The translations under genes and the position numbers were made by a program. From Nitrosomonas sp. (lineage in GTDB: Bacteria; Pseudomonadota; Gammaproteobacteria; Burkholderiales; Nitrosomonadaceae), in the NCBI GenBank assembly GCA_031316255.1, contig JALDQW010000001.1, positions 1,302,001-1,366,000 of the forward strand: 64,000 nucleotides of DNA. The letters run 5' to 3'. The notes under the pieces were generated by a model. The model did not search any database, was not told where the DNA came from, and worked only from the letters and a program-made list of their open reading frames with translations. How positions within the stretch are numbered: the stretch's first letter is position 1; every line of letters starts with the position of its first letter. Positions 1 to 64,000 of the stretch are shown here, piece after piece.

Positions 1-903
1 AACATTAAAAATAGTACGGTTACCTTGGTGGATCTCGCGATGGGAACAGCAAAAAAGACCATACAGGTTGCTGCTGGACCCGATCAAATTGTGTTATCGG
101 CCGAATATGCCTATGTGCGCGGACAAAATTCAAACAATGTTTCGGTAATCAATTTACGTGAAGCCGCACGAGGGCGATTACAGGCAGCGCAAGTACAGAT
201 GGGGCGACTTGCGCCTAACGCGGTCAGTGAAGAAATCGGAGTCGCGCCAATGATTGTGCCGGTGCCAGAAGGAAATGGCGTCATTGCGGCTAATGCAGCG
301 GATGGCATGCTATATCAATACACTGAAGGATTAATGGCGCCATCAGGCAGCTTTAGCAATTATCGCCGCAAGGCGCGTGCTGTTATGATCATGGATTACG
401 GTTTAACAGAGGACGACGCAGGCGTATATGCGGCTCCAGTTAATTTTCCGTCTGCGGGTACTTATGAAGTAATAGTCAAGTCACTCTCGCCCGCAGTTAC
501 CGCCTGTTTGCCGATTGTTGTACGTATGCCAGACTCTAAGCCTGAAGAACGCATAAACTCGGTACATGCGGTTTTGCTGAATGAATCAGCTACTTTAGTA
601 AAAAAGCAGCATACTTTTAGAATCGGAGTGAAGGATTCTCGGCAACAAGAAATTAATGGTATTACAGATGGCATCCTGCTGGTTTTTCACCGTACTACCG
701 GTTGGCAAACTCGTCTGGTTTTGCGAGAAGAAGAGGCAGGAATTTATGCAGCATCTGCACAGCTACCTTATCCAGGGCGCTATGAACTTTTGGTGAGTGT
801 TCCTTCGCACAAGCTTGATTTTACCTTGGGACGGATTGGATATTTGGATCTTGAATCTACTGCTGATACAGCACAGAGGCGGCAGAATGTTAAAGCAGAT
901 TAA
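1..903 (+). CDS. YVTN beta-propeller protein, C-terminal part (5' end outside window)
   Basis: The frame is open from base 1, so the gene starts upstream and this is its 3' part. The first residues (NSTVTLVDLAMGTAKKTI) look like a blade of the YVTN/cytochrome d1-type beta-propeller family, which is usually periplasmic. After the propeller come two similar beta domains of about 75 residues, one ending DDAGVYAAPVNFPSAGTYEV and the other EEAGIYAASAQLPYPGRYEL; they resemble YtkA/FixH-like folds. The stop lies 17 bases inside the next gene, a Sco-like copper protein, so the two are translationally coupled. A scaffold or electron-transfer partner role in a copper/haem periplasmic system is inference. 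No catalytic residues can be assigned from this part alone. Confidence 0.75.
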   Translation, partial: NIKNSTVTLVDLAMGTAKKTIQVAAGPDQIVLSAEYAYVRGQNSNNVSVINLREAARGRLQAAQVQMGRLAPNAVSEEIGVAPMIVPVPEGNGVIAANAADGMLYQYTEGLMAPSGSFSNYRRKARAVMIMDYGLTEDDAGVYAAPVNFPSAGTYEVIVKSLSPAVTACLPIVVRMPDSKPEERINSVHAVLLNESATLVKKQHTFRIGVKDSRQQEINGITDGILLVFHRTTGWQTRLVLREEEAGIYAASAQLPYPGRYELLVSVPSHKLDFTLGRIGYLDLESTADTAQRRQNVKAD

Positions 904-1465
904 GTATCTTTGCCTACTCGGTTGCATTGTATTTACCTTAAACGTAGCAAAAGCTGCTACAGGTACGGTGTGGTTAAGTGAAGCTCCCGTTATTCCCAAT
1001 ATAGAACTTACTGATCAGGATGGACACAAAGTTCGCTTGGATGAGCTCATACCGGAACATATCGTGCTCGTAAATTTTATGTTTACGAATTGCAACAGCG
1101 GTTGCTCTCCCCAAACAGCCATTTTACGTGCAACGCAGGAAGCAATCGAAGTTTCCGATCTCAACGGCAAAATACTGTTGATTTCCATAACAGTTGACCC
1201 TTTAACGGATAGTCCCGCTCAATTACGTCATTATGCCGAACGGTTCGACGTAAGGACGGGAGTGGAAAATGGCTGGGTTTTTCTGACGGGTTCGTCTCAA
1301 CAGGTGCGTCGAATCATGCAGTCATTTGGTGAACGAGGTAGCGTACCTGAAGCACATACCAATCTGATTTGGATTGGCAATCAAGCAAAAAAACGATGGA
1401 CACGCACAGCCGCGTTAAATGGCCCTGATGTGCTATCTCGATTGGTCCGGGAGATAACACAATGA
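887..1465 (+). CDS. SCO1/SenC family copper-binding thioredoxin-fold protein
   Basis: A 192-residue thioredoxin-fold protein with an N-terminal signal segment (about residues 1-23). It carries the Sco copper site: Cys69 and Cys73 in NCNSGCSPQ, and a distal His157 in EAHTNLIW. Sco proteins deliver copper to the CuA centre of cytochrome oxidase or act as thiol-disulfide reductases in the periplasm. I chose ATG 887 rather than a longer frame from 797 because it directly precedes the signal peptide, follows a GAGGCGG ribosome site, and overlaps the upstream gene by only 17 bases. It overlaps the next gene by ATGA. No cytochrome oxidase genes lie nearby, so its client may be a protein of this operon. 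Confidence 0.85.
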   Translation: MLKQIKYLCLLGCIVFTLNVAKAATGTVWLSEAPVIPNIELTDQDGHKVRLDELIPEHIVLVNFMFTNCNSGCSPQTAILRATQEAIEVSDLNGKILLISITVDPLTDSPAQLRHYAERFDVRTGVENGWVFLTGSSQQVRRIMQSFGERGSVPEAHTNLIWIGNQAKKRWTRTAALNGPDVLSRLVREITQ

Positions 1466-2871
1466 TACGGCACCTGCTCCGGCACGCGGGTTTCCTGAGC
1501 ACTATGCTGACAGTTACTGCCTTATCGGCTTCATCTGTAATGGATGAAGTACAACTTGGGCGTGCGCTGTATGATGGCAATGTTCTATTTTCCCAAGCGC
1601 CTCAGGTTACCGGCGTACCGTTACCATTGAGTAATGCACATTGCTCAGCTTGTCACGGCCCACATGGTGCAGGGCAGACGGAAGGAGGGATTGCTGCGCC
1701 ACCTGTGCAGTGGCATGCATTGATGGATACGCGTTCCGGTCTTCCTGGTTATGATTCCTCAGAACGGGTGCTAAGTGCTATCGAGAAAGGCAAAGCGCGG
1801 ATATATTACAAGTCTTTGACTGAAGGTATGCCGCGTTTCGAATTGACCAGCGCTGAGCGCAAGGCATTGATCGCATACTTGCGCGTAATTGGTACAGAGG
1901 CAGCCCCTGTACGTGGAGTAACCACTGATACAATCATTCTGGGTACTGCCTTACCGCTTACTGGCATGCAGGCAACAGCTGGAAATTCTATTTTGCGGGC
2001 AATGCAGCAACAAATAGCCGAGATTAATGCAGTCGGTGGAATTTTTGGACGTAGCTTGTTGTTGATTCCGGTGGATGCAGCAACCAATGGATTGGATGCG
2101 GCAATACTTGATTTGATCCACTCGCACAACGTTTTTGCCCTAGTAGGCAGTTGGCTGACAGATCCATCAAATGCTTTGATTGATGCGCTTACAGCAAGCA
2201 ATACTCCCAGCGTTGCAGCGGTCGGAATGACAATTCCGAATCAGCAACATCGGCTGACGACTTACTTGTTGCCGAGTTTACAGCAACAAATTGAATCAGC
2301 CTTATCCATTTTGCAAAAAAAATGTAACTCAAACCTGGATAGTGAAATATGGTACCAGGATGAAAAGAACTTGCCGGCAATAACGGCTATAAGTAAATTT
2401 TATGGAGATGATTCGGTAGCTGGAAAACTGGCGTTACGCGCTATTCATGTTTTACAAGTTGATCAACAACTGAAAGAAACGATTGATTCTCGCCTGGCAG
2501 ATAAATTGATCCTTTTACTTCCGTCGGATGATATCGAGCGCATACGATTTCAACTTGAAGCATCACAGCTCTGTGTAGCAACACTAGCAAGCATATCGGG
2601 TAGTTCATACCATGCCGATCATGCAGCTCAGGTTGTGATCTCCCCAGTACCGCAAGATATGTTGCTTGCCATGGATTTATGGACTGCTTTGGGTAATGCT
2701 GCAATCGGATTGATAGCTGAGGCTATGGCTCGCGCCGGACGTATTCTGGATCAAGATAGATTGATTACAGTACTAGATAATCCTCAGGAATTCGAACCTA
2801 TCCCAGGTTTATCTATTCGATTTACACCTAAAGCCCGACATGCGCTGACTGAAGGTTTTACTTGGCATTAA
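1462..2871 (+). CDS. Cytochrome c fused to ABC-type periplasmic binding domain
   Basis: A 469-residue exported protein with two modules. After a signal peptide (about residues 1-25) comes a class I cytochrome c domain with haem motif CSACH at 61-65 and a likely axial Met123 (EGMPRF). From about residue 152 (TDTIILGTALPLTG) to the end it matches type I periplasmic binding proteins of the branched-chain amino-acid/amide family (LivK-like). Binding proteins of this type are known beside PQQ-alcohol dehydrogenase systems, together with YVTN propeller proteins, but the covalent cytochrome fusion is unusual. No ABC permease or ATPase is in view, so it may sense or bind a ligand and pass electrons rather than feed a transporter; that is inference. 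It starts at the ATGA overlap with the Sco gene. Confidence 0.8.
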   Translation: MIRHLLRHAGFLSTMLTVTALSASSVMDEVQLGRALYDGNVLFSQAPQVTGVPLPLSNAHCSACHGPHGAGQTEGGIAAPPVQWHALMDTRSGLPGYDSSERVLSAIEKGKARIYYKSLTEGMPRFELTSAERKALIAYLRVIGTEAAPVRGVTTDTIILGTALPLTGMQATAGNSILRAMQQQIAEINAVGGIFGRSLLLIPVDAATNGLDAAILDLIHSHNVFALVGSWLTDPSNALIDALTASNTPSVAAVGMTIPNQQHRLTTYLLPSLQQQIESALSILQKKCNSNLDSEIWYQDEKNLPAITAISKFYGDDSVAGKLALRAIHVLQVDQQLKETIDSRLADKLILLLPSDDIERIRFQLEASQLCVATLASISGSSYHADHAAQVVISPVPQDMLLAMDLWTALGNAAIGLIAEAMARAGRILDQDRLITVLDNPQEFEPIPGLSIRFTPKARHALTEGFTWH

Positions 2872-2883
2872 GGAGGATTAACT

Positions 2884-4413
2884 ATGAAAAAGTCAAATTG
2901 GCTAAAATGTTTAATGTTTGCAATCTTAATTGGCACTGCAGGTTGGTCGACTGCTCAGGTGCCGACGTCATCGTTTAGTGTTTTGGGATATATTCAAGAG
3001 CTTGACGTGGATGATCTTGATGATCCTTTATCAAAAGGCTTTATTGTTGTTAATGGATTGCGTATTACACTGCCGAAAAATCTTCTGATTACAATGCCGG
3101 GGCAATACCTGACGCTGAATGATATATTCCGGGGACCACATCCATTTGATGCTGATGGGCTGCTGAAGCCCGCCACAAAACCAAGTGGTTTGGCACTTCT
3201 TGATCGCAATCAGGCTCCAGTGCCACCCACTATCGCACCAGCAGTTCTTTTTGAAGCAGAGATTATAGGTAACATCGTCAATGGTGAATATATCGCCGGC
3301 GTAGTCCGCATATCCCAGGGAGGATTAAATGCCGGGGAAGGTTTTATTCAATCAATCGATTACGAAAAAGGCGAATTGCTTGTCGGCCCTGAAGCTGGAA
3401 CTGGTGTTGCTACGGCCCGCGTGAGAATCAATGATCCGGAGGGAAAATATGGAAAGCTGAATAAGGACAAATTTCCAGAAAACGCTGATGTGATGGACGA
3501 GCGCTTTTCCAGCGATCCAGGCAATGCACCGATTGTCGCCGAGACAGGCTTTCCTATGTGCATCCCGCGTTCAGATCCATCTGTTGAAGATGCGCTTTGC
3601 CCAATTTCCAACCGTCCAGAACCTTTGTCTAAGCGGCGTTTTACTTGCGGTAGCGTCCCGGCGATAGATCCGACAGCCGAACCCCATGCGACCTGTGATC
3701 CAACGAAAAGGATGCCGCTACAACCTGGTGATTTCATCACTTTTTCGGGTATGCTGACAGAAGAAACGCCCAATAGCGGTAACTGGTTTATAGCAGCCCA
3801 TGCGATACAGGCTAAACTGGGCGTTTATACTTCTCCAGGAATCGACCCTGCTTATGTTTTGATTGAAGAAGCTATAGTTGGCACCTTGGGTCAGCCATTT
3901 AGAGGTGTTGATCAGGAAGAAACTTCGCGCTTCCGTTTGGTTGGATTTACAACTGACCCGAGCCGCAGAGTCGACGTTTTTGTTTTAGACTCGCTTTTGG
4001 ATGGTACAGAACAAGAGCGAAGAATGACCACGCTTTTCCCAAGCCCTACAGCTCAAGTAGGACGCATTCGGATAACTTTACCTGCAAAAGCCAATTTTCT
4101 GCCAATTACGCGCGATGTGCGTATACGTATTGAAAATCATGTTTCTTTAGATGTAGGTGGATTGGACTCTGGTCAATATACCGCACCGGTAAGCGAGTAT
4201 ATATATCCTGAAAACACCCGTTTTGGACAACACAAAAATCCCGTATCTGTACCATTCGAAAATTTTTGCTTTCTAAAAAACGGCAGCGGTCCCCTCACCA
4301 CATTAGGTCGATCTGCAACGGGAGCCCCATCAATAGGCCGTTTAATTCCCTTTCCAGATTCCGGGCATGGCGCAGCACAATTACGTGCAGATGGGAACCC
4401 TGCCTGTCTCTAG
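2884..4413 (+). CDS. Secreted protein of unknown function in the Sco/cytochrome operon
   Basis: A 509-residue protein with a clear signal peptide (MKKSNWLKCLMFAILIGTAG, cleaved near AQ-VP). It has a strong Shine-Dalgarno (AAGGAGG, 6 bases before ATG) and starts 12 bases after the preceding stop, so it is the last gene of the operon. I do not recognise a family. The body is rich in beta-prone stretches such as GFIVVNGLRITLP and VRIRIENHVSLDVGG. Cysteines cluster in the middle (MCIPRS, ALCPIS, FTCGS, ATCDP) with one more pair near the C-terminus, suggesting disulfides. No haem CxxCH motif and no transmembrane anchor are visible. It may be a periplasmic or extracellular partner of the copper/haem proteins; its function is unknown. 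Confidence 0.7.
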   Translation: MKKSNWLKCLMFAILIGTAGWSTAQVPTSSFSVLGYIQELDVDDLDDPLSKGFIVVNGLRITLPKNLLITMPGQYLTLNDIFRGPHPFDADGLLKPATKPSGLALLDRNQAPVPPTIAPAVLFEAEIIGNIVNGEYIAGVVRISQGGLNAGEGFIQSIDYEKGELLVGPEAGTGVATARVRINDPEGKYGKLNKDKFPENADVMDERFSSDPGNAPIVAETGFPMCIPRSDPSVEDALCPISNRPEPLSKRRFTCGSVPAIDPTAEPHATCDPTKRMPLQPGDFITFSGMLTEETPNSGNWFIAAHAIQAKLGVYTSPGIDPAYVLIEEAIVGTLGQPFRGVDQEETSRFRLVGFTTDPSRRVDVFVLDSLLDGTEQERRMTTLFPSPTAQVGRIRITLPAKANFLPITRDVRIRIENHVSLDVGGLDSGQYTAPVSEYIYPENTRFGQHKNPVSVPFENFCFLKNGSGPLTTLGRSATGAPSIGRLIPFPDSGHGAAQLRADGNPACL

Positions 4414-4711
4414 AATCAATTAACACAATAAAGCTGATTCAATGTCCTTTGTCAATATTGACATCTATAAGAAGATATGTAGTGAGCAGCATGTGACCAA
4501 GGCAATGCTGCTCACATTCCCAGAAATTTAACTGATTGTTTCCAAAATTCCTGGCCGAGTTGTATACAGAATATTGCGTTACATTCTATAGTAGTTGCAT
4601 TTCATATAATTCTGCAAAATTAACAATTATGAGACGATAATTAACCTGTCCTTCATATTGTGCAGATCATGGTGGCGATTGAAAGTCAATTACTAAAATA
4701 TTTCCCGAACC
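4414..4711. other. Intergenic stretch with operon-end hairpin
   Basis: An AT-rich stretch between the end of the Sco/cytochrome operon and the left end of IS21-A. The only structure I see is an 11-base-pair stem at 4482-4515 (GTGAGCAGCAT pairing with ATGCTGCTCAC around a 12-base loop), about 70 bases after the last stop. It lacks a T tract, so it may be an mRNA-stabilising hairpin or part of a factor-dependent terminator. No convincing reading frame is present. Confidence 0.4.
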
Positions 4712-4775
4712 TGTCAATCGGCATTGAAAATTTTCCAGTCATCGGCGTCGAAAAGTTTCCACCTTGTTTAGTTGG

Positions 4776-5534
4776 TTAATTGGTTTTTATACATTGTTTT
4801 CGATGTTTGAAACGGTAAGAATCATTGCCGGTTTCCAGGATGTCGCAATGATGTGTAATACGGTCTAACAATGCAGTGGTCATTTTGGCATCGCCAAAAA
4901 CCTGCACCCATTCACTGAATTTCAGGTTGGTCGTTATAATGAGTGAAGTGCGCTCATACAGCTGGCTGATCAAGTGAAACAGGAGTGCGCCACCTGATTC
5001 CGGGAAAGGCAGATAGCCCAGTTCATCAAGGATGACTGCGTCAATCTGAATGAGCCTTCTGGCCAGGTGTCCGGTTTTATTCAGTTGTTTTTCCTGCTCC
5101 AGCAGGTTAACCAAGTCCACAGCGTTGAAGAATCGAATGCGTTTGCCATGATGAATAGCGGCAACGCCCAGTGCTGTGGCCAAATGGGTTTTGCCGGTAC
5201 CGGTGCCACCGACCAGGATGAGGTTATGTGCATCATCCATAAAAGCAGCCGTTGAGAGCTGTTCTATCTGTTGGCGTGAGAGTGGCGTTTCATTCCAGTC
5301 GAATTTCACCAGGTCGCGGTGGATTGGAAACTTTGCAGCCTTCATCTGGTATTTCAGGCTGCGTAGCTGGCGTTCGGCTATTTCGGCATTGATCAGTTGG
5401 CTTAATACGGTTTCCGGCGATATTTGCTTGCGTTGCGGCATTTCAGCGCTTAACTCAGACCAGGCGTCGCTCATGCCATACAGATGCAATGCTTTGAGTT
5501 GGGTAAGCAAGTCAGTGGACATGGCGGCTTCCAA
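4776..5534 (-). CDS. istB: IS21-family transposition helper ATPase IstB (IS21-A)
   Basis: A 252-residue AAA+ ATPase with Walker [10 protein letters not shown] and Walker [12 protein letters not shown], the DnaC-like fold of IstB. It assists the IstA transposase by assembling target-DNA complexes. It overlaps the 3' end of istA by 23 bases, as is typical for IS21 elements. The gene itself looks intact, so it could still act in trans with a functional IstA, although its own istA is frameshifted. It is close to the usual IstB length of about 250 residues. Confidence 0.92.
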
Positions 5535-7034
5535 GCAAATGATCGTAACGCTGGAAATCGGCCAGCGGTTCAGTGGTTAGTTGTAAGGTATCGCCGGTAT
5601 TCAATGTCTTGGAACGAACTGGTTCAATCAAACGCCGTATAGCATTCTGCAACACACTGGCATTGACAACACCGGATTCCAACGCCAGTTCACAGGCTGT
5701 CTCAAGTGCATCAAGACCGGCTTCGCGGGTCAATAACAACAGATCAACAAAAGCGCGTTCATTTTTATCTTGCTTCTGAAGTTTCTCACGTACGTGACGG
5801 ATCGATTCCGGTAGTTCCCAGTTCTGGAATGGCGCGCCGTGACGGATAGCACCGGGTTTCTTCTCCAGCACGGGCAAATAATGCCATGGATTACAGATCA
5901 GCTGATCGCGCAGGAAATTGCGTTGATGCGTCGCAATCGCTTTTCCCTCCGCCACAATATCAAGATGACCGGCAAATACTCTGACCGAAACCACCTTCCC
6001 GGACCATTGGGCCGGTACACTGTACTGATTCCGGTCAACACGCACCAGGCAGGTTCTGGAGACTTTCATCAGGTGCTCAACATAACCGGCAAATGGTGTT
6101 GTGATTTGCCGCAATAACGGTTGTTCCTGCTGAAAACATTCCGCAATGGTTTGTGCAAAATCAGGATGCTTCCTGTTTGACAGCTCATGACAACGCTGCG
6201 CCAGCCAGCGGTTTAAGTCATCCAGCGTTGCAAACTTTATGCGCGGCGTGAACAGCCATTCTCTGACATTACCCACCTGATTCTCTATCTGACCTTTCTC
6301 CCAGCCGGCCGCCGGCGTGCAGGCAACCGGTTCAAACAAATAGTGATTCGCCAATGCCATAAACCGCCGATTAAACTTTCTCTCTTTGCCCATCAAAACC
6401 GCATCCACAATTGTCTTGGGATTGTCTAAACCATCTGCAGCGGCACGCCACCAAAGAACGCAAATGCACGATTATGCGCATCCATCAGCATCTCCTGCGC
6501 TTCCCTGAAATAAGCGACGACAAACATCTTGCGGCTGTAACACAAACGAAAATGCGCCACCTTGACGACTTGTTCCCGCCCACCCAGATCAACAACTTCC
6601 TGACTCCAGTCAAATTGACAGACTTCACCGGGTTTAAACGCTAAAGGAACAAACGTTTGCCTGGGTGCCGGGGTATCCTTGTTCTCTGCTTTCCACTGCT
6701 TTACAAAACGCCGAACGCTGTCATAAGCGCCTGTATAACCTTCAATTATCAAACCTTCATATAATCGCATTGCTGTTCGACGCTGCTTTTGCGGTAGCAA
6801 TGCCTCTGTTTCCAGCCAACTGGTCAATAACGCTTTAAATTCTCCTAGCTTCGGCGCACATTGCGTTTGACGCCGATATTCCGGTTCAGCCTCCGTCTTT
6901 AAATGTTTCCTGACTGTAGGACGGGACAGCCCCAATGAACGGGCAATTGAACTGATTTTTTCTTTACTGACAAAATGTCGCCTTCTGATTTCGGCAATTA
7001 TATCCATCTCTATCACTCCAAAGTTCTCCAGCAA
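5512..7034 (-). pseudogene. istA: IS21-family transposase istA (IS21-A), disrupted by frameshift
   Basis: Two adjacent minus-strand frames together make a full IstA of about 500 residues. The first half (7034 to 6426) has the N-terminal helix-turn-helix (ISSIARSLGLSRPTVRKHL) and the first catalytic Asp region (CQFDWSQE). It ends at a TAG just after GGVPLQMV. The second half resumes one base out of frame with DNPKTIV and carries the conserved glutamate region (WEKGQIENQVG). Inserting one T would restore the YDN motif, so a single-base deletion inactivates the gene at the second catalytic Asp region. A programmed frameshift or sequencing error is possible but less likely. Confidence 0.85.
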
Positions 7035-7035
7035 A

Positions 7036-8523
7036 ATGCCGGTAATTTATCATCTCAGAGTGGAAACTTTTCAACGCCGATTTTCCGAAAATTCTGGTAA
7101 GTTTTACATGCCGATTTACACGCCAGGTTACCGGCGCAAGAGTTCTCCTGCTTCACCAAAGCTAGCCGCTTTCACTGGCATTATAGATGCCATTCTTGAA
7201 GCTGATAAAACAGTTCATCCCAAACAACGTCATACGGCAACCCGGATATTGGAGCGATTGCGCGATGAACATGGATTCACTGGCGGCTATACCATTGTGC
7301 GTAATTATGTTTATAAAGCCAAGATTCAGCAGAAGGAGATGTTTATGCCGCTGGTCCATTTACCTGGCCACGCTCAGGTAGACTTTGGCGAAGCTGACGG
7401 TTATATTGGTGGCAAGCTGGTACGGTTTCATTATTTCTGTCTTGATCTGCCACATTCGGACGGCTGCTTTGTCAAAGCCTATCCGACGGAAGATACCGAA
7501 TCCTTTCTGGATGGGCATGTTGCTGCATTTGCGTTTTTAGGTGGTGTGCCGCAATCTATTTTATATGACAATACCAGGCTCGCCGTCGCTAAAATACTGG
7601 GTGATGGCAAGCGTAAGCGGACTAAAGCATTCAGTGAACTGCAAAGTCATTATCTGTTTGAAGACAAATTTGGACGTCCAGGGCGGGGTAATGATAAAGG
7701 CAATGTTGAAGGCATGGTTGGTTTCAATCGTCGCCATTTCATGGTGCCGTTGCCGATAGCTGATAATTTTGATGCCTTGAACACCAGGTTGCTGGACGGT
7801 TGTATCAAACGCCAACAAGCTAAGCTACGTGGGCAAACTGAAACCATTGCTGAGCGTATGAAGCGTGATGCTGCTGCACTCATGGCATTGCCTGCAGCTG
7901 AGTTTGATGCATGCCACAAGATTTCGACTCGTGTATCTTCTCTGTCTCTGGTGCGCTATCGAACCAACGACTACTCGGTACCCACTCAGTACGGTCATCG
8001 GGAAGTGCTGGTCAAAGGTTACGTTGATCATGTTGATATTTGTCTGGGTGCGGACACCATTGCACGACATCAACGCAGCTATGGCCGGGAAGAATTCATC
8101 TATAACCCGCTGCATTATTTGGCATTGCTGGAACAAAAGCCGCGCGCATTGGATCAGGCGGCGCCCCTCCAGGATTGGGTGCTGCCCGAAGTATTTGATC
8201 GTTTGCGCCGATTGCTTGAAGCGCGGTTGGAACGGCGTGGTCGCAAGGAATATATCCAGGTTTTGCGGCTACTGGAGAATTTTAGCCAAGCGCAAGTTGA
8301 ACATGCGATAAAAAAAGCGATTGATTTGGGTTCAATTGGATTTGACGCGATCAAGCATCTGATTCTGTGTGCAATTGAACAACGGCCAGCGAAACTCGAT
8401 CTGACGTGTTACCCCTATCTACCCAATGCCAATGTACTACCCACCGAACCTAGGACGTACTTAAGCCTGTTGCAAATATCCGAAGCAACTCAAAAACCTG
8501 TAATGGAGAGTCATTATGAATGA
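7036..8523 (+). CDS. istA: IS21-family transposase IstA (IS21-B), N-terminus replaced
   Basis: The real istA sequence begins at about 7121 (GYRRKSSPASPKLA). The first 28 codons of this frame are read from the end of IS21-A, giving a chimeric start. Comparison with the inverted fragment at 9487-9750 shows that about 48 N-terminal residues with the helix-turn-helix (EREVARYFGIHRETVKKM) are missing. The DDE domain is whole: Asp in HAQVDFGEAD, Asp in ILYDNTRL, Glu in GNVEGMVG. The product, if made, could keep catalysis but would lack the normal end-binding head. It overlaps istB by 8 bases. Confidence 0.8.
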   Translation: MPVIYHLRVETFQRRFSENSGKFYMPIYTPGYRRKSSPASPKLAAFTGIIDAILEADKTVHPKQRHTATRILERLRDEHGFTGGYTIVRNYVYKAKIQQKEMFMPLVHLPGHAQVDFGEADGYIGGKLVRFHYFCLDLPHSDGCFVKAYPTEDTESFLDGHVAAFAFLGGVPQSILYDNTRLAVAKILGDGKRKRTKAFSELQSHYLFEDKFGRPGRGNDKGNVEGMVGFNRRHFMVPLPIADNFDALNTRLLDGCIKRQQAKLRGQTETIAERMKRDAAALMALPAAEFDACHKISTRVSSLSLVRYRTNDYSVPTQYGHREVLVKGYVDHVDICLGADTIARHQRSYGREEFIYNPLHYLALLEQKPRALDQAAPLQDWVLPEVFDRLRRLLEARLERRGRKEYIQVLRLLENFSQAQVEHAIKKAIDLGSIGFDAIKHLILCAIEQRPAKLDLTCYPYLPNANVLPTEPRTYLSLLQISEATQKPVMESHYE

Positions 8524-9486
8524 AACATCGATTTCCACGACAGTTACACCACAGGTTTTGCTGGAGAATCATTTCAAGGCATTGAAGCTTTCGACCTTTG
8601 CTCGTGAATATGAGAAGGTTGCAATCGAATGCGCAAATGAAGGTGTTGATTACGCGCGTTACTTATTACGGTTATGTGAGCTTGAGCGTATCGACCGTGA
8701 GCGACGCAATACTGAGCGGCGTATACGTATGGCAAAATTCCCGGTGATTAAAAGCCTGGATACCTTCGATTTCACTGCAATTCCAGAATTGAATAAATCG
8801 TTGGTATTAGAGCTGATGCGCTGCGAATGGATTGACAAGCGTGAAAATGTCATTGCATTGGGGCCTTCGGGCGTTGGCAAAACGCATACAGCGTTAGCTT
8901 TAGGGCTGGCCGCTTGTCAGAAAGGTTTGAGCGTTGTCTTTAAGACGGCCGCAGCTTTGGTACATGAATTGATGGAAGCGCGTGATGAGAAACGGTTGCG
9001 TCTATTGCAAAAACAGCTGGCTAACACCAAATTGTTGATCATCGACGAACTGGGTTATGTGCCATTTACTGCAGTAGGCGCAGAGCTCTTGTTTGAAGTG
9101 TTTAGTCGCCGTTACGAACATGGCGCCACCCTGGTCACATCGAATTTACCGTTTGACGAATGGACAAGTGTTCTGGGGTCAGAACGATTGACCGGCGCAC
9201 TGCTGGATCGTTTGACCCACCATGTCCATATCCTGGAAATGAATGGTGAATCGTATCGCCTGGCTGCAAGTAAGAAGCGACAAAAACAATCAATGAATTC
9301 CACACTTATAGGAAAGGAGAACACCAAAAAAAATAATGAGTAGTTGGGGAATACACTGCGCTTTATTTCAACCCCGGAATATAAAAAATAAAAGCGCTAA
9401 ACCCGAGGATTAATTCCTCTTTTTTATTAACTTTACTGGTACACTTTTAACGCGCTATCTGGTACATTTTTGCTCCGCTATTGACA
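7121..9486 (+). mobile_element. IS21-family element (IS21-B copy 1), left end missing
   Basis: This carries most of a second, different IS21 element: istA without its first codons, intact istB, and a right end whose outer sequence reads (other strand) TGTCAATAGCGGAGC, with the subterminal motif AAAAATGTACCAG repeated as AAAAGTGTACCAG. The element should begin with a left end before 7121, but that has been replaced by IS21-A. The right end at 9486 abuts the interior of istA from another copy of the same element in inverse orientation. Confidence 0.8.
8516..9343 (+). CDS. istB: IS21-family transposition helper ATPase IstB (IS21-B)
   Basis: A 275-residue IstB-type AAA+ ATPase with Walker A GPSGVGKTH and Walker B LLIIDELGYVPF. 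A GGAG Shine-Dalgarno lies inside the end of istA (AATGGAGAGTCATTATG). It differs clearly from the IstB of IS21-A, so the two neighbouring elements are distinct IS21 types rather than duplicates. The C-terminus is Lys/Gln-rich. It looks intact and could work in trans for other copies in the genome. Confidence 0.92.
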   Translation: MNETSISTTVTPQVLLENHFKALKLSTFAREYEKVAIECANEGVDYARYLLRLCELERIDRERRNTERRIRMAKFPVIKSLDTFDFTAIPELNKSLVLELMRCEWIDKRENVIALGPSGVGKTHTALALGLAACQKGLSVVFKTAAALVHELMEARDEKRLRLLQKQLANTKLLIIDELGYVPFTAVGAELLFEVFSRRYEHGATLVTSNLPFDEWTSVLGSERLTGALLDRLTHHVHILEMNGESYRLAASKKRQKQSMNSTLIGKENTKKNNE

Positions 9487-9750
9487 CTCCAATATCCGGG
9501 TTGCCGTATGACGTTGTTTGGGATGAACTGTTTTATCAGCTTCAAGAATGGCATCTATAATGCCAGTGAAAGCGGCTAGCTTTGGTGAAGCAGGAGAACT
9601 CTTGCGCCGGTAACCTGGCGGTACCGCATATTGACACATCTTCTTAACAGTCTCGCGGTGAATACCAAAATAACGCGCGACTTCTCGCTCGCTTTTGCCT
9701 TCAACCATCACCGCCCGTCGTATTTTTACATATAGTTCCACTGAATACAT
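9487..9750 (-). pseudogene. istA: IS21-B istA, 5' fragment
   Basis: This encodes the N-terminus of IstA beginning MYSVELYVKIRRAV, with the helix-turn-helix GKSEREVARYFGIHRETVKK, then GYRRKSSPASPKLAAFTG and RHTATRILE. It is cut off by the right end of IS21-B copy 1 (the frame runs on three more codons to a stop at 9478). An ATG at 9750 follows a GGCGAAAGGATG context. The overlapping part is identical in protein sequence to the istA of copy 1. Confidence 0.8.
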
Positions 9751-9874
9751 CCTTTCGCCTTTCACTTGGTGCTAAACGCATCAGCTTACAGGCATCAGAC
9801 TGGCACACTTTTATTCCGCGATATTCGCAAAATCTTGTGCGCTTCAGTGGTACATTTTTACTCCGCTATTTACA
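9487..9874 (-). mobile_element. Inverted left-end fragment of a second IS21-B copy
   Basis: Read on the minus strand from 9874, this starts with the IS21-B left end (TGTAAATAGCGGAGTAAA, then two GTGTGCCAG/ATGTACCAC-type subterminal repeats) and continues into the first codons of istA. It stops at 9487, after the codons for TRILE, exactly where the right end of copy 1 begins. About 135 bases are shared as an inverted repeat with 7121-7256. It tells us what the missing left end of copy 1 looked like. Confidence 0.8.
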
Positions 9875-10006
9875 GAAGAAATGGTCAGACGGTATGCTCA
9901 TCTGTCAAAACCACAGCTTCTGGAGCATGCCGAACTCGTATCCAATGTCTTTATTGGCACAAATCTGGCACACCCCAAGAAAAAAGAGGCTAGAGAAAAC
10001 CTCTAA
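9875..10006 (+). pseudogene. Tyrosine recombinase (integrase), C-terminal remnant
   Basis: Reading from 9875 gives EEMVRRYAHLSKPQLLEHAEL and then VSNVFIGTNLAHPKKKEAREN before a stop at 10004-10006. MVRRYAHLS is the typical C-terminal box of phage and island integrases, with the Tyr as the catalytic nucleophile. The rest of the gene is absent: the fragment begins at the base after the IS21-B left end. It ends 13 bases before the 3' end of a tRNA gene, the usual place for such integrases relative to their attachment site. This marks a disrupted genomic island or prophage. It is too short for standard gene callers. Confidence 0.7.
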
Positions 10007-10012
10007 CCTCTT
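9980..10012 (-). terminator. Rho-independent terminator after the tRNA gene
   Basis: On the minus strand AAGAGGTTAGAG pairs with CTCTAGCCTCTT around a short GTTTT loop and is followed by a T run. It lies 8 bases beyond the tRNA 3' end and overlaps the last codons of the integrase remnant on the other strand. It probably ends the rpoD-tRNA transcript. Confidence 0.75.
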
Positions 10013-10019
10013 GATTTTA

Positions 10020-10096
<77 letters not shown>

Positions 10097-10108
10097 TTTA
10101 TTTTTTTA

Positions 10109-12301
10109 TTACCCGTTTCCAGTGTCAAGAAAACTGCGTAGCCTTTCAGAACGTGCTGGATGGCGTAGTTTCCGTAATGCTTTGGCTTCTATTTGGCGGA
10201 TCCGTTCACGAGTAACATCAAACTGTTTTCCAACTTCTTCCAATGTATGGTCTGTGTTCATTTCGATGCCGAACCGCATCCGTAATACCTTTGCTTCACG
10301 CGGTGTCAAAGAATCAAGTATATCCTTAGTAACCCCTCTTAGGCTAGCATAAACTGCAGCATCTGAAGGGGCCATTGTGGCGGCGTCTTCGATAAAATCA
10401 CCCAGGTGGGAATCTTCGTCGTCGCCAATAGGCGTTTCCATGGAAATGGGCTCTTTGGAAATCTTGAGTATTTTACGGATTTTTTCCTCAGGCATTTCCA
10501 TTTTTTCAGCGAGCACTGCTGGTTCGGGTTCTTGTCCTGTTTCTTGCAGGATTTGACGCGAAATCCGATTCATTTTATTAATTGTTTCAATCATATGTAC
10601 CGGTATTCGAATCGTGCGTGCTTGATCAGCGATGGAGCGCGTAATCGCCTGGCGTATCCACCATGTCGCGTAGGTAGAAAATTTGTAACCGCGTCGATAT
10701 TCGAACTTGTCGACCGCTTTCATTAGACCGATGTTTCCTTCCTGAATCAAATCAAGGAACTGCAGTCCACGGTTAGTATATTTCTTGGCAATGGAAATCA
10801 CCAAGCGTAAATTTGCCTCTGTCATTTCCCGTTTTGCACGACGCGCTTTGGCTTCGCCTGTCGACATTTTACGGTTTATTTCACGCAAATCCCTGATAGA
10901 AATGCCAATCGTTTCTTTGAGCGTAAGCAGCTTTTGTTGTTGCTCAATAATTTCCGGCTTATAGTGTTCCAGTGCTTTGCTGTATGGTTTTTCTGCATTG
11001 ATCTCGTTATCAATCCAGTCAAAATTTGTCTCGTTTCCAGGAAATGTTTTGATGAAATGACTGCGCGGCATTTTCGATTTCGATACGCACAGTTCCATTA
11101 TTTTGCGTTCGTAACTGCGAACATCCTGTACTAGCATACGTTGTGTGTCACAGAGTTTTTCAACCATTTTGGCTGAAAAACGGATACACATGAGTTCGTT
11201 GGAAATTTTTTCCTGTAACTGTTGATACTTTTTACTATTGGGTCCATCTGCATTGAGAACGGCCTGTATTTCTGTGTAAAGTCCGCGGACAACATTAAAA
11301 TGTTCCAGAGCATCAGCCTTAAGCTTCATTAAGTCTGCGCTCTCAATTGCACTGCCGTCATCAGATTCTTCATCATCAGAATCATCATCCATGTCATTGG
11401 AATCCAGATCTGGATCCAACGCTTCGCCCATCATTTCTGCATTAACAATATCCTGATCATCAGAATCAACCAATCCATCAACCACCTCATCAATACGCAG
11501 AATGTCATTTTCAACTTCTGAGGCAAGTTTGAGAATTTCAGAAATAATAGGCGGGCAAGCAGAAATTGCCTGAATCATATGGCGCAACCCGCCTTCAATG
11601 CGTTTTGCGATCTCGATTTCGCTTTCACGTGTCAACAGGCCTACTGAACCCATTTCCCGCATATACATACGAACAGGATCGGTTGTGCGCCCAAATTCAG
11701 AATCCACTGAGGATAAAGCGGCCTCGGCTTCTTCTGCAACATCTTCATCAGCAACCGTAGTTGCAGCATCTGACATTAATAATGTTTCAGCATCTGGCGC
11801 CTCATCGTGGACAGAGATACCCATATCGTTGATCATGCTGATGATGCCTTCAATTTGTTCAGCATCCAGCATGTCATCGGGCAGATGATCGTTTATTTCC
11901 GCATAGGTTAGATAACCGCGCTCTTTACCCAATACAATCAATCGTTTTAAACGCATGCGTCTGGCTTCAATATCCATAGCTTGCAAGTTCTCTGGTGATG
12001 CAGAAGCAGCAGATTCAAGACTATTTAGCTGTTCTGTAATTGCCGCAGCTTTAGCCTTTTTACTGACTCGCGTCTTCGTTTTCTTGCTTGGTTTGGTCAT
12101 TTTGTCTTGGTTAGCATCAGTAATTTCAGTTGTATCACTGGATTTCCTGCGTATTTTTTTATCCGTATTATCAACTGCTTTTGTATTTTTTTTGGTATTT
12201 TGAGATTTTGCCCATTTTAAATTTTCTTTTTTTTCTTCCGTTTTTACGGTAGACTTTTTATCTTCTACGTCACTGGTATTGACCGGTTTTGTCTTTGGCA
12301 T
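10109..12301 (-). CDS. rpoD: RNA polymerase primary sigma factor RpoD (sigma-70)
   Basis: A 730-residue housekeeping sigma factor. A Lys-rich extension of about 85 residues precedes region 1.1. Region 1.2 starts near [11 protein letters not shown] and is followed by an acidic non-conserved spacer ([18 protein letters not shown]). Region 2 is intact ([35 protein letters not shown]), as are region 3 and region 4 ([20 protein letters not shown]). A CAU tRNA follows 12 bases downstream on the same strand. In many proteobacteria dnaG precedes rpoD; here about 700 bases with no primase gene lie upstream. It is somewhat longer than E. coli RpoD (613), mainly through the N-terminal extension. Confidence 0.98.
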
Positions 12302-13005
12302 ATATTCAATTCCAAAATAGGATGGATTAATTAAAAGTATAAAAGCCGAAAGTATCGGATTATATCAAAATTCTGACTTGCAAGCATTTTTGCTTTCACC
12401 CTCGAAACACCATTTGCAATATCAAAAAATATTTACAGCAAAGTCGATTTGGCCATCTTCAGCAATCTTTTTTAAGGCACAAGAAGCCACCCAATTTATG
12501 TTGTTTTTCTTAATTTGGGATTGAATCATGTTTTTCAATTCGACTCGTCATCAAATTTACCCTGGATCAAAAAATATTTCAGCGGATTTGACTGAAAATG
12601 TAGATCAAAGTGTATTTACAGTATGTGAGGCATGGTTTAACGCCACAGGTTCATTTTCTGTGGGAGAAATTAGCTCAAGTGGGTATATAAGTGTTATCAG
12701 TGTGTCAGGTTGGTCGCAACATAGTACATGTTCGATTGGTTGGCGGTTTTACAAATGCCCTCGGCATCGATGATATCGTCCTTGCCGTACTTGACGATAG
12801 GCTTTGTAAAGCGCTGCACTATCAATCATTGACTTCATTCTCAGAGTTTCGTTTTTGTTTCAGAAAAGATTTTGAAAATATAGGAATTTAGTAGCAACTC
12901 GGCGAGCACGCTTGTTTACTGCGTATGTGCGTTGCTTTAGTGTCTCGAGGTTTGTAATAGTGTTTCGTATTGAATATCAAAATTTATTTTTAGGGCTTTG
13001 TTTGC
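12302..13005. other. Long intergenic stretch upstream of rpoD
   Basis: About 700 AT-rich bases between rpoD and treY, both on the minus strand. It should hold the rpoD promoter near 12302-12400, but I cannot fix -35 and -10 boxes with confidence. The only coding signal is the IS110-type remnant at 12697-12825, annotated separately. Short open frames at 12528-12891 on the plus strand show no recognisable protein features. Confidence 0.5.
12697..12825 (-). pseudogene. IS110-family transposase remnant
   Basis: The minus strand encodes RFTKPIVKYGKDDIIDAEGI followed by CKTANQSNMYYVATN and then a stop. This matches the DEDD-transposase block of IS110 elements (xFVKPxVKxxKNDxxDAEAI, then CEAxxRPxMxFVxxK). 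Stops flank the block on both sides, so it is a decayed internal fragment of some 40 codons with no ends visible. It may explain how rpoD became separated from its usual upstream neighbours, but that link is speculation. Confidence 0.55.
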
Positions 13006-15918
13006 TTATTCACTGACCAGTAATCCCACAGAAAAACTGTTTAAAACATCGGCAGCATCAAAGAATAACTGACCATCGATTGCCTTGGGAGTAACAGATT
13101 CATCGGTCAGGATATTACGATAGGCTTTTGCAGGCTGGTTTTCGGGCATTTCAATCACGGTGTTTTCCCAAACAGAACGACCGATTGGCAAGCCGTTTTC
13201 TTCGGTAACAAGTGGCACAAATTCGCGCGCTGCAACAACGATGACTGCTTTTTCTTCATCGTAACGTAAAAAAGCGCAGATATGGTCTGCTTTCAAGCCT
13301 TGCGTGGATAGACCGGCATATTTGCCATGATGGAATAATTGTGGATACTGGTGGCGTAGCGTCATGGTTTTCCAGGTCAGATAAAGTTTAGCGTAGCCGT
13401 TGTCGATCTGTTCAAGGAGCTGCCGGGTGAAATCGGATAATTTTGCGCTTGCTTGGGATGCATTGACGAGGAATTGCAGTATCTGGCGGCGCTGTTGATA
13501 ATCGACAGGCCGCCGGTTATCAGGATCGACGAGACTAAACATCCACAACTCATTGCCCTGATAAATGTCGGGTATGCCTGGCACAGTCAGTTTCAGCAGC
13601 GTTTGCGACAGGCTATTGAACAGTCCGAAACGCGCGATACGTTTCTGAAACGGGAGAAAATCGGCTAGAAATGCATTGCGCTCGGGATTTTCAAACAATG
13701 CATTGACGAAATAACGGATAGCTTTTTCGTACGCTTCATTGGGGTTGATCCATGAAGTATGCACCTTGGCTTCCTTGGCTGCTTTGAGCGTATAGGCTTC
13801 GATGCGCGTTTGCAACGATTCAAATGTAGCTGCGCCATTGAGCGTTTCAGCTGTTTCCAGCGGCCAGGTACCGATCAAGGTCTGATAAATGAGGTATTCG
13901 TCATTACGCGATGGCGCGCGCTCGCCGTTGATCAAACGTTTTTTATTCCGGTTCAACCGGCTCCAGCGGCTGAGGTGCTGCTGCCATTCACTAGGGATCT
14001 CTGACAGTACGCTAATACGCATTCTGACATCTTCGCTGCGCTTGCTGTCATGTGTGGATGTGGTCACCATTGCATGTGGCCAGTAATCCAGCCGCTGTTT
14101 ATTCGTTTGATGAAAAGCGGCAACCGAAATACCAAAAGCACATGGATTAAATCCGACATCATTGAGAGATACCAGGCGGTTGTATATGTAAAAAGTAGTG
14201 TCTTCCAACCCTTTGGCCATAACCGGCGCAGTATATTGCTGAAATTTTTGAACAAACTGTATTGCCTTGCGTCGCATGTTTACACTGTAGTGATCAAGAT
14301 TCGCCAGTGTCAGCAGATTTTCGACAAAATCAAAAATAAGAATATCAGCAGCCGGAGTATGTTTCTTGGCCTGTGCGATTGCCCACTGCACATAGCGCAA
14401 ATCTTCATCGCTAATGTATTCTGCACTAATATAGGTCCTGTAAACCGGGAAACAGGCGACCACTTCGCTCAATGCGTCGCGTAATGCTTGATAGGTAAAA
14501 TCGCGGGTATGGCGGTTGGTATGGGCAATGTTACTCAGCAAATTTGCCAGCACAGACAATTCGCTTGAAAGCATGCGGTAGGTGACGATTTTTTTACGGT
14601 CGTAAAGCAGTTCCTCAAAATTCAGGGTCAGACCGATAAACCGATTGTATATGCGATTGAAAAGGCGCTCGGATTGTTGGCGGACAAAAATGCCGTTCAA
14701 TAAAAACGCGGCATCATAACCCGTCGTACCACTGACAGGCCAGTTAGTTGGCAAATTCTCATAATTGGCCAGGATTTTTTCGATCCAGATACCAAAAAAA
14801 CCGTTATTCTGTCGAGGATGATGATTTTTCTCCTGATGGATTAAATGCCGCAACTGATGATAATAGGCGCTGGGATCGGACAGGCCGTCGGGATGGTCTA
14901 TACGCAGGCCATTGACTTGGCCGTCATGGATCATTTTCCGGACAAACCGGTGCGTGACCTTAAAGACTTCATCGTTTTCCATGCTTAAGGCGGCCAATTC
15001 ATTAATATCGAAAAAACGCCGGTAATTAATTTCTGCTGTGGCAACTTTCCAGTATGACAATCGGTAGGCCTGTGTCTCCAGTAGGTGATGCAATCTGTTA
15101 AAACTACTCGGTTGAGAAACATCGCCATTTATGCAGGTGAGGCTGGCCTGTATGAAGCTGTTCATTTCAGGATGCGCCTGGTAAAGATCGGCCAGATGGC
15201 GTTTGATGGTCAGTACGCCTTGATGACGAAGCGCTGGCTGACTGTCAGAGAGATCATTACGGCGCGGCAGGGCCTTACATTCCAGGATAATTGCGGTCAG
15301 TGCTTCAAGAAATTTTTGCGAACAGGCGTTGGGTTGCGCAAGATTGTCGGACTGAAGATCCAGGATTTGTGGATAGGTGCGCAGATCGATGGGAAACAAA
15401 TGTTCATAGTAGTGCACGTTAAACGCGCCGCTATTGCTGTCAAATTCAAGTTTTAACTCACCGTTTTCAAGGACCGTTCCATAATGATTGCCAAGAAAGG
15501 GTAATAAAATCTTGTTGTATAGCGCTGGATTGGCAGGGTGCCAGTCGATGTCGAAAAATGTAGCAAAAATTGAAGATTCACCATTTTCCAGGACATGAAG
15601 CCACCAGGCATTATCGTCGCCGCCAACACCCATGTGGTTGGGCACAATATCGATAATCTGTCCCATTCCGTACTGATGAAGTTCCTCAACATAAGCATTG
15701 AAGTCAGCCTTGTCTCCAATTTCAGGGTTTAATGCATTGTGATCGACAATGTTATAACCATGCAGGCTGCCAGCACGCGCTTTGAGGAATGGCGATGCGT
15801 AGACATGACTGATTCCCAGAGTATGTAAATAATCGATGATGCCGGTGGCATCGGAAAAGGTGAATTCCCGGTTGAACTGCAAGCGGTATGTCGCGCAGGG
15901 CATGCTGGATGGATTCAT
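13006..15918 (-). CDS. treY: Maltooligosyl trehalose synthase TreY
   Basis: A 970-residue GH13 enzyme that isomerises the terminal alpha-1,4 link of a maltooligosaccharide to the alpha,alpha-1,1 link of trehalose. The N-terminal block (CATYRLQFN, YASPFLKARAGSLHGYNI, IIDIVPNHMG) and the catalytic-Asp region NGLRIDHPDGLSDP are characteristic of TreY, and the length is near the family's usual 800-1,000 residues. Its product is cut by TreZ, encoded just upstream in the transcript; the two overlap by ATGA at 15915-15918. It is the last gene of the minus-strand trehalose operon. I see no frameshift or missing motif. Confidence 0.96.
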   Translation of the reverse strand: MNPSSMPCATYRLQFNREFTFSDATGIIDYLHTLGISHVYASPFLKARAGSLHGYNIVDHNALNPEIGDKADFNAYVEELHQYGMGQIIDIVPNHMGVGGDDNAWWLHVLENGESSIFATFFDIDWHPANPALYNKILLPFLGNHYGTVLENGELKLEFDSNSGAFNVHYYEHLFPIDLRTYPQILDLQSDNLAQPNACSQKFLEALTAIILECKALPRRNDLSDSQPALRHQGVLTIKRHLADLYQAHPEMNSFIQASLTCINGDVSQPSSFNRLHHLLETQAYRLSYWKVATAEINYRRFFDINELAALSMENDEVFKVTHRFVRKMIHDGQVNGLRIDHPDGLSDPSAYYHQLRHLIHQEKNHHPRQNNGFFGIWIEKILANYENLPTNWPVSGTTGYDAAFLLNGIFVRQQSERLFNRIYNRFIGLTLNFEELLYDRKKIVTYRMLSSELSVLANLLSNIAHTNRHTRDFTYQALRDALSEVVACFPVYRTYISAEYISDEDLRYVQWAIAQAKKHTPAADILIFDFVENLLTLANLDHYSVNMRRKAIQFVQKFQQYTAPVMAKGLEDTTFYIYNRLVSLNDVGFNPCAFGISVAAFHQTNKQRLDYWPHAMVTTSTHDSKRSEDVRMRISVLSEIPSEWQQHLSRWSRLNRNKKRLINGERAPSRNDEYLIYQTLIGTWPLETAETLNGAATFESLQTRIEAYTLKAAKEAKVHTSWINPNEAYEKAIRYFVNALFENPERNAFLADFLPFQKRIARFGLFNSLSQTLLKLTVPGIPDIYQGNELWMFSLVDPDNRRPVDYQQRRQILQFLVNASQASAKLSDFTRQLLEQIDNGYAKLYLTWKTMTLRHQYPQLFHHGKYAGLSTQGLKADHICAFLRYDEEKAVIVVAAREFVPLVTEENGLPIGRSVWENTVIEMPENQPAKAYRNILTDESVTPKAIDGQLFFDAADVLNSFSVGLLVSE

Positions 15919-17771
15919 GGTTCAGGCCTTTCATCAAGTGTCCAGATAACGGACCAGGGCGGCAGGGATTCGATGTTGAGGTGTTCGTGGCTGACAGCAT
16001 GTGTGGCATATAAAACCGCATGGGGAGAAAAATTACAACCGCTGAACGGTTTATCGCCAAAGTTGGCAAATAGGGATAACCGGGCGCTATCTCCCAAAAT
16101 CCAATATGCAGTCAGGGTATTTGTTTCCAGTTGACTAAAATCTTTTTGCCGGCCAGCAATGTTGTGCAACCGCGGGATAATTTCGCGATGGCGCAATGCC
16201 AGCAATTTGCAATACAAATCAAGCCAGTATGCGTGATCAGGATGGTTGCAGTCATCCCAGTTCAGAACAGCCTGCCGGAACGTCTGGGCGTCCATCGGGT
16301 TAGGAATGCGTTCACGATCAACGGGATTACTGAATTCGGGAAAACGGGCAAATTCTTCGCGGCGGCCGGTAATCACCAGATTGGCCAGATCCGGTCCGAA
16401 ATCACAGAAAAAAGGAAATGGCTGACGGCACCCCCATTCCTCGCCCATAAACAATAACGGCGGTGACGGTGCGAGCAGCAATATCGCCATTGCGGCATGG
16501 ATTTGTTCAGGTTTGGCGAGCGATTGTATGCGTTCTCCAAAAGCGCGATTGCCAATCTGGTCATGATTTTGCAGAAACGATACAAACGCCGTCGGCGGTA
16601 AATGGCCGCTTGTTTCGCCTCGAGGTTGATCGTCCCGATAGACGGATAGATCGCCTTGATATGCGAAACCTTCAGTCAGGCAGCGCCCCAATTGATATAC
16701 CGGGTTTTGGGAATAATCGATGTAGTATCCGCTTGATTCGCCGGTCAGCAGAGTATGCAGTGAATGATGAATGTCGTCATTCCACTGCGCGACGTAAAAT
16801 CGTGGCTTGTTCTCTGTATCCCGCGCCAGATAATGTGCTGCGTTGTGGTCGTTTTCCAGGATTAGGTGGATGTGTCGGCCGTTGGTAAAGCTTTTCTGTA
16901 TTTGCTGAGAAAGTTCTGTCAGGATATTCGGTTGCGAGTCATCTTGAACGGCATGGACGGCGTCCAGACGCAAACCGTCAACATGATATTCGGTCAGCCA
17001 GTACAGCGCATTGTGGATATAGAATTGCCGTACCCAATAACTTTGCGCATCATCGAAATTGATAGCCGCACCCCAGGGCGTATGGTGTTTTGCTGAAAAA
17101 AACTGCGGCGCATATTGATGCAGATAATTGCCTTCCGGTCCGAAATGGTTATACACAACATCCAGAAACACCATCAGGTTGCGCGCATGTGCCGCGTCGA
17201 TCAATGCTTTGAGGTCATCCGGTTTGCCGTATCGGCTGTCGGGCGCAAAAAGATAGGCACCGTCATAGCCCCAGTTGCGTTTTCCCGGGAAGTCAGCAAC
17301 CGGCATTAATTCAACTGCAGTGACGCCAAGATTGACAAGATGGTCGAGTTTCTCCAGCATGCCGGAGAAACTTCCCTGAGGTGTGAAGCTGCCAACATGT
17401 AGTTCGTAAATGACCGTTTCTTCCCAGGGCCGTCCCTGCCAGTGGATATCCTGCCATTGCCAGCTACCGGCATCGATGACTTCACTCAGCCCGTGTACGT
17501 CATCCGGCTGAAAACGGGATGCCGGATCCGGTATTTGTATTTCTCCATTGATGCGGAATCGATAATGCGTGCCTGCCTCGGCCAAATCTGTTGTGATATC
17601 GAACCACCCATCAATTCCGGTTGACATCGGAATCATTTTTTCAATCGTTTCGTTTTTTAAACAGACATCGACTGTCCGGGCGGCGGGCGCCCATAGACGG
17701 AATCTTACGCCATGGTCATCAAGTACTTCTGCGCCAAAGGGCATGCGATAACAATCATTTCCGGGATTCAT
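15915..17771 (-). CDS. treZ: Malto-oligosyltrehalose trehalohydrolase TreZ
   Basis: A 618-residue GH13 enzyme that releases free trehalose from maltooligosyl trehalose. An N-terminal beta-sandwich (VRFRLWAPAARTVDVCL) precedes the barrel, which has YELHVGSFTPQG, VELMPVADFPGKRNWGYDG, VVYNHFGPEGNYL, the nucleophile Asp in VDGLRLDAVHA and the acid/base Glu in LILEND. These and the length match TreZ rather than the branching enzyme GlgB. It overlaps treY by 4 bases and the upstream glycosyltransferase by 17, so the block is translationally coupled. Confidence 0.95.
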   Translation of the reverse strand: MNPGNDCYRMPFGAEVLDDHGVRFRLWAPAARTVDVCLKNETIEKMIPMSTGIDGWFDITTDLAEAGTHYRFRINGEIQIPDPASRFQPDDVHGLSEVIDAGSWQWQDIHWQGRPWEETVIYELHVGSFTPQGSFSGMLEKLDHLVNLGVTAVELMPVADFPGKRNWGYDGAYLFAPDSRYGKPDDLKALIDAAHARNLMVFLDVVYNHFGPEGNYLHQYAPQFFSAKHHTPWGAAINFDDAQSYWVRQFYIHNALYWLTEYHVDGLRLDAVHAVQDDSQPNILTELSQQIQKSFTNGRHIHLILENDHNAAHYLARDTENKPRFYVAQWNDDIHHSLHTLLTGESSGYYIDYSQNPVYQLGRCLTEGFAYQGDLSVYRDDQPRGETSGHLPPTAFVSFLQNHDQIGNRAFGERIQSLAKPEQIHAAMAILLLAPSPPLLFMGEEWGCRQPFPFFCDFGPDLANLVITGRREEFARFPEFSNPVDRERIPNPMDAQTFRQAVLNWDDCNHPDHAYWLDLYCKLLALRHREIIPRLHNIAGRQKDFSQLETNTLTAYWILGDSARLSLFANFGDKPFSGCNFSPHAVLYATHAVSHEHLNIESLPPWSVIWTLDERPEP

Positions 17772-19032
17772 GGATTTCCCGGTTCAGACTGGAATCAGTC
17801 AATTCGATGCGATCCTGTGACTCGTATAACAAAGCAACCATCAGTGCCAGATATTCACGCAGATGGCGGGTAATGAGAAAATTGTCACGCACAAAAGCCC
17901 GGGCTTTTTCCCCCATTTCGCTGATTTTCTCGGGTTGATACAACATGTATCGCATGCGCAGCGCAGCGCCTTCAGGCGTGTTTACGAGAAAACCGGTGTG
18001 GTGGTTGATCACCTGCAGACGGATACCGCCGACATCACCGCCAATCACGGGTTTTCCTTTCCACATTGCCTCGGTGACAGTCAGGCCAAAACCCTCGCGG
18101 ATGGATTTTTGCAATACGATGTTTGCTGCACGTTGCAGTGCGTTTATTTCCAGATGCGCATCGGATGGCAACAACAGAATATGAATATCAGGATCGCCGT
18201 TGGCTGCTGCCTGCACTTCGCCCAAAACGATACTGCCCTCAGGATCGTCGGTCGCTTCGCCGCCTGCCATGACGAGTTGCAATGATGGCAGAAATTTTTT
18301 AGCCAATTGATAAGCTTGAATAACGCCAACAGGATCTTTGAAACGGTCAAAGCGGGATACCTGTAAAATAAGCGGGCGCTCCGGGTCTAGCTTATATTTT
18401 TTATAAACCTGTTCAATCGCGCCGGACTTTAACTCGATATTTTTTTCGCTGAGTGGATCGATGCTGGGCGGTATCAGATAAATCGGATGCGGCAATTCAC
18501 GGGCAAAAGCGGCCAGCGAAAAAATACTGGCGTCATACGGCGCAATGAACTGGCGCAGGTATTTCCATACCGGCCGGTAGGGATGGCTGGCGTCGATATG
18601 ACAGCGCCAGATCCACTTGCCTTTACGTTTTGGGAAATGTTGCAATAACGCCGCAGGCTGAGGGTCATGAATAAAGACAAAATCCGCTTCTGTTAACAGC
18701 GGGCGCAGGGACTCGGCATTCTCGGCATTGGTTCTTTCATAAACCCTGAGCAGCTTGTCGCTCAAGTGAATCTGATTGCCTTGTAACGTATTATGCATGC
18801 CTTTGGTGCACTCAAAAAACTGGCTTTCGCCGGTGATCACTTCCCAGCTTGTCTCAATACCAAGTTCTTGCATGAGCGGAACCATTTTGGTCAGAATTTC
18901 AGCAACGCCGCCACCGACACGCGTGGAATTGACATGCACGACTTTTGCGCCAGAAAAAGGTGCGGCAAGTTGGCGCAGATGCGCAATGACATCTTGTCCG
19001 GTAATTTGCGCATAATCATCCAATAGGCTCAT
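17755..19032 (-). CDS. treT: TreT-like trehalose synthase (retaining glycosyltransferase)
   Basis: A 425-residue GT-B (GT4-type) glycosyltransferase. The N-terminal block VVHVNSTRVGGGVAEIL and the C-terminal donor site (KSIREGFGLTVTEAMWKGKP, VIGGDVGGIRLQV) match trehalose glycosyltransferring synthase TreT, which joins a nucleoside-diphosphate glucose to glucose. It lies between the TreY/TreZ genes and a DUF5752-like gene, with overlaps at both ends. This gives the locus a second route to (or from) trehalose that uses free glucose. The donor sugar nucleotide cannot be read from the sequence; a related glucosyl transfer is the alternative. Confidence 0.85.
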   Translation of the reverse strand: MSLLDDYAQITGQDVIAHLRQLAAPFSGAKVVHVNSTRVGGGVAEILTKMVPLMQELGIETSWEVITGESQFFECTKGMHNTLQGNQIHLSDKLLRVYERTNAENAESLRPLLTEADFVFIHDPQPAALLQHFPKRKGKWIWRCHIDASHPYRPVWKYLRQFIAPYDASIFSLAAFARELPHPIYLIPPSIDPLSEKNIELKSGAIEQVYKKYKLDPERPLILQVSRFDRFKDPVGVIQAYQLAKKFLPSLQLVMAGGEATDDPEGSIVLGEVQAAANGDPDIHILLLPSDAHLEINALQRAANIVLQKSIREGFGLTVTEAMWKGKPVIGGDVGGIRLQVINHHTGFLVNTPEGAALRMRYMLYQPEKISEMGEKARAFVRDNFLITRHLREYLALMVALLYESQDRIELTDSSLNREIHESRK

Positions 19033-19736
19033 GAATCCGCTCCCTGAAAATAAGTCTGGAATAACTGTGTCAGTTGTGCGCGCAATTCGGAAAGGTTGCC
19101 AAAGTATGGATCAATGCCTGCAATTTGTTCCCGCAATAACGTGAATTTTTCACCAAAGCCGCCTAACCAGTCGCTGAAATCATCGCATCGGTGTTCCGTG
19201 CGGCGGCGTGCGTCAATAAAGTGATAAAAGATGCTGCTGGTTGAGAATTGTTCGATTGCAGTTGCCAGTTCCGCTGGTTGCTGCAAACAGCATGATGTAT
19301 CAAAAACAATAATTTGCGAGCGGATAAATTCAAATTGTTGGGTCGCACGCATCCATAGCAAACCTTCACATTCATCCAGGCGCATGTCAATTAGTTCCAT
19401 GATTTCATGGCGTAATAATTCAAGGTCGGTAAAATCGGTCGGATCCAGCGCCGCCAGACGTTCGGCCAGAATGGCGTCATGGATGCCATGCCTAATCCAG
19501 GCGGCAAAATCGTTATTGAATTCACGTTCCTCAAAGCGCGCTTGCAGCAAGCTGCCCCAGTAATGATGATAAATGCTTGATTCATCAATACTGGCTAGTT
19601 CGCTGCGGAATTCTTGCAACATACGCGCCCGTCTGCCGGTTGCCAGCGCAACCAGTGCGCAGTCTTTAATAAAGAATGGGCCAGGAACGTTGAGGGCCTC
19701 TTCTTGATTCATTGTAACAATATCAGGTTCGGCCAT
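19029..19736 (-). CDS. DUF5752-like protein with internal duplication
   Basis: A 235-residue soluble protein built of two related halves. The first contains SIYHHYWGSLLQARFEERE then FNNDFAAWIRHGIHD and ALDP; the second contains SIFYHFIDARRRTEHRCDD then FSDWLGGFGEKF and GIDP. I assign it tentatively to the DUF5752 family, whose members sit beside trehalose and glycogen glycosyltransferases. It overlaps treT by 4 bases (ATGA) and has a good ribosome site (AGAGGA, 8 bases before ATG). Its function is unknown; a partner or regulator of TreT is a reasonable guess from the strict coupling. No membrane segment or signal peptide is visible. Confidence 0.7.
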   Translation of the reverse strand: MAEPDIVTMNQEEALNVPGPFFIKDCALVALATGRRARMLQEFRSELASIDESSIYHHYWGSLLQARFEEREFNNDFAAWIRHGIHDAILAERLAALDPTDFTDLELLRHEIMELIDMRLDECEGLLWMRATQQFEFIRSQIIVFDTSCCLQQPAELATAIEQFSTSSIFYHFIDARRRTEHRCDDFSDWLGGFGEKFTLLREQIAGIDPYFGNLSELRAQLTQLFQTYFQGADS

Positions 19737-19808
19737 ATGATATTTCCTCTTAGACGTTATGGTGTTACCTTGTCCGATGAATACCGATTATTGTACAGAT
19801 TGTTTCTC

Positions 19809-22367
19809 CTACACCCAAACCATCATACCCATTTCCAGCGGATGTGTCAGTAATGAATGATACGGGTAAATACGAATGAAATATTCCTGTTTGCCGCAGA
19901 GTTCCGGCGCCAGCCTGAGTTCAAAGATGTGTTCGTCATGCGCTTGCGTACCCGTAAATTCAAAGCGGAAATGATTAAATTTTCGCAGCTGGGTTTTTTT
20001 GAACTGACGGCGTATCAGCATTTCTACGACAACATCTTCCGGTTTTAGTCCGTTCAGTTTGGCAGCCACTTTGAAATTCAGGATGGCATTAAAGTTTGCC
20101 CGGTTCAGCGGCGTATCGATACGCCGAATTTGAACGCCGCTCCATGCGCTGCGGATACGGTTTTTCCAATCGGCAATCTTCCTGGCGCCGGCAAAATGAT
20201 CAGCGGCATAGTGTTCACCCTGTTTGCTGGCCGGCTGATAGAAATTGTTCAGGTATTCACTCACCATGCGTGCGGCGCTAAAGCGGGGCAGCAATGATGC
20301 CATAGAATGCTTGGCCATTTTCACCCATTCGGGTGAGTAACCGAGTTTGCTGCGATCATAATAAAGAGGTATCACCTGGTCCTGCAGAATTTCATAAAGT
20401 GCTTGACTCTCTTCCTGGTCGCGTAATCCTGCTTCCATGTTTTTTGGTCCCGGTTTGATCGCCCAGCCGTTCTGACCATCATAGCCTTCTCCCCACCAAC
20501 CATCGAGTATACTCAGATTAATCGATCCATTAATGCCGGCTTTAATACCAGATGTGCCGCTGGCTTCCAGAGGAAAAATCGGATTGTTAAGCCAGACATC
20601 CACGCCAGCGACCAATCGTCTGGCAAGGCGCAAATCATAACCTTCTACGAGTAACAACCTGCCTTGAAATTCAGGCATATGTGCAATCTGGCTGATTCGC
20701 CGGATAAGATCCTGTCCCGGTTCATCGGCCGGATGCGCTTTGCCGGCAAATATAAATAAAACTGGTCGCGCTTCATCGAGTACAATTCTGCGCAGCCAGT
20801 CAAGATCATCGAATAACAACGCGGCGCGTTTGTATGTGGCAAAACGTCGTGCAAAACCGATAGTCAGAATATTCGAGTTAATCGGATCGGTAAATTTAAG
20901 CAGTCGATCCAGGTGAGCATCAGAACCGTGGTTGCGGGTATTTTGTTCTGCAAGGCGATCGCGGATGCCAAAAAGCATTTGTGATTTCAACGACTGTCGT
21001 ATACTCCAGAACATGTGATCGGGAATTTCGTGAACACGTTGCCAGAATTCGGTGTCGCACATTTTGTCACGCCAATCGAAGCCAAGATAGCGGTCAAACA
21101 AAGCAGTCCATTCCTGTGCAAGAAAAGTCGGCACATGGACACCATTGGTAATATAAGACATGGGATTTTCTTCCGGTTCGATCTGTGGCCATAAATCCTG
21201 GCAAATACTGGACGACACATTGCCGTGTATTTTACTTACACCGTTATGCGTGCGCGAGCCGCGAATGGCGAGCGCAGTCATATTGAAATCCACACATTCT
21301 GCAGTGTGGCCCAACGCCATGAATGCTTCGCGGTTGAGATTAAAATCTTGATAAAAAGATTCAAAATAGGTCTGCATCATTTCTTCGCTGAAATGATCAT
21401 GTCCGGCGGGTACCGCAGTATGGGTAGTGAAAACCGTATTGGCCGCTACCGCTTCGAGTGCACTGGAAAAATCCAGGTCTTCATGCATCAGCATACGTGC
21501 GCGTTCCAGTATCATGAATGCAGCATGGCCTTCGTTAATATGCCATACCGTCGGCTTAATGCCTATCTCGTGCAGCGCGCGCACCCCTCCTACGCCGAGG
21601 ATAATTTCCTGCTCAATGCGCATGGTTTTGTCGCCACCATAGAGTTTATGGGTAATATTGCGATCCTCGGGCGAATTTTCCGGCAAATCGGTGTCCAGCA
21701 GATAAAGTTTCACGCGACCGATTCTTACCATCCATATTTTTACAAGGACATTGCGTTTAGGTAATGCCACTTCAATTCGCATTTCAGTGCCGTCGTCATG
21801 CAAGACAGGCGCTATAGGCAGGTCTTCGAAATCCGAGTCGGTATAGATTGCCTGCTGGTTCCCATGATTATCAATTGTTTGAAAAAAGTAGCCCTGCCGG
21901 TAAAGCAATCCAATGCCGACAAACGGTAAGCGCAAGTCGCTTGCCGCCTTGCAGTGATCGCCTGCAAGAATGCCCAGGCCGCCTGAATAAATGGGTAAAC
22001 TTTCATGAAACCCGAATTCGAAACAAAAATAGGCGATCTGATCTTTCAGTTGTAAGCCGTTCTCCTTATCCAGAGGCGACGGCTGCTCGTAAAGATAGGA
22101 ATCGAAAGTTGCTAATACACTGTCGTATGTAGTCAAAAAAGTAGGATCTTCCGCTGCTTTCTGCAACACAACTTCATCTGCGCGCTTGAGAAATGCTTTG
22201 GGGTTATGTCCGACAGCGCCCCAAAGCGTATGATCGAGTCGTGAAAAAAGTGTTCGTGTGGATCGATCCCAGCTGTACCAGAGATTGTTGGCCAATTCTT
22301 CCAGACGCTCAAGACGGGCGGGTATTTTGGGGTTTATTGTAATTGTATATGCGGTTTTAGGAAACAT
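19809..22367 (-). CDS. glgP: Alpha-glucan phosphorylase GlgP (DUF3417 type)
   Basis: An 852-residue GT35 phosphorylase that releases glucose-1-phosphate from alpha-1,4-glucans with pyridoxal phosphate. The N-terminus (RLEELANNLWYSWD) is the DUF3417 domain of the Thermotoga/actinobacterial-type enzymes. The substrate loop HINEGHAAF, FARRFATYKRA and the PLP region SGTSGIKAGINGSINLSILD are present. A C-terminal beta extension of some 150 residues follows. It starts at an ATG with GGAG 9 bases before it and precedes the DUF5752-like gene by 72 bases. In this locus it would supply glucose-1-phosphate and shorten glucans alongside TreY/TreZ. Confidence 0.95.
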   Translation of the reverse strand: MFPKTAYTITINPKIPARLERLEELANNLWYSWDRSTRTLFSRLDHTLWGAVGHNPKAFLKRADEVVLQKAAEDPTFLTTYDSVLATFDSYLYEQPSPLDKENGLQLKDQIAYFCFEFGFHESLPIYSGGLGILAGDHCKAASDLRLPFVGIGLLYRQGYFFQTIDNHGNQQAIYTDSDFEDLPIAPVLHDDGTEMRIEVALPKRNVLVKIWMVRIGRVKLYLLDTDLPENSPEDRNITHKLYGGDKTMRIEQEIILGVGGVRALHEIGIKPTVWHINEGHAAFMILERARMLMHEDLDFSSALEAVAANTVFTTHTAVPAGHDHFSEEMMQTYFESFYQDFNLNREAFMALGHTAECVDFNMTALAIRGSRTHNGVSKIHGNVSSSICQDLWPQIEPEENPMSYITNGVHVPTFLAQEWTALFDRYLGFDWRDKMCDTEFWQRVHEIPDHMFWSIRQSLKSQMLFGIRDRLAEQNTRNHGSDAHLDRLLKFTDPINSNILTIGFARRFATYKRAALLFDDLDWLRRIVLDEARPVLFIFAGKAHPADEPGQDLIRRISQIAHMPEFQGRLLLVEGYDLRLARRLVAGVDVWLNNPIFPLEASGTSGIKAGINGSINLSILDGWWGEGYDGQNGWAIKPGPKNMEAGLRDQEESQALYEILQDQVIPLYYDRSKLGYSPEWVKMAKHSMASLLPRFSAARMVSEYLNNFYQPASKQGEHYAADHFAGARKIADWKNRIRSAWSGVQIRRIDTPLNRANFNAILNFKVAAKLNGLKPEDVVVEMLIRRQFKKTQLRKFNHFRFEFTGTQAHDEHIFELRLAPELCGKQEYFIRIYPYHSLLTHPLEMGMMVWV

Positions 22368-22588
22368 AGTGTAGATCTCCGTGACGAGAAAAAAGTAACA
22401 TGAATTTGCTGGTTGTCAATACTTCCCGATCATGAGTTATGTGTCTGTATTCATGTGATATTTGTGTTTTTAATGTAATAAATTGTTACGATGCTTTGTT
22501 TGCTCAAGTGCGAACAAGTCATAATAGGCAAATAGCGCGCTGATGTGAAGTCAGTCAGCACCTATAACATTCAAAATGACTTCCGAAT

Positions 22589-23617
22589 TCACTTCATCGC
22601 GCCATTATGCGAGTCATTATAGTGTGACAATATCCAGGCCTCTCTTTTGGCACCCAGCAGACCGGCCTCGGAGTTGATGATTATTCGTACCGGAATTTCA
22701 CGCATTAGCCCGGAAAACCGCCCTTTGTTGCAAAATCCGCGAATAAACCCCCCTGCCCGAATAATATCAAGGATCTTGGGCGCAATCCCGCCTGCAATAT
22801 ATACGCCATTTCGGCATAACCCAGCAAGCGCCAAATTGCCTGCATAGGCCCCATAGATTTCTGCAAACAGTTCCAGGGTGCGGATGGCAACCGGATGATT
22901 TTGTTCGGTTGCGAGCGCTGTTATAGTCGCGCCGTCGTCCTCAGCCAATTGAATGGGAACAAGATTCGAGAATTCCGTTGTGTCGGTTTGCAGGAAATTG
23001 AATAAATGCGTCAAACCAGCGCCCGATAATACGCGCTCAACAGAAACATGATGGAATTTTTTTTGCAATGACTCCAATAATTGAATTTGTATGTTATTGG
23101 TGGGTGCAAAATCAATATGCCCCGCTTCTGTTGAAATGGGTTTATAACCCTCTTCCTGCCAGGCCAGCCAGGCGACGCCCATGCCGGTACCTGCACCGAG
23201 TACAACGCGCATCGCTCTGGGCAATGCGCAGCCTTCCTGAAGGGTAACCAGATCATCAGGAGATAGCACTTCCACGGCCGTCGCGACCGCTTCAAAATCA
23301 TTGAGAAGCTTGACACGGGGAATCGAAAACAGATGTGCGATTTTTGCAGCATCCATTTGCCAGGGCAAATTGGTCAATTGAGCCTGCTGGCTAACAACAG
23401 GGCCTGCGACTGCAAAACAGGCGGACGCAGACACGCAATCCGATGGAGTAACGCCGGTTTTGCTCAGAAAATCAGTAAAAATGTCAGAAAAACAATTGTA
23501 TTTTCCACTGTCATAGCGATACGTTTCTTGTGAGAGAATACCGCCATTCTTGACTTCTGCAATCTGTAAGAGGGTTTTGGTTCCGCCGATATCGCCATAA
23601 ATGATTTTTTTGTTCAC
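22589..23617 (-). CDS. glk: Glucokinase
   Basis: A glucokinase of the bacterial Glk type, about 342 residues, that phosphorylates glucose to glucose-6-phosphate. The phosphate-1 motif GDIGGTKTLLQ is at the N-terminus; the adenosine region reads GAGTGMGVAW and the sugar-binding block STEAGHIDFAP. A longer frame begins at a TTG at 23659, but I prefer GTG 23617 (MNKKIIYGDIGGT), which gives the family's normal N-terminus. It lies 221 bases upstream of glgP on the same strand and fits the locus by recycling glucose freed from glucans or trehalose. The ribosome site is weak. Confidence 0.9.
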   Translation of the reverse strand: MNKKIIYGDIGGTKTLLQIAEVKNGGILSQETYRYDSGKYNCFSDIFTDFLSKTGVTPSDCVSASACFAVAGPVVSQQAQLTNLPWQMDAAKIAHLFSIPRVKLLNDFEAVATAVEVLSPDDLVTLQEGCALPRAMRVVLGAGTGMGVAWLAWQEEGYKPISTEAGHIDFAPTNNIQIQLLESLQKKFHHVSVERVLSGAGLTHLFNFLQTDTTEFSNLVPIQLAEDDGATITALATEQNHPVAIRTLELFAEIYGAYAGNLALAGLCRNGVYIAGGIAPKILDIIRAGGFIRGFCNKGRFSGLMREIPVRIIINSEAGLLGAKREAWILSHYNDSHNGAMK

Positions 23618-23982
23618 GGTGTCTTTGATCCAGAGAATGCCAAAATTTGAATAAATCAAAACGAGCTAAATTCGCATCTATTTTAATGGATTCGGTTGTT
23701 AATGTCTGGCACCCTGAATCAGAATCTTAATTAGTGGATAAGAATGTCAATGATGTATCAAGTGGCGCAAATCAATATGTGTGATTGAAACGACTGGCGG
23801 CTTTGAAAGGCTTGTCCTTTTGGCGTTCACAAGATGCGGCAAGGTTGTGTTTCGGTGCTTGACAACTACGACTATTGCCCTTGTGCCAACCCTCGTGGAG
23901 TAACACCTTGTGAACGCTGTATACGTCATTTTGTAGACTGATTAATCAATAATTAGAAGAATAGTTCTAAAAATTTGGCTTG
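23618..23982. other. Intergenic stretch with a spaced 11-bp inverted repeat
   Basis: A gene-free stretch between glk and the cytochrome P460 gene. It contains a perfect inverted repeat, GCGTTCACAAG at 23823-23833 and CTTGTGAACGC at 23907-23917, 73 bases apart. The spacer shows no coding signal. It may be a remnant of a small element or a regulatory structure; nothing else stands out. Confidence 0.4.
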
Positions 23983-24609
23983 TTACATGCCGCCCGTTCC
24001 TGCTTCTCCCATGGCTTTGCTTGCGCGTAGCACAGGATAATACTGGGTGAAAACAAGATCCGTCGCCGCGTTGCTCTGATGACAGGTTAAGCAGTTTGCA
24101 GGGGCTTGTGCGTTTGCGCGTTTATGCAAATGCAGGCTGTTTTCAATTGTAAAACGGAAAAACCCCCAATGACCGGGCGTGTCAGGAAAATACTTTTTGT
24201 TTTTAACCATCGCCTCGAGACCGATAAATTCTCCCTGGAAGTAGCCGTTTCCACTGACTGCCTTTTTACTGCCCACACCGACGAGTTCCTTGACGATTAT
24301 CGTTTCGTCTGGAAATTCACCCGCTGTTTTCCAATGTGTCCAGCTGACCGGATCAATATAAACATTGTGAAACTCCGGGAAAGCGGCTTTGCCGTCGTTC
24401 ATATCGTTGGGTGTCAAGGGACTGCCGATAAAAACCCATTCCCGGTATCCCGTGGGTCTTTGCAGCTCACCCTTATCATTGAACACAGCATAACTTTTCT
24501 CTGCTGGAGAAACCTTATCGGCTGCTACGGGTGCAATGATATGCAGGAGTAGTATGGACAAAGCGAGTGCTGGAATTAGAAATTTCGGATTGGCTCTAAA
24601 TTGAGTCAT
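23983..24609 (-). CDS. Cytochrome P460 family protein
   Basis: A 208-residue periplasmic c-type haem protein with a signal peptide (about residues 1-30) and one haem motif, CLTCH at 173-177, near the C-terminus. The order (REWVFIGSPLTPNDMNDG, FPEFHNVYIDP, PGHWGFFRF, then CxxCH) matches the cytochrome P460 family. Its founding members in ammonia oxidisers oxidise hydroxylamine or NO through a Lys-crosslinked haem; I cannot assign the crosslinking Lys here. I chose ATG 24609, not the longer frame, because of a perfect AAGGAG 6 bases upstream. It is divergent from a TetR gene, with a palindromic operator between them. Confidence 0.85.
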   Translation of the reverse strand: MTQFRANPKFLIPALALSILLLHIIAPVAADKVSPAEKSYAVFNDKGELQRPTGYREWVFIGSPLTPNDMNDGKAAFPEFHNVYIDPVSWTHWKTAGEFPDETIIVKELVGVGSKKAVSGNGYFQGEFIGLEAMVKNKKYFPDTPGHWGFFRFTIENSLHLHKRANAQAPANCLTCHQSNAATDLVFTQYYPVLRASKAMGEAGTGGM

Positions 24610-24684
24610 GATAATCTCCTTAGGACTGTTAATTGATGATAAAAATTGAATTAAAGTAAACATATCAGTTTACTTGAAAAAATA

Positions 24685-24702
24685 GTAAACAGAACTGTTT
24701 AC
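24685..24702. promoter_or_regulatory. Palindromic TetR-type operator
   Basis: GTAAACAGAACTGTTTAC is an 18-base sequence with perfect 8-base arms around AA. The half-site CAGTTTAC (or CGGTTTAC) recurs at 24666-24673, 24728-24735 and 24761-24768. All lie in the 209-base gap between the divergent P460 and TetR genes. The likely binder is the TetR protein encoded next to it; this is inference. Confidence 0.65.
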
Positions 24703-24818
24703 ATTGTCAAGCTTTTTATACACAGATCAGTTTACCCTGTCGAAGATAATTTACACCTATCGGTTTACTTTCTTGTAAAATATTGCTTTTTAAAAGAAAA
24801 TAAAAATAGAGTGGCATC

Positions 24819-25403
24819 ATGAATAAGAAAGGGGAGCCAGTTGCACTGGAAACACCGAAAAAAAGACAGATTGTGGAAGCGGCGTATGGTCTTTTTAAGG
24901 CGAGAGGTTTTTACGCGACAGGCGTGGACTTGATCATGCAGACGGCAAATGTCTCTAAAAGAACCCTATATAAATACTTTCCAACGAAAAATGAATTGAT
25001 CGTATCGGTGCTGGAATTTTATAGAACGACTTATGCGGCGTATCTTAATCAAATTCTGGAGCGACGGGATAAAACCAGTCGAGAAAAAATTTTGATCATT
25101 TTTGAAGATGCCAAACTATGGTTTGAAGATGTTAATTTTCATGGCTGTCTGGCTGTCAACGCAATGGGTGAGTTTTCAGGTAAAGATCGTGCCATTGAGG
25201 ATACTTGTATCCGGTTCAAACGCTGGGAACTGGATATCTTGTGCGCTTTGACAAAAGATACCGTTTCACAAAAACCGGATGAATTGGCCTGTAAGTTGTT
25301 TGTGTTGCTGGAGGGCATGTCCGCAATCGCCCAGGTTACAAAAGGAAAGCTTCCTGTGGATATGACAGCTATGGCTGATGAAATGATAAAAAGTTATCTG
25401 TAA
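24819..25403 (+). CDS. TetR/AcrR family transcriptional regulator
   Basis: A 194-residue TetR-type repressor. The N-terminal DNA-binding domain reads KRQIVEAAYGLFKARGFYATGVDLIM then ANVSKRTLYKYFPTKNELI, the standard helix-turn-helix. The C-terminal ligand domain (residues about 80-194) contains WFEDVNFHGCLAVNAMGEF, seen in regulators that control detoxification genes. It is transcribed away from the cytochrome P460 gene across a gap with one perfect palindrome and three more half-sites, so it probably represses both itself and P460. Ligand unknown. Confidence 0.9.
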   Translation: MNKKGEPVALETPKKRQIVEAAYGLFKARGFYATGVDLIMQTANVSKRTLYKYFPTKNELIVSVLEFYRTTYAAYLNQILERRDKTSREKILIIFEDAKLWFEDVNFHGCLAVNAMGEFSGKDRAIEDTCIRFKRWELDILCALTKDTVSQKPDELACKLFVLLEGMSAIAQVTKGKLPVDMTAMADEMIKSYL

Positions 25404-25521
25404 TTTTCTGCGATCCTTGCCAGGAAATCAGCCTATCCGTAACGTTGAGCGAACTTTATGCAACAGGATTAAATTGACGCCATATCAATGTTCTGATTTT
25501 TTCCTTTTATCACGCTAATTA

Positions 25522-25914
25522 TTATTTTTTAGGTTTAATATCGCACGGAAGCTCCGGAAATGAGTTCGCGATTGCGTTGAAGCTGGAAAATAATTCAATA
25601 ATCTGCTTCGTATGGGCGACCATTTCCCGAGATGCGCCAGAATGGAGTGCCAGTGCTTCGTGTGCCAGGGAGCAATATTTACAGTTGTTTGTGATTGAAA
25701 CGGCCAGGGCAATTAATTCTCTGGTTTTTCTGTCCAAAGGTCCATCCTCAATCATAATCTGTTTTTCCCTTTGCCAGTTCAAAGCCAACCATTCCGGATC
25801 GGCTGAGGCCATCGCCTTGAACAGATTGGGAATCATCCCGAAACTTGCATCGATATCATCATAGACTTCTTTAGCGCGACCTGTGGCATTTGATTTTTCG
25901 AGTAATTCTGTCAT
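25522..25914 (-). CDS. Carboxymuconolactone decarboxylase/AhpD-like family protein
   Basis: A 130-residue alpha-helical protein of the AhpD-like fold. The redox motif is Cys78-Lys-Tyr-Cys81 with His85 (NNCKYCSLAH), as in AhpD-type peroxidase partners. A good ribosome site (GGAGGG) lies just before ATG. It sits 59 bases downstream of a TetR gene on the same strand, and the gap holds a copy of the ACCRATCGGT motif that also precedes the TetR gene. A role in peroxide or electrophile defence is likely; the true substrate is unknown. Confidence 0.88.
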   Translation of the reverse strand: MTELLEKSNATGRAKEVYDDIDASFGMIPNLFKAMASADPEWLALNWQREKQIMIEDGPLDRKTRELIALAVSITNNCKYCSLAHEALALHSGASREMVAHTKQIIELFSSFNAIANSFPELPCDIKPKK

Positions 25915-25934
25915 TTTCCCTCCGGATTATAATA

Positions 25935-25953
25935 AATACCAATCGGTTTTTAA
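25935..25953. promoter_or_regulatory. Putative TetR operator before the AhpD-like gene
   Basis: AATACCAATCGGTTTTTAA lies just upstream of the AhpD-like gene. It matches, with one difference, the reverse complement of the site at 26572-26590 before the TetR gene. The shared core is ACCRATCGGT. Confidence 0.55.
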
Positions 25954-25973
25954 GTGATCAAAAAAATTTTCCT

Positions 25974-26561
25974 TTAGTCCAACAGCGTTAATGTGGTATC
26001 CATCACCTCCTGCAAAGTTCGTTGATCGGTACCGGCTTTTACCAACGTTCTTAGTCCGCAGATACTGTTTAACAGATAATTCGCTAAACTATCCGCATTG
26101 ATGCGGCAACTGATCAAATTGTTTTTTTGGTCGCGTTTAATTGCTTCAAGCAGAATTTGTTTTAAATATCCCGTGCCTTTGTTGACCAGATCGGTAACGG
26201 CAGCGGTGCGTTGGGAGAATTCATTAGCGGTATTCACCAGAAAGCATCCCTTTATTGCCTGACTGGATGAAACCTCAGAAATAATCTCGGAAAATAGATT
26301 GCGGATAAACTGTTTTCCGGAAGAGCTTGATGCCAGTTGTTGCATAAGCGTCTGCCTCAATTCAATACCATACAATTCGATTGTTTTTAAAAATAAACCC
26401 TCTTTGCTGCCAAACAATTGATACAGGCGGCTTCTGCATAATTTGGTACTCTGCAACAAATCGTGCAAAGATGTCGCTTCATAGCCGTTCTCCCAGAACA
26501 ACAGCATTGCCGCTTTTAATGCGTCTTCCGTTTCAACGCTTCTTGGTCTTCCTATCATCAT
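25974..26561 (-). CDS. TetR/AcrR family transcriptional regulator
   Basis: A 195-residue TetR protein starting MMIGRPRSVETEDAL, with helix-turn-helix region ALKAAMLLFWENGYEATSLH then LQSTKLCRSRLYQLFGSKEG. A longer frame reaches 26720, but its first 53 residues are unrelated to the family and cross the operator, so I place the start at ATG 26561. The C-terminal domain (SSQAIKGCFLVNTANEF) resembles regulators of reactive-electrophile responses such as NemR/AcuR types. The palindromic ACCGATCGGT lies 15 bases upstream of the start and recurs before the AhpD-like gene. Self-regulation is inferred. Confidence 0.88.
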   Translation of the reverse strand: MMIGRPRSVETEDALKAAMLLFWENGYEATSLHDLLQSTKLCRSRLYQLFGSKEGLFLKTIELYGIELRQTLMQQLASSSSGKQFIRNLFSEIISEVSSSQAIKGCFLVNTANEFSQRTAAVTDLVNKGTGYLKQILLEAIKRDQKNNLISCRINADSLANYLLNSICGLRTLVKAGTDQRTLQEVMDTTLTLLD

Positions 26562-26571
26562 GTGCGTATTT

Positions 26572-26590
26572 AAAAACCGATCGGTATTTT
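26572..26590. promoter_or_regulatory. Putative TetR operator before the TetR gene
   Basis: AAAAACCGATCGGTATTTT contains the perfect 10-base palindrome ACCGATCGGT at 26576-26585. It is upstream of the TetR start and matches the site at 25935-25953. The promoter would lie in the same interval. Confidence 0.55.
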
Positions 26591-26760
26591 TGTCAAATGT
26601 TTTTCGCTCCAAATAGTTGACAAAGATTAAGGTCAGAAGTTTTTTGCAGGGTAAATTCGGGCATGAAGTTATCGAAGGAGGAGCAACGGTGATAACGCTA
26701 TACAATAAGTTTATACTCAATATTTTTTTCTTCTCGGTTTATTGCCATGCTGGAGCTATT

Positions 26761-27351
26761 ATGTTGAATTCTATTGGTAGAACGTTGCTTACAGGCCTAA
26801 TTACCATACTACCTATTGTTCTCACACTGTATCTATTGTACTGGTTGGCAATCTCTTCAGAGAATGTCATGCGCAGTGCGTTACACTTGATTTTTCCAGA
26901 TCTGGCATATTTCCCCGGGCTTGGGATGATCGTGGGAATGGTTGTGGTGTTTTTTGTCGGCTTGATGATGAAAGCCTTTATCGTGCGCCAGTTGTTTTTG
27001 TTTAGCGAACAAATACTTTACCGGTTGCCGCTCATAAAAACGATTTATCGGGCCATGCGCGATCTGTTTGACTTTTTTACACCCAAAGAAAACAAGTTTG
27101 GCCGGGTGGTTACCGTAAACTTTAATGGTATGGAACTGATCGGTTTCGTGACCCAGGAAGATACGACAAAATTACCGGCATCGTTTAAAAGCAAAGAAGG
27201 CGTGCTGGTGTATATTCCGATGAGTTATATGATTGGTGGATTTACTGTGTTGATACCGCGAAAAGATATTCATCACTGTAGCATGAGCATGGACGAAGCC
27301 ATGCAGTTTGTATTGACTGCCGGGATCACAGGAAAAAAACCGAATAGATAG
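26761..27351 (+). CDS. DUF502 family inner-membrane protein
   Basis: A 196-residue membrane protein. Two hydrophobic segments, about residues 8-28 (LLTGLITILPIVLTLYLLYW) and 54-76 (GLGMIVGMVVVFFVGLMMKA), precede a cytosolic or periplasmic C-terminal domain. LPLIKTIYRAMRDLFDFF and VYIPMSYMIGGFTVLIPR are typical of the DUF502 family. ATG 26761 gives the usual start (MLNSIGRTLLTGLITILP); the longer frame from 26617 is not supported. Family function is unknown. It stands alone, convergent with a flavoprotein gene. Confidence 0.9.
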   Translation: MLNSIGRTLLTGLITILPIVLTLYLLYWLAISSENVMRSALHLIFPDLAYFPGLGMIVGMVVVFFVGLMMKAFIVRQLFLFSEQILYRLPLIKTIYRAMRDLFDFFTPKENKFGRVVTVNFNGMELIGFVTQEDTTKLPASFKSKEGVLVYIPMSYMIGGFTVLIPRKDIHHCSMSMDEAMQFVLTAGITGKKPNR

Positions 27352-27366
27352 TGACGTAGCGCTTTA

Positions 27367-27954
27367 TCAATCGCCGGATTCACCCAGCTTCTGCATCGTG
27401 AGTAACCATCTCTGGCGCTTGCCTTCGCTGAGATTTTCAATGGAGCCTATGAGGCTGGTTTTGATCGGGCCGATGCCGGAAAATGCAAGAATGTTGCGTT
27501 CGAGCATTTTGAGTCCATGTGCAAAGAAAAACCAGCGGTAGACGAAGGCCGGCATTTCCATGCTGACAATAATGCGCGCCGACTTGCCCGTCAGGCTTTT
27601 TTTCGGCATCTGTCCAGGGGCCTCGAATTCAAAGGCAAAGCCCGGGCGAAAAGCCTGTTCAAAAAAGGCCTTGAGCAGTGCCGGCATGGTTCCGAGCCAC
27701 AAGGGATAGATGATAACCAGATGATTTGCCCAACGAATGGCATCCTGGGCTTGTTTTATCGGATCAGAAGGCATTCCAGTATCAAAATCTTCCTTCGATC
27801 GTAGAATGGGAAAGTCCATCGCCGCTACATCGATACAACGCACCGCATGTCCCTTGCTTTCCGCGCCTTTTTGATACGCATTGGCCAGCGCATGACAAAA
27901 ATGACGCGTTTGCGCGTCCGGGTGTCCCTGAATCAGCGTTATTCGTTTTGTCAT
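27367..27954 (-). CDS. NAD(P)H dehydrogenase (quinone)-like flavoprotein
   Basis: A 195-residue flavodoxin-fold protein of the MdaB/KefF/NQO family, which reduces quinones with NAD(P)H and FMN or FAD. The N-terminal phosphate loop is ITLIQGHPDAQTRHF; the cofactor-contact block is YPLWLGTMPALLKAFFEQAF followed by RPGFAF. It is divergent from gltB across about 200 bases with no evident shared operator. It probably takes part in quinone or electrophile detoxification; the substrate is not readable. Confidence 0.88.
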   Translation of the reverse strand: MTKRITLIQGHPDAQTRHFCHALANAYQKGAESKGHAVRCIDVAAMDFPILRSKEDFDTGMPSDPIKQAQDAIRWANHLVIIYPLWLGTMPALLKAFFEQAFRPGFAFEFEAPGQMPKKSLTGKSARIIVSMEMPAFVYRWFFFAHGLKMLERNILAFSGIGPIKTSLIGSIENLSEGKRQRWLLTMQKLGESGD

Positions 27955-28162
27955 ATGCTGTTACCTCCAATCATCAATTGAACGATCATCAATCTTTTGG
28001 ATAGTTTGCAATAATCAATTTTATGCGACATGAATTTGCAAGGGTACCATTACAGCCAAAAAAGTGGATAATGGCAACTAAGGTTGTGTTTGCCTTTTAG
28101 CTATTACTGCTGAATCAATTTGCAATAGTGATTCATTAAAAAAGACAATAAGAGGTGCAAAG

Positions 28163-31100
28163 ATGACAATACGCAGTATTCCTTCCAAACAGGGACTCTA
28201 TGATCCGGCCTTTGAGCATGATGGCTGCGGTATCGGGTTTGTCGTCAATATCAAGGGAAAAGCTTCTCATCGTATCGTCGAGCAGGCGCTCACGATTTTG
28301 CATAATCTTGATCATCGGGGGGCTTGCGGCTGCGAAGAAAATACCGGCGATGGCGCAGGCATTTTGCTGCAAATTCCGCACGCTTTCCTGCAGCATGCGT
28401 GCGATGGACTCGGGTTCGAGTTGCCCAAGCCTGGGCAGTATGGCGTCGGCATGGTTTTTCTGCCGCCGGACAGAGCGCAACGCCATCAGTGCGAAAAACG
28501 ACTTGAAGCAATCGTGCGCCAGGAAGGTCAGCAGATACTCGGTTGGCGCAGTGTCCCCACCGACAATCTGTATCTTGGTGACACCGCCAAAGCCTGCGAG
28601 CCGTTTGTGCGCCAGATATTTATCGGCCGCGATGCCGGGCTGCAGGATGACATGGCCTTTGAGCGCAAGCTATATGTGATTCGCCGTCTGGTTGAGAATA
28701 CAATTCGTTACGGAAATATAGACGGTGGCAGCTATTTTTATGTACCCAGTCTTTCCGCCCGGACGCTGGTTTATAAAGGCATGCTCACGCCACGGCAGGT
28801 CATCACCTTTTATCCCGATCTCGCCGATACTTTGGTTGAATCTGCGCTGGCGCTTGTTCATTCGCGCTTTAGCACCAATACTTTTCCCAGCTGGGAACGC
28901 GCGCATCCCTATCGTTACATGATTCATAATGGGGAATTTAATACTTTGCGGGGAAATGAGAACTGGATGCGGGCACGCCAAGCAATGCTCAGTTCCGATC
29001 TTTTTGGCGATGATTTGCCCAAGCTGCTGCCCATCATTCAGGACGACGGCAGTGATTCGGCAAAATTCGACAATTGCCTTGAATTTCTTTGGCTAAGCGG
29101 GCGCGACTTGCCCCATGCAATGATGATGATGATTCCGGAGCCCTGGGAAAAGCACCAGAGTATGAATGCCGAGAAGCGCGCTTTTTATGAATATCATAGT
29201 TGCCTGATGGAACCCTGGGACGGCCCGGCATCGATTGCGTTCACCGATGGAATCAGCATCGGGGCCATGCTTGACCGTAATGGTTTGCGTCCATCGCGTT
29301 ACTACGTCACCAAGGACGATCTGGTGATTATGGCTTCCGAAGTCGGCGTGCTGGATGTGCCGTCCGAAAATGTGCTGGAAAAGCGGCGGCTCAAGCCGGG
29401 CCGAATGTTTCTGGTTGATACCCGCGAACAACGCATCGTCAGCGACCAGGAGCTGAAGCAGAAAATCGCCATGGCGCAACCCTATCGGCAGTGGCTCGAT
29501 GAAAACACATTTCATTTCAATGACCTGCCTGATGCCGCTGACCTTCAGCCTGCGTATGACCACCGTGCCGCCCTGCAGCGTCAACGGGCGTTCGGCTATA
29601 CCTTTGAAGACCTGCGCCTGATTCTGGGTCCCATGGCAATGCACGGTGTGCCGCCTATCGGTTCAATGGGTACGGACACGCCGCTGGCGATACTGTCTGA
29701 TCAACCTCAGTTACTCTACAACTATTTTAAACAGCTCTTTGCCCAAGTAACCAATCCGCCGATTGACCCGATCCGCGAAGAATTAATCACCGCGACCACG
29801 CTGATACTGGGTTCAGAAGGCGATTTGCTGCAGCCGGGTCCGGAAAATTGCCGTCAGTTACGATTGCAGACGCCTGTCCTGGACAACAGTGACATGGAAA
29901 AACTGCGCCAACTCGATTGCCCCGGACTGACAACCGCAACAATTCCCATACTGTTCAACATGGCGGAAGGCAAGGCCGCGCTGGAACGGGCGCTGAACGA
30001 ATTATTCACGTCGGCGGATCAGGCTATAGCAGCAGGCGCGACAATCCTGATTCTGTCGGACAGGCAGTTTGATCATGATCGTGCACCCATTCCGGCGTTA
30101 TTGGCTTGCGCAGCGCTACACCATCATTTGATTCGCGAGGGAACAAGAAAACGCGCCGGACTGGTGATTGAATCCGGGGAACCGCGCGAAGTCCATCATC
30201 TATGTTTGTTGCTGGGGTATGGCGCGCAGGCGATAAATCCCTATATGGCGTACGACTGCCTGAACGATATGATCGGCGAAGGCCTGTTAAATGGAATCGG
30301 TTATCACGATGCAGTGAAAAAGTACAACAAGGCAGCGGTAAAAGGCGTGGTTAAAGTCATGTCGAAAATGGGTATTTCAACAATCCAGTCGTATTGCGGC
30401 GCGCAGATTTTCGAGGCAGTTGGACTCAATCATGATTTTGTTGACCGCTATTTTACCTGGACAGCTTCACGCATTGGCGGTATTGGCCTGGACGAAATCG
30501 CGCAAGAAGGACAACGGCGGCACGCGCGCGCTTTTCCCGTACAGCCGGTTAATTCTTCCGCACTGGATGTCGGCGGTCAATACCAATACCGTGCTGATGG
30601 AGAACTGCATCTGTTCAATCCGAAAACGATACATTTGCTCCAAAAAGCCTGCCGCAACACCGATTATGCTGCCTTTAAGGCTTATGCCGCGCTGATCAAC
30701 GACCAATCCCGGCGGCTGGCGACCTTGCGTGGCCTGCTGGAATTGAAAAAATCGGACAGTTCTATCCCAATAGAAGCGGTGGAGCCGATGGAAGCCATTG
30801 TTAAACGCTTTAAAAGCGGCGCAATGTCCTATGGCTCAATCAGTCAGGAGGCTCACGAAGCACTTGCCATTGCGATGAATCGTATCGGCGGCAAAAGCAA
30901 TACCGGCGAAGGCGGCGAGGATCCCGCGCGTTATGCGCCCGATGCAAATGGGGATTCACGCAATAGCGCCATCAAGCAGGTTGCATCGGCGCGTTTTGGC
31001 GTAACCAGCAATTACCTGACCCAGGCCAAGGAATTGCAGATCAAGATGGCCCAGGGCGCAAAGCCTGGCGAAGGTGGGGAACTGCCCGGCCGCAAGGCTT

Positions 31101-32761
31101 ATCCGTGGATTGCCAAAGTACGCTGCTCGACACCCGGCGTTGGGCTGATCTCGCCGCCGCCGCACCATGACATCTATTCGATAGAAGATCTGGCGCAATT
31201 GATTTACGATCTGAAAAATGCAAATCATCATGCCCGTATCAGTGTCAAACTGGTGTCTGAAGTCGGTGTCGGCACCATTGCGGCGGGTGTGGCCAAGGGA
31301 CATGCGGATGTTGTATTGATTAGCGGGCATGATGGCGGCACCGGCGCTTCGCCACTGACCAGCATCAAACACGCGGGTTTGCCTTGGGAACTTGGCCTGG
31401 CGGAAACGCACCAGACGCTGCTGTTGAATAATCTGCGCAGCCGCATTGTGGTTGAAACCGACGGTCAGTTAAAAACCGGCCGTGATGTGGTGATTGCCGC
31501 CTTGCTCGGCGCCGAGGAATTCGGTTTCGCCACGACGGCACTGGTTTCGATGGGGTGTATCATGATGCGGGTCTGTCATCTGGACACCTGCCCTGTCGGC
31601 GTGGCGACGCAAAATCCCGAGTTACGCAAGAAATTTATGGGCGACCCTGCTCATGTCGTCAATTTTATGTATTTTATTGCCCAGGAAATGCGTGAAATCA
31701 TGGCGGAAATGGGATTTCGAACGGTTAACGAAATGGTAGGCCGCACCGATCGGCTGGAAGTCAGGCAGGCTATCAATCACTGGAAAGCCAAAGGGCTGGA
31801 CTATTCGAACATACTTTACCAGCCGGAAGTCGGTCCGCAGGTGGGGCGTTTTTCCCAGTTTCCGCAGGATCACGGGCTTGAAAATGCGCTCGATAATCTG
31901 GTGCTGCTGGATTTGGCCGAACCGGCGCTGGAACGCCGCGAGAAGGTCAAGGCCAGTCTGTCCATTCGCAATACCAACCGCACTGTCGGAACAATACTGG
32001 GCAGTGAAATCACCCGGCGCTACGGCCCCGACGGATTGCCGCAAGACACCGTTCATTTTCATTTTCAGGGCGCTGCCGGGCAGAGTTTTGGCGCATTTAT
32101 ACCGCCAGGACTGACCCTGGAGCTGGAAGGCGACGCCAACGATTATTTCGGCAAGGGTTTGTCAGGCGGCAAACTCATACTCTATCCACCGCCGCAATCC
32201 ACATTTGTGCCCGAGCAGAATATCATTGTCGGCAATGTCGCGTTTTATGGCGCCACGAGCGGAGAGGCCTATATCCGCGGCATGGCCGGCGAACGGTTTG
32301 GCGTGCGTAACAGCGGCGCCAGCATTGTCATTGAAGGCGTAGGCGATCATGGCTGTGAATATATGACCAATGGGCGGGTAGTCGTTCTTGGCGCAACGGG
32401 ACGCAATTTTGCCGCAGGCATGTCGGGCGGGATTGCCTATGTCTACGACGAGCATGAGCAGTTTTACACGCTTTGCAATCTCGAAACAGTTACGCTTGAA
32501 CCGCTGGAAGATGAAGACAGTCATGAAATCAAGCACATGATCCAGAACCATGCCAGCGCTACCAGCAGCGAACGGGCGTGGAAGATACTTGCATTGTGGG
32601 AAAGCGAAGTGTACAAATTTATCAAAGTCATGCCGAAAGATTATCGGCGCATGCTGGACGCTTTAGACCGTGCACAAAAAGATGGACTGACTGGAGAAAG
32701 CGCGATTATGGCTGCATTCGAAGAAAACAAAAACGATATGGCGCGGATCGGCGGGAATTAA
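28163..32761 (+). CDS. gltB: Glutamate synthase (NADPH) large subunit
   Basis: A 1,532-residue GOGAT large subunit that uses glutamine and 2-oxoglutarate to make two glutamates. The glutaminase domain begins at Cys22 (HDGCGIGF), exposed after removal of a short propeptide as in the family. The central and FMN domains follow; the 3Fe-4S cysteines are in [16 protein letters not shown]. The C-terminal beta-helix with GxxG repeats ends the protein. An AAGAGG site lies 10 bases before ATG. gltD follows 40 bases downstream, so the two subunits are co-expressed. Full length, no defects seen. Confidence 0.98.
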
Positions 32762-32801
32762 CACCAAGCGTGCGTTCAGCAACCTGGGGAGTGACAGAAA
32801 A

Positions 32802-34286
32802 ATGGGCAAACCAACTGGATTTATGGAGTTTCAACGTGAATTGCCGGGTGACCGTTCTCCACTGGAACGCGTGAATGACTGGCGGGAATTTCACGAACAT
32901 CTTCCGGTGCAGAAACTCGAAGCACAGGCCAGCCGCTGTATGGATTGCGGCGTTCCTTTTTGCCATACGGGCACACTGATTGGCGGTATGGCTTCAGGCT
33001 GCCCGATCAATAATCTCATTCCCGAGTGGAATGATCTGGTTTATCGCGGCTTATGGAAAGAAGCCTTGCACCGTTTACACAAGACAAACAATTTTCCTGA
33101 TTTTACCGGGCGCGTATGTCCCGCGCCTTGCGAAGGGTCATGCGTCCTAGGCATTACCGATCCGCCGGTGACCATCAAAAACATCGAATGCGCGATTGTC
33201 GACAAAGGTTTCGATGAAGGCTGGATTGTTGCAAATCCGCCGGTCAAACGCAGCGGCAAGAAAGTCGCCGTCGTCGGCTCAGGACCGGCAGGCCTATCAT
33301 GCGCCGACCAGCTTAATCGTGCAGGCCATCTGGTAACGGTCTATGAGCGCGCAGACCGCATTGGCGGTTTGTTAATGTACGGGATTCCCAACATGAAACT
33401 CGATAAATCCGTCGTGCAAAGGCGCGTTGACCTGCTGGCTCTGGAAGGCGTGAACTTCGTCACCAATACGGCGGTTGGCGCTGATCTATCCGGGGCGGCA
33501 CTGCGTGAAAGATTCGACGCCATTGTGTTGTGTTGCGGTGCCACCAAACCGCGCGATCTGGATATCGAAGGGCGTACGCTGGAAGGTATCCATTTTGCGG
33601 TTGATTTCCTGCATACAAACACCAGAAACTTGCTCGATAATGACTTTGTCTGCCGCACACCGGTTTCGGCCAAAGACAAACATGTCATTGTCATTGGCGG
33701 GGGCGATACCGGGACCGACTGCGTGGGGACTTCAATGCGCCATCAGTGCAAGAGCGTTACCCAGTTTGAAATCATGCCCCAACCGCCTGAAACGCGCCAA
33801 CCCGACAACCCCTGGCCGGAATGGCCGAAGGTTTATCGGCTCGATTACGGGCAGGAAGAGGCCGCAGCGCGTTTCGGCGCTGATCCCCGCGCTTACCTGA
33901 TTATGACCGAGAAGTTCGACGGCGATGAAAACGGTCATGTTAAGGCGCTGCACACTGTCGATATCGAATGGGCAAAAGACGGCAATGGCCGCTTTTTCCC
34001 CAAAAAAATTCCTGGGAGCGAAAAAACATGGCCAGCCGATCTGGTTCTATTGGCCATGGGATTCCTTGGACCGGAAGATGAACTTCTTGAAGAACTTGCG
34101 CTTGAGCGGGATGCACGGTCGAATGTCAAGGCCGAAGAAGGGCAGTACGCCACGAATATCGACGGTGTTTTCGCGGCGGGTGACATGCGCCGCGGTCAAA
34201 GTCTTGTGGTATGGGCTATCCACGAAGGACGCGGCGCGGCTAGAGAATGCGATCGTTACTTGATGGGCGAAACCACACTGCCTTGA
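32802..34286 (+). CDS. gltD: Glutamate synthase (NADPH) small subunit
   Basis: A 494-residue FAD/NADPH subunit of glutamate synthase that feeds electrons to GltB. It carries the two 4Fe-4S cysteine sets (CMDCGVPFC then GCPINN, and [11 protein letters not shown]), the FAD loop [17 protein letters not shown] and the NADPH loop [13 protein letters not shown]. The late block [18 protein letters not shown] is typical of GltD. The ribosome site is weak (GGGGAGTGACAGAAAAATG). A hairpin without T tract (ACCTGTTTA pairing with TAAACAGGT, 34296-34325) follows the stop. Confidence 0.97.
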
Positions 34287-34469
34287 GTGCTAGAAACCTG
34301 TTTAAGAACTCGATCATAAACAGGTCCCAGGGTTGAAAAAAATTATGGAATCCTTATTTCTAATAACGATGGATGTCCTTCAGTCATTGTTTGTACCACT
34401 TAGGAAAATAATTTTGGTTTTTTAATATTTCTATAAGAACGGATTCAAAGATCAAAAGGAGAGTTAATC

Positions 34470-35051
34470 ATGGATTTGCATAAACTGAACCCCTGGAACT
34501 GGTTTAAACATGAAGAACCGGAAAAAGCCAAGTCCGAAGTCGTTCCGGTTAAAGAAGATGACCCGTCGTTATCAAAGCTTCCCCAAATTAACAATTTGAA
34601 CCAGCTTCATCGTGAAATTGACCGGCTGTTTGAAGATGCTTTTCGCGGTTTTGGATTGCTGGGGCGGCCGCGATCTGATTTTCTGAGCCCGTTTTTCTCG
34701 GATGATTTTATGCCTGCATTTCGGGCCAGCGTCAATATCGCCAGCGACGAAAAGCACTATACGGTTACGCTGGAAGCCCCCGGTCTTTCCCAGGACGATC
34801 TGTCTATCGAATTAAAGGAACGCGTTCTGGTGATTAAAGGCACCAAGCAGGAAGAACAGGAAGAAAAAGACAAGCACTACTACCGCAAGGAAAGGCGCTA
34901 CGGTTCTTTCGAACGCGTGCTGGCAGTGCCGGAAGATGCGGATATCGAAGGCATTCAGGCCAATATGGATAAAGGATTGCTGACCATTACTATCCCCCGC
35001 AGGGAAGTTGAAAAAACCGACGTCAAGAAAATTTCAATTCAGAAACGGTAG
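34470..35051 (+). CDS. Hsp20/alpha-crystallin small heat-shock protein
   Basis: A 193-residue small heat-shock protein that holds unfolded proteins in an ATP-independent way. The alpha-crystallin domain runs from about residue 85 (FRASVNIASDEKHYTVTLEA) to 180, including LVIKGTKQEEQEEKDKHYYR and the GLLTITIP beta strand. A short C-terminal tail (KKISIQKR) follows. The N-terminal 80 residues include a charged linker EEPEKAKSEV and the amphipathic segment LHREIDRLFEDAF. A strong AAGGAGAG site precedes ATG. It appears monocistronic. Confidence 0.95.
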   Translation: MDLHKLNPWNWFKHEEPEKAKSEVVPVKEDDPSLSKLPQINNLNQLHREIDRLFEDAFRGFGLLGRPRSDFLSPFFSDDFMPAFRASVNIASDEKHYTVTLEAPGLSQDDLSIELKERVLVIKGTKQEEQEEKDKHYYRKERRYGSFERVLAVPEDADIEGIQANMDKGLLTITIPRREVEKTDVKKISIQKR

Positions 35052-35069
35052 TTTGGTATGTTCGTACAA

Positions 35070-35089
35070 CCACCGGCTATAGCCGGTGG
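35070..35089. terminator. Perfect palindrome between convergent genes
   Basis: CCACCGGCTATAGCCGGTGG is a perfect 20-base palindrome 19 bases after the hsp20 stop, before the convergent PD40 gene. A T5 run follows only after 10 more bases, so it is a plausible but imperfect terminator. Confidence 0.45.
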
Positions 35090-35163
35090 CAAGTCATCGG
35101 TTTTTACGTAATAACGACACTAAAGCCAGGCCTGGATTTTTCTATGGCTTGAATGTTTGTTCG

Positions 35164-36210
35164 TTACTGTTTTGCTTTGCTGTTGATCAACAGGTTTGGT
35201 GGCGGACCGATCGGTTCAAAATCCCTTAATAACGGAACATCGTTTTTGTTAATCCAGCGAATATCCATATCGTAGGTGCCGTGCGCTCCCCAACTGCCGG
35301 TGAATTTCTTGCCATCCGGCGTAAACGTCCAACACATATCCTCGCCGCCTGTATTGATGGCATCACCCAGGTTTATCGGCTCCTGCCATTCACCGCTTTC
35401 ATCCTGATGTGCGATCCATTCATCATGCCCGCCCCGCGAGCCCAAATCGGGACGCGTGCTGGTAATGATTAAACTTTTGCCGTCTTTCGACAATCCTGTC
35501 CAGTGCATATGATCGCGGTAAGGAGAATTGATTTTCGGCCCCAGGCTTTCCGGTTCCTGCCATACGCCGTCCTTTTTTTCAACTTTCCAGATATCGCTGT
35601 CCTGCGTAACCCCCGGCTGGTTATAGCTATAGTAAATCAGGCTGTCGGAGGCGATGATCGGGCAATGTTCCTCGCCGGTCGGCGTGTTGATATTCGGCAA
35701 TTCCGGCACATCGTTCCAGTTTTTGGCGGATTGCCATACGCCATTGATTTTCTGGACCACATAGAGGTCGCCTGACATCATATTACCCGGTTCGTATCGC
35801 GTGAAATAAATGACATTGCCGTCGTCGGAAAAGCTCGGCTCCAGTTCCCAGGCAGACGTGTTGATGTTTGGCCCTACGGTCGGGTCAATATCCGGCCCCA
35901 GATGAATAGGGGGTTGCCAGGCGCTATTCTCATAGTGAGACATCCAGATATCAAAGTTATAGGGATTGCCGGGTGAATTTATGCTGCCTTCTCGGGTTGA
36001 AACAAAAATGGCTGTCTTGCCGTCCACGCTGTAGGTAATTTCCATTTCTGCGCCGGAAGAATTGATCGGCTTGCCCATACTTTCTGTTGCACGCGGTGTT
36101 TCTGTAGCGCCATTATTACCTGTCCCGTGCATGCCCGGCATGGCGAAAGCGAAATTGTGCGACAGGATAAACGCGGCAGCGAGTTTTGGAATAAACAATT
36201 TCTTTTTCAT
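35164..36210 (-). CDS. Secreted PD40/TolB-like beta-propeller protein
   Basis: A 348-residue exported protein with signal peptide MKKKLFIPKLAAAFILSHNF. The body is a series of WD40-like PD40 repeats, each with a Ser/Asp-Asp-Gly-Lys turn and a Phe/Thr-Ser-x-Arg strand: YSVDGKTAIFVSTREG, FSDDGNVIYFTRYEPG, GLSKDGKSLIITSTRPDLGS, FTPDGKKFTGSWG. Such propellers resemble TolB and often mediate protein contacts in the periplasm. No enzyme motif is seen and no operon partner is adjacent. Function unknown. Confidence 0.85.
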   Translation of the reverse strand: MKKKLFIPKLAAAFILSHNFAFAMPGMHGTGNNGATETPRATESMGKPINSSGAEMEITYSVDGKTAIFVSTREGSINSPGNPYNFDIWMSHYENSAWQPPIHLGPDIDPTVGPNINTSAWELEPSFSDDGNVIYFTRYEPGNMMSGDLYVVQKINGVWQSAKNWNDVPELPNINTPTGEEHCPIIASDSLIYYSYNQPGVTQDSDIWKVEKKDGVWQEPESLGPKINSPYRDHMHWTGLSKDGKSLIITSTRPDLGSRGGHDEWIAHQDESGEWQEPINLGDAINTGGEDMCWTFTPDGKKFTGSWGAHGTYDMDIRWINKNDVPLLRDFEPIGPPPNLLINSKAKQ

Positions 36211-36418
36211 ACGCTGAACTTCTTTAAAGATAAATAAGATTACTGATTTTTAGACAAGGATACGCCGAAAAAACCGGTTTCACAATTATGTTTGTCAATG
36301 ACATCCAATGGGTGCTGGTCGGCTAAGGGAGAGTGGTTCGATATATTATAAACGTATGCAATGCATGACCCCGGTTGCTGTTAAAACCTGATGGTTTTTG
36401 ACCTTGAGCGCCATTCCT

Positions 36419-37531
36419 TTACAGCCATTTCTTTTTTTTAAAATAAACCAGCAAACCAATGCCGAGAGTAATAAAAATAATCCATAGCGCGGGGTAGGCC
36501 CAGCGCCATTTCAGTTCCGGCATATGTTCAAAATTCATACCGTAAACACCGGCGATAAAGGTTAACGGGATAAAAATGGACGCAAAAATGGTCAACACCT
36601 TCATGGTTTCATTCAATCTGTTGCTGATGCTGGATAGATAAATATCCTGAATGGAAGCAATTCTTTCACGGTAGGAATCCAGCGAATCCGTGACTCGCAG
36701 CACATGATCGTAAACATCGCCATAATAGCGCAGTGTTTTTTCTTTAATCAGCCCAGTGTTCGCATGCTGTATCGCCGACAGTAATTCGCGCAATGGCGAA
36801 ATGCTCCGTTTCATAATAATCAGGTGGCGGCGAAGTTGCTGGATGGTTTGTAGAATTTCTTTATTCGGATCGGTCAAAAGACTGTCTTCCAATGGATCAA
36901 TGATGTCATCGAAGCTGTCTTCGACCACGAAATATTCATCGACAATTGTATCCAGCAATACATAGGCCAAATAGTCGCTGCCGTTGTGCCGCAGGCGGTC
37001 TTTGCGATTCTGCATCCGATAGTAAACAGGGTTGAAGACCTCATTGATTCTTTCCTTGAATGTAATGACATGGTTTGCAAGCAGCAAGATGCTGACCTGC
37101 TCATACTCTAAATCCATGTCATCGTTGTATTGCGCGCTTATGCTTTTGACAACCATGTAGATATAGTCTTCATACTCTTCCAGCTTCGGACGCTGATGCG
37201 TACTCAGAATATCTTCCAATACCAGTGGATGGATGTTGAGTTCGGTGCCGATGCGCTCAACAATACTGGTGTCGCTCAATCCATCAATATTGATCCAGGT
37301 AATCAGCGTATCATCCTGTATTTGCTGCAATTTAGAAATCGATTCTATCTCGTACTGTTTCAGCGTTTCTTCATTATATTGCGTCACGAATATGCGTGAG
37401 GCAGTTTCATGTTTCTCGCCGATATGAACCAGTGAACCAGGCGGCAATCCAGATTTATCCGCAGCACTGCTCAGAACCATCTTATCTTTCTGCTTGTGCA
37501 GTCGATGCCATGCTGGGTATTTGAAATCCAT
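36419..37531 (-). CDS. corA: Magnesium/cobalt transporter CorA
   Basis: A 370-residue CorA-type channel for Mg2+ and Co2+ uptake in the inner membrane. The long cytosolic N-terminal domain ends in a helix that leads into the first membrane segment (LTIFASIFIPLTFIAGVYG), then the signature Gly331-Met-Asn333, the loop FEHMPELKWRW and the second segment ALWIIFITLGIGLLVYF. The Lys-rich tail KKKKWL is typical. It stands alone, about 46 bases from an IS5-type insertion that lies upstream of its start. Confidence 0.95.
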   Translation of the reverse strand: MDFKYPAWHRLHKQKDKMVLSSAADKSGLPPGSLVHIGEKHETASRIFVTQYNEETLKQYEIESISKLQQIQDDTLITWINIDGLSDTSIVERIGTELNIHPLVLEDILSTHQRPKLEEYEDYIYMVVKSISAQYNDDMDLEYEQVSILLLANHVITFKERINEVFNPVYYRMQNRKDRLRHNGSDYLAYVLLDTIVDEYFVVEDSFDDIIDPLEDSLLTDPNKEILQTIQQLRRHLIIMKRSISPLRELLSAIQHANTGLIKEKTLRYYGDVYDHVLRVTDSLDSYRERIASIQDIYLSSISNRLNETMKVLTIFASIFIPLTFIAGVYGMNFEHMPELKWRWAYPALWIIFITLGIGLLVYFKKKKWL

Positions 37532-37577
37532 AAGTACTGTCCTTTGGGTATTTCATTATGATCATATTTTAACCTAG

Positions 37578-38413
37578 AGAGTGTCGTCACGAGATACTAG
37601 CCCAAATAGCGATGCATCGTATATGGACAGCCGCCAGAAACGATGCAGCATTCTTCGCATATCGTGTTGCAATGCCTCTCCAACGCTTTAGATGTAAGAA
37701 TGCATTTTCCACTAAATGTCGATATTGGTATAAGTTTTTATCATGATTACGCGGGCGAATACGATTTTTCTTCGATGGAATTACTGGTTCTATTTGTTTA
37801 GTCTCACAGTGTTCAACTATCTCATTGGTATCATAAGCCCGATCAGCCAACAAATAGTCGGCATTGATGCCTCTGATTAATTCAACAGCTTGTGTACAAT
37901 CCGCTGTGGTACCGTCTGTAATAAACATTCGGACCGGCATACCATGCGCATCCACGGCCAGGTGTAATTTCGTGTTGAGCCCCCTTTTGTGCGATTCATC
38001 GCTTGGTTCCCGCCTTTCGCGCCAGATGCATGCGGATGTACTTTAATATGACTGGCATCAATCATTAACCATTCGTAGTCCGGATCATTGACCAGTAATT
38101 CCAGTAACTTTTCCCAAACCCCTTTGTCCCGCCATCGGCAAAATCGTCGATGCGTGTTCTTCCAGTCGCCGTAATCCGGCGGCAAATCCCGCCAGGGTGC
38201 GCCCGTACGTAAAATCCAGAATACCGCGTTGATAAACTGACGATTATCTTTTGCAACACCTCCCCACGATCGCCCTGGCAAATGGGGTTCCAGTAACGAC
38301 CAGACATGATCTGACAGATCATGTCTACGATGAGCTTCTGACATATTATTACCATTTATAATAATCACTTACAGCATAATTATATAGTAATTTCTAACTT
38401 GTGACGACACTAT
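37578..38413 (-). mobile_element. IS5-family (IS427 group) insertion sequence
   Basis: An 836-bp element with near-perfect inverted ends, AGAGTGTCGTCAC at 37578 and, on the other strand, ATAGTGTCGTCAC at 38413. It is flanked on both sides by CTAG (37574-37577 and 38414-38417), a 4-base target duplication typical of the group. It carries two overlapping transposase frames. The intact ends and target duplication suggest a recent insertion. Confidence 0.88.
37587..38344 (-). CDS. IS5-family (IS427 group) transposase, two frames joined by -1 frameshift
   Basis: The first frame starts at ATG 38344 (MSEAHRRHDLSD) and carries the DUF4096-like head and first catalytic Asp (WLMIDASHIKVHPHA). The second, in the -1 frame, ends at 37587 and carries the other catalytic residues (LLADRAYDTNE, LVENAFLHLKRWRG). 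The junction lies at a run AAAAGGGGG (minus strand, 37988-37980) just after AMNRTK, where protein similarity passes from one frame to the other. IS427-group elements normally use such a programmed frameshift, so I take it as functional. Confidence 0.85.
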
Positions 38414-38417
38414 CTAG

Positions 38418-38943
38418 ATTCCTCAGTTGATCGCTATTCAATACTTTAAATGTCGCGTGTATATTGGCTTTATACTGTTAGCTTTATTCACCAGATGGGT
38501 GAAATCGCTACGTACCCGATTATATGGTTTTCAGATCGTCTAGCATCGTTGTCCATCGTTGCATGGAGGATTGATATGCAAGGAGATATTTTTTGTGAAC
38601 AACAAAGTATTGTGACAAAATATGGATTTTTAGAAATGTCCTTTATTTTAAGAATTGAATTTTCCGGCAGTTTGCAATTGATTCGTTATACACACCCAAT
38701 TACTGATTTTGCCTTGAAAATACTGCGCGACCTCCAACTCACACAATTTGGCAAGATACCGGCTGTAACACCCGGTGTTTTTTTATTTTCAGCGCTTTAC
38801 TGAAAGATGATTTTGTTTGACAAAATACTGCCGTTCTAGGTAAGGTTACCGCTTGTTTCAAATGACCAGTGATGGATAAAGATTTCGAAAAACTGACAGA
38901 CTGATTGGATATATCTGTTTATGTATAAAAAAGGGAGTTAATA
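38418..38943. other. Intergenic stretch between IS element and cytochrome c gene
   Basis: About 525 AT-rich bases. A plus-strand frame at 38450-38803 has no recognisable features and runs through a terminator-like hairpin, so I do not call it. No RNA gene or repeat is seen. The promoter of the cytochrome c gene should be near 38850-38930. Confidence 0.4.
38768..38787 (+). terminator. Rho-independent terminator-like hairpin
   Basis: ACACCCGGTGT (5-base arms) followed directly by TTTTTTT. No clear gene precedes it on this strand, so its partner transcript is unknown. Confidence 0.4.
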
Positions 38944-39252
38944 ATGAAAAAACTGAGTTTTGCGTTAACACTGTTGGCGGCGGCTGCCTTAGCCGGTTGC
39001 GGTGGAAGTAATGATTATGCACCGTCTGCAGATGCAACTGGCGAGAGAATATTTACAACAGCTTGTACAGAGTGCCATAAACCGTTAAGAGGTGATGTAG
39101 CCATGATTCTGAGCCAGAAAGTGGCTAATAAGGAAGCGCTGAAAAACAAGTTTCAGAATGGCAGTATGAGAATGCCAGCATTTCCAAATATTCAAGGTGA
39201 GGCTGCTGACCGTTTGGCTGATTATCTCTTAGCTAATAGCGAAGTACAATAA
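38944..39252 (+). CDS. Small lipoprotein cytochrome c
   Basis: A 102-residue class I cytochrome c anchored as a lipoprotein: lipobox LAGC with Cys19 after a typical signal (MKKLSFALTLLAAAALAG). The haem motif is Cys41-Thr-Glu-Cys44-His45, with likely axial Met75 or Met77 (GSMRMPAFPN). A strong AAAGGGAG site precedes ATG. It probably shuttles electrons at the periplasmic membrane face; the partner is unknown, and both neighbours are mobile DNA. The small size and fold fit a mono-haem electron carrier. Confidence 0.9.
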   Translation: MKKLSFALTLLAAAALAGCGGSNDYAPSADATGERIFTTACTECHKPLRGDVAMILSQKVANKEALKNKFQNGSMRMPAFPNIQGEAADRLADYLLANSEVQ

Positions 39253-39297
39253 GAATCGACATTCCTGCCAGAGGATGCATTAGTCTTCTGGCAAATT

Positions 39298-39579
39298 AAA
39301 AATAAAAACCGGTATTTCTCTGGCATAAAATTCGAGCCACGGTGAAACGCCGGAGATCCATATCAAATTCCTTAACAGTCTGCATAGCAATGCGGCAATA
39401 TCCGAACGCGGATTTCGCCGTTTCATTTAAGCCACAAGCCCAATCAGTTCCTGTTCAGGCTTTTTAGGTCCGGGTTTGATTCGATTTTTGCTGGTGTATA
39501 GGTCTTGATATTTTGGTTTTACCAATGCCAGATAAAACTTCATGCGTGGAGCAGGTTTTAAAATAAACGGGATTTAAAT
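39298..39579 (-). pseudogene. Integrase-core transposase remnant, multiply frameshifted
   Basis: Minus-strand pieces in different frames line up with one family of integrase-core IS transposases: KPAPRMKFYLALVKPKYQDL, then NRIKPGPKKPEQELIGLVA and a stop, then MKRRNPR, then after a frame change FGYCRIAMQTVKEFDMDLRR and FTVARILC. The order corresponds to the usual block with KPATLLxFHxALVxRKY, KPGPKGPSxELI, MKRRNPxFGCPRIA. At least one stop and one frameshift make it dead, and the integrase core itself is missing. No ends are visible. Confidence 0.6.
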
Positions 39580-39723
39580 CAAGGCAGCTTTGGTTTGTGA
39601 TTTGACACTGGTCGGAGAATCAAAAATTCGGCCAATAATAGCCAAAACTGGATCATTAATCATGGAGAATAATTTTTGTCCAGAGCCGTCAGTCATTTAG
39701 CCCAACGTGGAGAAAAGACATAA

Positions 39724-41039
39724 GGGCATCTCTAAAAATTGATATTACAAGACAGGGTAATTCAGGAAGGGAAGCCATTTTTCATAGTTAGTGTATAATA
39801 ACACATTGTTTATTATAGTTAATAGTCATATTCACTGATATAGGATTCCATCATGCAATTCAGTTTTTTTGACCTTGAAAATCGCTATGAACAGCTAAGC
39901 AAGCTAAGAGATCCGCTTGAAGAACTGAATCGCATGATCGACTGGAATTTATTCGCTGATCTTCTCAGGGAGACGACTACGAAGCCTAGGAAAAGCGCGG
40001 CTGGTCGCAAACCCTTTGATCGGGTGATGCTATTCAAGATGCTGGTATTGCAAAGAATGCATAATCTGTCGGATGACCAGTTGGAGTATCAAGTACGGGA
40101 TCGATTGAGTTTCATGCGTTTTTTGGGGCTTGATTTGGCGGGGGTGGTACCGGATGCAAAAACGATGTGGGCGTTTCGGGAGGAGTTGAAGGAGAATCAA
40201 CTGATTGAACGGCTATTTGCGAGATTTGCTGAATGTTTACGGGAGCTGGATGTTGAGCTGAAGTCAGGTCAGATCATTGATGCAACTTTTGTGACGGTTC
40301 CCAAGCAACGTAATACGCGTGAGGAGAACAAGATCATCAAGGAAGGTGCGATTCCGATTGAATGGGGGCAAAATCCTCACAAGCTGGCACAAAAAGACAT
40401 TGATGCGCGTTGGACGAAGAAGAACAACGAATCGTTTTATGGTTACAAAGATCACGTGAATGTGGATCAGTGTACCAAGTTGATAACCCATGGGAATTTA
40501 CATCAGCGGAAGTTCACGATAGCCAGGTTTTGGCAGAAGTGCTGCAATCCCCTAAAGAGGGAGGGACTGATGTTTACGCGGATTCAGCCTATCGCAGCGA
40601 AGCACAGGAAGAAATTCTGGCTACTTCTGGACACACGAGCCGCATTCACGAAAAAGGTGCTCGCAATCATCCACTCACGGACACGCAAAAGTTTGGCAAC
40701 AAAAAGAAATCACAGGTGCGCGCACGGGTTGAACATGTATTTGGTTCGATGACGAATGAACTGGGTGGAATCACTATTCGTACCATAGGGCTTATGAGAG
40801 CAAAAGTACAAATAGGCTTGCTCAACCTCGTTTACAACATTAAGCGTGTGGTGACGTTGATTCGCAAAAGATGTTTCAGTTTCGACAGGGTTATTACGCC
40901 CAGAATTGCCTAAAATAGGAAAAACGAGAGGATAACAACCCAAAACGCCTTGAACTGAGCAATAATCAAATTCTTGAACAGAAAAATATCGGGAATCGAA
41001 CTAATCGTTCCCCGGCTTGGAAAAATTCTCTTTATATAA
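39724..41039 (+). mobile_element. IS5-like element, tandem copy 1 (right terminal repeat missing)
   Basis: It starts with GGGCATCTCTAAAAAT and carries a transposase gene. The last 19 bases found at the end of copy 2 are absent: the sequence passes from TTTATATAAG directly into the left end of copy 2 at 41040. Apart from that, copies 1 and 2 appear identical over 1,316 bases. ATAA precedes this copy and follows copy 2, so the pair is flanked by one 4-base target duplication. Confidence 0.85.
39853..40913 (+). pseudogene. IS5-family transposase, frameshifted (copy 1)
   Basis: Two plus-strand frames together encode an IS5-type DDE transposase of about 350 residues. The first frame (39853-40752) gives MQFSFFDLENRYEQLSKL, the first catalytic Asp (GQIIDATFVTVPKQ) and FYGYKDHVNVDQCTKLI. 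Similarity then continues in the -1 frame (to 40913) with EFTSAEVHDSQ, the second Asp (VYADSAYRS) and Glu (ARVEHVFGSM). One missing base near 40484 explains it. The second copy has the same defect. A programmed frameshift is possible, but I see no slippery run at the seam. Confidence 0.8.
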
Positions 41040-42374
41040 GGGCATCTCTAAAAATTGATATTACAAGACAGGGTAATTCAGGAAGGGAAGCCATTTTTCA
41101 TAGTTAGTGTATAATAACACATTGTTTATTATAGTTAATAGTCATATTCACTGATATAGGATTCCATCATGCAATTCAGTTTTTTTGACCTTGAAAATCG
41201 CTATGAACAGCTAAGCAAGCTAAGAGATCCGCTTGAAGAACTGAATCGCATGATCGACTGGAATTTATTCGCTGATCTTCTCAGGGAGACGACTACGAAG
41301 CCTAGGAAAAGCGCGGCTGGTCGCAAACCCTTTGATCGGGTGATGCTATTCAAGATGCTGGTATTGCAAAGAATGCATAATCTGTCGGATGACCAGTTGG
41401 AGTATCAAGTACGGGATCGATTGAGTTTCATGCGTTTTTTGGGGCTTGATTTGGCGGGGGTGGTACCGGATGCAAAAACGATGTGGGCGTTTCGGGAGGA
41501 GTTGAAGGAGAATCAACTGATTGAACGGCTATTTGCGAGATTTGCTGAATGTTTACGGGAGCTGGATGTTGAGCTGAAGTCAGGTCAGATCATTGATGCA
41601 ACTTTTGTGACGGTTCCCAAGCAACGTAATACGCGTGAGGAGAACAAGATCATCAAGGAAGGTGCGATTCCGATTGAATGGGGGCAAAATCCTCACAAGC
41701 TGGCACAAAAAGACATTGATGCGCGTTGGACGAAGAAGAACAACGAATCGTTTTATGGTTACAAAGATCACGTGAATGTGGATCAGTGTACCAAGTTGAT
41801 AACCCATGGGAATTTACATCAGCGGAAGTTCACGATAGCCAGGTTTTGGCAGAAGTGCTGCAATCCCCTAAAGAGGGAGGGACTGATGTTTACGCGGATT
41901 CAGCCTATCGCAGCGAAGCACAGGAAGAAATTCTGGCTACTTCTGGACACACGAGCCGCATTCACGAAAAAGGTGCTCGCAATCATCCACTCACGGACAC
42001 GCAAAAGTTTGGCAACAAAAAGAAATCACAGGTGCGCGCACGGGTTGAACATGTATTTGGTTCGATGACGAATGAACTGGGTGGAATCACTATTCGTACC
42101 ATAGGGCTTATGAGAGCAAAAGTACAAATAGGCTTGCTCAACCTCGTTTACAACATTAAGCGTGTGGTGACGTTGATTCGCAAAAGATGTTTCAGTTTCG
42201 ACAGGGTTATTACGCCCAGAATTGCCTAAAATAGGAAAAACGAGAGGATAACAACCCAAAACGCCTTGAACTGAGCAATAATCAAATTCTTGAACAGAAA
42301 AATATCGGGAATCGAACTAATCGTTCCCCGGCTTGGAAAAATTCTCTTTATATAAGGTATTTTTAGAGATGCCC
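41040..42374 (+). mobile_element. IS5-like element, tandem copy 2 (complete)
   Basis: A 1,335-bp element with inverted ends GGGCATCTCTAAAAAT at 41040 and its complement ATTTTTAGAGATGCCC ending at 42374. It directly abuts truncated copy 1. ATAA follows at 42375-42378, matching the ATAA before copy 1. Confidence 0.88.
41169..42229 (+). pseudogene. IS5-family transposase, frameshifted (copy 2)
   Basis: Identical in both frames to the transposase of copy 1, including the -1 shift, now near 41800, between CTKLI and EFTSAEVHDSQ. The catalytic residues are present but split over two frames (Asp in the first; Asp and Glu in the second). The shared defect means the frameshift predates the duplication, or that it is tolerated by translational recoding. 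Confidence 0.8.
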
Positions 42375-42401
42375 ATAATTCAGTGATGTTGAGACCAGAC
42401 C

Positions 42402-43154
42402 TTAAGCTGCACAGGAAGAATTTCCCATTTTCGATTTCAAAAGCTCAAGATCATGGATCTGGATATGTTTATTATTGACGGAAATAATCGCTTCATCCTG
42501 TAATTTTGAAAATGCGCGGCTTACCGTTTCGAGCTTTAATCCGAGGTAGCTTCCAATTTCTTCACGCGTCATTCGTAAATTAAAATTAGATTCCGAATAA
42601 CCACGTACGGCTAAACGACGCGACATATTCAACAAAAATGTCGCCAAACGCTCCTCTGCCTTCATACTACCAAGCAGCATCATCACGCCATGATCTCGCA
42701 CGATTTCACGACTCATTATCTTGTGAAAATGATGCATGAGTGATGGAATAGCACGACTGATTTCTTCAAGTTTGGCGAAAGGAATTTCACAGACTTCACT
42801 GTCTTCAAGCGCAACTGCGTCGCAGGTATGCAATTCAGTACTGATTGCGTCCAGGCCGAGTAATTCTCCCGTCATATGAAAACCTGTAACCTGCTGGCGG
42901 CCGTCTTCTTCGAGAATGCAAGTTTTTAGAAAACCACTTTTTACCGCGTATAATGCCAAAAATTTTGTACCAGTCCGGTGCAAATAACTGCCACGCTGTA
43001 TTTTCCGCTTATGACTAACCACTTCGCCAAGGGTTTCTACTTCCTGATCATTTAAACCAACCGGCAAGCAGAGTTCCCGCAGACTGCATGTAGCGCAACT
43101 TGATCGCAGTTGAGCAACATCAAAATTTGTAGGTAGAAGACTTTCTGGTAGCAA
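42402..43154 (-). CDS. fnr: FNR-type oxygen-sensing transcriptional regulator
   Basis: A 250-residue Crp/Fnr protein with the four cysteines of an oxygen-labile 4Fe-4S cluster: Cys20, Cys23 and Cys29 (SSCATCSLRELC) and Cys111 (LHTCDAVAL). The cyclic-nucleotide-like beta-roll (residues about 35-140) is followed by a dimer helix and the helix-turn-helix TREEIGSYLGLKLETVSRAF, whose ExxSR contacts the FNR half-site TTGAT. A perfect FNR box lies 46 bases upstream of the start, so it is probably autoregulated. It is divergent from a HemN-like gene. The tandem IS5 copies end just beyond its 3' end. Confidence 0.95.
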   Translation of the reverse strand: MLPESLLPTNFDVAQLRSSCATCSLRELCLPVGLNDQEVETLGEVVSHKRKIQRGSYLHRTGTKFLALYAVKSGFLKTCILEEDGRQQVTGFHMTGELLGLDAISTELHTCDAVALEDSEVCEIPFAKLEEISRAIPSLMHHFHKIMSREIVRDHGVMMLLGSMKAEERLATFLLNMSRRLAVRGYSESNFNLRMTREEIGSYLGLKLETVSRAFSKLQDEAIISVNNKHIQIHDLELLKSKMGNSSCAA

Positions 43155-43199
43155 AGCGTATTTATTCCAAATGTCAAATAAAATTTTTGATTCTTTTCA

Positions 43200-43213
43200 T
43201 TGATCTGTATCAA
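43200..43213. promoter_or_regulatory. FNR box
   Basis: TTGATCTGTATCAA fits the consensus TTGATNNNNATCAA exactly. It is 46 bases upstream of the fnr start and 176 bases upstream of the HemN-like gene, in the divergent gap. The distance favours control of fnr itself; control of the HemN-like gene is also possible. Confidence 0.75.
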
Positions 43214-43388
43214 AACCGGATATTTAACCTTTACACATAATTCTACTGTGATTATGAATTGATGTGTTAAGTTTATTTTGAAGTGATGTCCCCATCTTGG
43301 AAGTCGCGTACTTATACGTGCTTAATCAATGCCTAATTAATTAACGGATGTTAGCCTATTTAGCAGTATACATAAGAATTTTGTTTTC

Positions 43389-44771
43389 ATGCATCCACGT
43401 CAAGAAATTGATCTAAAAGAAGTCAAGCCAGATATTGTCCGTTTCTTTGACTACAATGATCAAGATTATACTTTGTATCCTGGAACTGAATTGTTTACAG
43501 ATTCTTTTAATGAAAAAACATACTTCTCGCGAATCAACAATCGTAACCTGGGTGGAAACCGCCGGCATCAATCGATATATATCCATCTGCCATTTTGCAG
43601 TACATTGTGTCTTTATTGCGATACAATCCAACATGAAAAGGAGGACAATAGACTACTTGACCGATACATTGGCTATCTATTAAAAGAAATCAGGCTGCTC
43701 GGAGAACTTTTTCAAAATGCCCCCAAGATTGAGCAGATACATTTGGGAGGTGGAACGCCGGCTTTATTGGATCAATCCCAGTGCGGCAGGTTGATGGATG
43801 AGATCCAAAAACAGTTTATCCTTGCCAAGGAAGGTTCTTTTCGCATCACAATAGATCCGCACTTGACCAGTGACAATTCGGTCAACCTGTTTCGGGAAAT
43901 GGGTGTGAATTATCTAACGATTATTGTGCAGAATATCGATTCACAATTTCATCGGCGATCAAGTGGCAAACAAACCGGAAAAGATAATGATAGTACAGTT
44001 TTCAAAATTATGGAAATTGCCCAAAAAAATGATTTTAATACGATCAGAATTGAATTAATTTATGGATTGCCCGGGCAAAGTAAAAAGAATTTTAGTCATA
44101 CACTTGATGCAATCATCGCAGCACAACCCAATCTCATCAATTTACGAAGTTACAATCATCAGCCGGAAGAATTCAGGGCGCACAAAACCATTCGGGCAAG
44201 CAACCTGCCAACAATAGAAGAAAAGTTTGACCTTAGACTGCTCGCGATACATCGTTTAGTTAATTCAGGTTATATTCATATCGGGATGAATCTGTTTGCG
44301 CGTCCGGACGATCAATTGGTGTCAGCACAACGGCAGGGCCGTCTTTACTATGATCTGCAAGGTTATTCAATTTATCCAGACAGTGATTTTATTGCACTTG
44401 GCATGTCGGCCATTGGCAAGACCGGCCCAATCTTCGTACAAAATCATGGCGATTTGCCGCATTACTATGCCCAACTGGATCAAAACAAATTGCCTGTCAT
44501 GCGAGGACTTGAGCTCAGCCTTGATGACATATTGCGTCGTTCAGTTATACATGCATTGATATGCCATTCAGTCGTATCTTTTGAATCTGTTGAAACTTTT
44601 TTTTCTATTGATTTTAAACACTATTTTGCACGTGAATTATCTGTGCTGGCAACACATGAGAAAGCGGGTCTGGTGGCTATCAATGACGAAGAAATAAGTA
44701 TTACGCCAATAGGTCAGTTATTTGTCGGAAGTATCTGCAAGATTTTTGACAAATATTTGCGGATAAATTAG
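43389..44771 (+). CDS. HemN-like radical SAM protein (coproporphyrinogen dehydrogenase family)
   Basis: A 460-residue radical SAM protein. The cluster motif CxxxCxxC is Cys70, Cys74, Cys77 (FCSTLCLYCDT), preceded by YIHLPF, and the SAM glycine block is HLGGGTPALL. A HemN-like N-terminal region (DYTLYPGTELFTDSF) and C-terminal winged-helix part (ITPIGQLFVGSICKIFD) are present. True HemN has a fourth Cys two residues after the third (CxC); here it is Thr79, and the GPRYTSYPT box is altered. It may be a divergent anaerobic coproporphyrinogen oxidase or a haem-handling relative. It is divergent from fnr with an FNR box between them. No clear ribosome site. Confidence 0.75.
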   Translation: MHPRQEIDLKEVKPDIVRFFDYNDQDYTLYPGTELFTDSFNEKTYFSRINNRNLGGNRRHQSIYIHLPFCSTLCLYCDTIQHEKEDNRLLDRYIGYLLKEIRLLGELFQNAPKIEQIHLGGGTPALLDQSQCGRLMDEIQKQFILAKEGSFRITIDPHLTSDNSVNLFREMGVNYLTIIVQNIDSQFHRRSSGKQTGKDNDSTVFKIMEIAQKNDFNTIRIELIYGLPGQSKKNFSHTLDAIIAAQPNLINLRSYNHQPEEFRAHKTIRASNLPTIEEKFDLRLLAIHRLVNSGYIHIGMNLFARPDDQLVSAQRQGRLYYDLQGYSIYPDSDFIALGMSAIGKTGPIFVQNHGDLPHYYAQLDQNKLPVMRGLELSLDDILRRSVIHALICHSVVSFESVETFFSIDFKHYFARELSVLATHEKAGLVAINDEEISITPIGQLFVGSICKIFDKYLRIN

Positions 44772-44775
44772 TACT

Positions 44776-45020
44776 CTATCCATTTGATTTTGCGAGGATC
44801 AACGATCTTGTCAGCGTATATGACAAGACGTGACTTGCCAGAAATAGTTGTTCAATTGTCAACAGGCGCAACAAGTACACGCGCAGACCATGTACGCTGA
44901 CAAGCATACCCGCAGAACGCTGCCGTGAGGATCTTAAACGGGAACAACCTTATCACTGAGTGCGGTGCCTTGTTGCATAACGCCACGACAACACTGTACC
45001 CGGCAATATCAAATGGATAG
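44776..45020. repeat. MITE-like inverted-repeat element
   Basis: A 245-base non-coding segment bounded by perfect 13-base inverted repeats, CTATCCATTTGAT at 44776-44788 and ATCAAATGGATAG at 45008-45020. A second, internal pair is CTTGTCAGCGTA (44807-44818) with TACGCTGACAAG (44893-44904). There is no transposase and I see no target duplication. This fits a miniature transposable element or a decayed IS end pair. It fills the gap between the HemN-like gene and the SDR gene. Confidence 0.55.
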
Positions 45021-45104
45021 CGCAATAAAAGCAAGCATTACATTTTAAATTGCTTAAAAACCGGAATGCTGTTCCTTGGCATGTATTGTTCGAAATACTA
45101 CTTT

Positions 45105-46001
45105 TCAAGTATTATTTTTAACTGCATCCTTCACACCTTCCGCAACAGTCGGATACTGGAGATTTACTTGCAATTCCTTTTTCATGCGCAGATTTCCGAT
45201 GCGCCTCGATTCGTTCATAAATGACAACATACCCGGCGAAATGCGGCCAGCGGCCTGACTACGTGAAATTCGTGGCGGGCGTGGTAAATTAAAATTGTCT
45301 GCGACGAGGTCGAAATAATCGCCCATTTTCATTTGGGTATTATCTGTCGCGTTGTAGACTCTGCCGGATTTTCCATACTGAATAGCCAGACTGATGATGC
45401 GCGCCAGATCGTTGGCATGGATATGGTTAGTATAGCCATCATCGATTGCCTCAAATGCCGGTAGACCATCCTGGATGCGCCTTAGCGGCAAGCGGGTTTC
45501 AGCATAAATACCGGGTACGCGCAAAATAGAAACCACGACATGGTTGCGAACACCCCATTTGCGTATCTGTTTCTCGGCGTCTACTCTACGTACGGCGCGC
45601 TCATTGTACGGATTCAATGGCCGTGTTTCGTCGATCATGGCACCCTGGCAATCGCCATACACACCACTGGTGCTGATATAGACAAGTCGTTGTGGTAGAA
45701 TCTTTTGTTTGTTTCTCTCCGGTTTTGAAAGTGCCGCAAGAAGGTATGTGGTGCGTGGATCCCGTTTGCCCTGGTTGGGTGGTGGTGCCAGGTGAATCAC
45801 GGTTTGCGCGATGCCCGAGAGTTTTTTAAGACTGCTGGGGTTATCAAGATTGCCTTGAATGGGGATCACGCCGAGTGAACGAAATTGTTCTGTATTGCCG
45901 GGATTACGAAACAAGCCGAAAATTCGATATTTTGTGTGTAAAAGTCGTACAGTGCGGAGCGCAATATCACCGCAGCCAACGATGAGTAATGTTTTTTTCA
46001 T
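45105..46001 (-). CDS. NAD-dependent epimerase/dehydratase (SDR, YeeZ-like)
   Basis: A 298-residue extended SDR protein. The N-terminal nucleotide loop is LLIVGCGDIALRTVRLL, a variant close to YeeZ-type proteins. STSGVYGDCQG holds the catalytic-region Tyr, and RVPGIYAE the substrate loop. It is divergent from a ferredoxin reductase gene 55 bases away, which might hint at a shared pathway. The substrate cannot be assigned. The start MKKTLLIVGCGD is typical of the family. Confidence 0.85.
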   Translation of the reverse strand: MKKTLLIVGCGDIALRTVRLLHTKYRIFGLFRNPGNTEQFRSLGVIPIQGNLDNPSSLKKLSGIAQTVIHLAPPPNQGKRDPRTTYLLAALSKPERNKQKILPQRLVYISTSGVYGDCQGAMIDETRPLNPYNERAVRRVDAEKQIRKWGVRNHVVVSILRVPGIYAETRLPLRRIQDGLPAFEAIDDGYTNHIHANDLARIISLAIQYGKSGRVYNATDNTQMKMGDYFDLVADNFNLPRPPRISRSQAAGRISPGMLSFMNESRRIGNLRMKKELQVNLQYPTVAEGVKDAVKNNT

Positions 46002-46056
46002 ATAACTGTTTTTTCTTCCTGTTCTGTTTAATATTGTTTAATTCTTCAGCAACCGC

Positions 46057-47103
46057 ATGTCGCATCAAATTATTATAAAGCCCAGTGAGCATGTGATGCA
46101 TGCTGCACCCGGCGAAACTATTTTGCAATCAGCCCTGCGCGAAGGCTTTTCATTGCCCTACGGATGCCGTAACGGTTCCTGCGGCATCTGTAAAGGGAAA
46201 ATTTTAACCGGCACGGTCGATTATGGCCGCTATAACGAAGAGACGCTGACTGAAGAAGAAAAACAGGCAGGCATGGCATTATTCTGCTGTGCTTCTCCAG
46301 TGTCTGATCTAGTCATTGAATGCCGCGAAATCAGCGCGATCAAGGATATTGAAATCAAAACATTACCTGTCCGTGTCGAACAGCTTGACCGCGTAGCACC
46401 CGATGTAATGATTATTTCCCTTAAGCTGCCGGCCAATCAGCGATTACAGTTTCTGGCAGGACAGTATATCGACATTTTGCTCAAAGACGGGAAACGGCGC
46501 AGTTTTTCACTGGCCAATGCGCCACATGATGATGAGGTCCTGCAGTTACATGCACGCAACTATCCTGGCGGTGTGTTTGCCGAGCATGTTTTTACGCGCA
46601 TGAAAGTGAAGGACGTTCTTCGTTTTGAAGGTCCGCTTGGTTCATTTTTCTTGCGGGATACACCTGAAGATGTCCCAATTATTTTTTTGGCCAGCGGGAC
46701 AGGTTTTGCACCGATCAAAAGCATACTTGAACATGTTTTCTACCAGGAAGCCAGCAAGACTGATAAACATAGCAAACGGAATATGACGCTTTACTGGGGC
46801 GTTCGTACCAAAGCCGATCTTTACCTGATCGACTTGGCCGAGCAATGGCATCAGCAACACGACAATTTCACTTTTGTTCCGGTATTATCCGATGCGTTAC
46901 CAGAAGACAACTGGAGTGGAAGAGAAGGCTTCGTCCATGAGGCCGTTTTGCAGGACTTTACGACACTTGAAAATCATCAGGTTTATGCATGCGGTTCCCC
47001 GGTGATGGTAAAAGCCGCTTACCAGGATTTTACGACGATGCGCAAACTGCCCAGAGACGGCTTTTTTTCTGATGTTTTTACACCCTCGACAAATAGTGAA
47101 TAA
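46057..47103 (+). CDS. 2Fe-2S ferredoxin/FAD reductase (AscD/RfbI-like CDP-6-deoxy-glucoseen reductase family)
   Basis: A 348-residue electron-transfer protein with three domains. The N-terminal plant-type ferredoxin (residues 1-95) has cysteines in GCRNGSCGICKG and a final Cys in LFCCAS. The FAD domain has GKRRSFSLANAP, and the NAD(P)H domain IFLASGTGFAPIKSIL with C-terminal YACGSPVMVKAA. Homologues in betaproteobacteria are annotated as AscD-like reductases, although no deoxysugar genes lie nearby, so it more likely serves another oxygenase or reductase. Full length. Confidence 0.9.
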   Translation: MSHQIIIKPSEHVMHAAPGETILQSALREGFSLPYGCRNGSCGICKGKILTGTVDYGRYNEETLTEEEKQAGMALFCCASPVSDLVIECREISAIKDIEIKTLPVRVEQLDRVAPDVMIISLKLPANQRLQFLAGQYIDILLKDGKRRSFSLANAPHDDEVLQLHARNYPGGVFAEHVFTRMKVKDVLRFEGPLGSFFLRDTPEDVPIIFLASGTGFAPIKSILEHVFYQEASKTDKHSKRNMTLYWGVRTKADLYLIDLAEQWHQQHDNFTFVPVLSDALPEDNWSGREGFVHEAVLQDFTTLENHQVYACGSPVMVKAAYQDFTTMRKLPRDGFFSDVFTPSTNSE

Positions 47104-47139
47104 TTAATCTGTTTGTGAGTGGGAACCGCAACGTGAGTA

Positions 47140-48315
47140 TTAACCCGGGCAACCGCGCTTTAATGTCAATTCAAGCGCTTTGTTATATTGATCCATAGCC
47201 AATTCGTGCTTGCCGAGTTTTTCATTCAACTGCGCCAGAGCAAAATGCGCGGTTGAAGTAGGTTCAACGGAAAGACTGGCTTCAAGATAACTTTGCGCTT
47301 TACCCCAGAGTTCGCAATGCGTGCATAATTTACCCAGTGTCAGAAGTAAACCCGCATTATTGGGTTGCGCTTTTAACCAGACTTCTGCGCACTCAATCTG
47401 CCTGCTGACATGATAATTAAGGCACTCTGCATAAAGTGAAATCAGCTCGGCATCCCAGTCTGTCTGAACATTCTGCTCAACGATTTTATGTGCAATCGTG
47501 CAATCGCCTAGAGAAATGTATGCACGCGTCGCGGCAGCAGCTACACGACTGTTTTTCTGTTCATTCTCAGGCAAGCTATTCCAGTATTTATTTAACGATT
47601 CAAGATCTGAAGCCTTGATTCTGAAGTTTTCCAGATGCACTTCATGTCTAATTTTTTCGTAATGCGCTTTATTAAGTGGATGGCGGTGTATTAGTACCGC
47701 GGTTATCTCAAGAACAGCATCCCAGTTCCCGGCCTGTTTTTGTGCTTCCAGTTCCAGTTCCAGTACGGCGGTTGGCTGTAAACCGCCCGAAGTATATAAA
47801 TCCTGTAAAACATCCAGTGCTTCTATATGGCGGCCATCATTTAACAGCATTTCGGCTTTGGTAACCAGCCGCAACGTCCGTTCATCCTGGAGTTCCTGAT
47901 CTGTCTTTTCCAGCAACGTATTTCTTGTGGCAACATCTGCAATATTTTGGGCCGAACGTGTCGCGATTACTGAATTAATTGCTTTGACAAGCGGTGTTTT
48001 TGCCAATTTAAATCCTTTTGCCGCGCTTTTTTTGGCATGATCATAATCGCCTTCAAAAAAGGCTTTTATGCTCATCAGCATTAATGATTCAGCCCTGATG
48101 TTGCGGCGGTTGAATAAACCGATCAACATTCGAACCAGAAAATAAAAAACAGCCAATGCCGCGACAAGTCCCGCTATAGCATAATCGAGTGACAACTCTA
48201 TTTTTTCATACGGCGGTACTTCTACCATAATAGAACCGTTACTATATTCTTCGACAGCAAGTGCGACAACGACAGCAGCAGCAAATAGTACTAACACCCA
48301 AAGTATCAGTCTCAT
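47140..48315 (-). CDS. hemY: HemY-like inner-membrane TPR protein
   Basis: A 391-residue protein with two N-terminal membrane segments (about 3-20 and 45-65), followed by a periplasmic or cytosolic array of helical TPR-like repeats (for example LLLTLGKLCTHCELWGKAQS and ALAQLNEKLGKHELAMDQYN). The N-terminus (LILWVLVLFAAAVVVAL, then SIMVEVPPYEKIELSL) is characteristic of HemY, which follows hemD in most proteobacteria. Here it comes 189 bases after hemD, and the usual HemX is absent. Its precise role in haem synthesis is unsettled. Confidence 0.9.
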   Translation of the reverse strand: MRLILWVLVLFAAAVVVALAVEEYSNGSIMVEVPPYEKIELSLDYAIAGLVAALAVFYFLVRMLIGLFNRRNIRAESLMLMSIKAFFEGDYDHAKKSAAKGFKLAKTPLVKAINSVIATRSAQNIADVATRNTLLEKTDQELQDERTLRLVTKAEMLLNDGRHIEALDVLQDLYTSGGLQPTAVLELELEAQKQAGNWDAVLEITAVLIHRHPLNKAHYEKIRHEVHLENFRIKASDLESLNKYWNSLPENEQKNSRVAAAATRAYISLGDCTIAHKIVEQNVQTDWDAELISLYAECLNYHVSRQIECAEVWLKAQPNNAGLLLTLGKLCTHCELWGKAQSYLEASLSVEPTSTAHFALAQLNEKLGKHELAMDQYNKALELTLKRGCPG

Positions 48316-48504
48316 ATCCTCTCCTTGTTAATGTTGGAGCCAATCATTCCTTTGCCATCCCTATATCATTGACGCAATATTTTATGCATTCTGAATTTTT
48401 GGTCCAAACTTTTTCATTATCGTATCAATCCATCAACAACTCTTTGACGCTCCCTGGTTTGAGGGTTTGAATAAATACAGCTGTCTCAAACCATCAAAAT
48501 TATT

Positions 48505-49323
48505 TCAATCTTTGGTGACACAAAAATAATCCTGCATACTTTGCAGTATACCCCGATCTCCGGAACAAGCCGTATGCACAACATTTTTTAGTCCGGCTTT
48601 TCGTGCGTTGTGTGCAATACGTTCATGCGCAGTAAATACAGGCGTTATTTTCAGCAATTGTTGGCCATATGAGCCAATTATGTCAAACAAATTTCGCAAT
48701 CCTTCGGTACTTGTGATAATAACAGCATTTATTTTTCCATGTGACCAGTTTGCAATTAAATGACTTATTGTACTTGGGTCGATATCGGGCTTGCCTCGAT
48801 AATAGCATTCTGCATAGTCGAGTAATGCGCCGCGCTGCTTCAGCGTATCACCCAGCACAGGCCGGCCGCCGTTACCTCGAAAAATAATGATGCGCTTTCC
48901 GGATACCTGTTGTAATGCGTCTAGCTCGAGTAATGCTTCGCTGTCGAAGCGATCAATTGGAATGATGACCTGGCCAACACCATATTCCTTTAACGCATCT
49001 GCGCTGCCTTTACCGACCGCAGCAATTTTCAGATGGGCAGGTAATATTTGATGTGACTTGCGGTGTGTCTGAATAAACCGCATTGCATGATGAACAGCAT
49101 TCGGGCTGACGAAAATGGCCATATCATATGCTTCCAGTTGCTGGAAAAGTTTAAGTATCGGTGCTTTGTCCTTGACCTCCGATATTTCCAAAACTGGAAA
49201 AATAACCGGATTACCGCCCAGGTTTCGAATACTATCAGCCAGAAAAAAACTCTGGTGCTCAGGCCGGGTAACCAATATGTTGATACCGTTCAAAGGCCTA
49301 GTTTCCAGATTCATTGTCACCAA
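48505..49323 (-). CDS. hemD: Uroporphyrinogen-III synthase
   Basis: A 272-residue HemD that closes and inverts ring D of hydroxymethylbilane. It has the two-lobe signature: N-terminal [20 protein letters not shown] and [12 protein letters not shown], and later [17 protein letters not shown] and [20 protein letters not shown]. The sequence is weakly conserved in general, so position helps: it overlaps hemC by 7 bases and precedes hemY, the standard order. Length is normal. Confidence 0.93.
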
Positions 49324-50270
49324 CCGCTATTTGTTTCAATCGCGGCCAGAATTTTGTCGGCACCCTGGGCAATCAGGTTTTGTGCCATTTCTTTTCCCAT
49401 GTCTTCGCCGGCTTCAGGCTTGCCTATTAATTCATTGTTGACCATTTGCTTGCCATCGGGGCTGGCAACAAAACCGCGCAGCTTAAGCCCATGATTTGTC
49501 ATTTCGGCAAAAGCACCTAGTGGGATCTGACAACTGCCGCCCAGTACACGGCTCATGGCCCGTTCGGACTTGACACAATAGGCTGTTTCCTGATGGTGCA
49601 GTGGCTGCAGCATCGCAACCAGATCAGCACGATCTTCCCGGCACTCAATTCCCAGTGCCCCTTGACCGACTGCAGGCAAGCTTTTCTCAGGACTTAGCAA
49701 TGCAGTAATGCGTTCGGATAACGCTAAACGCTTTAAGCCGGCTGCGGCCAGAATGATGGCAGCATACTGTCCTTCATCCAGTTTTCGTAGCCGGGTTTGC
49801 ACATTGCCACGCAGTGGTTTGATTTCCAAATGGGGAAGTTGCGCGCGTAACTGGCTTTCCCGCCGCAAACTGGATGTGCCCACAATACTGCCTTCCGGTA
49901 ATTCGTCCAGGCTTTTGTATTGATTGGAAACAAATGCGTCGCGCGGATCTTCGCGCTCGGTAATGGCCGCAAGTACGAATCCTTCGGGAACAATCATGGG
50001 CATGTCTTTCATCGAATGAACAGCAATATCGGCGCGCCCATCCTCAAGTGCTTGTTCCAACTCCTTGATAAAAAGACCCTTTCCGCCAATCTTTGATAAA
50101 GATTTATCCAGTATTTGGTCACCCTGGGTTGTCATGCCAAGTATGCTAATTTCTGTTTGCGGGTATAATTGGGTTAACTGTTGCCGTATGAACTTGGCTT
50201 GCCACATGGCAAGCAGGCTTTCTCGGGAAGCTATAATAATTTGTTGCGGAATTTGAAATGCGTTGGACAT
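49317..50270 (-). CDS. hemC: Porphobilinogen deaminase (hydroxymethylbilane synthase)
   Basis: A 317-residue enzyme that joins four porphobilinogens. Key parts: [60 protein letters not shown] and the Cys247 that holds the dipyrromethane cofactor ([13 protein letters not shown]). A longer frame starts at 50354, but its first 28 residues are a hydrophobic read-through; ATG 50270 gives the family start. It is first in the hemC-hemD-hemY block and divergent from ppc. Confidence 0.97.
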
Positions 50271-50425
50271 TAAATAAAAAAATAATAAAAATAACAAAAA
50301 TTTTGAATATATGTTTAACAGGCATTCTAGCATGACCCATGCTGGCGTGGACAAACTTCAATGCGTACTAATCTGGTTCTAAGGCAATATAGACAACACA
50401 ATTTAAACTAGAGGCAAATGGCATT

Positions 50426-53218
50426 ATGCATATTGTAGGGTTAGAAAACTTTCTCGAGGACAAATTCACTGAGGATAAGGATTTACCGCTTCGAGAAGAT
50501 ATTCGCTTGTTAGGTCGCATGCTGGGAGATACCCTGCGCGAACAGGAAGGAGAAACTGCTTTTGATCTGGTTGAAAAGATACGGCAAACTGCTATTCGCT
50601 TTCACAGGGAACAAGATCCTGAAGCGCGTCGAGAGCTGGACAGGATTCTTTCAGAACTCAGTAACAGGGCAACGATCGTTGTGGTGCGCGCTTTTAGTTA
50701 TTTTTCCCAACTCTCAAATATTGCCGAAGACGTGCATCATAATCGCCGCCGCCGTGCGCATCTTTGCGCGGGCTCGCCGCCGCAATCCGGCAGTGTAACG
50801 CGGGCATTGGAACGCGTACTTGAAAATGGAATAGACAGTGAATCGTTGGCCAATTTTTTTGCCAAAGCAGTTGTTTCACCGGTGTTGACGGCGCATCCAA
50901 CAGAAGTTCAACGCAAAAGTATCCTGGATTGTCAACTGACCATAGAGCGTTTATTGAGAGAACGTGCATTGACTCAGTTGACGCCGAATGAATTGCGTCA
51001 AAATGATGAAAATCTGCGAGCAATGATTCAGGTATTGTGGCTAACACGTATGTTACGCTCGGTGCGTTTATCCGTTCATGACGAAATCGATAATGGCCTG
51101 ACGTATTACAGTTATACGTTTTTGTCACAGATACCTTATATTTATGCAAAGATTGAAAATCTGCTGGAGCGCCATATGGGCGACGAAGCGCCCAATATAA
51201 GCTCGTTTCTACGCATTGGCAGCTGGATAGGCGGCGACAGGGACGGCAATCCATTTGTCACGCACCAGGTTATGCTGTATGCGGCGGAACAGCAATCTGC
51301 CTTGGCGCTTGATTATTACATTGAAGAAGTTGAAAGAATCGGTCACACCATGAGCCTGGCCGAGCGTCTTGTCAATATTACCGATGAACTGGAAGAACTG
51401 GCGGCATCATCGCCCGATATTCCAGCCTGTCGGATTGATGAGCCTTACCGTCGCGCATTTATCGGAATCGGCGCACGCTTGATTGCGACCTGCCAGCATC
51501 TCGGACACCTTCCCAAGCAAAAAGATTTGTTCGATGCGGCGAAGCCTTACGCTGACAGCGCAGAATTTGTACATGATCTTGACGTTATCATCAAATCTCT
51601 TAAACAGCACAAGGCAAATTGGATTGCGCGCGGTCCGCTGCGCAACTTGCGCCGGGCAGCGGATGTCTTTGGCTTTCATTTGGCATCATTAGATATGCGT
51701 CAGCACAGCAAGGTTCACGAGCAGGTTGTTGCCGAGCTTTTTGAACTGGGTACTCACCGTCAGAATTACCTGGAAATGACAGAGGATGAACGTATTGAAT
51801 GGTTATTGACTGAAATCAGCAGTCCGCGCCCACTGCTTTCGCCATACCTGAATTACTCGGAATCCACGCAGGGTGAATTACGAATCCTGCAAATGGCGGC
51901 AGAAATTCATCGCCGCTTCGGTTCCCCTGCAATACCCAATTACATCATATCCATGACTACACATATTATCAATGTGCTGGAAGTGGCTTTATTGCTGAAA
52001 GAAGTCGGTCTATTACATGCAAGAGAAAATCCTTATCTCGGTTTAAACATTATTCCGTTGTTTGAAACCATCGCGGACTTGCGCAGCTGCGGCAAAGTTA
52101 TGGATCAACTGTTTTCATTGCCCTATTACAGAAAACTGCTTGTTTCGCGCGGTAATGTACAAGAAGTCATGCTGGGTTATTCGGACAGCAATAAAGACGG
52201 CGGTTTTATCACGTCTAACTGGGAAATTTACAAAGCCGAAATTGAATTGACCAAGGTTTTTGCCAAACATAACATCGAACTCAGGCTTTTTCATGGACGC
52301 GGCGGTACGGTCGGCCGAGGTGGCGGCCCAAGCTATCAGGCCATTCTAGCGCAACCTCCCGGGAGCGTTAATGGACAGATACGGGTAACCGAACAGGGTG
52401 AAGTTATCAGCAGCAAGTATGCCGAACCGGAAATTGGCCGACGCAATCTTGAAACGCTTGTGGCCGCCACTATTGAGTCCACTTTATTAGGCCATGATCC
52501 GCTTGGCAATAATGCAAATCGTTATTATCAGGTAATGGAAAAACTGGCTGTACATTCGTATGCAGCGTACCGCAACTTGGTATTCGAGACGCCCGGCTTC
52601 AAACAATTTTTTCAGGAATCAACACCAATTCGTGAAATTTCAGGCCTGCATATCGGCAGCCGTCCTGCTTCCCGCAAGGCATCTGACGAGATTGAAGACT
52701 TGCGCGCAATTCCGTGGGTGTTCAGTTGGGGACTTAATCGTGCGATGATTCCCGGGTGGTATGGTTTCGGGCATGCGGTAGAGGCCTTTGTACAAGGCGA
52801 TCAGACGGGTACGGGATTGGAATTGCTGCAGGAAATGTATCAAACATGGCCGTTTATGCAAACCCTGTTATCAAACATGGACATGGTTCTGGCCAAAAGC
52901 GATATGGGCATTGCTTCGCGTTATGCAGAACTGGTAACGGATACCACTCTGCGGGAACAAATTTTTGGACGTATCCTCGAAGAATGGAAAAGATGCAAAA
53001 AATGGCTTTTTGCCATAACCGGAAATAAAGAGCTGTTAGAGGATAATCCGACACTGGCGCGCAGTATCCATAACCGGACACCGTATATTGATCCGCTCAA
53101 TCATTTGCAAGTTGAATTGCTACGCCGGTATCGCTCGGGCGAGGACAGTGACGAGATAAAACGCTCTATTCATTTAACGATTAACGGCGTCACATCGGGG
53201 CTCAGGAATAGCGGCTAA
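50426..53218 (+). CDS. ppc: Phosphoenolpyruvate carboxylase
   Basis: A 930-residue enzyme that fixes bicarbonate onto PEP to give oxaloacetate and refills the TCA cycle. The catalytic His is in VLTAHPTEVQRKS; GYSDSNKDGG and the mobile loop FHGRGGTVGRGGGP are intact, as are HIGSRPASRK and the C-terminal tail SGLRNSG (usually GMRNTG), which contributes to the active site and allosteric aspartate site. The start is at ATG 50426. Full length. In an autotroph it would supply biosynthetic precursors and, with gltBD, link carbon to nitrogen assimilation. Confidence 0.98.
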   Translation: MHIVGLENFLEDKFTEDKDLPLREDIRLLGRMLGDTLREQEGETAFDLVEKIRQTAIRFHREQDPEARRELDRILSELSNRATIVVVRAFSYFSQLSNIAEDVHHNRRRRAHLCAGSPPQSGSVTRALERVLENGIDSESLANFFAKAVVSPVLTAHPTEVQRKSILDCQLTIERLLRERALTQLTPNELRQNDENLRAMIQVLWLTRMLRSVRLSVHDEIDNGLTYYSYTFLSQIPYIYAKIENLLERHMGDEAPNISSFLRIGSWIGGDRDGNPFVTHQVMLYAAEQQSALALDYYIEEVERIGHTMSLAERLVNITDELEELAASSPDIPACRIDEPYRRAFIGIGARLIATCQHLGHLPKQKDLFDAAKPYADSAEFVHDLDVIIKSLKQHKANWIARGPLRNLRRAADVFGFHLASLDMRQHSKVHEQVVAELFELGTHRQNYLEMTEDERIEWLLTEISSPRPLLSPYLNYSESTQGELRILQMAAEIHRRFGSPAIPNYIISMTTHIINVLEVALLLKEVGLLHARENPYLGLNIIPLFETIADLRSCGKVMDQLFSLPYYRKLLVSRGNVQEVMLGYSDSNKDGGFITSNWEIYKAEIELTKVFAKHNIELRLFHGRGGTVGRGGGPSYQAILAQPPGSVNGQIRVTEQGEVISSKYAEPEIGRRNLETLVAATIESTLLGHDPLGNNANRYYQVMEKLAVHSYAAYRNLVFETPGFKQFFQESTPIREISGLHIGSRPASRKASDEIEDLRAIPWVFSWGLNRAMIPGWYGFGHAVEAFVQGDQTGTGLELLQEMYQTWPFMQTLLSNMDMVLAKSDMGIASRYAELVTDTTLREQIFGRILEEWKRCKKWLFAITGNKELLEDNPTLARSIHNRTPYIDPLNHLQVELLRRYRSGEDSDEIKRSIHLTINGVTSGLRNSG

Positions 53219-53266
53219 ACCGTAAGCCAATCATTAAATATGCTTAACAATCAACGAGAAAAATTT

Positions 53267-54574
53267 ATGCGCATAAAACACAGTATTTTTGCTGTACTAA
53301 TTTGTATTTGTTCGCAATCGTTATCGGCATCATTGTCTATACAGTCCTGGCAGACAACTTCAGGCGCACGCGTTTATTTCGTGGAAAACAGTGAATTGCC
53401 TATACTGGACATTAGCGTGGAATTTAGCGCGGGCAGCAGCAAAGACAATCCAGAAAAATCAGGTGTTGCCAGTTTGACGCGGCATTTGTTGAACCTTGGT
53501 GCCGGCGGGTTATCTGAGGATGAAATTGCCAATGAACTTGCCGATGTTGGCGCTCAGCTGGGCGGAAACTTCGATGAGGACCGTGCAGGTTTGACGCTGC
53601 GCACATTAAGCAGCGATCGAGAGCGTCTACAAGCGCTGGAAATATTTTTTCGTCTTGTTCAAAACCCGGAATTTCCACAGGATGTTCTAGAACGTGAGAA
53701 AACCAGAATTATTGCAAGTATCAAAGAATCGAGCACCAAACCGGCTTATATCGCCAACCGAGCGTTAATGAAGATGCTCTACAATGAGCACCCGTATGGA
53801 TTGAACGAATCCGGGGAAATCGAAACCGTTGAAAAAATTCAACGCAAAGATCTGCTCACCTTTTATCAATCTTACTATACTGCACGTAATGCAGTTGTCG
53901 CCATCATCGGCGATATTAACAAACAGCAAGCTGCAATAATTGCGGAATCGCTGACGGAAAACCTTTCTAAAGATACAAAAAACAGTCATTTGCCACCCGT
54001 TGAAAACCCGGTCGGTGAAATTAAAAGAATTGCGCATCCTGCAACACAAAGCCATATACTTCTCGCCTATCCCGGCATTCGCCGAAACGATCCAGATTAC
54101 TTTCCGTTGCTGGTTGGTAACTATATCCTTGGCGGCGGCGGATTTGTATCGCGTCTGATGGAAGAAATTCGCCAACAAAGAGGACTGGCCTATAGTGTTT
54201 ACAGCTTCTTTTCTCCACTGCGTGAAAAAGGACCATTTCAGATCGGCTTGCAAACGAAAAAAGAACAATCAGAAGAAGCACTCGCCTTGACACAAAGCGT
54301 TTTGAAAAATTTTATTAAGGAAGGCCCGAGCGAGGATGAACTGATTGCCGCCAAGCAAAATATCATCGGCGGTTTTCCTCTAAGGCTTGACAGTAACAAG
54401 AAGATTTTGGGATATCTCGCCATGATTGGCTTTTATAACCTGCCTTTAACCTATCTCGACGATTATCTAATAGCTGTTGATGCAGTTACCACGGCACATA
54501 TCAAGGATTCCTTTCAGCGCCGCATAGACCCGGAAAATATGGTGACCGTGATTGTCGGCGCGGTCGAGCAGTAA
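53267..54574 (+). CDS. M16-family peptidase-like protein lacking the zinc motif
   Basis: A 435-residue exported protein of the M16 (pitrilysin) fold with signal peptide MRIKHSIFAVLICICSQSLS. In the first domain the HxxEH zinc motif is replaced (SLTRHLLNLGAGG), so it should not be catalytic. The rest is typical: DRAGLTLRTLSSDRERLQAL, LAYPGIRRNDPDYFPLLVGN, GGGGFVSRLMEEIRQQRGLA, AYSVYSFF. Such inactive members normally pair with an active M16 protein encoded next door; here the upstream gene is ppc and no partner is present. I prefer ATG 53267 to 53240 because it directly begins the signal peptide. Confidence 0.85.
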   Translation: MRIKHSIFAVLICICSQSLSASLSIQSWQTTSGARVYFVENSELPILDISVEFSAGSSKDNPEKSGVASLTRHLLNLGAGGLSEDEIANELADVGAQLGGNFDEDRAGLTLRTLSSDRERLQALEIFFRLVQNPEFPQDVLEREKTRIIASIKESSTKPAYIANRALMKMLYNEHPYGLNESGEIETVEKIQRKDLLTFYQSYYTARNAVVAIIGDINKQQAAIIAESLTENLSKDTKNSHLPPVENPVGEIKRIAHPATQSHILLAYPGIRRNDPDYFPLLVGNYILGGGGFVSRLMEEIRQQRGLAYSVYSFFSPLREKGPFQIGLQTKKEQSEEALALTQSVLKNFIKEGPSEDELIAAKQNIIGGFPLRLDSNKKILGYLAMIGFYNLPLTYLDDYLIAVDAVTTAHIKDSFQRRIDPENMVTVIVGAVEQ

Positions 54575-54594
54575 ATCACAAACCTGCACATGAT

Positions 54595-55919
<1,325 letters not shown>

Positions 55920-55946
55920 ACCGTCTCGCTGATTTCTTTTCGATCT

Positions 55947-56972
55947 TTAACCGCGTTTTGTCTGGGATAGATCCCACCGGGCGCGTACAGTGAAGCTACC
56001 CGTTGACAGAGCGTCCAGTTTGCTTGTCGCTTGCAATCGCAGGGCGCCTGCTAACGCAATCATGGCACCGTTATCGGTACAAAATTCCAATTGGGGAAAA
56101 AATACGGTCGCCCCGATTGACGTGGCTTTTTTTGTAAGATGCCGGCGCAATTGCTGATTTGCACCCACACCACCTGCAACAACCAGCTGGCCCAGGTTGG
56201 AATTCGACAATGCAGCCAATGATTTTTCAGTTAACACAGTAACAACAGCTTGCTGGAAAGCCAATGCAATATCTGCACGGACTTGCGGGTTCATTTCATG
56301 CTTGTTTATCAAGGTCAGCACTGCTGTTTTGAGGCCGCTGAAGCTGAAATTAAGATCTCCGCTATGTAGCATGGGGCAAGGCAGTTTAAACTGCCCGGGG
56401 CGGCCTTGTTCAGCAAGCCTTGATAAGGCTGCGCCGCCAGGATAACCCAGTCCGAGCAGTTTTGCCGTTTTATCGAAAGCCTCACCAGCGGCATCGTCCA
56501 CCGTTTCACCCATTAATCGGTATTGTCCGACATCGTCAACCCGCATTAATTGCGTATGGCCACCGGATACAAGCAGTGCGATGAAGGGAAACTGTGGTGA
56601 AGGCGTGGATAAAAGTGGCGAAAGCAAATGCCCTTCGAGGTGATGAATTCCCAATACGGGGATTTTTAAAACGAAACTAAGCGCCGCGCCTATACTGGCG
56701 CCGACCAATAATGCACCGGCAAGCCCCGGCCCCTGTGTATACGCAAGGGCATCAACATCATCCAGCCGAAGCTGTGCTCTATGCAATACCTGTTTAATCA
56801 GTGGCAGGATACGCCGGATATGATCCCGGGAAGCGAGTTCGGGCACAACACCGCCATATTCGCTGTGCATTTTGATTTGAGAATAAAGTGCATGACTTAA
56901 TAATCCCTGCGTGGTGTCATACAATGCAATACCCGTTTCATCACAGGACGTTTCAATGCCCAGAATTATCAT
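55947..56972 (-). CDS. tsaD: tRNA N6-threonylcarbamoyladenosine transferase TsaD
   Basis: A 341-residue ASKHA-fold enzyme that makes t6A at position 37 of ANN-reading tRNAs. The metal-binding HxxxH is [49 protein letters not shown] and [12 protein letters not shown] are hallmarks. It is divergent from rpsU, the classic arrangement at the rpsU-dnaG-rpoD operon. The start [14 protein letters not shown] is the family start. Confidence 0.97.
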
Positions 56973-57112
56973 GGAGAAAAATGGTTTTTTTAAAAAATGT
57001 GGTACAATAGCAGGTTTTGGTGTGCTCAGATTTCGTCTGGAATTTTTAACTAACAGAACATCATTTAATAACTGCTATTTTATATTATTTAATTTGGAGA
57101 TAATGTAGATTT

Positions 57113-57325
57113 ATGACTACGATCAAAGTCAAAGAAAATGAACCTTTTGAAGTTGCAATGCGACGTTTTAAACGCTCGATTGAAAAAACCGGTTTGCTTA
57201 CAGAATTGCGCGCACGTGAATTTTATGAAAAACCAACCGCAGAGCGCAAGCGCAAGCTGGCTGCAGCCGTTAAGCGAAACTACAAAAGACTCCGTAGTCA
57301 ACTTTTACCGCCGAAACTCTATTAG
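57113..57325 (+). CDS. rpsU: 30S ribosomal protein S21
   Basis: A 70-residue basic protein, [20 protein letters not shown] then [19 protein letters not shown], with the typical Arg/Lys-rich helix [18 protein letters not shown]21 helps initiation on the small subunit. It lies divergent from tsaD, as usual, but is followed by yqeY, not by dnaG and rpoD. A GGAGA sits 12 bases before ATG. Confidence 0.96.
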
Positions 57326-57416
57326 AATTTTAATTTCTAGCCATAGCCGCATTTATGGTTATCCGTCTTAAACATCTTAAATCTGAATCTGTGCCGGATG
57401 CAGGTCAATTATCATC

Positions 57417-57863
57417 ATGAGTCTAAAACAAAGCATTACTGATGACATGAAAGCTGCGATGCGCGCGGGCGATTCAAAAAAGCGCGACACCATTCGTTTA
57501 TTACAAGCGGCAATTAAACAGAAAGAGGTAGACGAGCGTATTGAGCTGGATGATGCGGCCATTATTTCAGTAATTGAAAAAATGTTAAAACAGCGACGGG
57601 ATTCAATTACACAATTTGAAGCCGCGAAACGCCATGACTTGTCAACCGCTGAGAAAGATGAAGTCAATATACTAAGCGCATATATGCCCAAAGCATTCAC
57701 GAATGAAGAAGTTGATGCATTGATTATGGAAGCGATAGCGTCAACGGGTGCAAATGGAATGCAGGATATGGGCAAAGTTATGGCTCAGTTAAAGCCCAAA
57801 CTTGCCGGACGCACCGACATGGCCCAAGTGTCTGCAATCGTTAAAATAAAGATTTCAGGTTAA
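57417..57863 (+). CDS. yqeY: GatB/YqeY domain protein
   Basis: A 148-residue helical protein of the YqeY family, homologous to the tRNA-binding tail of GatB amidotransferase subunits. SLKQSITDDMKAAMRAGDSK starts it, then KRDTIRLLQAAIKQKEVDER and the C-terminal block QDMGKVMAQLKPKLAGRTDM. It follows rpsU by 91 bases; rpsU-yqeY-dnaG-rpoD is the common betaproteobacterial order, but dnaG is missing after it here. Function in tRNA biology is inferred only. Confidence 0.94.
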   Translation: MSLKQSITDDMKAAMRAGDSKKRDTIRLLQAAIKQKEVDERIELDDAAIISVIEKMLKQRRDSITQFEAAKRHDLSTAEKDEVNILSAYMPKAFTNEEVDALIMEAIASTGANGMQDMGKVMAQLKPKLAGRTDMAQVSAIVKIKISG

Positions 57864-57968
57864 AATTGCCTGTGTTCTATGTTTCCGGCTTTAATCATAA
57901 TTTTAGTATTCCGGTTACTTCTAAAGCATTTTAACGAATTGATTTATAAATACTTCATCAAATTTGTT

Positions 57969-58421
57969 TTAGTTTTGTTCCCATGGCAATCCTGCTGCTT
58001 TCCAGCCACCTTTTTTACCACGATGTCCTTTTTCATCCTTGTCACCTTCAAAGCCTTCGAGAATATTGTAACTTTCCTTAAAATCAGCGCCAGTCGCAAT
58101 TTCAGCAGCCTGGCCTGAGCGCGCTCCGCTGCGGCAGATAAATAAAACAGGTCGTTTCTTATCGACATGTTCAGCCAGTTGTCCTATAAAATCAGGATTT
58201 GGCCTCATACCCGGATAAGCGCACAATTCTATTTCTTTTGCGCCGGGAACACGTCCCACCCAATCCAGCTCTGCACGGGTACGTACATCTACCAGCTGTG
58301 CGTCAATGGATTCCTGCAGGATGCGATACGCTTCCATCGGAAGCAATGCGCCTTTGTAGGGCAATCCCATTTCTCTGGCGCGTTGTTGTGCTTTATTCAA
58401 GATTATATCAATAGTTTCCAT
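57969..58421 (-). CDS. Rhodanese-domain protein
   Basis: A 150-residue single-domain rhodanese. The active-site loop is Cys96 in ICRSGARSGQAA, with CH2-type motifs QLVDVRTRAELDWVGRVPGA upstream. A C-terminal tail (EGDKDEKGHRGKKGGWKAAG) is typical of a group of proteobacterial rhodaneses. It probably carries sulfur for transfer to an acceptor; the acceptor is unknown. It is divergent from the pseudouridine synthase gene. Confidence 0.92.
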   Translation of the reverse strand: METIDIILNKAQQRAREMGLPYKGALLPMEAYRILQESIDAQLVDVRTRAELDWVGRVPGAKEIELCAYPGMRPNPDFIGQLAEHVDKKRPVLFICRSGARSGQAAEIATGADFKESYNILEGFEGDKDEKGHRGKKGGWKAAGLPWEQN

Positions 58422-58520
58422 GAGTGATTTCGTACAAAAAATAAATCGCCGGTTTTGAAAATCTCTATAATAACGTTATTTTGCATAATTCGCTGACCGT
58501 TATTGATTTGTTTAAAACTT

Positions 58521-59252
58521 ATGGAAAAAATTCGTTTGTCTAAATTAATGTCAGAACAAGGTTTCTGCTCCCGGCGCGAGGCAGATCGTTATATCGAACG
58601 CGGCTGGGTTTTTGTCGACGGAAAGTGTATTTCTGAACTCGGCAGTAAAATTTTTCCATCGCAAAAGATTACCCTGCATCATGCCGCGCAAACACAGCAA
58701 ACACAATCAGTTACTATTTTACTCAACAAACCTGTAGGTTATGTTTCTGGACAACCCGAACCGGGTTATCGGCCGGCAATTCAGTTAATCAGACCGGAAA
58801 CACAATTTTGCCATAAACCGCCGTGCAAGCATTTCAAACCGGGACATTTGAGAAATCTTGCGCCGGCAGGGCGGCTAGATATTGACTCTCAGGGTTTGCT
58901 TGTATTTACACAGGATGGCCGTATAGCCAAACAGTTGATAGGCAGTGATTCATCGATAGAAAAAGAGTATCTGGTCAGAGTAATTGGTTCTCTTACAGAA
59001 GAACAACTGGCGTTGCTCAATTATGGTTTGAGTTTGGATGGAAAAAGTTTGAAGCCCGCAAAAGTTGGCTGGCAAAATAAAGATCAATTGCGTTTTGTTC
59101 TTCGCGAAGGCAAAAAACGTCAGATTCGCCGGATGTGCGAATTGGTCGGTTTGCAAGTCACAGGATTAAAGCGCGTACGAACTGGACATGTCGAGCTAGG
59201 CAATCTACCCGAAGGCAAGTGGCGCTATCTTGAAGACAGAGAGCATTTTTAG
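58521..59252 (+). CDS. rluF: RluF-like rRNA pseudouridine synthase
   Basis: A 243-residue synthase with an N-terminal S4 RNA-binding domain ([20 protein letters not shown]) and the catalytic Asp in [37 protein letters not shown] completes the RsuA/RluB/E/F family pattern. The insertion with [16 protein letters not shown] fits the RluF-type set that modifies 23S rRNA near 2604; RluB or RluE activity cannot be excluded. I place the start at ATG 58521 ([10 protein letters not shown]); an upstream start at 58503 adds six residues. Confidence 0.88.
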
Positions 59253-59304
59253 CGACGAAGTTGGATTGAATTTATGCATACGCGTTAAATCAGCAATTTA
59301 AACA

Positions 59305-60051
59305 ATGGCAAAATTGACAAAAAAAAGATTGTGCAACAATCCTGAAGTGATCATCAGTGAACAAGAAGGTATACGTGCCTTGCATTTAAACGGCACGATG
59401 GTGCAAAGCGCAATGCGGATTTCGGCGCCTAATGCACTGGAGTTGGTATATACGCAGTGTATGATGGGATTTTTATTGTTTCACCCCAAACCCGAGAAGA
59501 TATTAATGATCGGCCTGGGCGGCGGATCCCTGGCCAAGTTTATCTATCATCATATGACGGACACTTGGATAACAACCATCGAAAACAACCCACAGGTGAT
59601 TACCGCAGCATTTCAGTTTTTTGAATTGCCGGATGAAAATGAACGTTTTGAAATCATTACAGCTGAAGGTAATCAATATATTGCCGAGCATCCGGAGACA
59701 GCTGACATTATCATGGTTGACGGTTTTGATGATGACTATCAGGCCCCATCCTTGTGCAGTCAGGAATTTTACGCAGCAACATGTCGTGCTTTAAATAGAA
59801 ACGGCATTCTGGTGGTAAATTTGCTCAGTCGCGACAAACAGCTTAAAACCTACTTGCAGCGGATTGGGCATAGTTTTAGCGGTCATATTTTAGCCATGAT
59901 GGCGGAAATCAAAGGGAATCTAATTGTTTTTGCGTTTAAGAACAACCCTGGAAAACATTCCTGGAAATCCATCAAAAAAAATGCACTCAAACTGGAAGAA
60001 CAGTTTCCCTTACCTTTTTCAGAATTTATAACAAAATTACAGAGATACTAG
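59305..60051 (+). CDS. Spermidine synthase-like methyltransferase-fold protein
   Basis: A 248-residue protein of the polyamine aminopropyltransferase/SAM-fold superfamily. The nucleotide loop is ILMIGLGGGSLAKFIYHH and the acidic loop IIMVDGFDDDYQAPS. The N-terminal tetramerisation strand typical of true SpeE is shortened, and the canonical aminopropyl-site motif YDVIIVDSxDP is changed, so polyamine synthesis is uncertain. No speD is adjacent. Confidence 0.8.
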   Translation: MAKLTKKRLCNNPEVIISEQEGIRALHLNGTMVQSAMRISAPNALELVYTQCMMGFLLFHPKPEKILMIGLGGGSLAKFIYHHMTDTWITTIENNPQVITAAFQFFELPDENERFEIITAEGNQYIAEHPETADIIMVDGFDDDYQAPSLCSQEFYAATCRALNRNGILVVNLLSRDKQLKTYLQRIGHSFSGHILAMMAEIKGNLIVFAFKNNPGKHSWKSIKKNALKLEEQFPLPFSEFITKLQRY

Positions 60052-60232
60052 AGGCTAACATATTTCTAGTCTGCTCGTTTTTTGTTTGATTCTCCCCTGT
60101 GTTGCATTCTTCGCTCAAACTTTTGAATTGGTTTTTAAAAGCGAGCATATCGATTTAGTATCTGATACTGTATTGCAAGTTGATAGTATGATAAAGTGCG
60201 TTCTAGAATTATTTTGAACGACGAGAAAAATT

Positions 60233-60433
60233 ATGGATTATAGCTACGAATCTGATCATACTAAATTTATGCGTGAGTTTCTGGAAAAGAATCCGCAACT
60301 TCAACAAAAACGCCTGGATGCCAGAAGTGTTTGGTGGGACAAGTCTCTCAACAAGGAAGAGCAAAAACGGTTTAAAGAATCGACTGTGGCGCACAAACCA
60401 TATGCTTATTTTGGCGCGCAGAACGATGACTAA
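60233..60433 (+). CDS. DUF3460 family protein
   Basis: A 66-residue protein, DYSYESDHTKFMREFLEKNP then LDARSVWWDKSLNKEEQKRF, matching DUF3460, a small family largely confined to betaproteobacteria. It is soluble with no signal or membrane segment. Function is unknown. It is followed by two hairpins, one a good terminator. Confidence 0.88.
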   Translation: MDYSYESDHTKFMREFLEKNPQLQQKRLDARSVWWDKSLNKEEQKRFKESTVAHKPYAYFGAQNDD

Positions 60434-60492
60434 CGTGCATTATTAACTTGATCAGTTTGCCGTTTGCATTAAACGGCAATTCAATTAATCTG

Positions 60493-60526
60493 AAAGCCGG
60501 TTTTTTGACTAAATAGCCGGCTTTTT
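60493..60526 (+). terminator. Rho-independent terminator after the DUF3460 gene
   Basis: AAAGCCGG pairs with CCGGCTTT around an 18-base loop and is followed by TTT. A second perfect hairpin just before it (TTGCCGTTT with AAACGGCAA, 60457-60479) lacks a T run. Together they separate DUF3460 from the mnmG operon. Confidence 0.65.
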
Positions 60527-60567
60527 AATTTATCCGGACTGGAGATTTTCAACTCACACACTAAAAT

Positions 60568-60583
60568 TGTTTCACGTGAAACA
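60568..60583. promoter_or_regulatory. parS: parS site (ParB-binding centromere)
   Basis: TGTTTCACGTGAAACA is the exact 16-base bacterial parS consensus palindrome. It lies 53 bases upstream of mnmG in the mnmG-rsmG-parA-parB region, the usual origin-proximal location. ParB loading here would direct chromosome segregation together with ParA. Confidence 0.95.
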
Positions 60584-60635
60584 TACCGGCTCGAATATAT
60601 TAAAACGGAAATCACTTTACGGTATATCTGGTTGA

Positions 60636-62531
60636 ATGAACGAACGAAATTTTGACATTATTGTTGTTGGTGGTGGCCATGCAGGGACAGAGGCCGCGCT
60701 GGCAGCTGCGCGCATGGGATGCAAAACGCTTTTACTTACGCATAATATCGAAACAATAGGGCAAATGTCGTGCAATCCATCAATTGGCGGAATCGGCAAA
60801 AGTCACCTGGTCAGGGAAGTTGACGCATTAGGTGGAGTAATGGGTCTTGCGACAGATGAGGCTGGTATTCAGTTTCGCGTGCTCAATTCAAGCAAGGGTC
60901 CAGCGGTGCGCGCAACACGCGCACAGGCAGATCGAGTTTTATACCGACAGGCCATACGTAAAAGAATAGAAAATCAAGCTAATCTCTGGGTAATACAACA
61001 GGCTGTCGATGATTTGATTCTTGAAAATGATCGGGTAAGCGGTGTTGTGACGCAACTTGGTATTAAGTATTATGCGCATGGTGTTGTTTTGACGGTTGGT
61101 ACCTTTTTGGCCGGACTGGCGCATATCGGTAAAACAAATTTCAAAGCAGGAAGAGCGGGCGATCCGCCTGCAACTACGCTAGCGCACCGCTTGAACGGCA
61201 TGAATCTCCCGGTTGGAAGGCTGAAAACCGGAACGCCGCCACGTATTGATGGCCGTAGCCTCGATTACACAAAGTTGAAGGAACAACCCGGTGATTCGCC
61301 CACGCCCACAGTTTCATTTATGAGCCATACGGTCAAACACCCGCAGCAGGTGTCGTGCTGGATTACAAATACAAATACAAATACGCATGAAATTATACAT
61401 GAAGGGCTTTCCGAGTCGCCATTATATACCGGTAAAATTAAAGGTGTAGGTCCCCGATACTGTCCATCGATCGAAGACAAAGTAGTACGGTTCTCTTCCA
61501 GGGAAAGTCATTCCATTTTCCTTGAACCCGAAGGTCTCGATACACATGAAATCTATCCAAACGGTATTTCTACAAGCCTGCCCTATGACTACCAAGTCAG
61601 AATGATTCATTCAATCGCCGGTCTTGAGAAAGCACACGTTACTCGACCCGGTTATGCGATTGAATATAATTATTTCGATCCAAGAAACCTGAAGCGCTCG
61701 CTGGAAACCAAAACGATAAGCGGTTTGTTTTTTGCCGGACAGATTAATGGCACCACCGGTTATGAAGAGGCCGCCGCGCAGGGCTTACTGGCAGGAATTA
61801 ATGCTGCATTGAGCGCGAAACAGAAAGAAAGCTGGTGCCCACAAAGAAATGAAGCGTATATCGGTGTTCTTGTTGACGACCTTATTACATCCGGTGTAAC
61901 GGAGCCCTACCGGATGTTTACCAGCCGCGCAGAATACCGTCTGCAATTACGCGAAGACAATGCAGATCAACGTTTGACTGAAATCGGCAGAAAACTGGGA
62001 CTGATCGATGATGAAAGATGGGAAACGTATGTTCTGAAACGAGAAGCCATAGAAAAAGAGCAAGTACGGCTTGACAGTATTCGCATTTTTCCAGACACAA
62101 TTCCTGAAAATCAATTAATACCAGTCTTGGGTAAAGCGATTGAACATGAATATACACTGACAGAACTGCTAAGACGGCCAAATGTCACTTATACCAATCT
62201 GATGTCGCTACCCGGACTGGCGCCGAAGGGGGTTGCGCCGCAGGTTGCCGAGCAAGTTGAAATTCAGACCAAATATCAAGGCTATATCAAGCGCCAGCAA
62301 GAGGAAATTAGCCGGCAATTGCAATACGAAACAACAGCATTACCTGCAGATATTGATTATTTCCAAGTTAAGGGGCTGTCGAATGAAGTACAGCAAAAAT
62401 TAAATCAGCACAAACCAGAAACAATCGGTCAAGCCAGCAGAATATCAGGGGTTACGCCCGCTGCAATTTCCTTGCTGCTAGTGCACCTTAAACGTGGATT
62501 TAATGTCTCAAGCAAAAAACAACGTGCATGA
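60636..62531 (+). CDS. mnmG: tRNA uridine-5-carboxymethylaminomethyl modification enzyme MnmG (GidA)
   Basis: A 631-residue FAD enzyme that, with MnmE, modifies the wobble uridine of certain tRNAs. FAD loop [93 protein letters not shown] are all family blocks. Length and order are normal. It overlaps rsmG by 4 bases (ATGA). It starts 53 bases after the parS site. Confidence 0.98.
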
Positions 62532-63196
62532 ATTTGTCCGAACAAGTAGAACAGAGCTTGTTTGCTTTAAAAAATCCTGCGCTCATGCATGATTTGCTGG
62601 CTCAGGAGCAAATCATTCAGTATCTTATGCTGATAGAAAAATGGAACAAACGGTATAATCTAACGGCAATCAAGACAGTCGAAGATATGCTGCACCAGCA
62701 TATTATGGATAGTCTTTCTGTTATTAATCATCTCTACGGTCCGGTGATCGTAGATGTCGGTACAGGTGCAGGGTTGCCTGGAATACCCATCGCTATTGCA
62801 CGGCCAGACTGGCAGGTGATATTGATTGAAAGTAATCAAAAAAAGACGGCTTTTTTACAGCAAGTTAAGATTGAACTTAAACTTGATAACATAGCAATCA
62901 TGCCACAACGTATTGAAAACACGTCAATTAAAGTAAATATTGACACAATTGTTTGCAGGGCCTATGCAAGTCTGGGCACTTTTATACAATCGACGCGGCA
63001 TTTGATTTCATCGCAGAATAATCAATGCCGATGGATCGCAATGAAAAGCAATTGTGCAGTGCAAGAACTTACTGAGGTTACAACTCCCTTTTTTGTTGAA
63101 AACACTGTGCCGCTAATTGTTCCGGGTCTTTCTGCAAAGCGGGAGTTGATAATCATCCGGCAATCGACAAAACCTGTCGCAGAAGATCAGGAGTGA
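62528..63196 (+). CDS. rsmG: 16S rRNA (guanine-527 N7)-methyltransferase RsmG (GidB)
   Basis: A 222-residue SAM methyltransferase for G527 of 16S rRNA. The block [20 protein letters not shown], then HIMDSLSV, and the SAM loop [16 protein letters not shown] match the family; [13 protein letters not shown] is the conserved late block. It overlaps mnmG upstream and parA downstream by 4 bases each, so the three are coupled. Normal length. Confidence 0.97.
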
Positions 63197-63960
63197 CAGA
63201 CTTGACAAAAATTCTGGCAATTACCAATCAAAAAGGTGGTGTGGGTAAAACAACGACAAGCGTTAATCTGGCCGCAAGCCTCGCTGCGGCCGGTAGGAAA
63301 GTTTTATTGATCGACCTTGATCCACAAGCAAATGCAACAATGGGCAGCGGAACCAATAAACAGACTGTGCGACAAACTGTGTACCAGGTTTTGCTCAATG
63401 AAATAGAGATCAGCTCTGTCCGCATTAAAAATTTACAAACCAAATACGATCTGATTCCTTCAAACCGCGATTTGGCGGGTGCTGAAGTTGAAATGGTAAC
63501 GTTTCCCAAAAGAGAAATGCGGTTAAAATCGGCGCTATCCCAAATAGAAGAAGAATACCATTTCATCATTATAGATTGCCCGCCGGCACTCAATCTTTTG
63601 ACGCTCAATGGGTTATGTACTGCGCATGCAGTCATGATTCCAATGCAGTGTGAGTATTATGCGCTGGAAGGACTGAGCGACTTGGTCAATACAATAAAAA
63701 AAGTACGAGCGAATTTTAATCCGAGGCTTCGTATTGAAGGATTGTTACGCACCATGTTTGATCCAAGAAATATTCTTGCACAACAGGTTTCTGATCAATT
63801 GCAGCAACATTTTGGCAGCAAAGTCTATCGTACCGTTATTCCAAGAAATATACGATTGGCCGAAGCGCCGGGCTTTGGTATTCCTGTGCTCTATCACGAC
63901 AGACAATCAAAAGGCGCTAAGGCATATCTCGAACTGGCAAATGAAGTGCTCAATGTTTGA
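63193..63960 (+). CDS. parA: Chromosome partitioning ATPase ParA (Soj)
   Basis: A 255-residue Walker-type ATPase. The deviant Walker A is KGGVGKTT (residues 14-21), Walker A' VLLIDLDPQANATMG and Walker B FIIIDCPPALNLLTL. It works with ParB bound at parS to move replicated origins apart. The start is GTG 63193, overlapping the rsmG stop (GTGA). A short linker and the ATG of parB follow. Confidence 0.97.
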   Translation: MTDLTKILAITNQKGGVGKTTTSVNLAASLAAAGRKVLLIDLDPQANATMGSGTNKQTVRQTVYQVLLNEIEISSVRIKNLQTKYDLIPSNRDLAGAEVEMVTFPKREMRLKSALSQIEEEYHFIIIDCPPALNLLTLNGLCTAHAVMIPMQCEYYALEGLSDLVNTIKKVRANFNPRLRIEGLLRTMFDPRNILAQQVSDQLQQHFGSKVYRTVIPRNIRLAEAPGFGIPVLYHDRQSKGAKAYLELANEVLNV

Positions 63961-63993
63961 TTGACCAGAAACAGACTATGTAAGGAAAAAACT

Positions 63994-64000
63994 ATGGCAA
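63994..64000 (+). CDS. parB: First codons of the next gene, probably parB (runs out of window)
   Basis: An ATG at 63994 with AAGGAAAA about 5 bases before it starts a frame (ATG GCA A..) that continues past the window end. The position after parA and the perfect parS upstream of mnmG suggest parB. The protein itself cannot be checked. Confidence 0.5.

Follow-up and report, generated by a model that had tools for sequence, protein, structure and literature searches.

Four closely coupled genes at the left edge of a 64,000-nucleotide stretch of Nitrosomonas DNA (the window; G000:C1:1302001-1366000 in a complete 3.74-Mb genome) raise the question of which enzyme, if any, they serve. An earlier note, made from the window alone, had suggested that they could form an undescribed ligand-sensing or copper-loading redox module and had ranked them as a candidate new system. 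We instead consider it likely that they are the last four of the six genes in an operon built around a secreted MnxG-type multicopper oxidase (MCO), acting by the manganese-oxidation mechanism proposed below.

The operon and its surroundings

All four reading frames were confirmed, and the 17- and 4-base overlaps and the 12-base gap between them were exactly as the earlier note had given them. The YVTN frame is truncated by the left window edge, and the Sco coordinates are counted from the ATG at 887. In the upstream sequence and its ORF list, a giant MCO gene (P0001) and the p193 gene (P0002) were found on the same strand. The operon is thus G000:C1:1294224-1306413, with six genes and a start 7.8 kb upstream of the window, in the order MCO, p193, YVTN, Sco, cytochrome c-LivK, p509. 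The four genes do belong to a conserved functional unit, as had been claimed, but that unit does not start at base 1 and is cut by the window edge. The genes, all on the plus strand, are:

G000:C1:1294224-1300388, +, MnxG-type MCO (P0001), 2054 aa; first gene, outside the window
G000:C1:1300400-1300981 (L002:14400-14978), +, p193 (P0002), 193 aa; outside the window
Window 1..903, +, 3' end of the gene for a YVTN beta-propeller protein with YtkA/FixH-like tails; full gene G000:C1:1300978-1302903, 641 aa
Window 887..1465, +, Sco (SCO1/SenC) copper chaperone, 192 aa; SCO1-SenC E 5e-18; 17-base overlap with YVTN
Window 1462..2871, +, secreted cytochrome c-LivK fusion, 469 aa; Peripla_BP_6 plus cytochrome c; 4-base overlap with Sco
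Window 2884..4413, +, p509, 509 aa, secreted, unnamed family; 12-base gap after cytochrome c-LivK; last gene

The MCO lies 11 bases 5' of p193, which in turn overlaps the YVTN gene by 4 bases. This spacing argues against a stand-alone module lacking a dedicated enzyme, the reading that a LivK domain with a possible ligand and a copper-handling Sco protein would otherwise favour. YVTN propellers and Sco proteins also occur beside PQQ-alcohol dehydrogenases and terminal oxidases, and the propeller is weakly similar to PQQ-associated and quinohemoprotein propellers; the genes might on these grounds be accessories of such an enzyme. However, the ORF lists contained neither kind of enzyme in 16 kb upstream or 5 kb downstream, and an upstream PQQ dehydrogenase or terminal oxidase, which the earlier note had named as the finding that would overturn its proposal, was rejected for this locus. 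We regard this explanation as barely conceivable. The enzyme missing from view is the MnxG-type MCO just outside the window.

The YVTN, cytochrome c-LivK and p509 genes are under purifying selection (dN/dS 0.09-0.15 against a close Nitrosomonas relative). Among the matches listed, the nearest copy is that of the MAG Nitrosomonas sp. PRO53 (L028; 84% identity). Against this copy p193 has a dS of only 0.16, compared with 0.62-1.44 for the neighbouring genes, which suggests recombination or nucleotide-level constraint. A terminator scan 3' of p509 found none. Directly downstream of the operon, two IS21-like istA/istB pairs lie end to end (window 4776-9343); the minus-strand istA falls in two ORFs (6426-7034 and 5512-6408) and is apparently broken.

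Two further features were seen upstream of the MCO. At L002:3093-4269 one ORF resembles a sigma factor and the next a ChrR-like cupin anti-sigma protein, both judged by eye from their translations; stress or metal regulation near the operon is possible. P0008 (457 aa; L002:6430-7803, equivalent to G000:C1:1292430-1293803) lies 420 bp upstream of the MCO, is single copy in the genome and joins one CxxCH near the N-terminus to a porin-like remainder, which gives it a possible likeness to Cyc2-type cytochrome-porins. As no other MnxG locus has a relative of P0008, this candidate outer-membrane protein was rejected as an operon partner.

The giant oxidase and its conserved neighbours

P0001 matched the NCBIfam MnxG model NF041487 in seven stretches (806.8 bits, E 3.5e-242) and Bacillus MnxG (PDB 9bxa) at E 9.8e-102. 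Homology to MnxG spans the whole protein, which also carries a Sec signal peptide. Its copper motifs are HxxHxH (524, 527, 529), HCHxxxHxxxxM (578, 579, 580, 584, 589), HxH (941, 943) and HxH (1078, 1080). The type 1 and type 2/3 (T1, T2/T3) copper ligand set is thus complete, and the four motifs are invariant in 69 of 69 relatives. The score of P0001 falls short of the curated NF041487 cut-off of 3100 bits, so that the protein is only a relative of this equivalog, the Pseudomonas-type MnxG.

By length and score there are at least three kinds of MnxG in Nitrosomonas (about 2470 aa, 2054 aa and about 1820-1910 aa), and of these p509 was found only with the 2054-aa kind. The MnxG-like kind of about 1820-1910 aa was seen in the congeneric genomes G562, G572, G590, G608, G611 and G619. 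The anaerobic archaeon Ca. Methanoperedens nitroreducens (L058, L066), an odd host for an O2-dependent enzyme, also has an MnxG-like MCO with a YVTN gene after it.

The domain assignments of the earlier note held for the three named accessory proteins. The YVTN tail matched YtkA (1.3e-05) and FixH (0.0039, below Pfam's cut-off). The Sco sequence has a signal peptide, the CxxxC motif as CNSGC and a distal His, and the fusion protein matched Peripla_BP_6 (1.8e-15) and a mono-haem cytochrome c with the motif CSACH (1.2e-06). The copper-handling redox role that had been suggested fits these features. No permease or ATPase partner of the LivK domain was recognised in the ORF lists and translations, which covered 16 kb upstream of the window and 9 kb within it. 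The operon itself contains neither a LivHMGF permease nor a signalling protein, which again speaks against a stand-alone sensing module. Sensing by the LivK domain itself is possible.

A scan based on an MnxG alignment gave at least 79 named loci which, with L024, L025 and the window's own, made 82 loci, their genes ordered by domain position; counts from this set are lower bounds, some loci stopping at contig edges. The core order MCO-YVTN-Sco-cytochrome c-LivK (p193 and p509 ignored) was found in 47 of the 82, in phyla that include Pseudomonadota, Nitrospirota, Acidobacteriota, Myxococcota and Bacteroidota (Aquimarina), and YVTN relatives were present in 65. The linkage in distant genomes which the earlier note had said would support its unit was therefore strongly borne out. 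Sixteen loci have the exact six-gene order, from taxa including Nitrosomonas, Nitrospira, Rhizobium, Mesorhizobium, Methylocystis, Diaphorobacter, Hydrogenophilales and Siccirubricoccus. When co-occurrence was assessed by random sampling of phyla, both genes were too scarce to be informative alone. In most complete loci the core genes come after an MCO, further evidence against a module without an enzyme, which we judge very improbable. Its identity as an operon of the MnxG-type MCO kind is, by contrast, almost certain for the unit studied here.

A FastTree phylogeny was built from 69 MCOs; as this is a single midpoint-rooted tree, its deepest branching order is not trustworthy. Outside Planctomycetota, the p509-bearing MCOs form one clade (support 0.997) with three members lacking p509 (L044, L053, L067); within it, the MCOs of the strict six-gene loci group together (support 1.0). 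The p509-bearing MCOs of Planctomycetota form a separate group nearby. The two-Sco loci of the type known from Pseudomonas putida GB-1 (L024, L025, L097) lie elsewhere in the tree and lack p509. p193 and p509 are hallmarks of a single MnxG clade whose members come from Nitrosomonas, Nitrospira, methanotrophs, rhizobia and acetobacteria.

The p509 and p193 families

p509 (P0006) had been described from the window as a Cys-containing secreted protein of no recognised family, and this was upheld: P0006 matched no NCBIfam model, and the shared core of the family was unmatched by Pfam in 31 members. In the family alignment (n=31) C226 and C508 are among the invariant positions, and C239 and C271 are nearly invariant. 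The AlphaFold2 model is confident (pLDDT 88.2, pTM 0.86) and mostly beta. No PDB chain was matched by sequence, and a Foldseek comparison of the model with the PDB gave nothing at E <= 1e-3, the best TM-scores being about 0.15; as this comparison covered the PDB only, no claim of a new fold is made on it. Tandem DUF5666 domains (OB-fold) were considered for p509 and rejected (hhalign probability 0.1%, with no Pfam match to the core in the 31 members).

p509 is present in at least 39 of the 82 MnxG loci, and in Nitrospira it is often 5' of the MCO. Searches seeded on p509 alone, rather than on MnxG, served as an independent test of this linkage. In G586, p509 adjoins MnxG. Plasmid pRo-1 of Roseomonas gilardii carries the full six-gene operon, with its MCO, p193, YVTN and p509 genes recorded as 'hypothetical protein' and p509 split into two annotated genes. 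In Nitrosomonas G597 (L111:7535-12128), p509 adjoins a three-domain MCO and Sco. On a Paraburkholderia plasmid (L116:7309-18164), two p509 paralogues have as neighbours a three-domain MCO, a fusion of Sco with cytochrome c and a MauG-type peroxidase, and the same locus holds a DUF5666 protein and a type II secretion cluster with pseudopilins. The p509 copies in G002 run off the contig edge and are uninformative. Every informative p509 locus from these searches thus adjoins an MCO and Sco, with two MCO classes represented. As p509 also occurs beside unrelated three-domain MCO-Sco pairs, the family can be described as secreted and MCO-linked. Its probable role is either to help assemble the oxidase or to be a structural partner to it. 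In the Planctomycetota loci L089, L099, L104 and L105, paired and very large proteins of the p509 family (835-857 and 1512-1581 aa) are divergent from the MCO.

A broader reading can be offered only as a tentative and rather doubtful one. It would make p509 a dedicated partner of secreted MCOs, common to the unrelated giant MnxG and three-domain classes and possibly the Gram-negative functional counterpart of Bacillus MnxEF. Its fold would then be one that the PDB still lacks, and its presence would set apart a distinct clade of systems for metal oxidation among nitrifiers, methanotrophs and rhizobia.

p193 is a conserved family of 25 members, and P0002 has no obvious signal peptide. Its model is moderately confident (pLDDT 81.8) and jelly-roll-like, and a sequence search of the PDB gave no match below E 1. 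Assignment as a carbohydrate-binding jelly roll or a BtuJ/DUF4465 protein was rejected, the structural likeness being too weak to indicate a role. p509 and p193 are thus two conserved families without any database entry.

On sequence evidence, some ammonia oxidisers, comammox-type Nitrospira, methanotrophs and rhizobia are predicted to carry a complete MnxG-type metal-oxidase operon. Such organisms share drinking-water filters in which ammonium and manganese are removed together. Since the giant MCOs of this clade are annotated as 'hypothetical protein' in public records, as on pRo-1, the operon is under-counted.

Proposed mechanism and known counterparts

In the proposed mechanism, the oxidase would leave the cytoplasm by means of its Sec signal peptide. 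Sco proteins bring copper to periplasmic copper sites, and the Sco protein of the operon would receive copper in the periplasm and then metallate the oxidase. A metal ion outside the cytoplasm, with Mn(II) the likeliest, would give up electrons singly to the type 1 copper of the oxidase; at the trinuclear cluster these would be handed on to O2, and the product would be a Mn(III/IV) oxide. The propeller-YtkA/FixH protein, the cytochrome c-LivK protein and p509 may be secreted accessories that help in assembly or export, or that transfer electrons or metal, p509 occupying the slot that SurA/PPIase has in the Pseudomonas-type operon.

Homology points to Mn(II) as the probable substrate, and we hold this with modest confidence. 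Fe(II), Cu(I) and phenols are all oxidised by MCOs whose copper sites are the same, and the operon could instead encode a ferroxidase, a cuprous oxidase or an enzyme that oxidises an organic or nitrogen compound. A change of substrate is possible, since the p509-bearing MCOs and the GB-1-like ones fall in different clades and P0001 is far short of the curated MnxG cut-off. Against this, the nearest characterised proteins, Pseudomonas and Bacillus MnxG, both oxidise Mn(II), and the core accessory genes are identical in kind to those of GB-1. Another substrate is a distinct possibility, although we put it at less than an even chance. A literature search found no experimental evidence of Mn oxidation by Nitrosomonas.

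In both Bacillus and Pseudomonas, MnxG uses O2 to oxidise Mn(II) (PMC5622069, PMC11930936). In P. putida GB-1, deletion of mnxG slowed Mn removal tenfold, and an mnxG mcoA double mutant formed no Mn oxide (PMC11930936). The GB-1 mnxG operon (PputGB1_2447 onward) comprises mnxG, a 40-residue YVTN propeller, two SCO1/SenC genes, an 'amino acid/amide ABC transporter substrate-binding protein, cytochrome c domain' and SurA (PMC11409713 Table 4), and Pseudomonas sp. OF001 has the same layout (PMC8218464 Fig. 2). Closer to the window, L025, from the same taxonomic order, has the GB-1 layout including the SurA/PPIase gene, its MCO scoring 2406 bits over the whole MnxG model. In L024, from the same genus, the MCO, YVTN, Sco, Sco and cytochrome c-LivK genes follow in sequence. 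These layouts identify the window genes as the accessory part of an mnxG-type operon. As the published GB-1 operon already holds the MCO, YVTN, Sco and cytochrome c-LivK genes, and a giant MCO lies directly upstream here, the genes are not an undescribed sensing module.

Like that of GB-1, the Nitrosomonas operon begins with a giant MCO, followed on one strand by closely spaced genes for YVTN, Sco and a cytochrome c/ABC-binding-protein fusion. Unlike GB-1, which has two Sco genes and SurA, it has one Sco, and p509 replaces SurA in the last position. It also differs in that p193 is inserted after the MCO, the MCO belongs to a separate clade, and matches to a sigma-54 promoter upstream of the operon are not above chance.

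With the Bacillus Mnx complex (MnxE3F3G; PDB 9bxa) the operon shares a homologous multi-domain MCO with T1/T2/T3 motifs, but Bacillus MnxG has 1227 aa against 2054 aa here. The parts of PMC5622069 on the Bacillus system describe no YVTN or cytochrome genes. Conversely, no MnxE/MnxF-sized gene pair was seen when the ORF lists for the operon were compared by size, p193 and p509 being much larger than MnxE and MnxF (~12 kDa). The mof operon of Leptothrix and Rubrivivax (mofA-mofB-mofC) has a Mip-type isomerase, unlike the Nitrosomonas operon, and also encodes an uncharacterised exported protein (PMC8218464).

A Nitrosomonas europaea MCO of 1886 aa (NP_840402.1), shorter than P0001, was included among prokaryotic six-domain MnxG-like proteins in a 2013 list (PMC3600357), and the enzyme family had thus already been noted in the genus. 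The genes are accordingly not a new system: the core mnxG-type operon is already known from published work, and what is new in the Nitrosomonas version is the p509 and p193 families.
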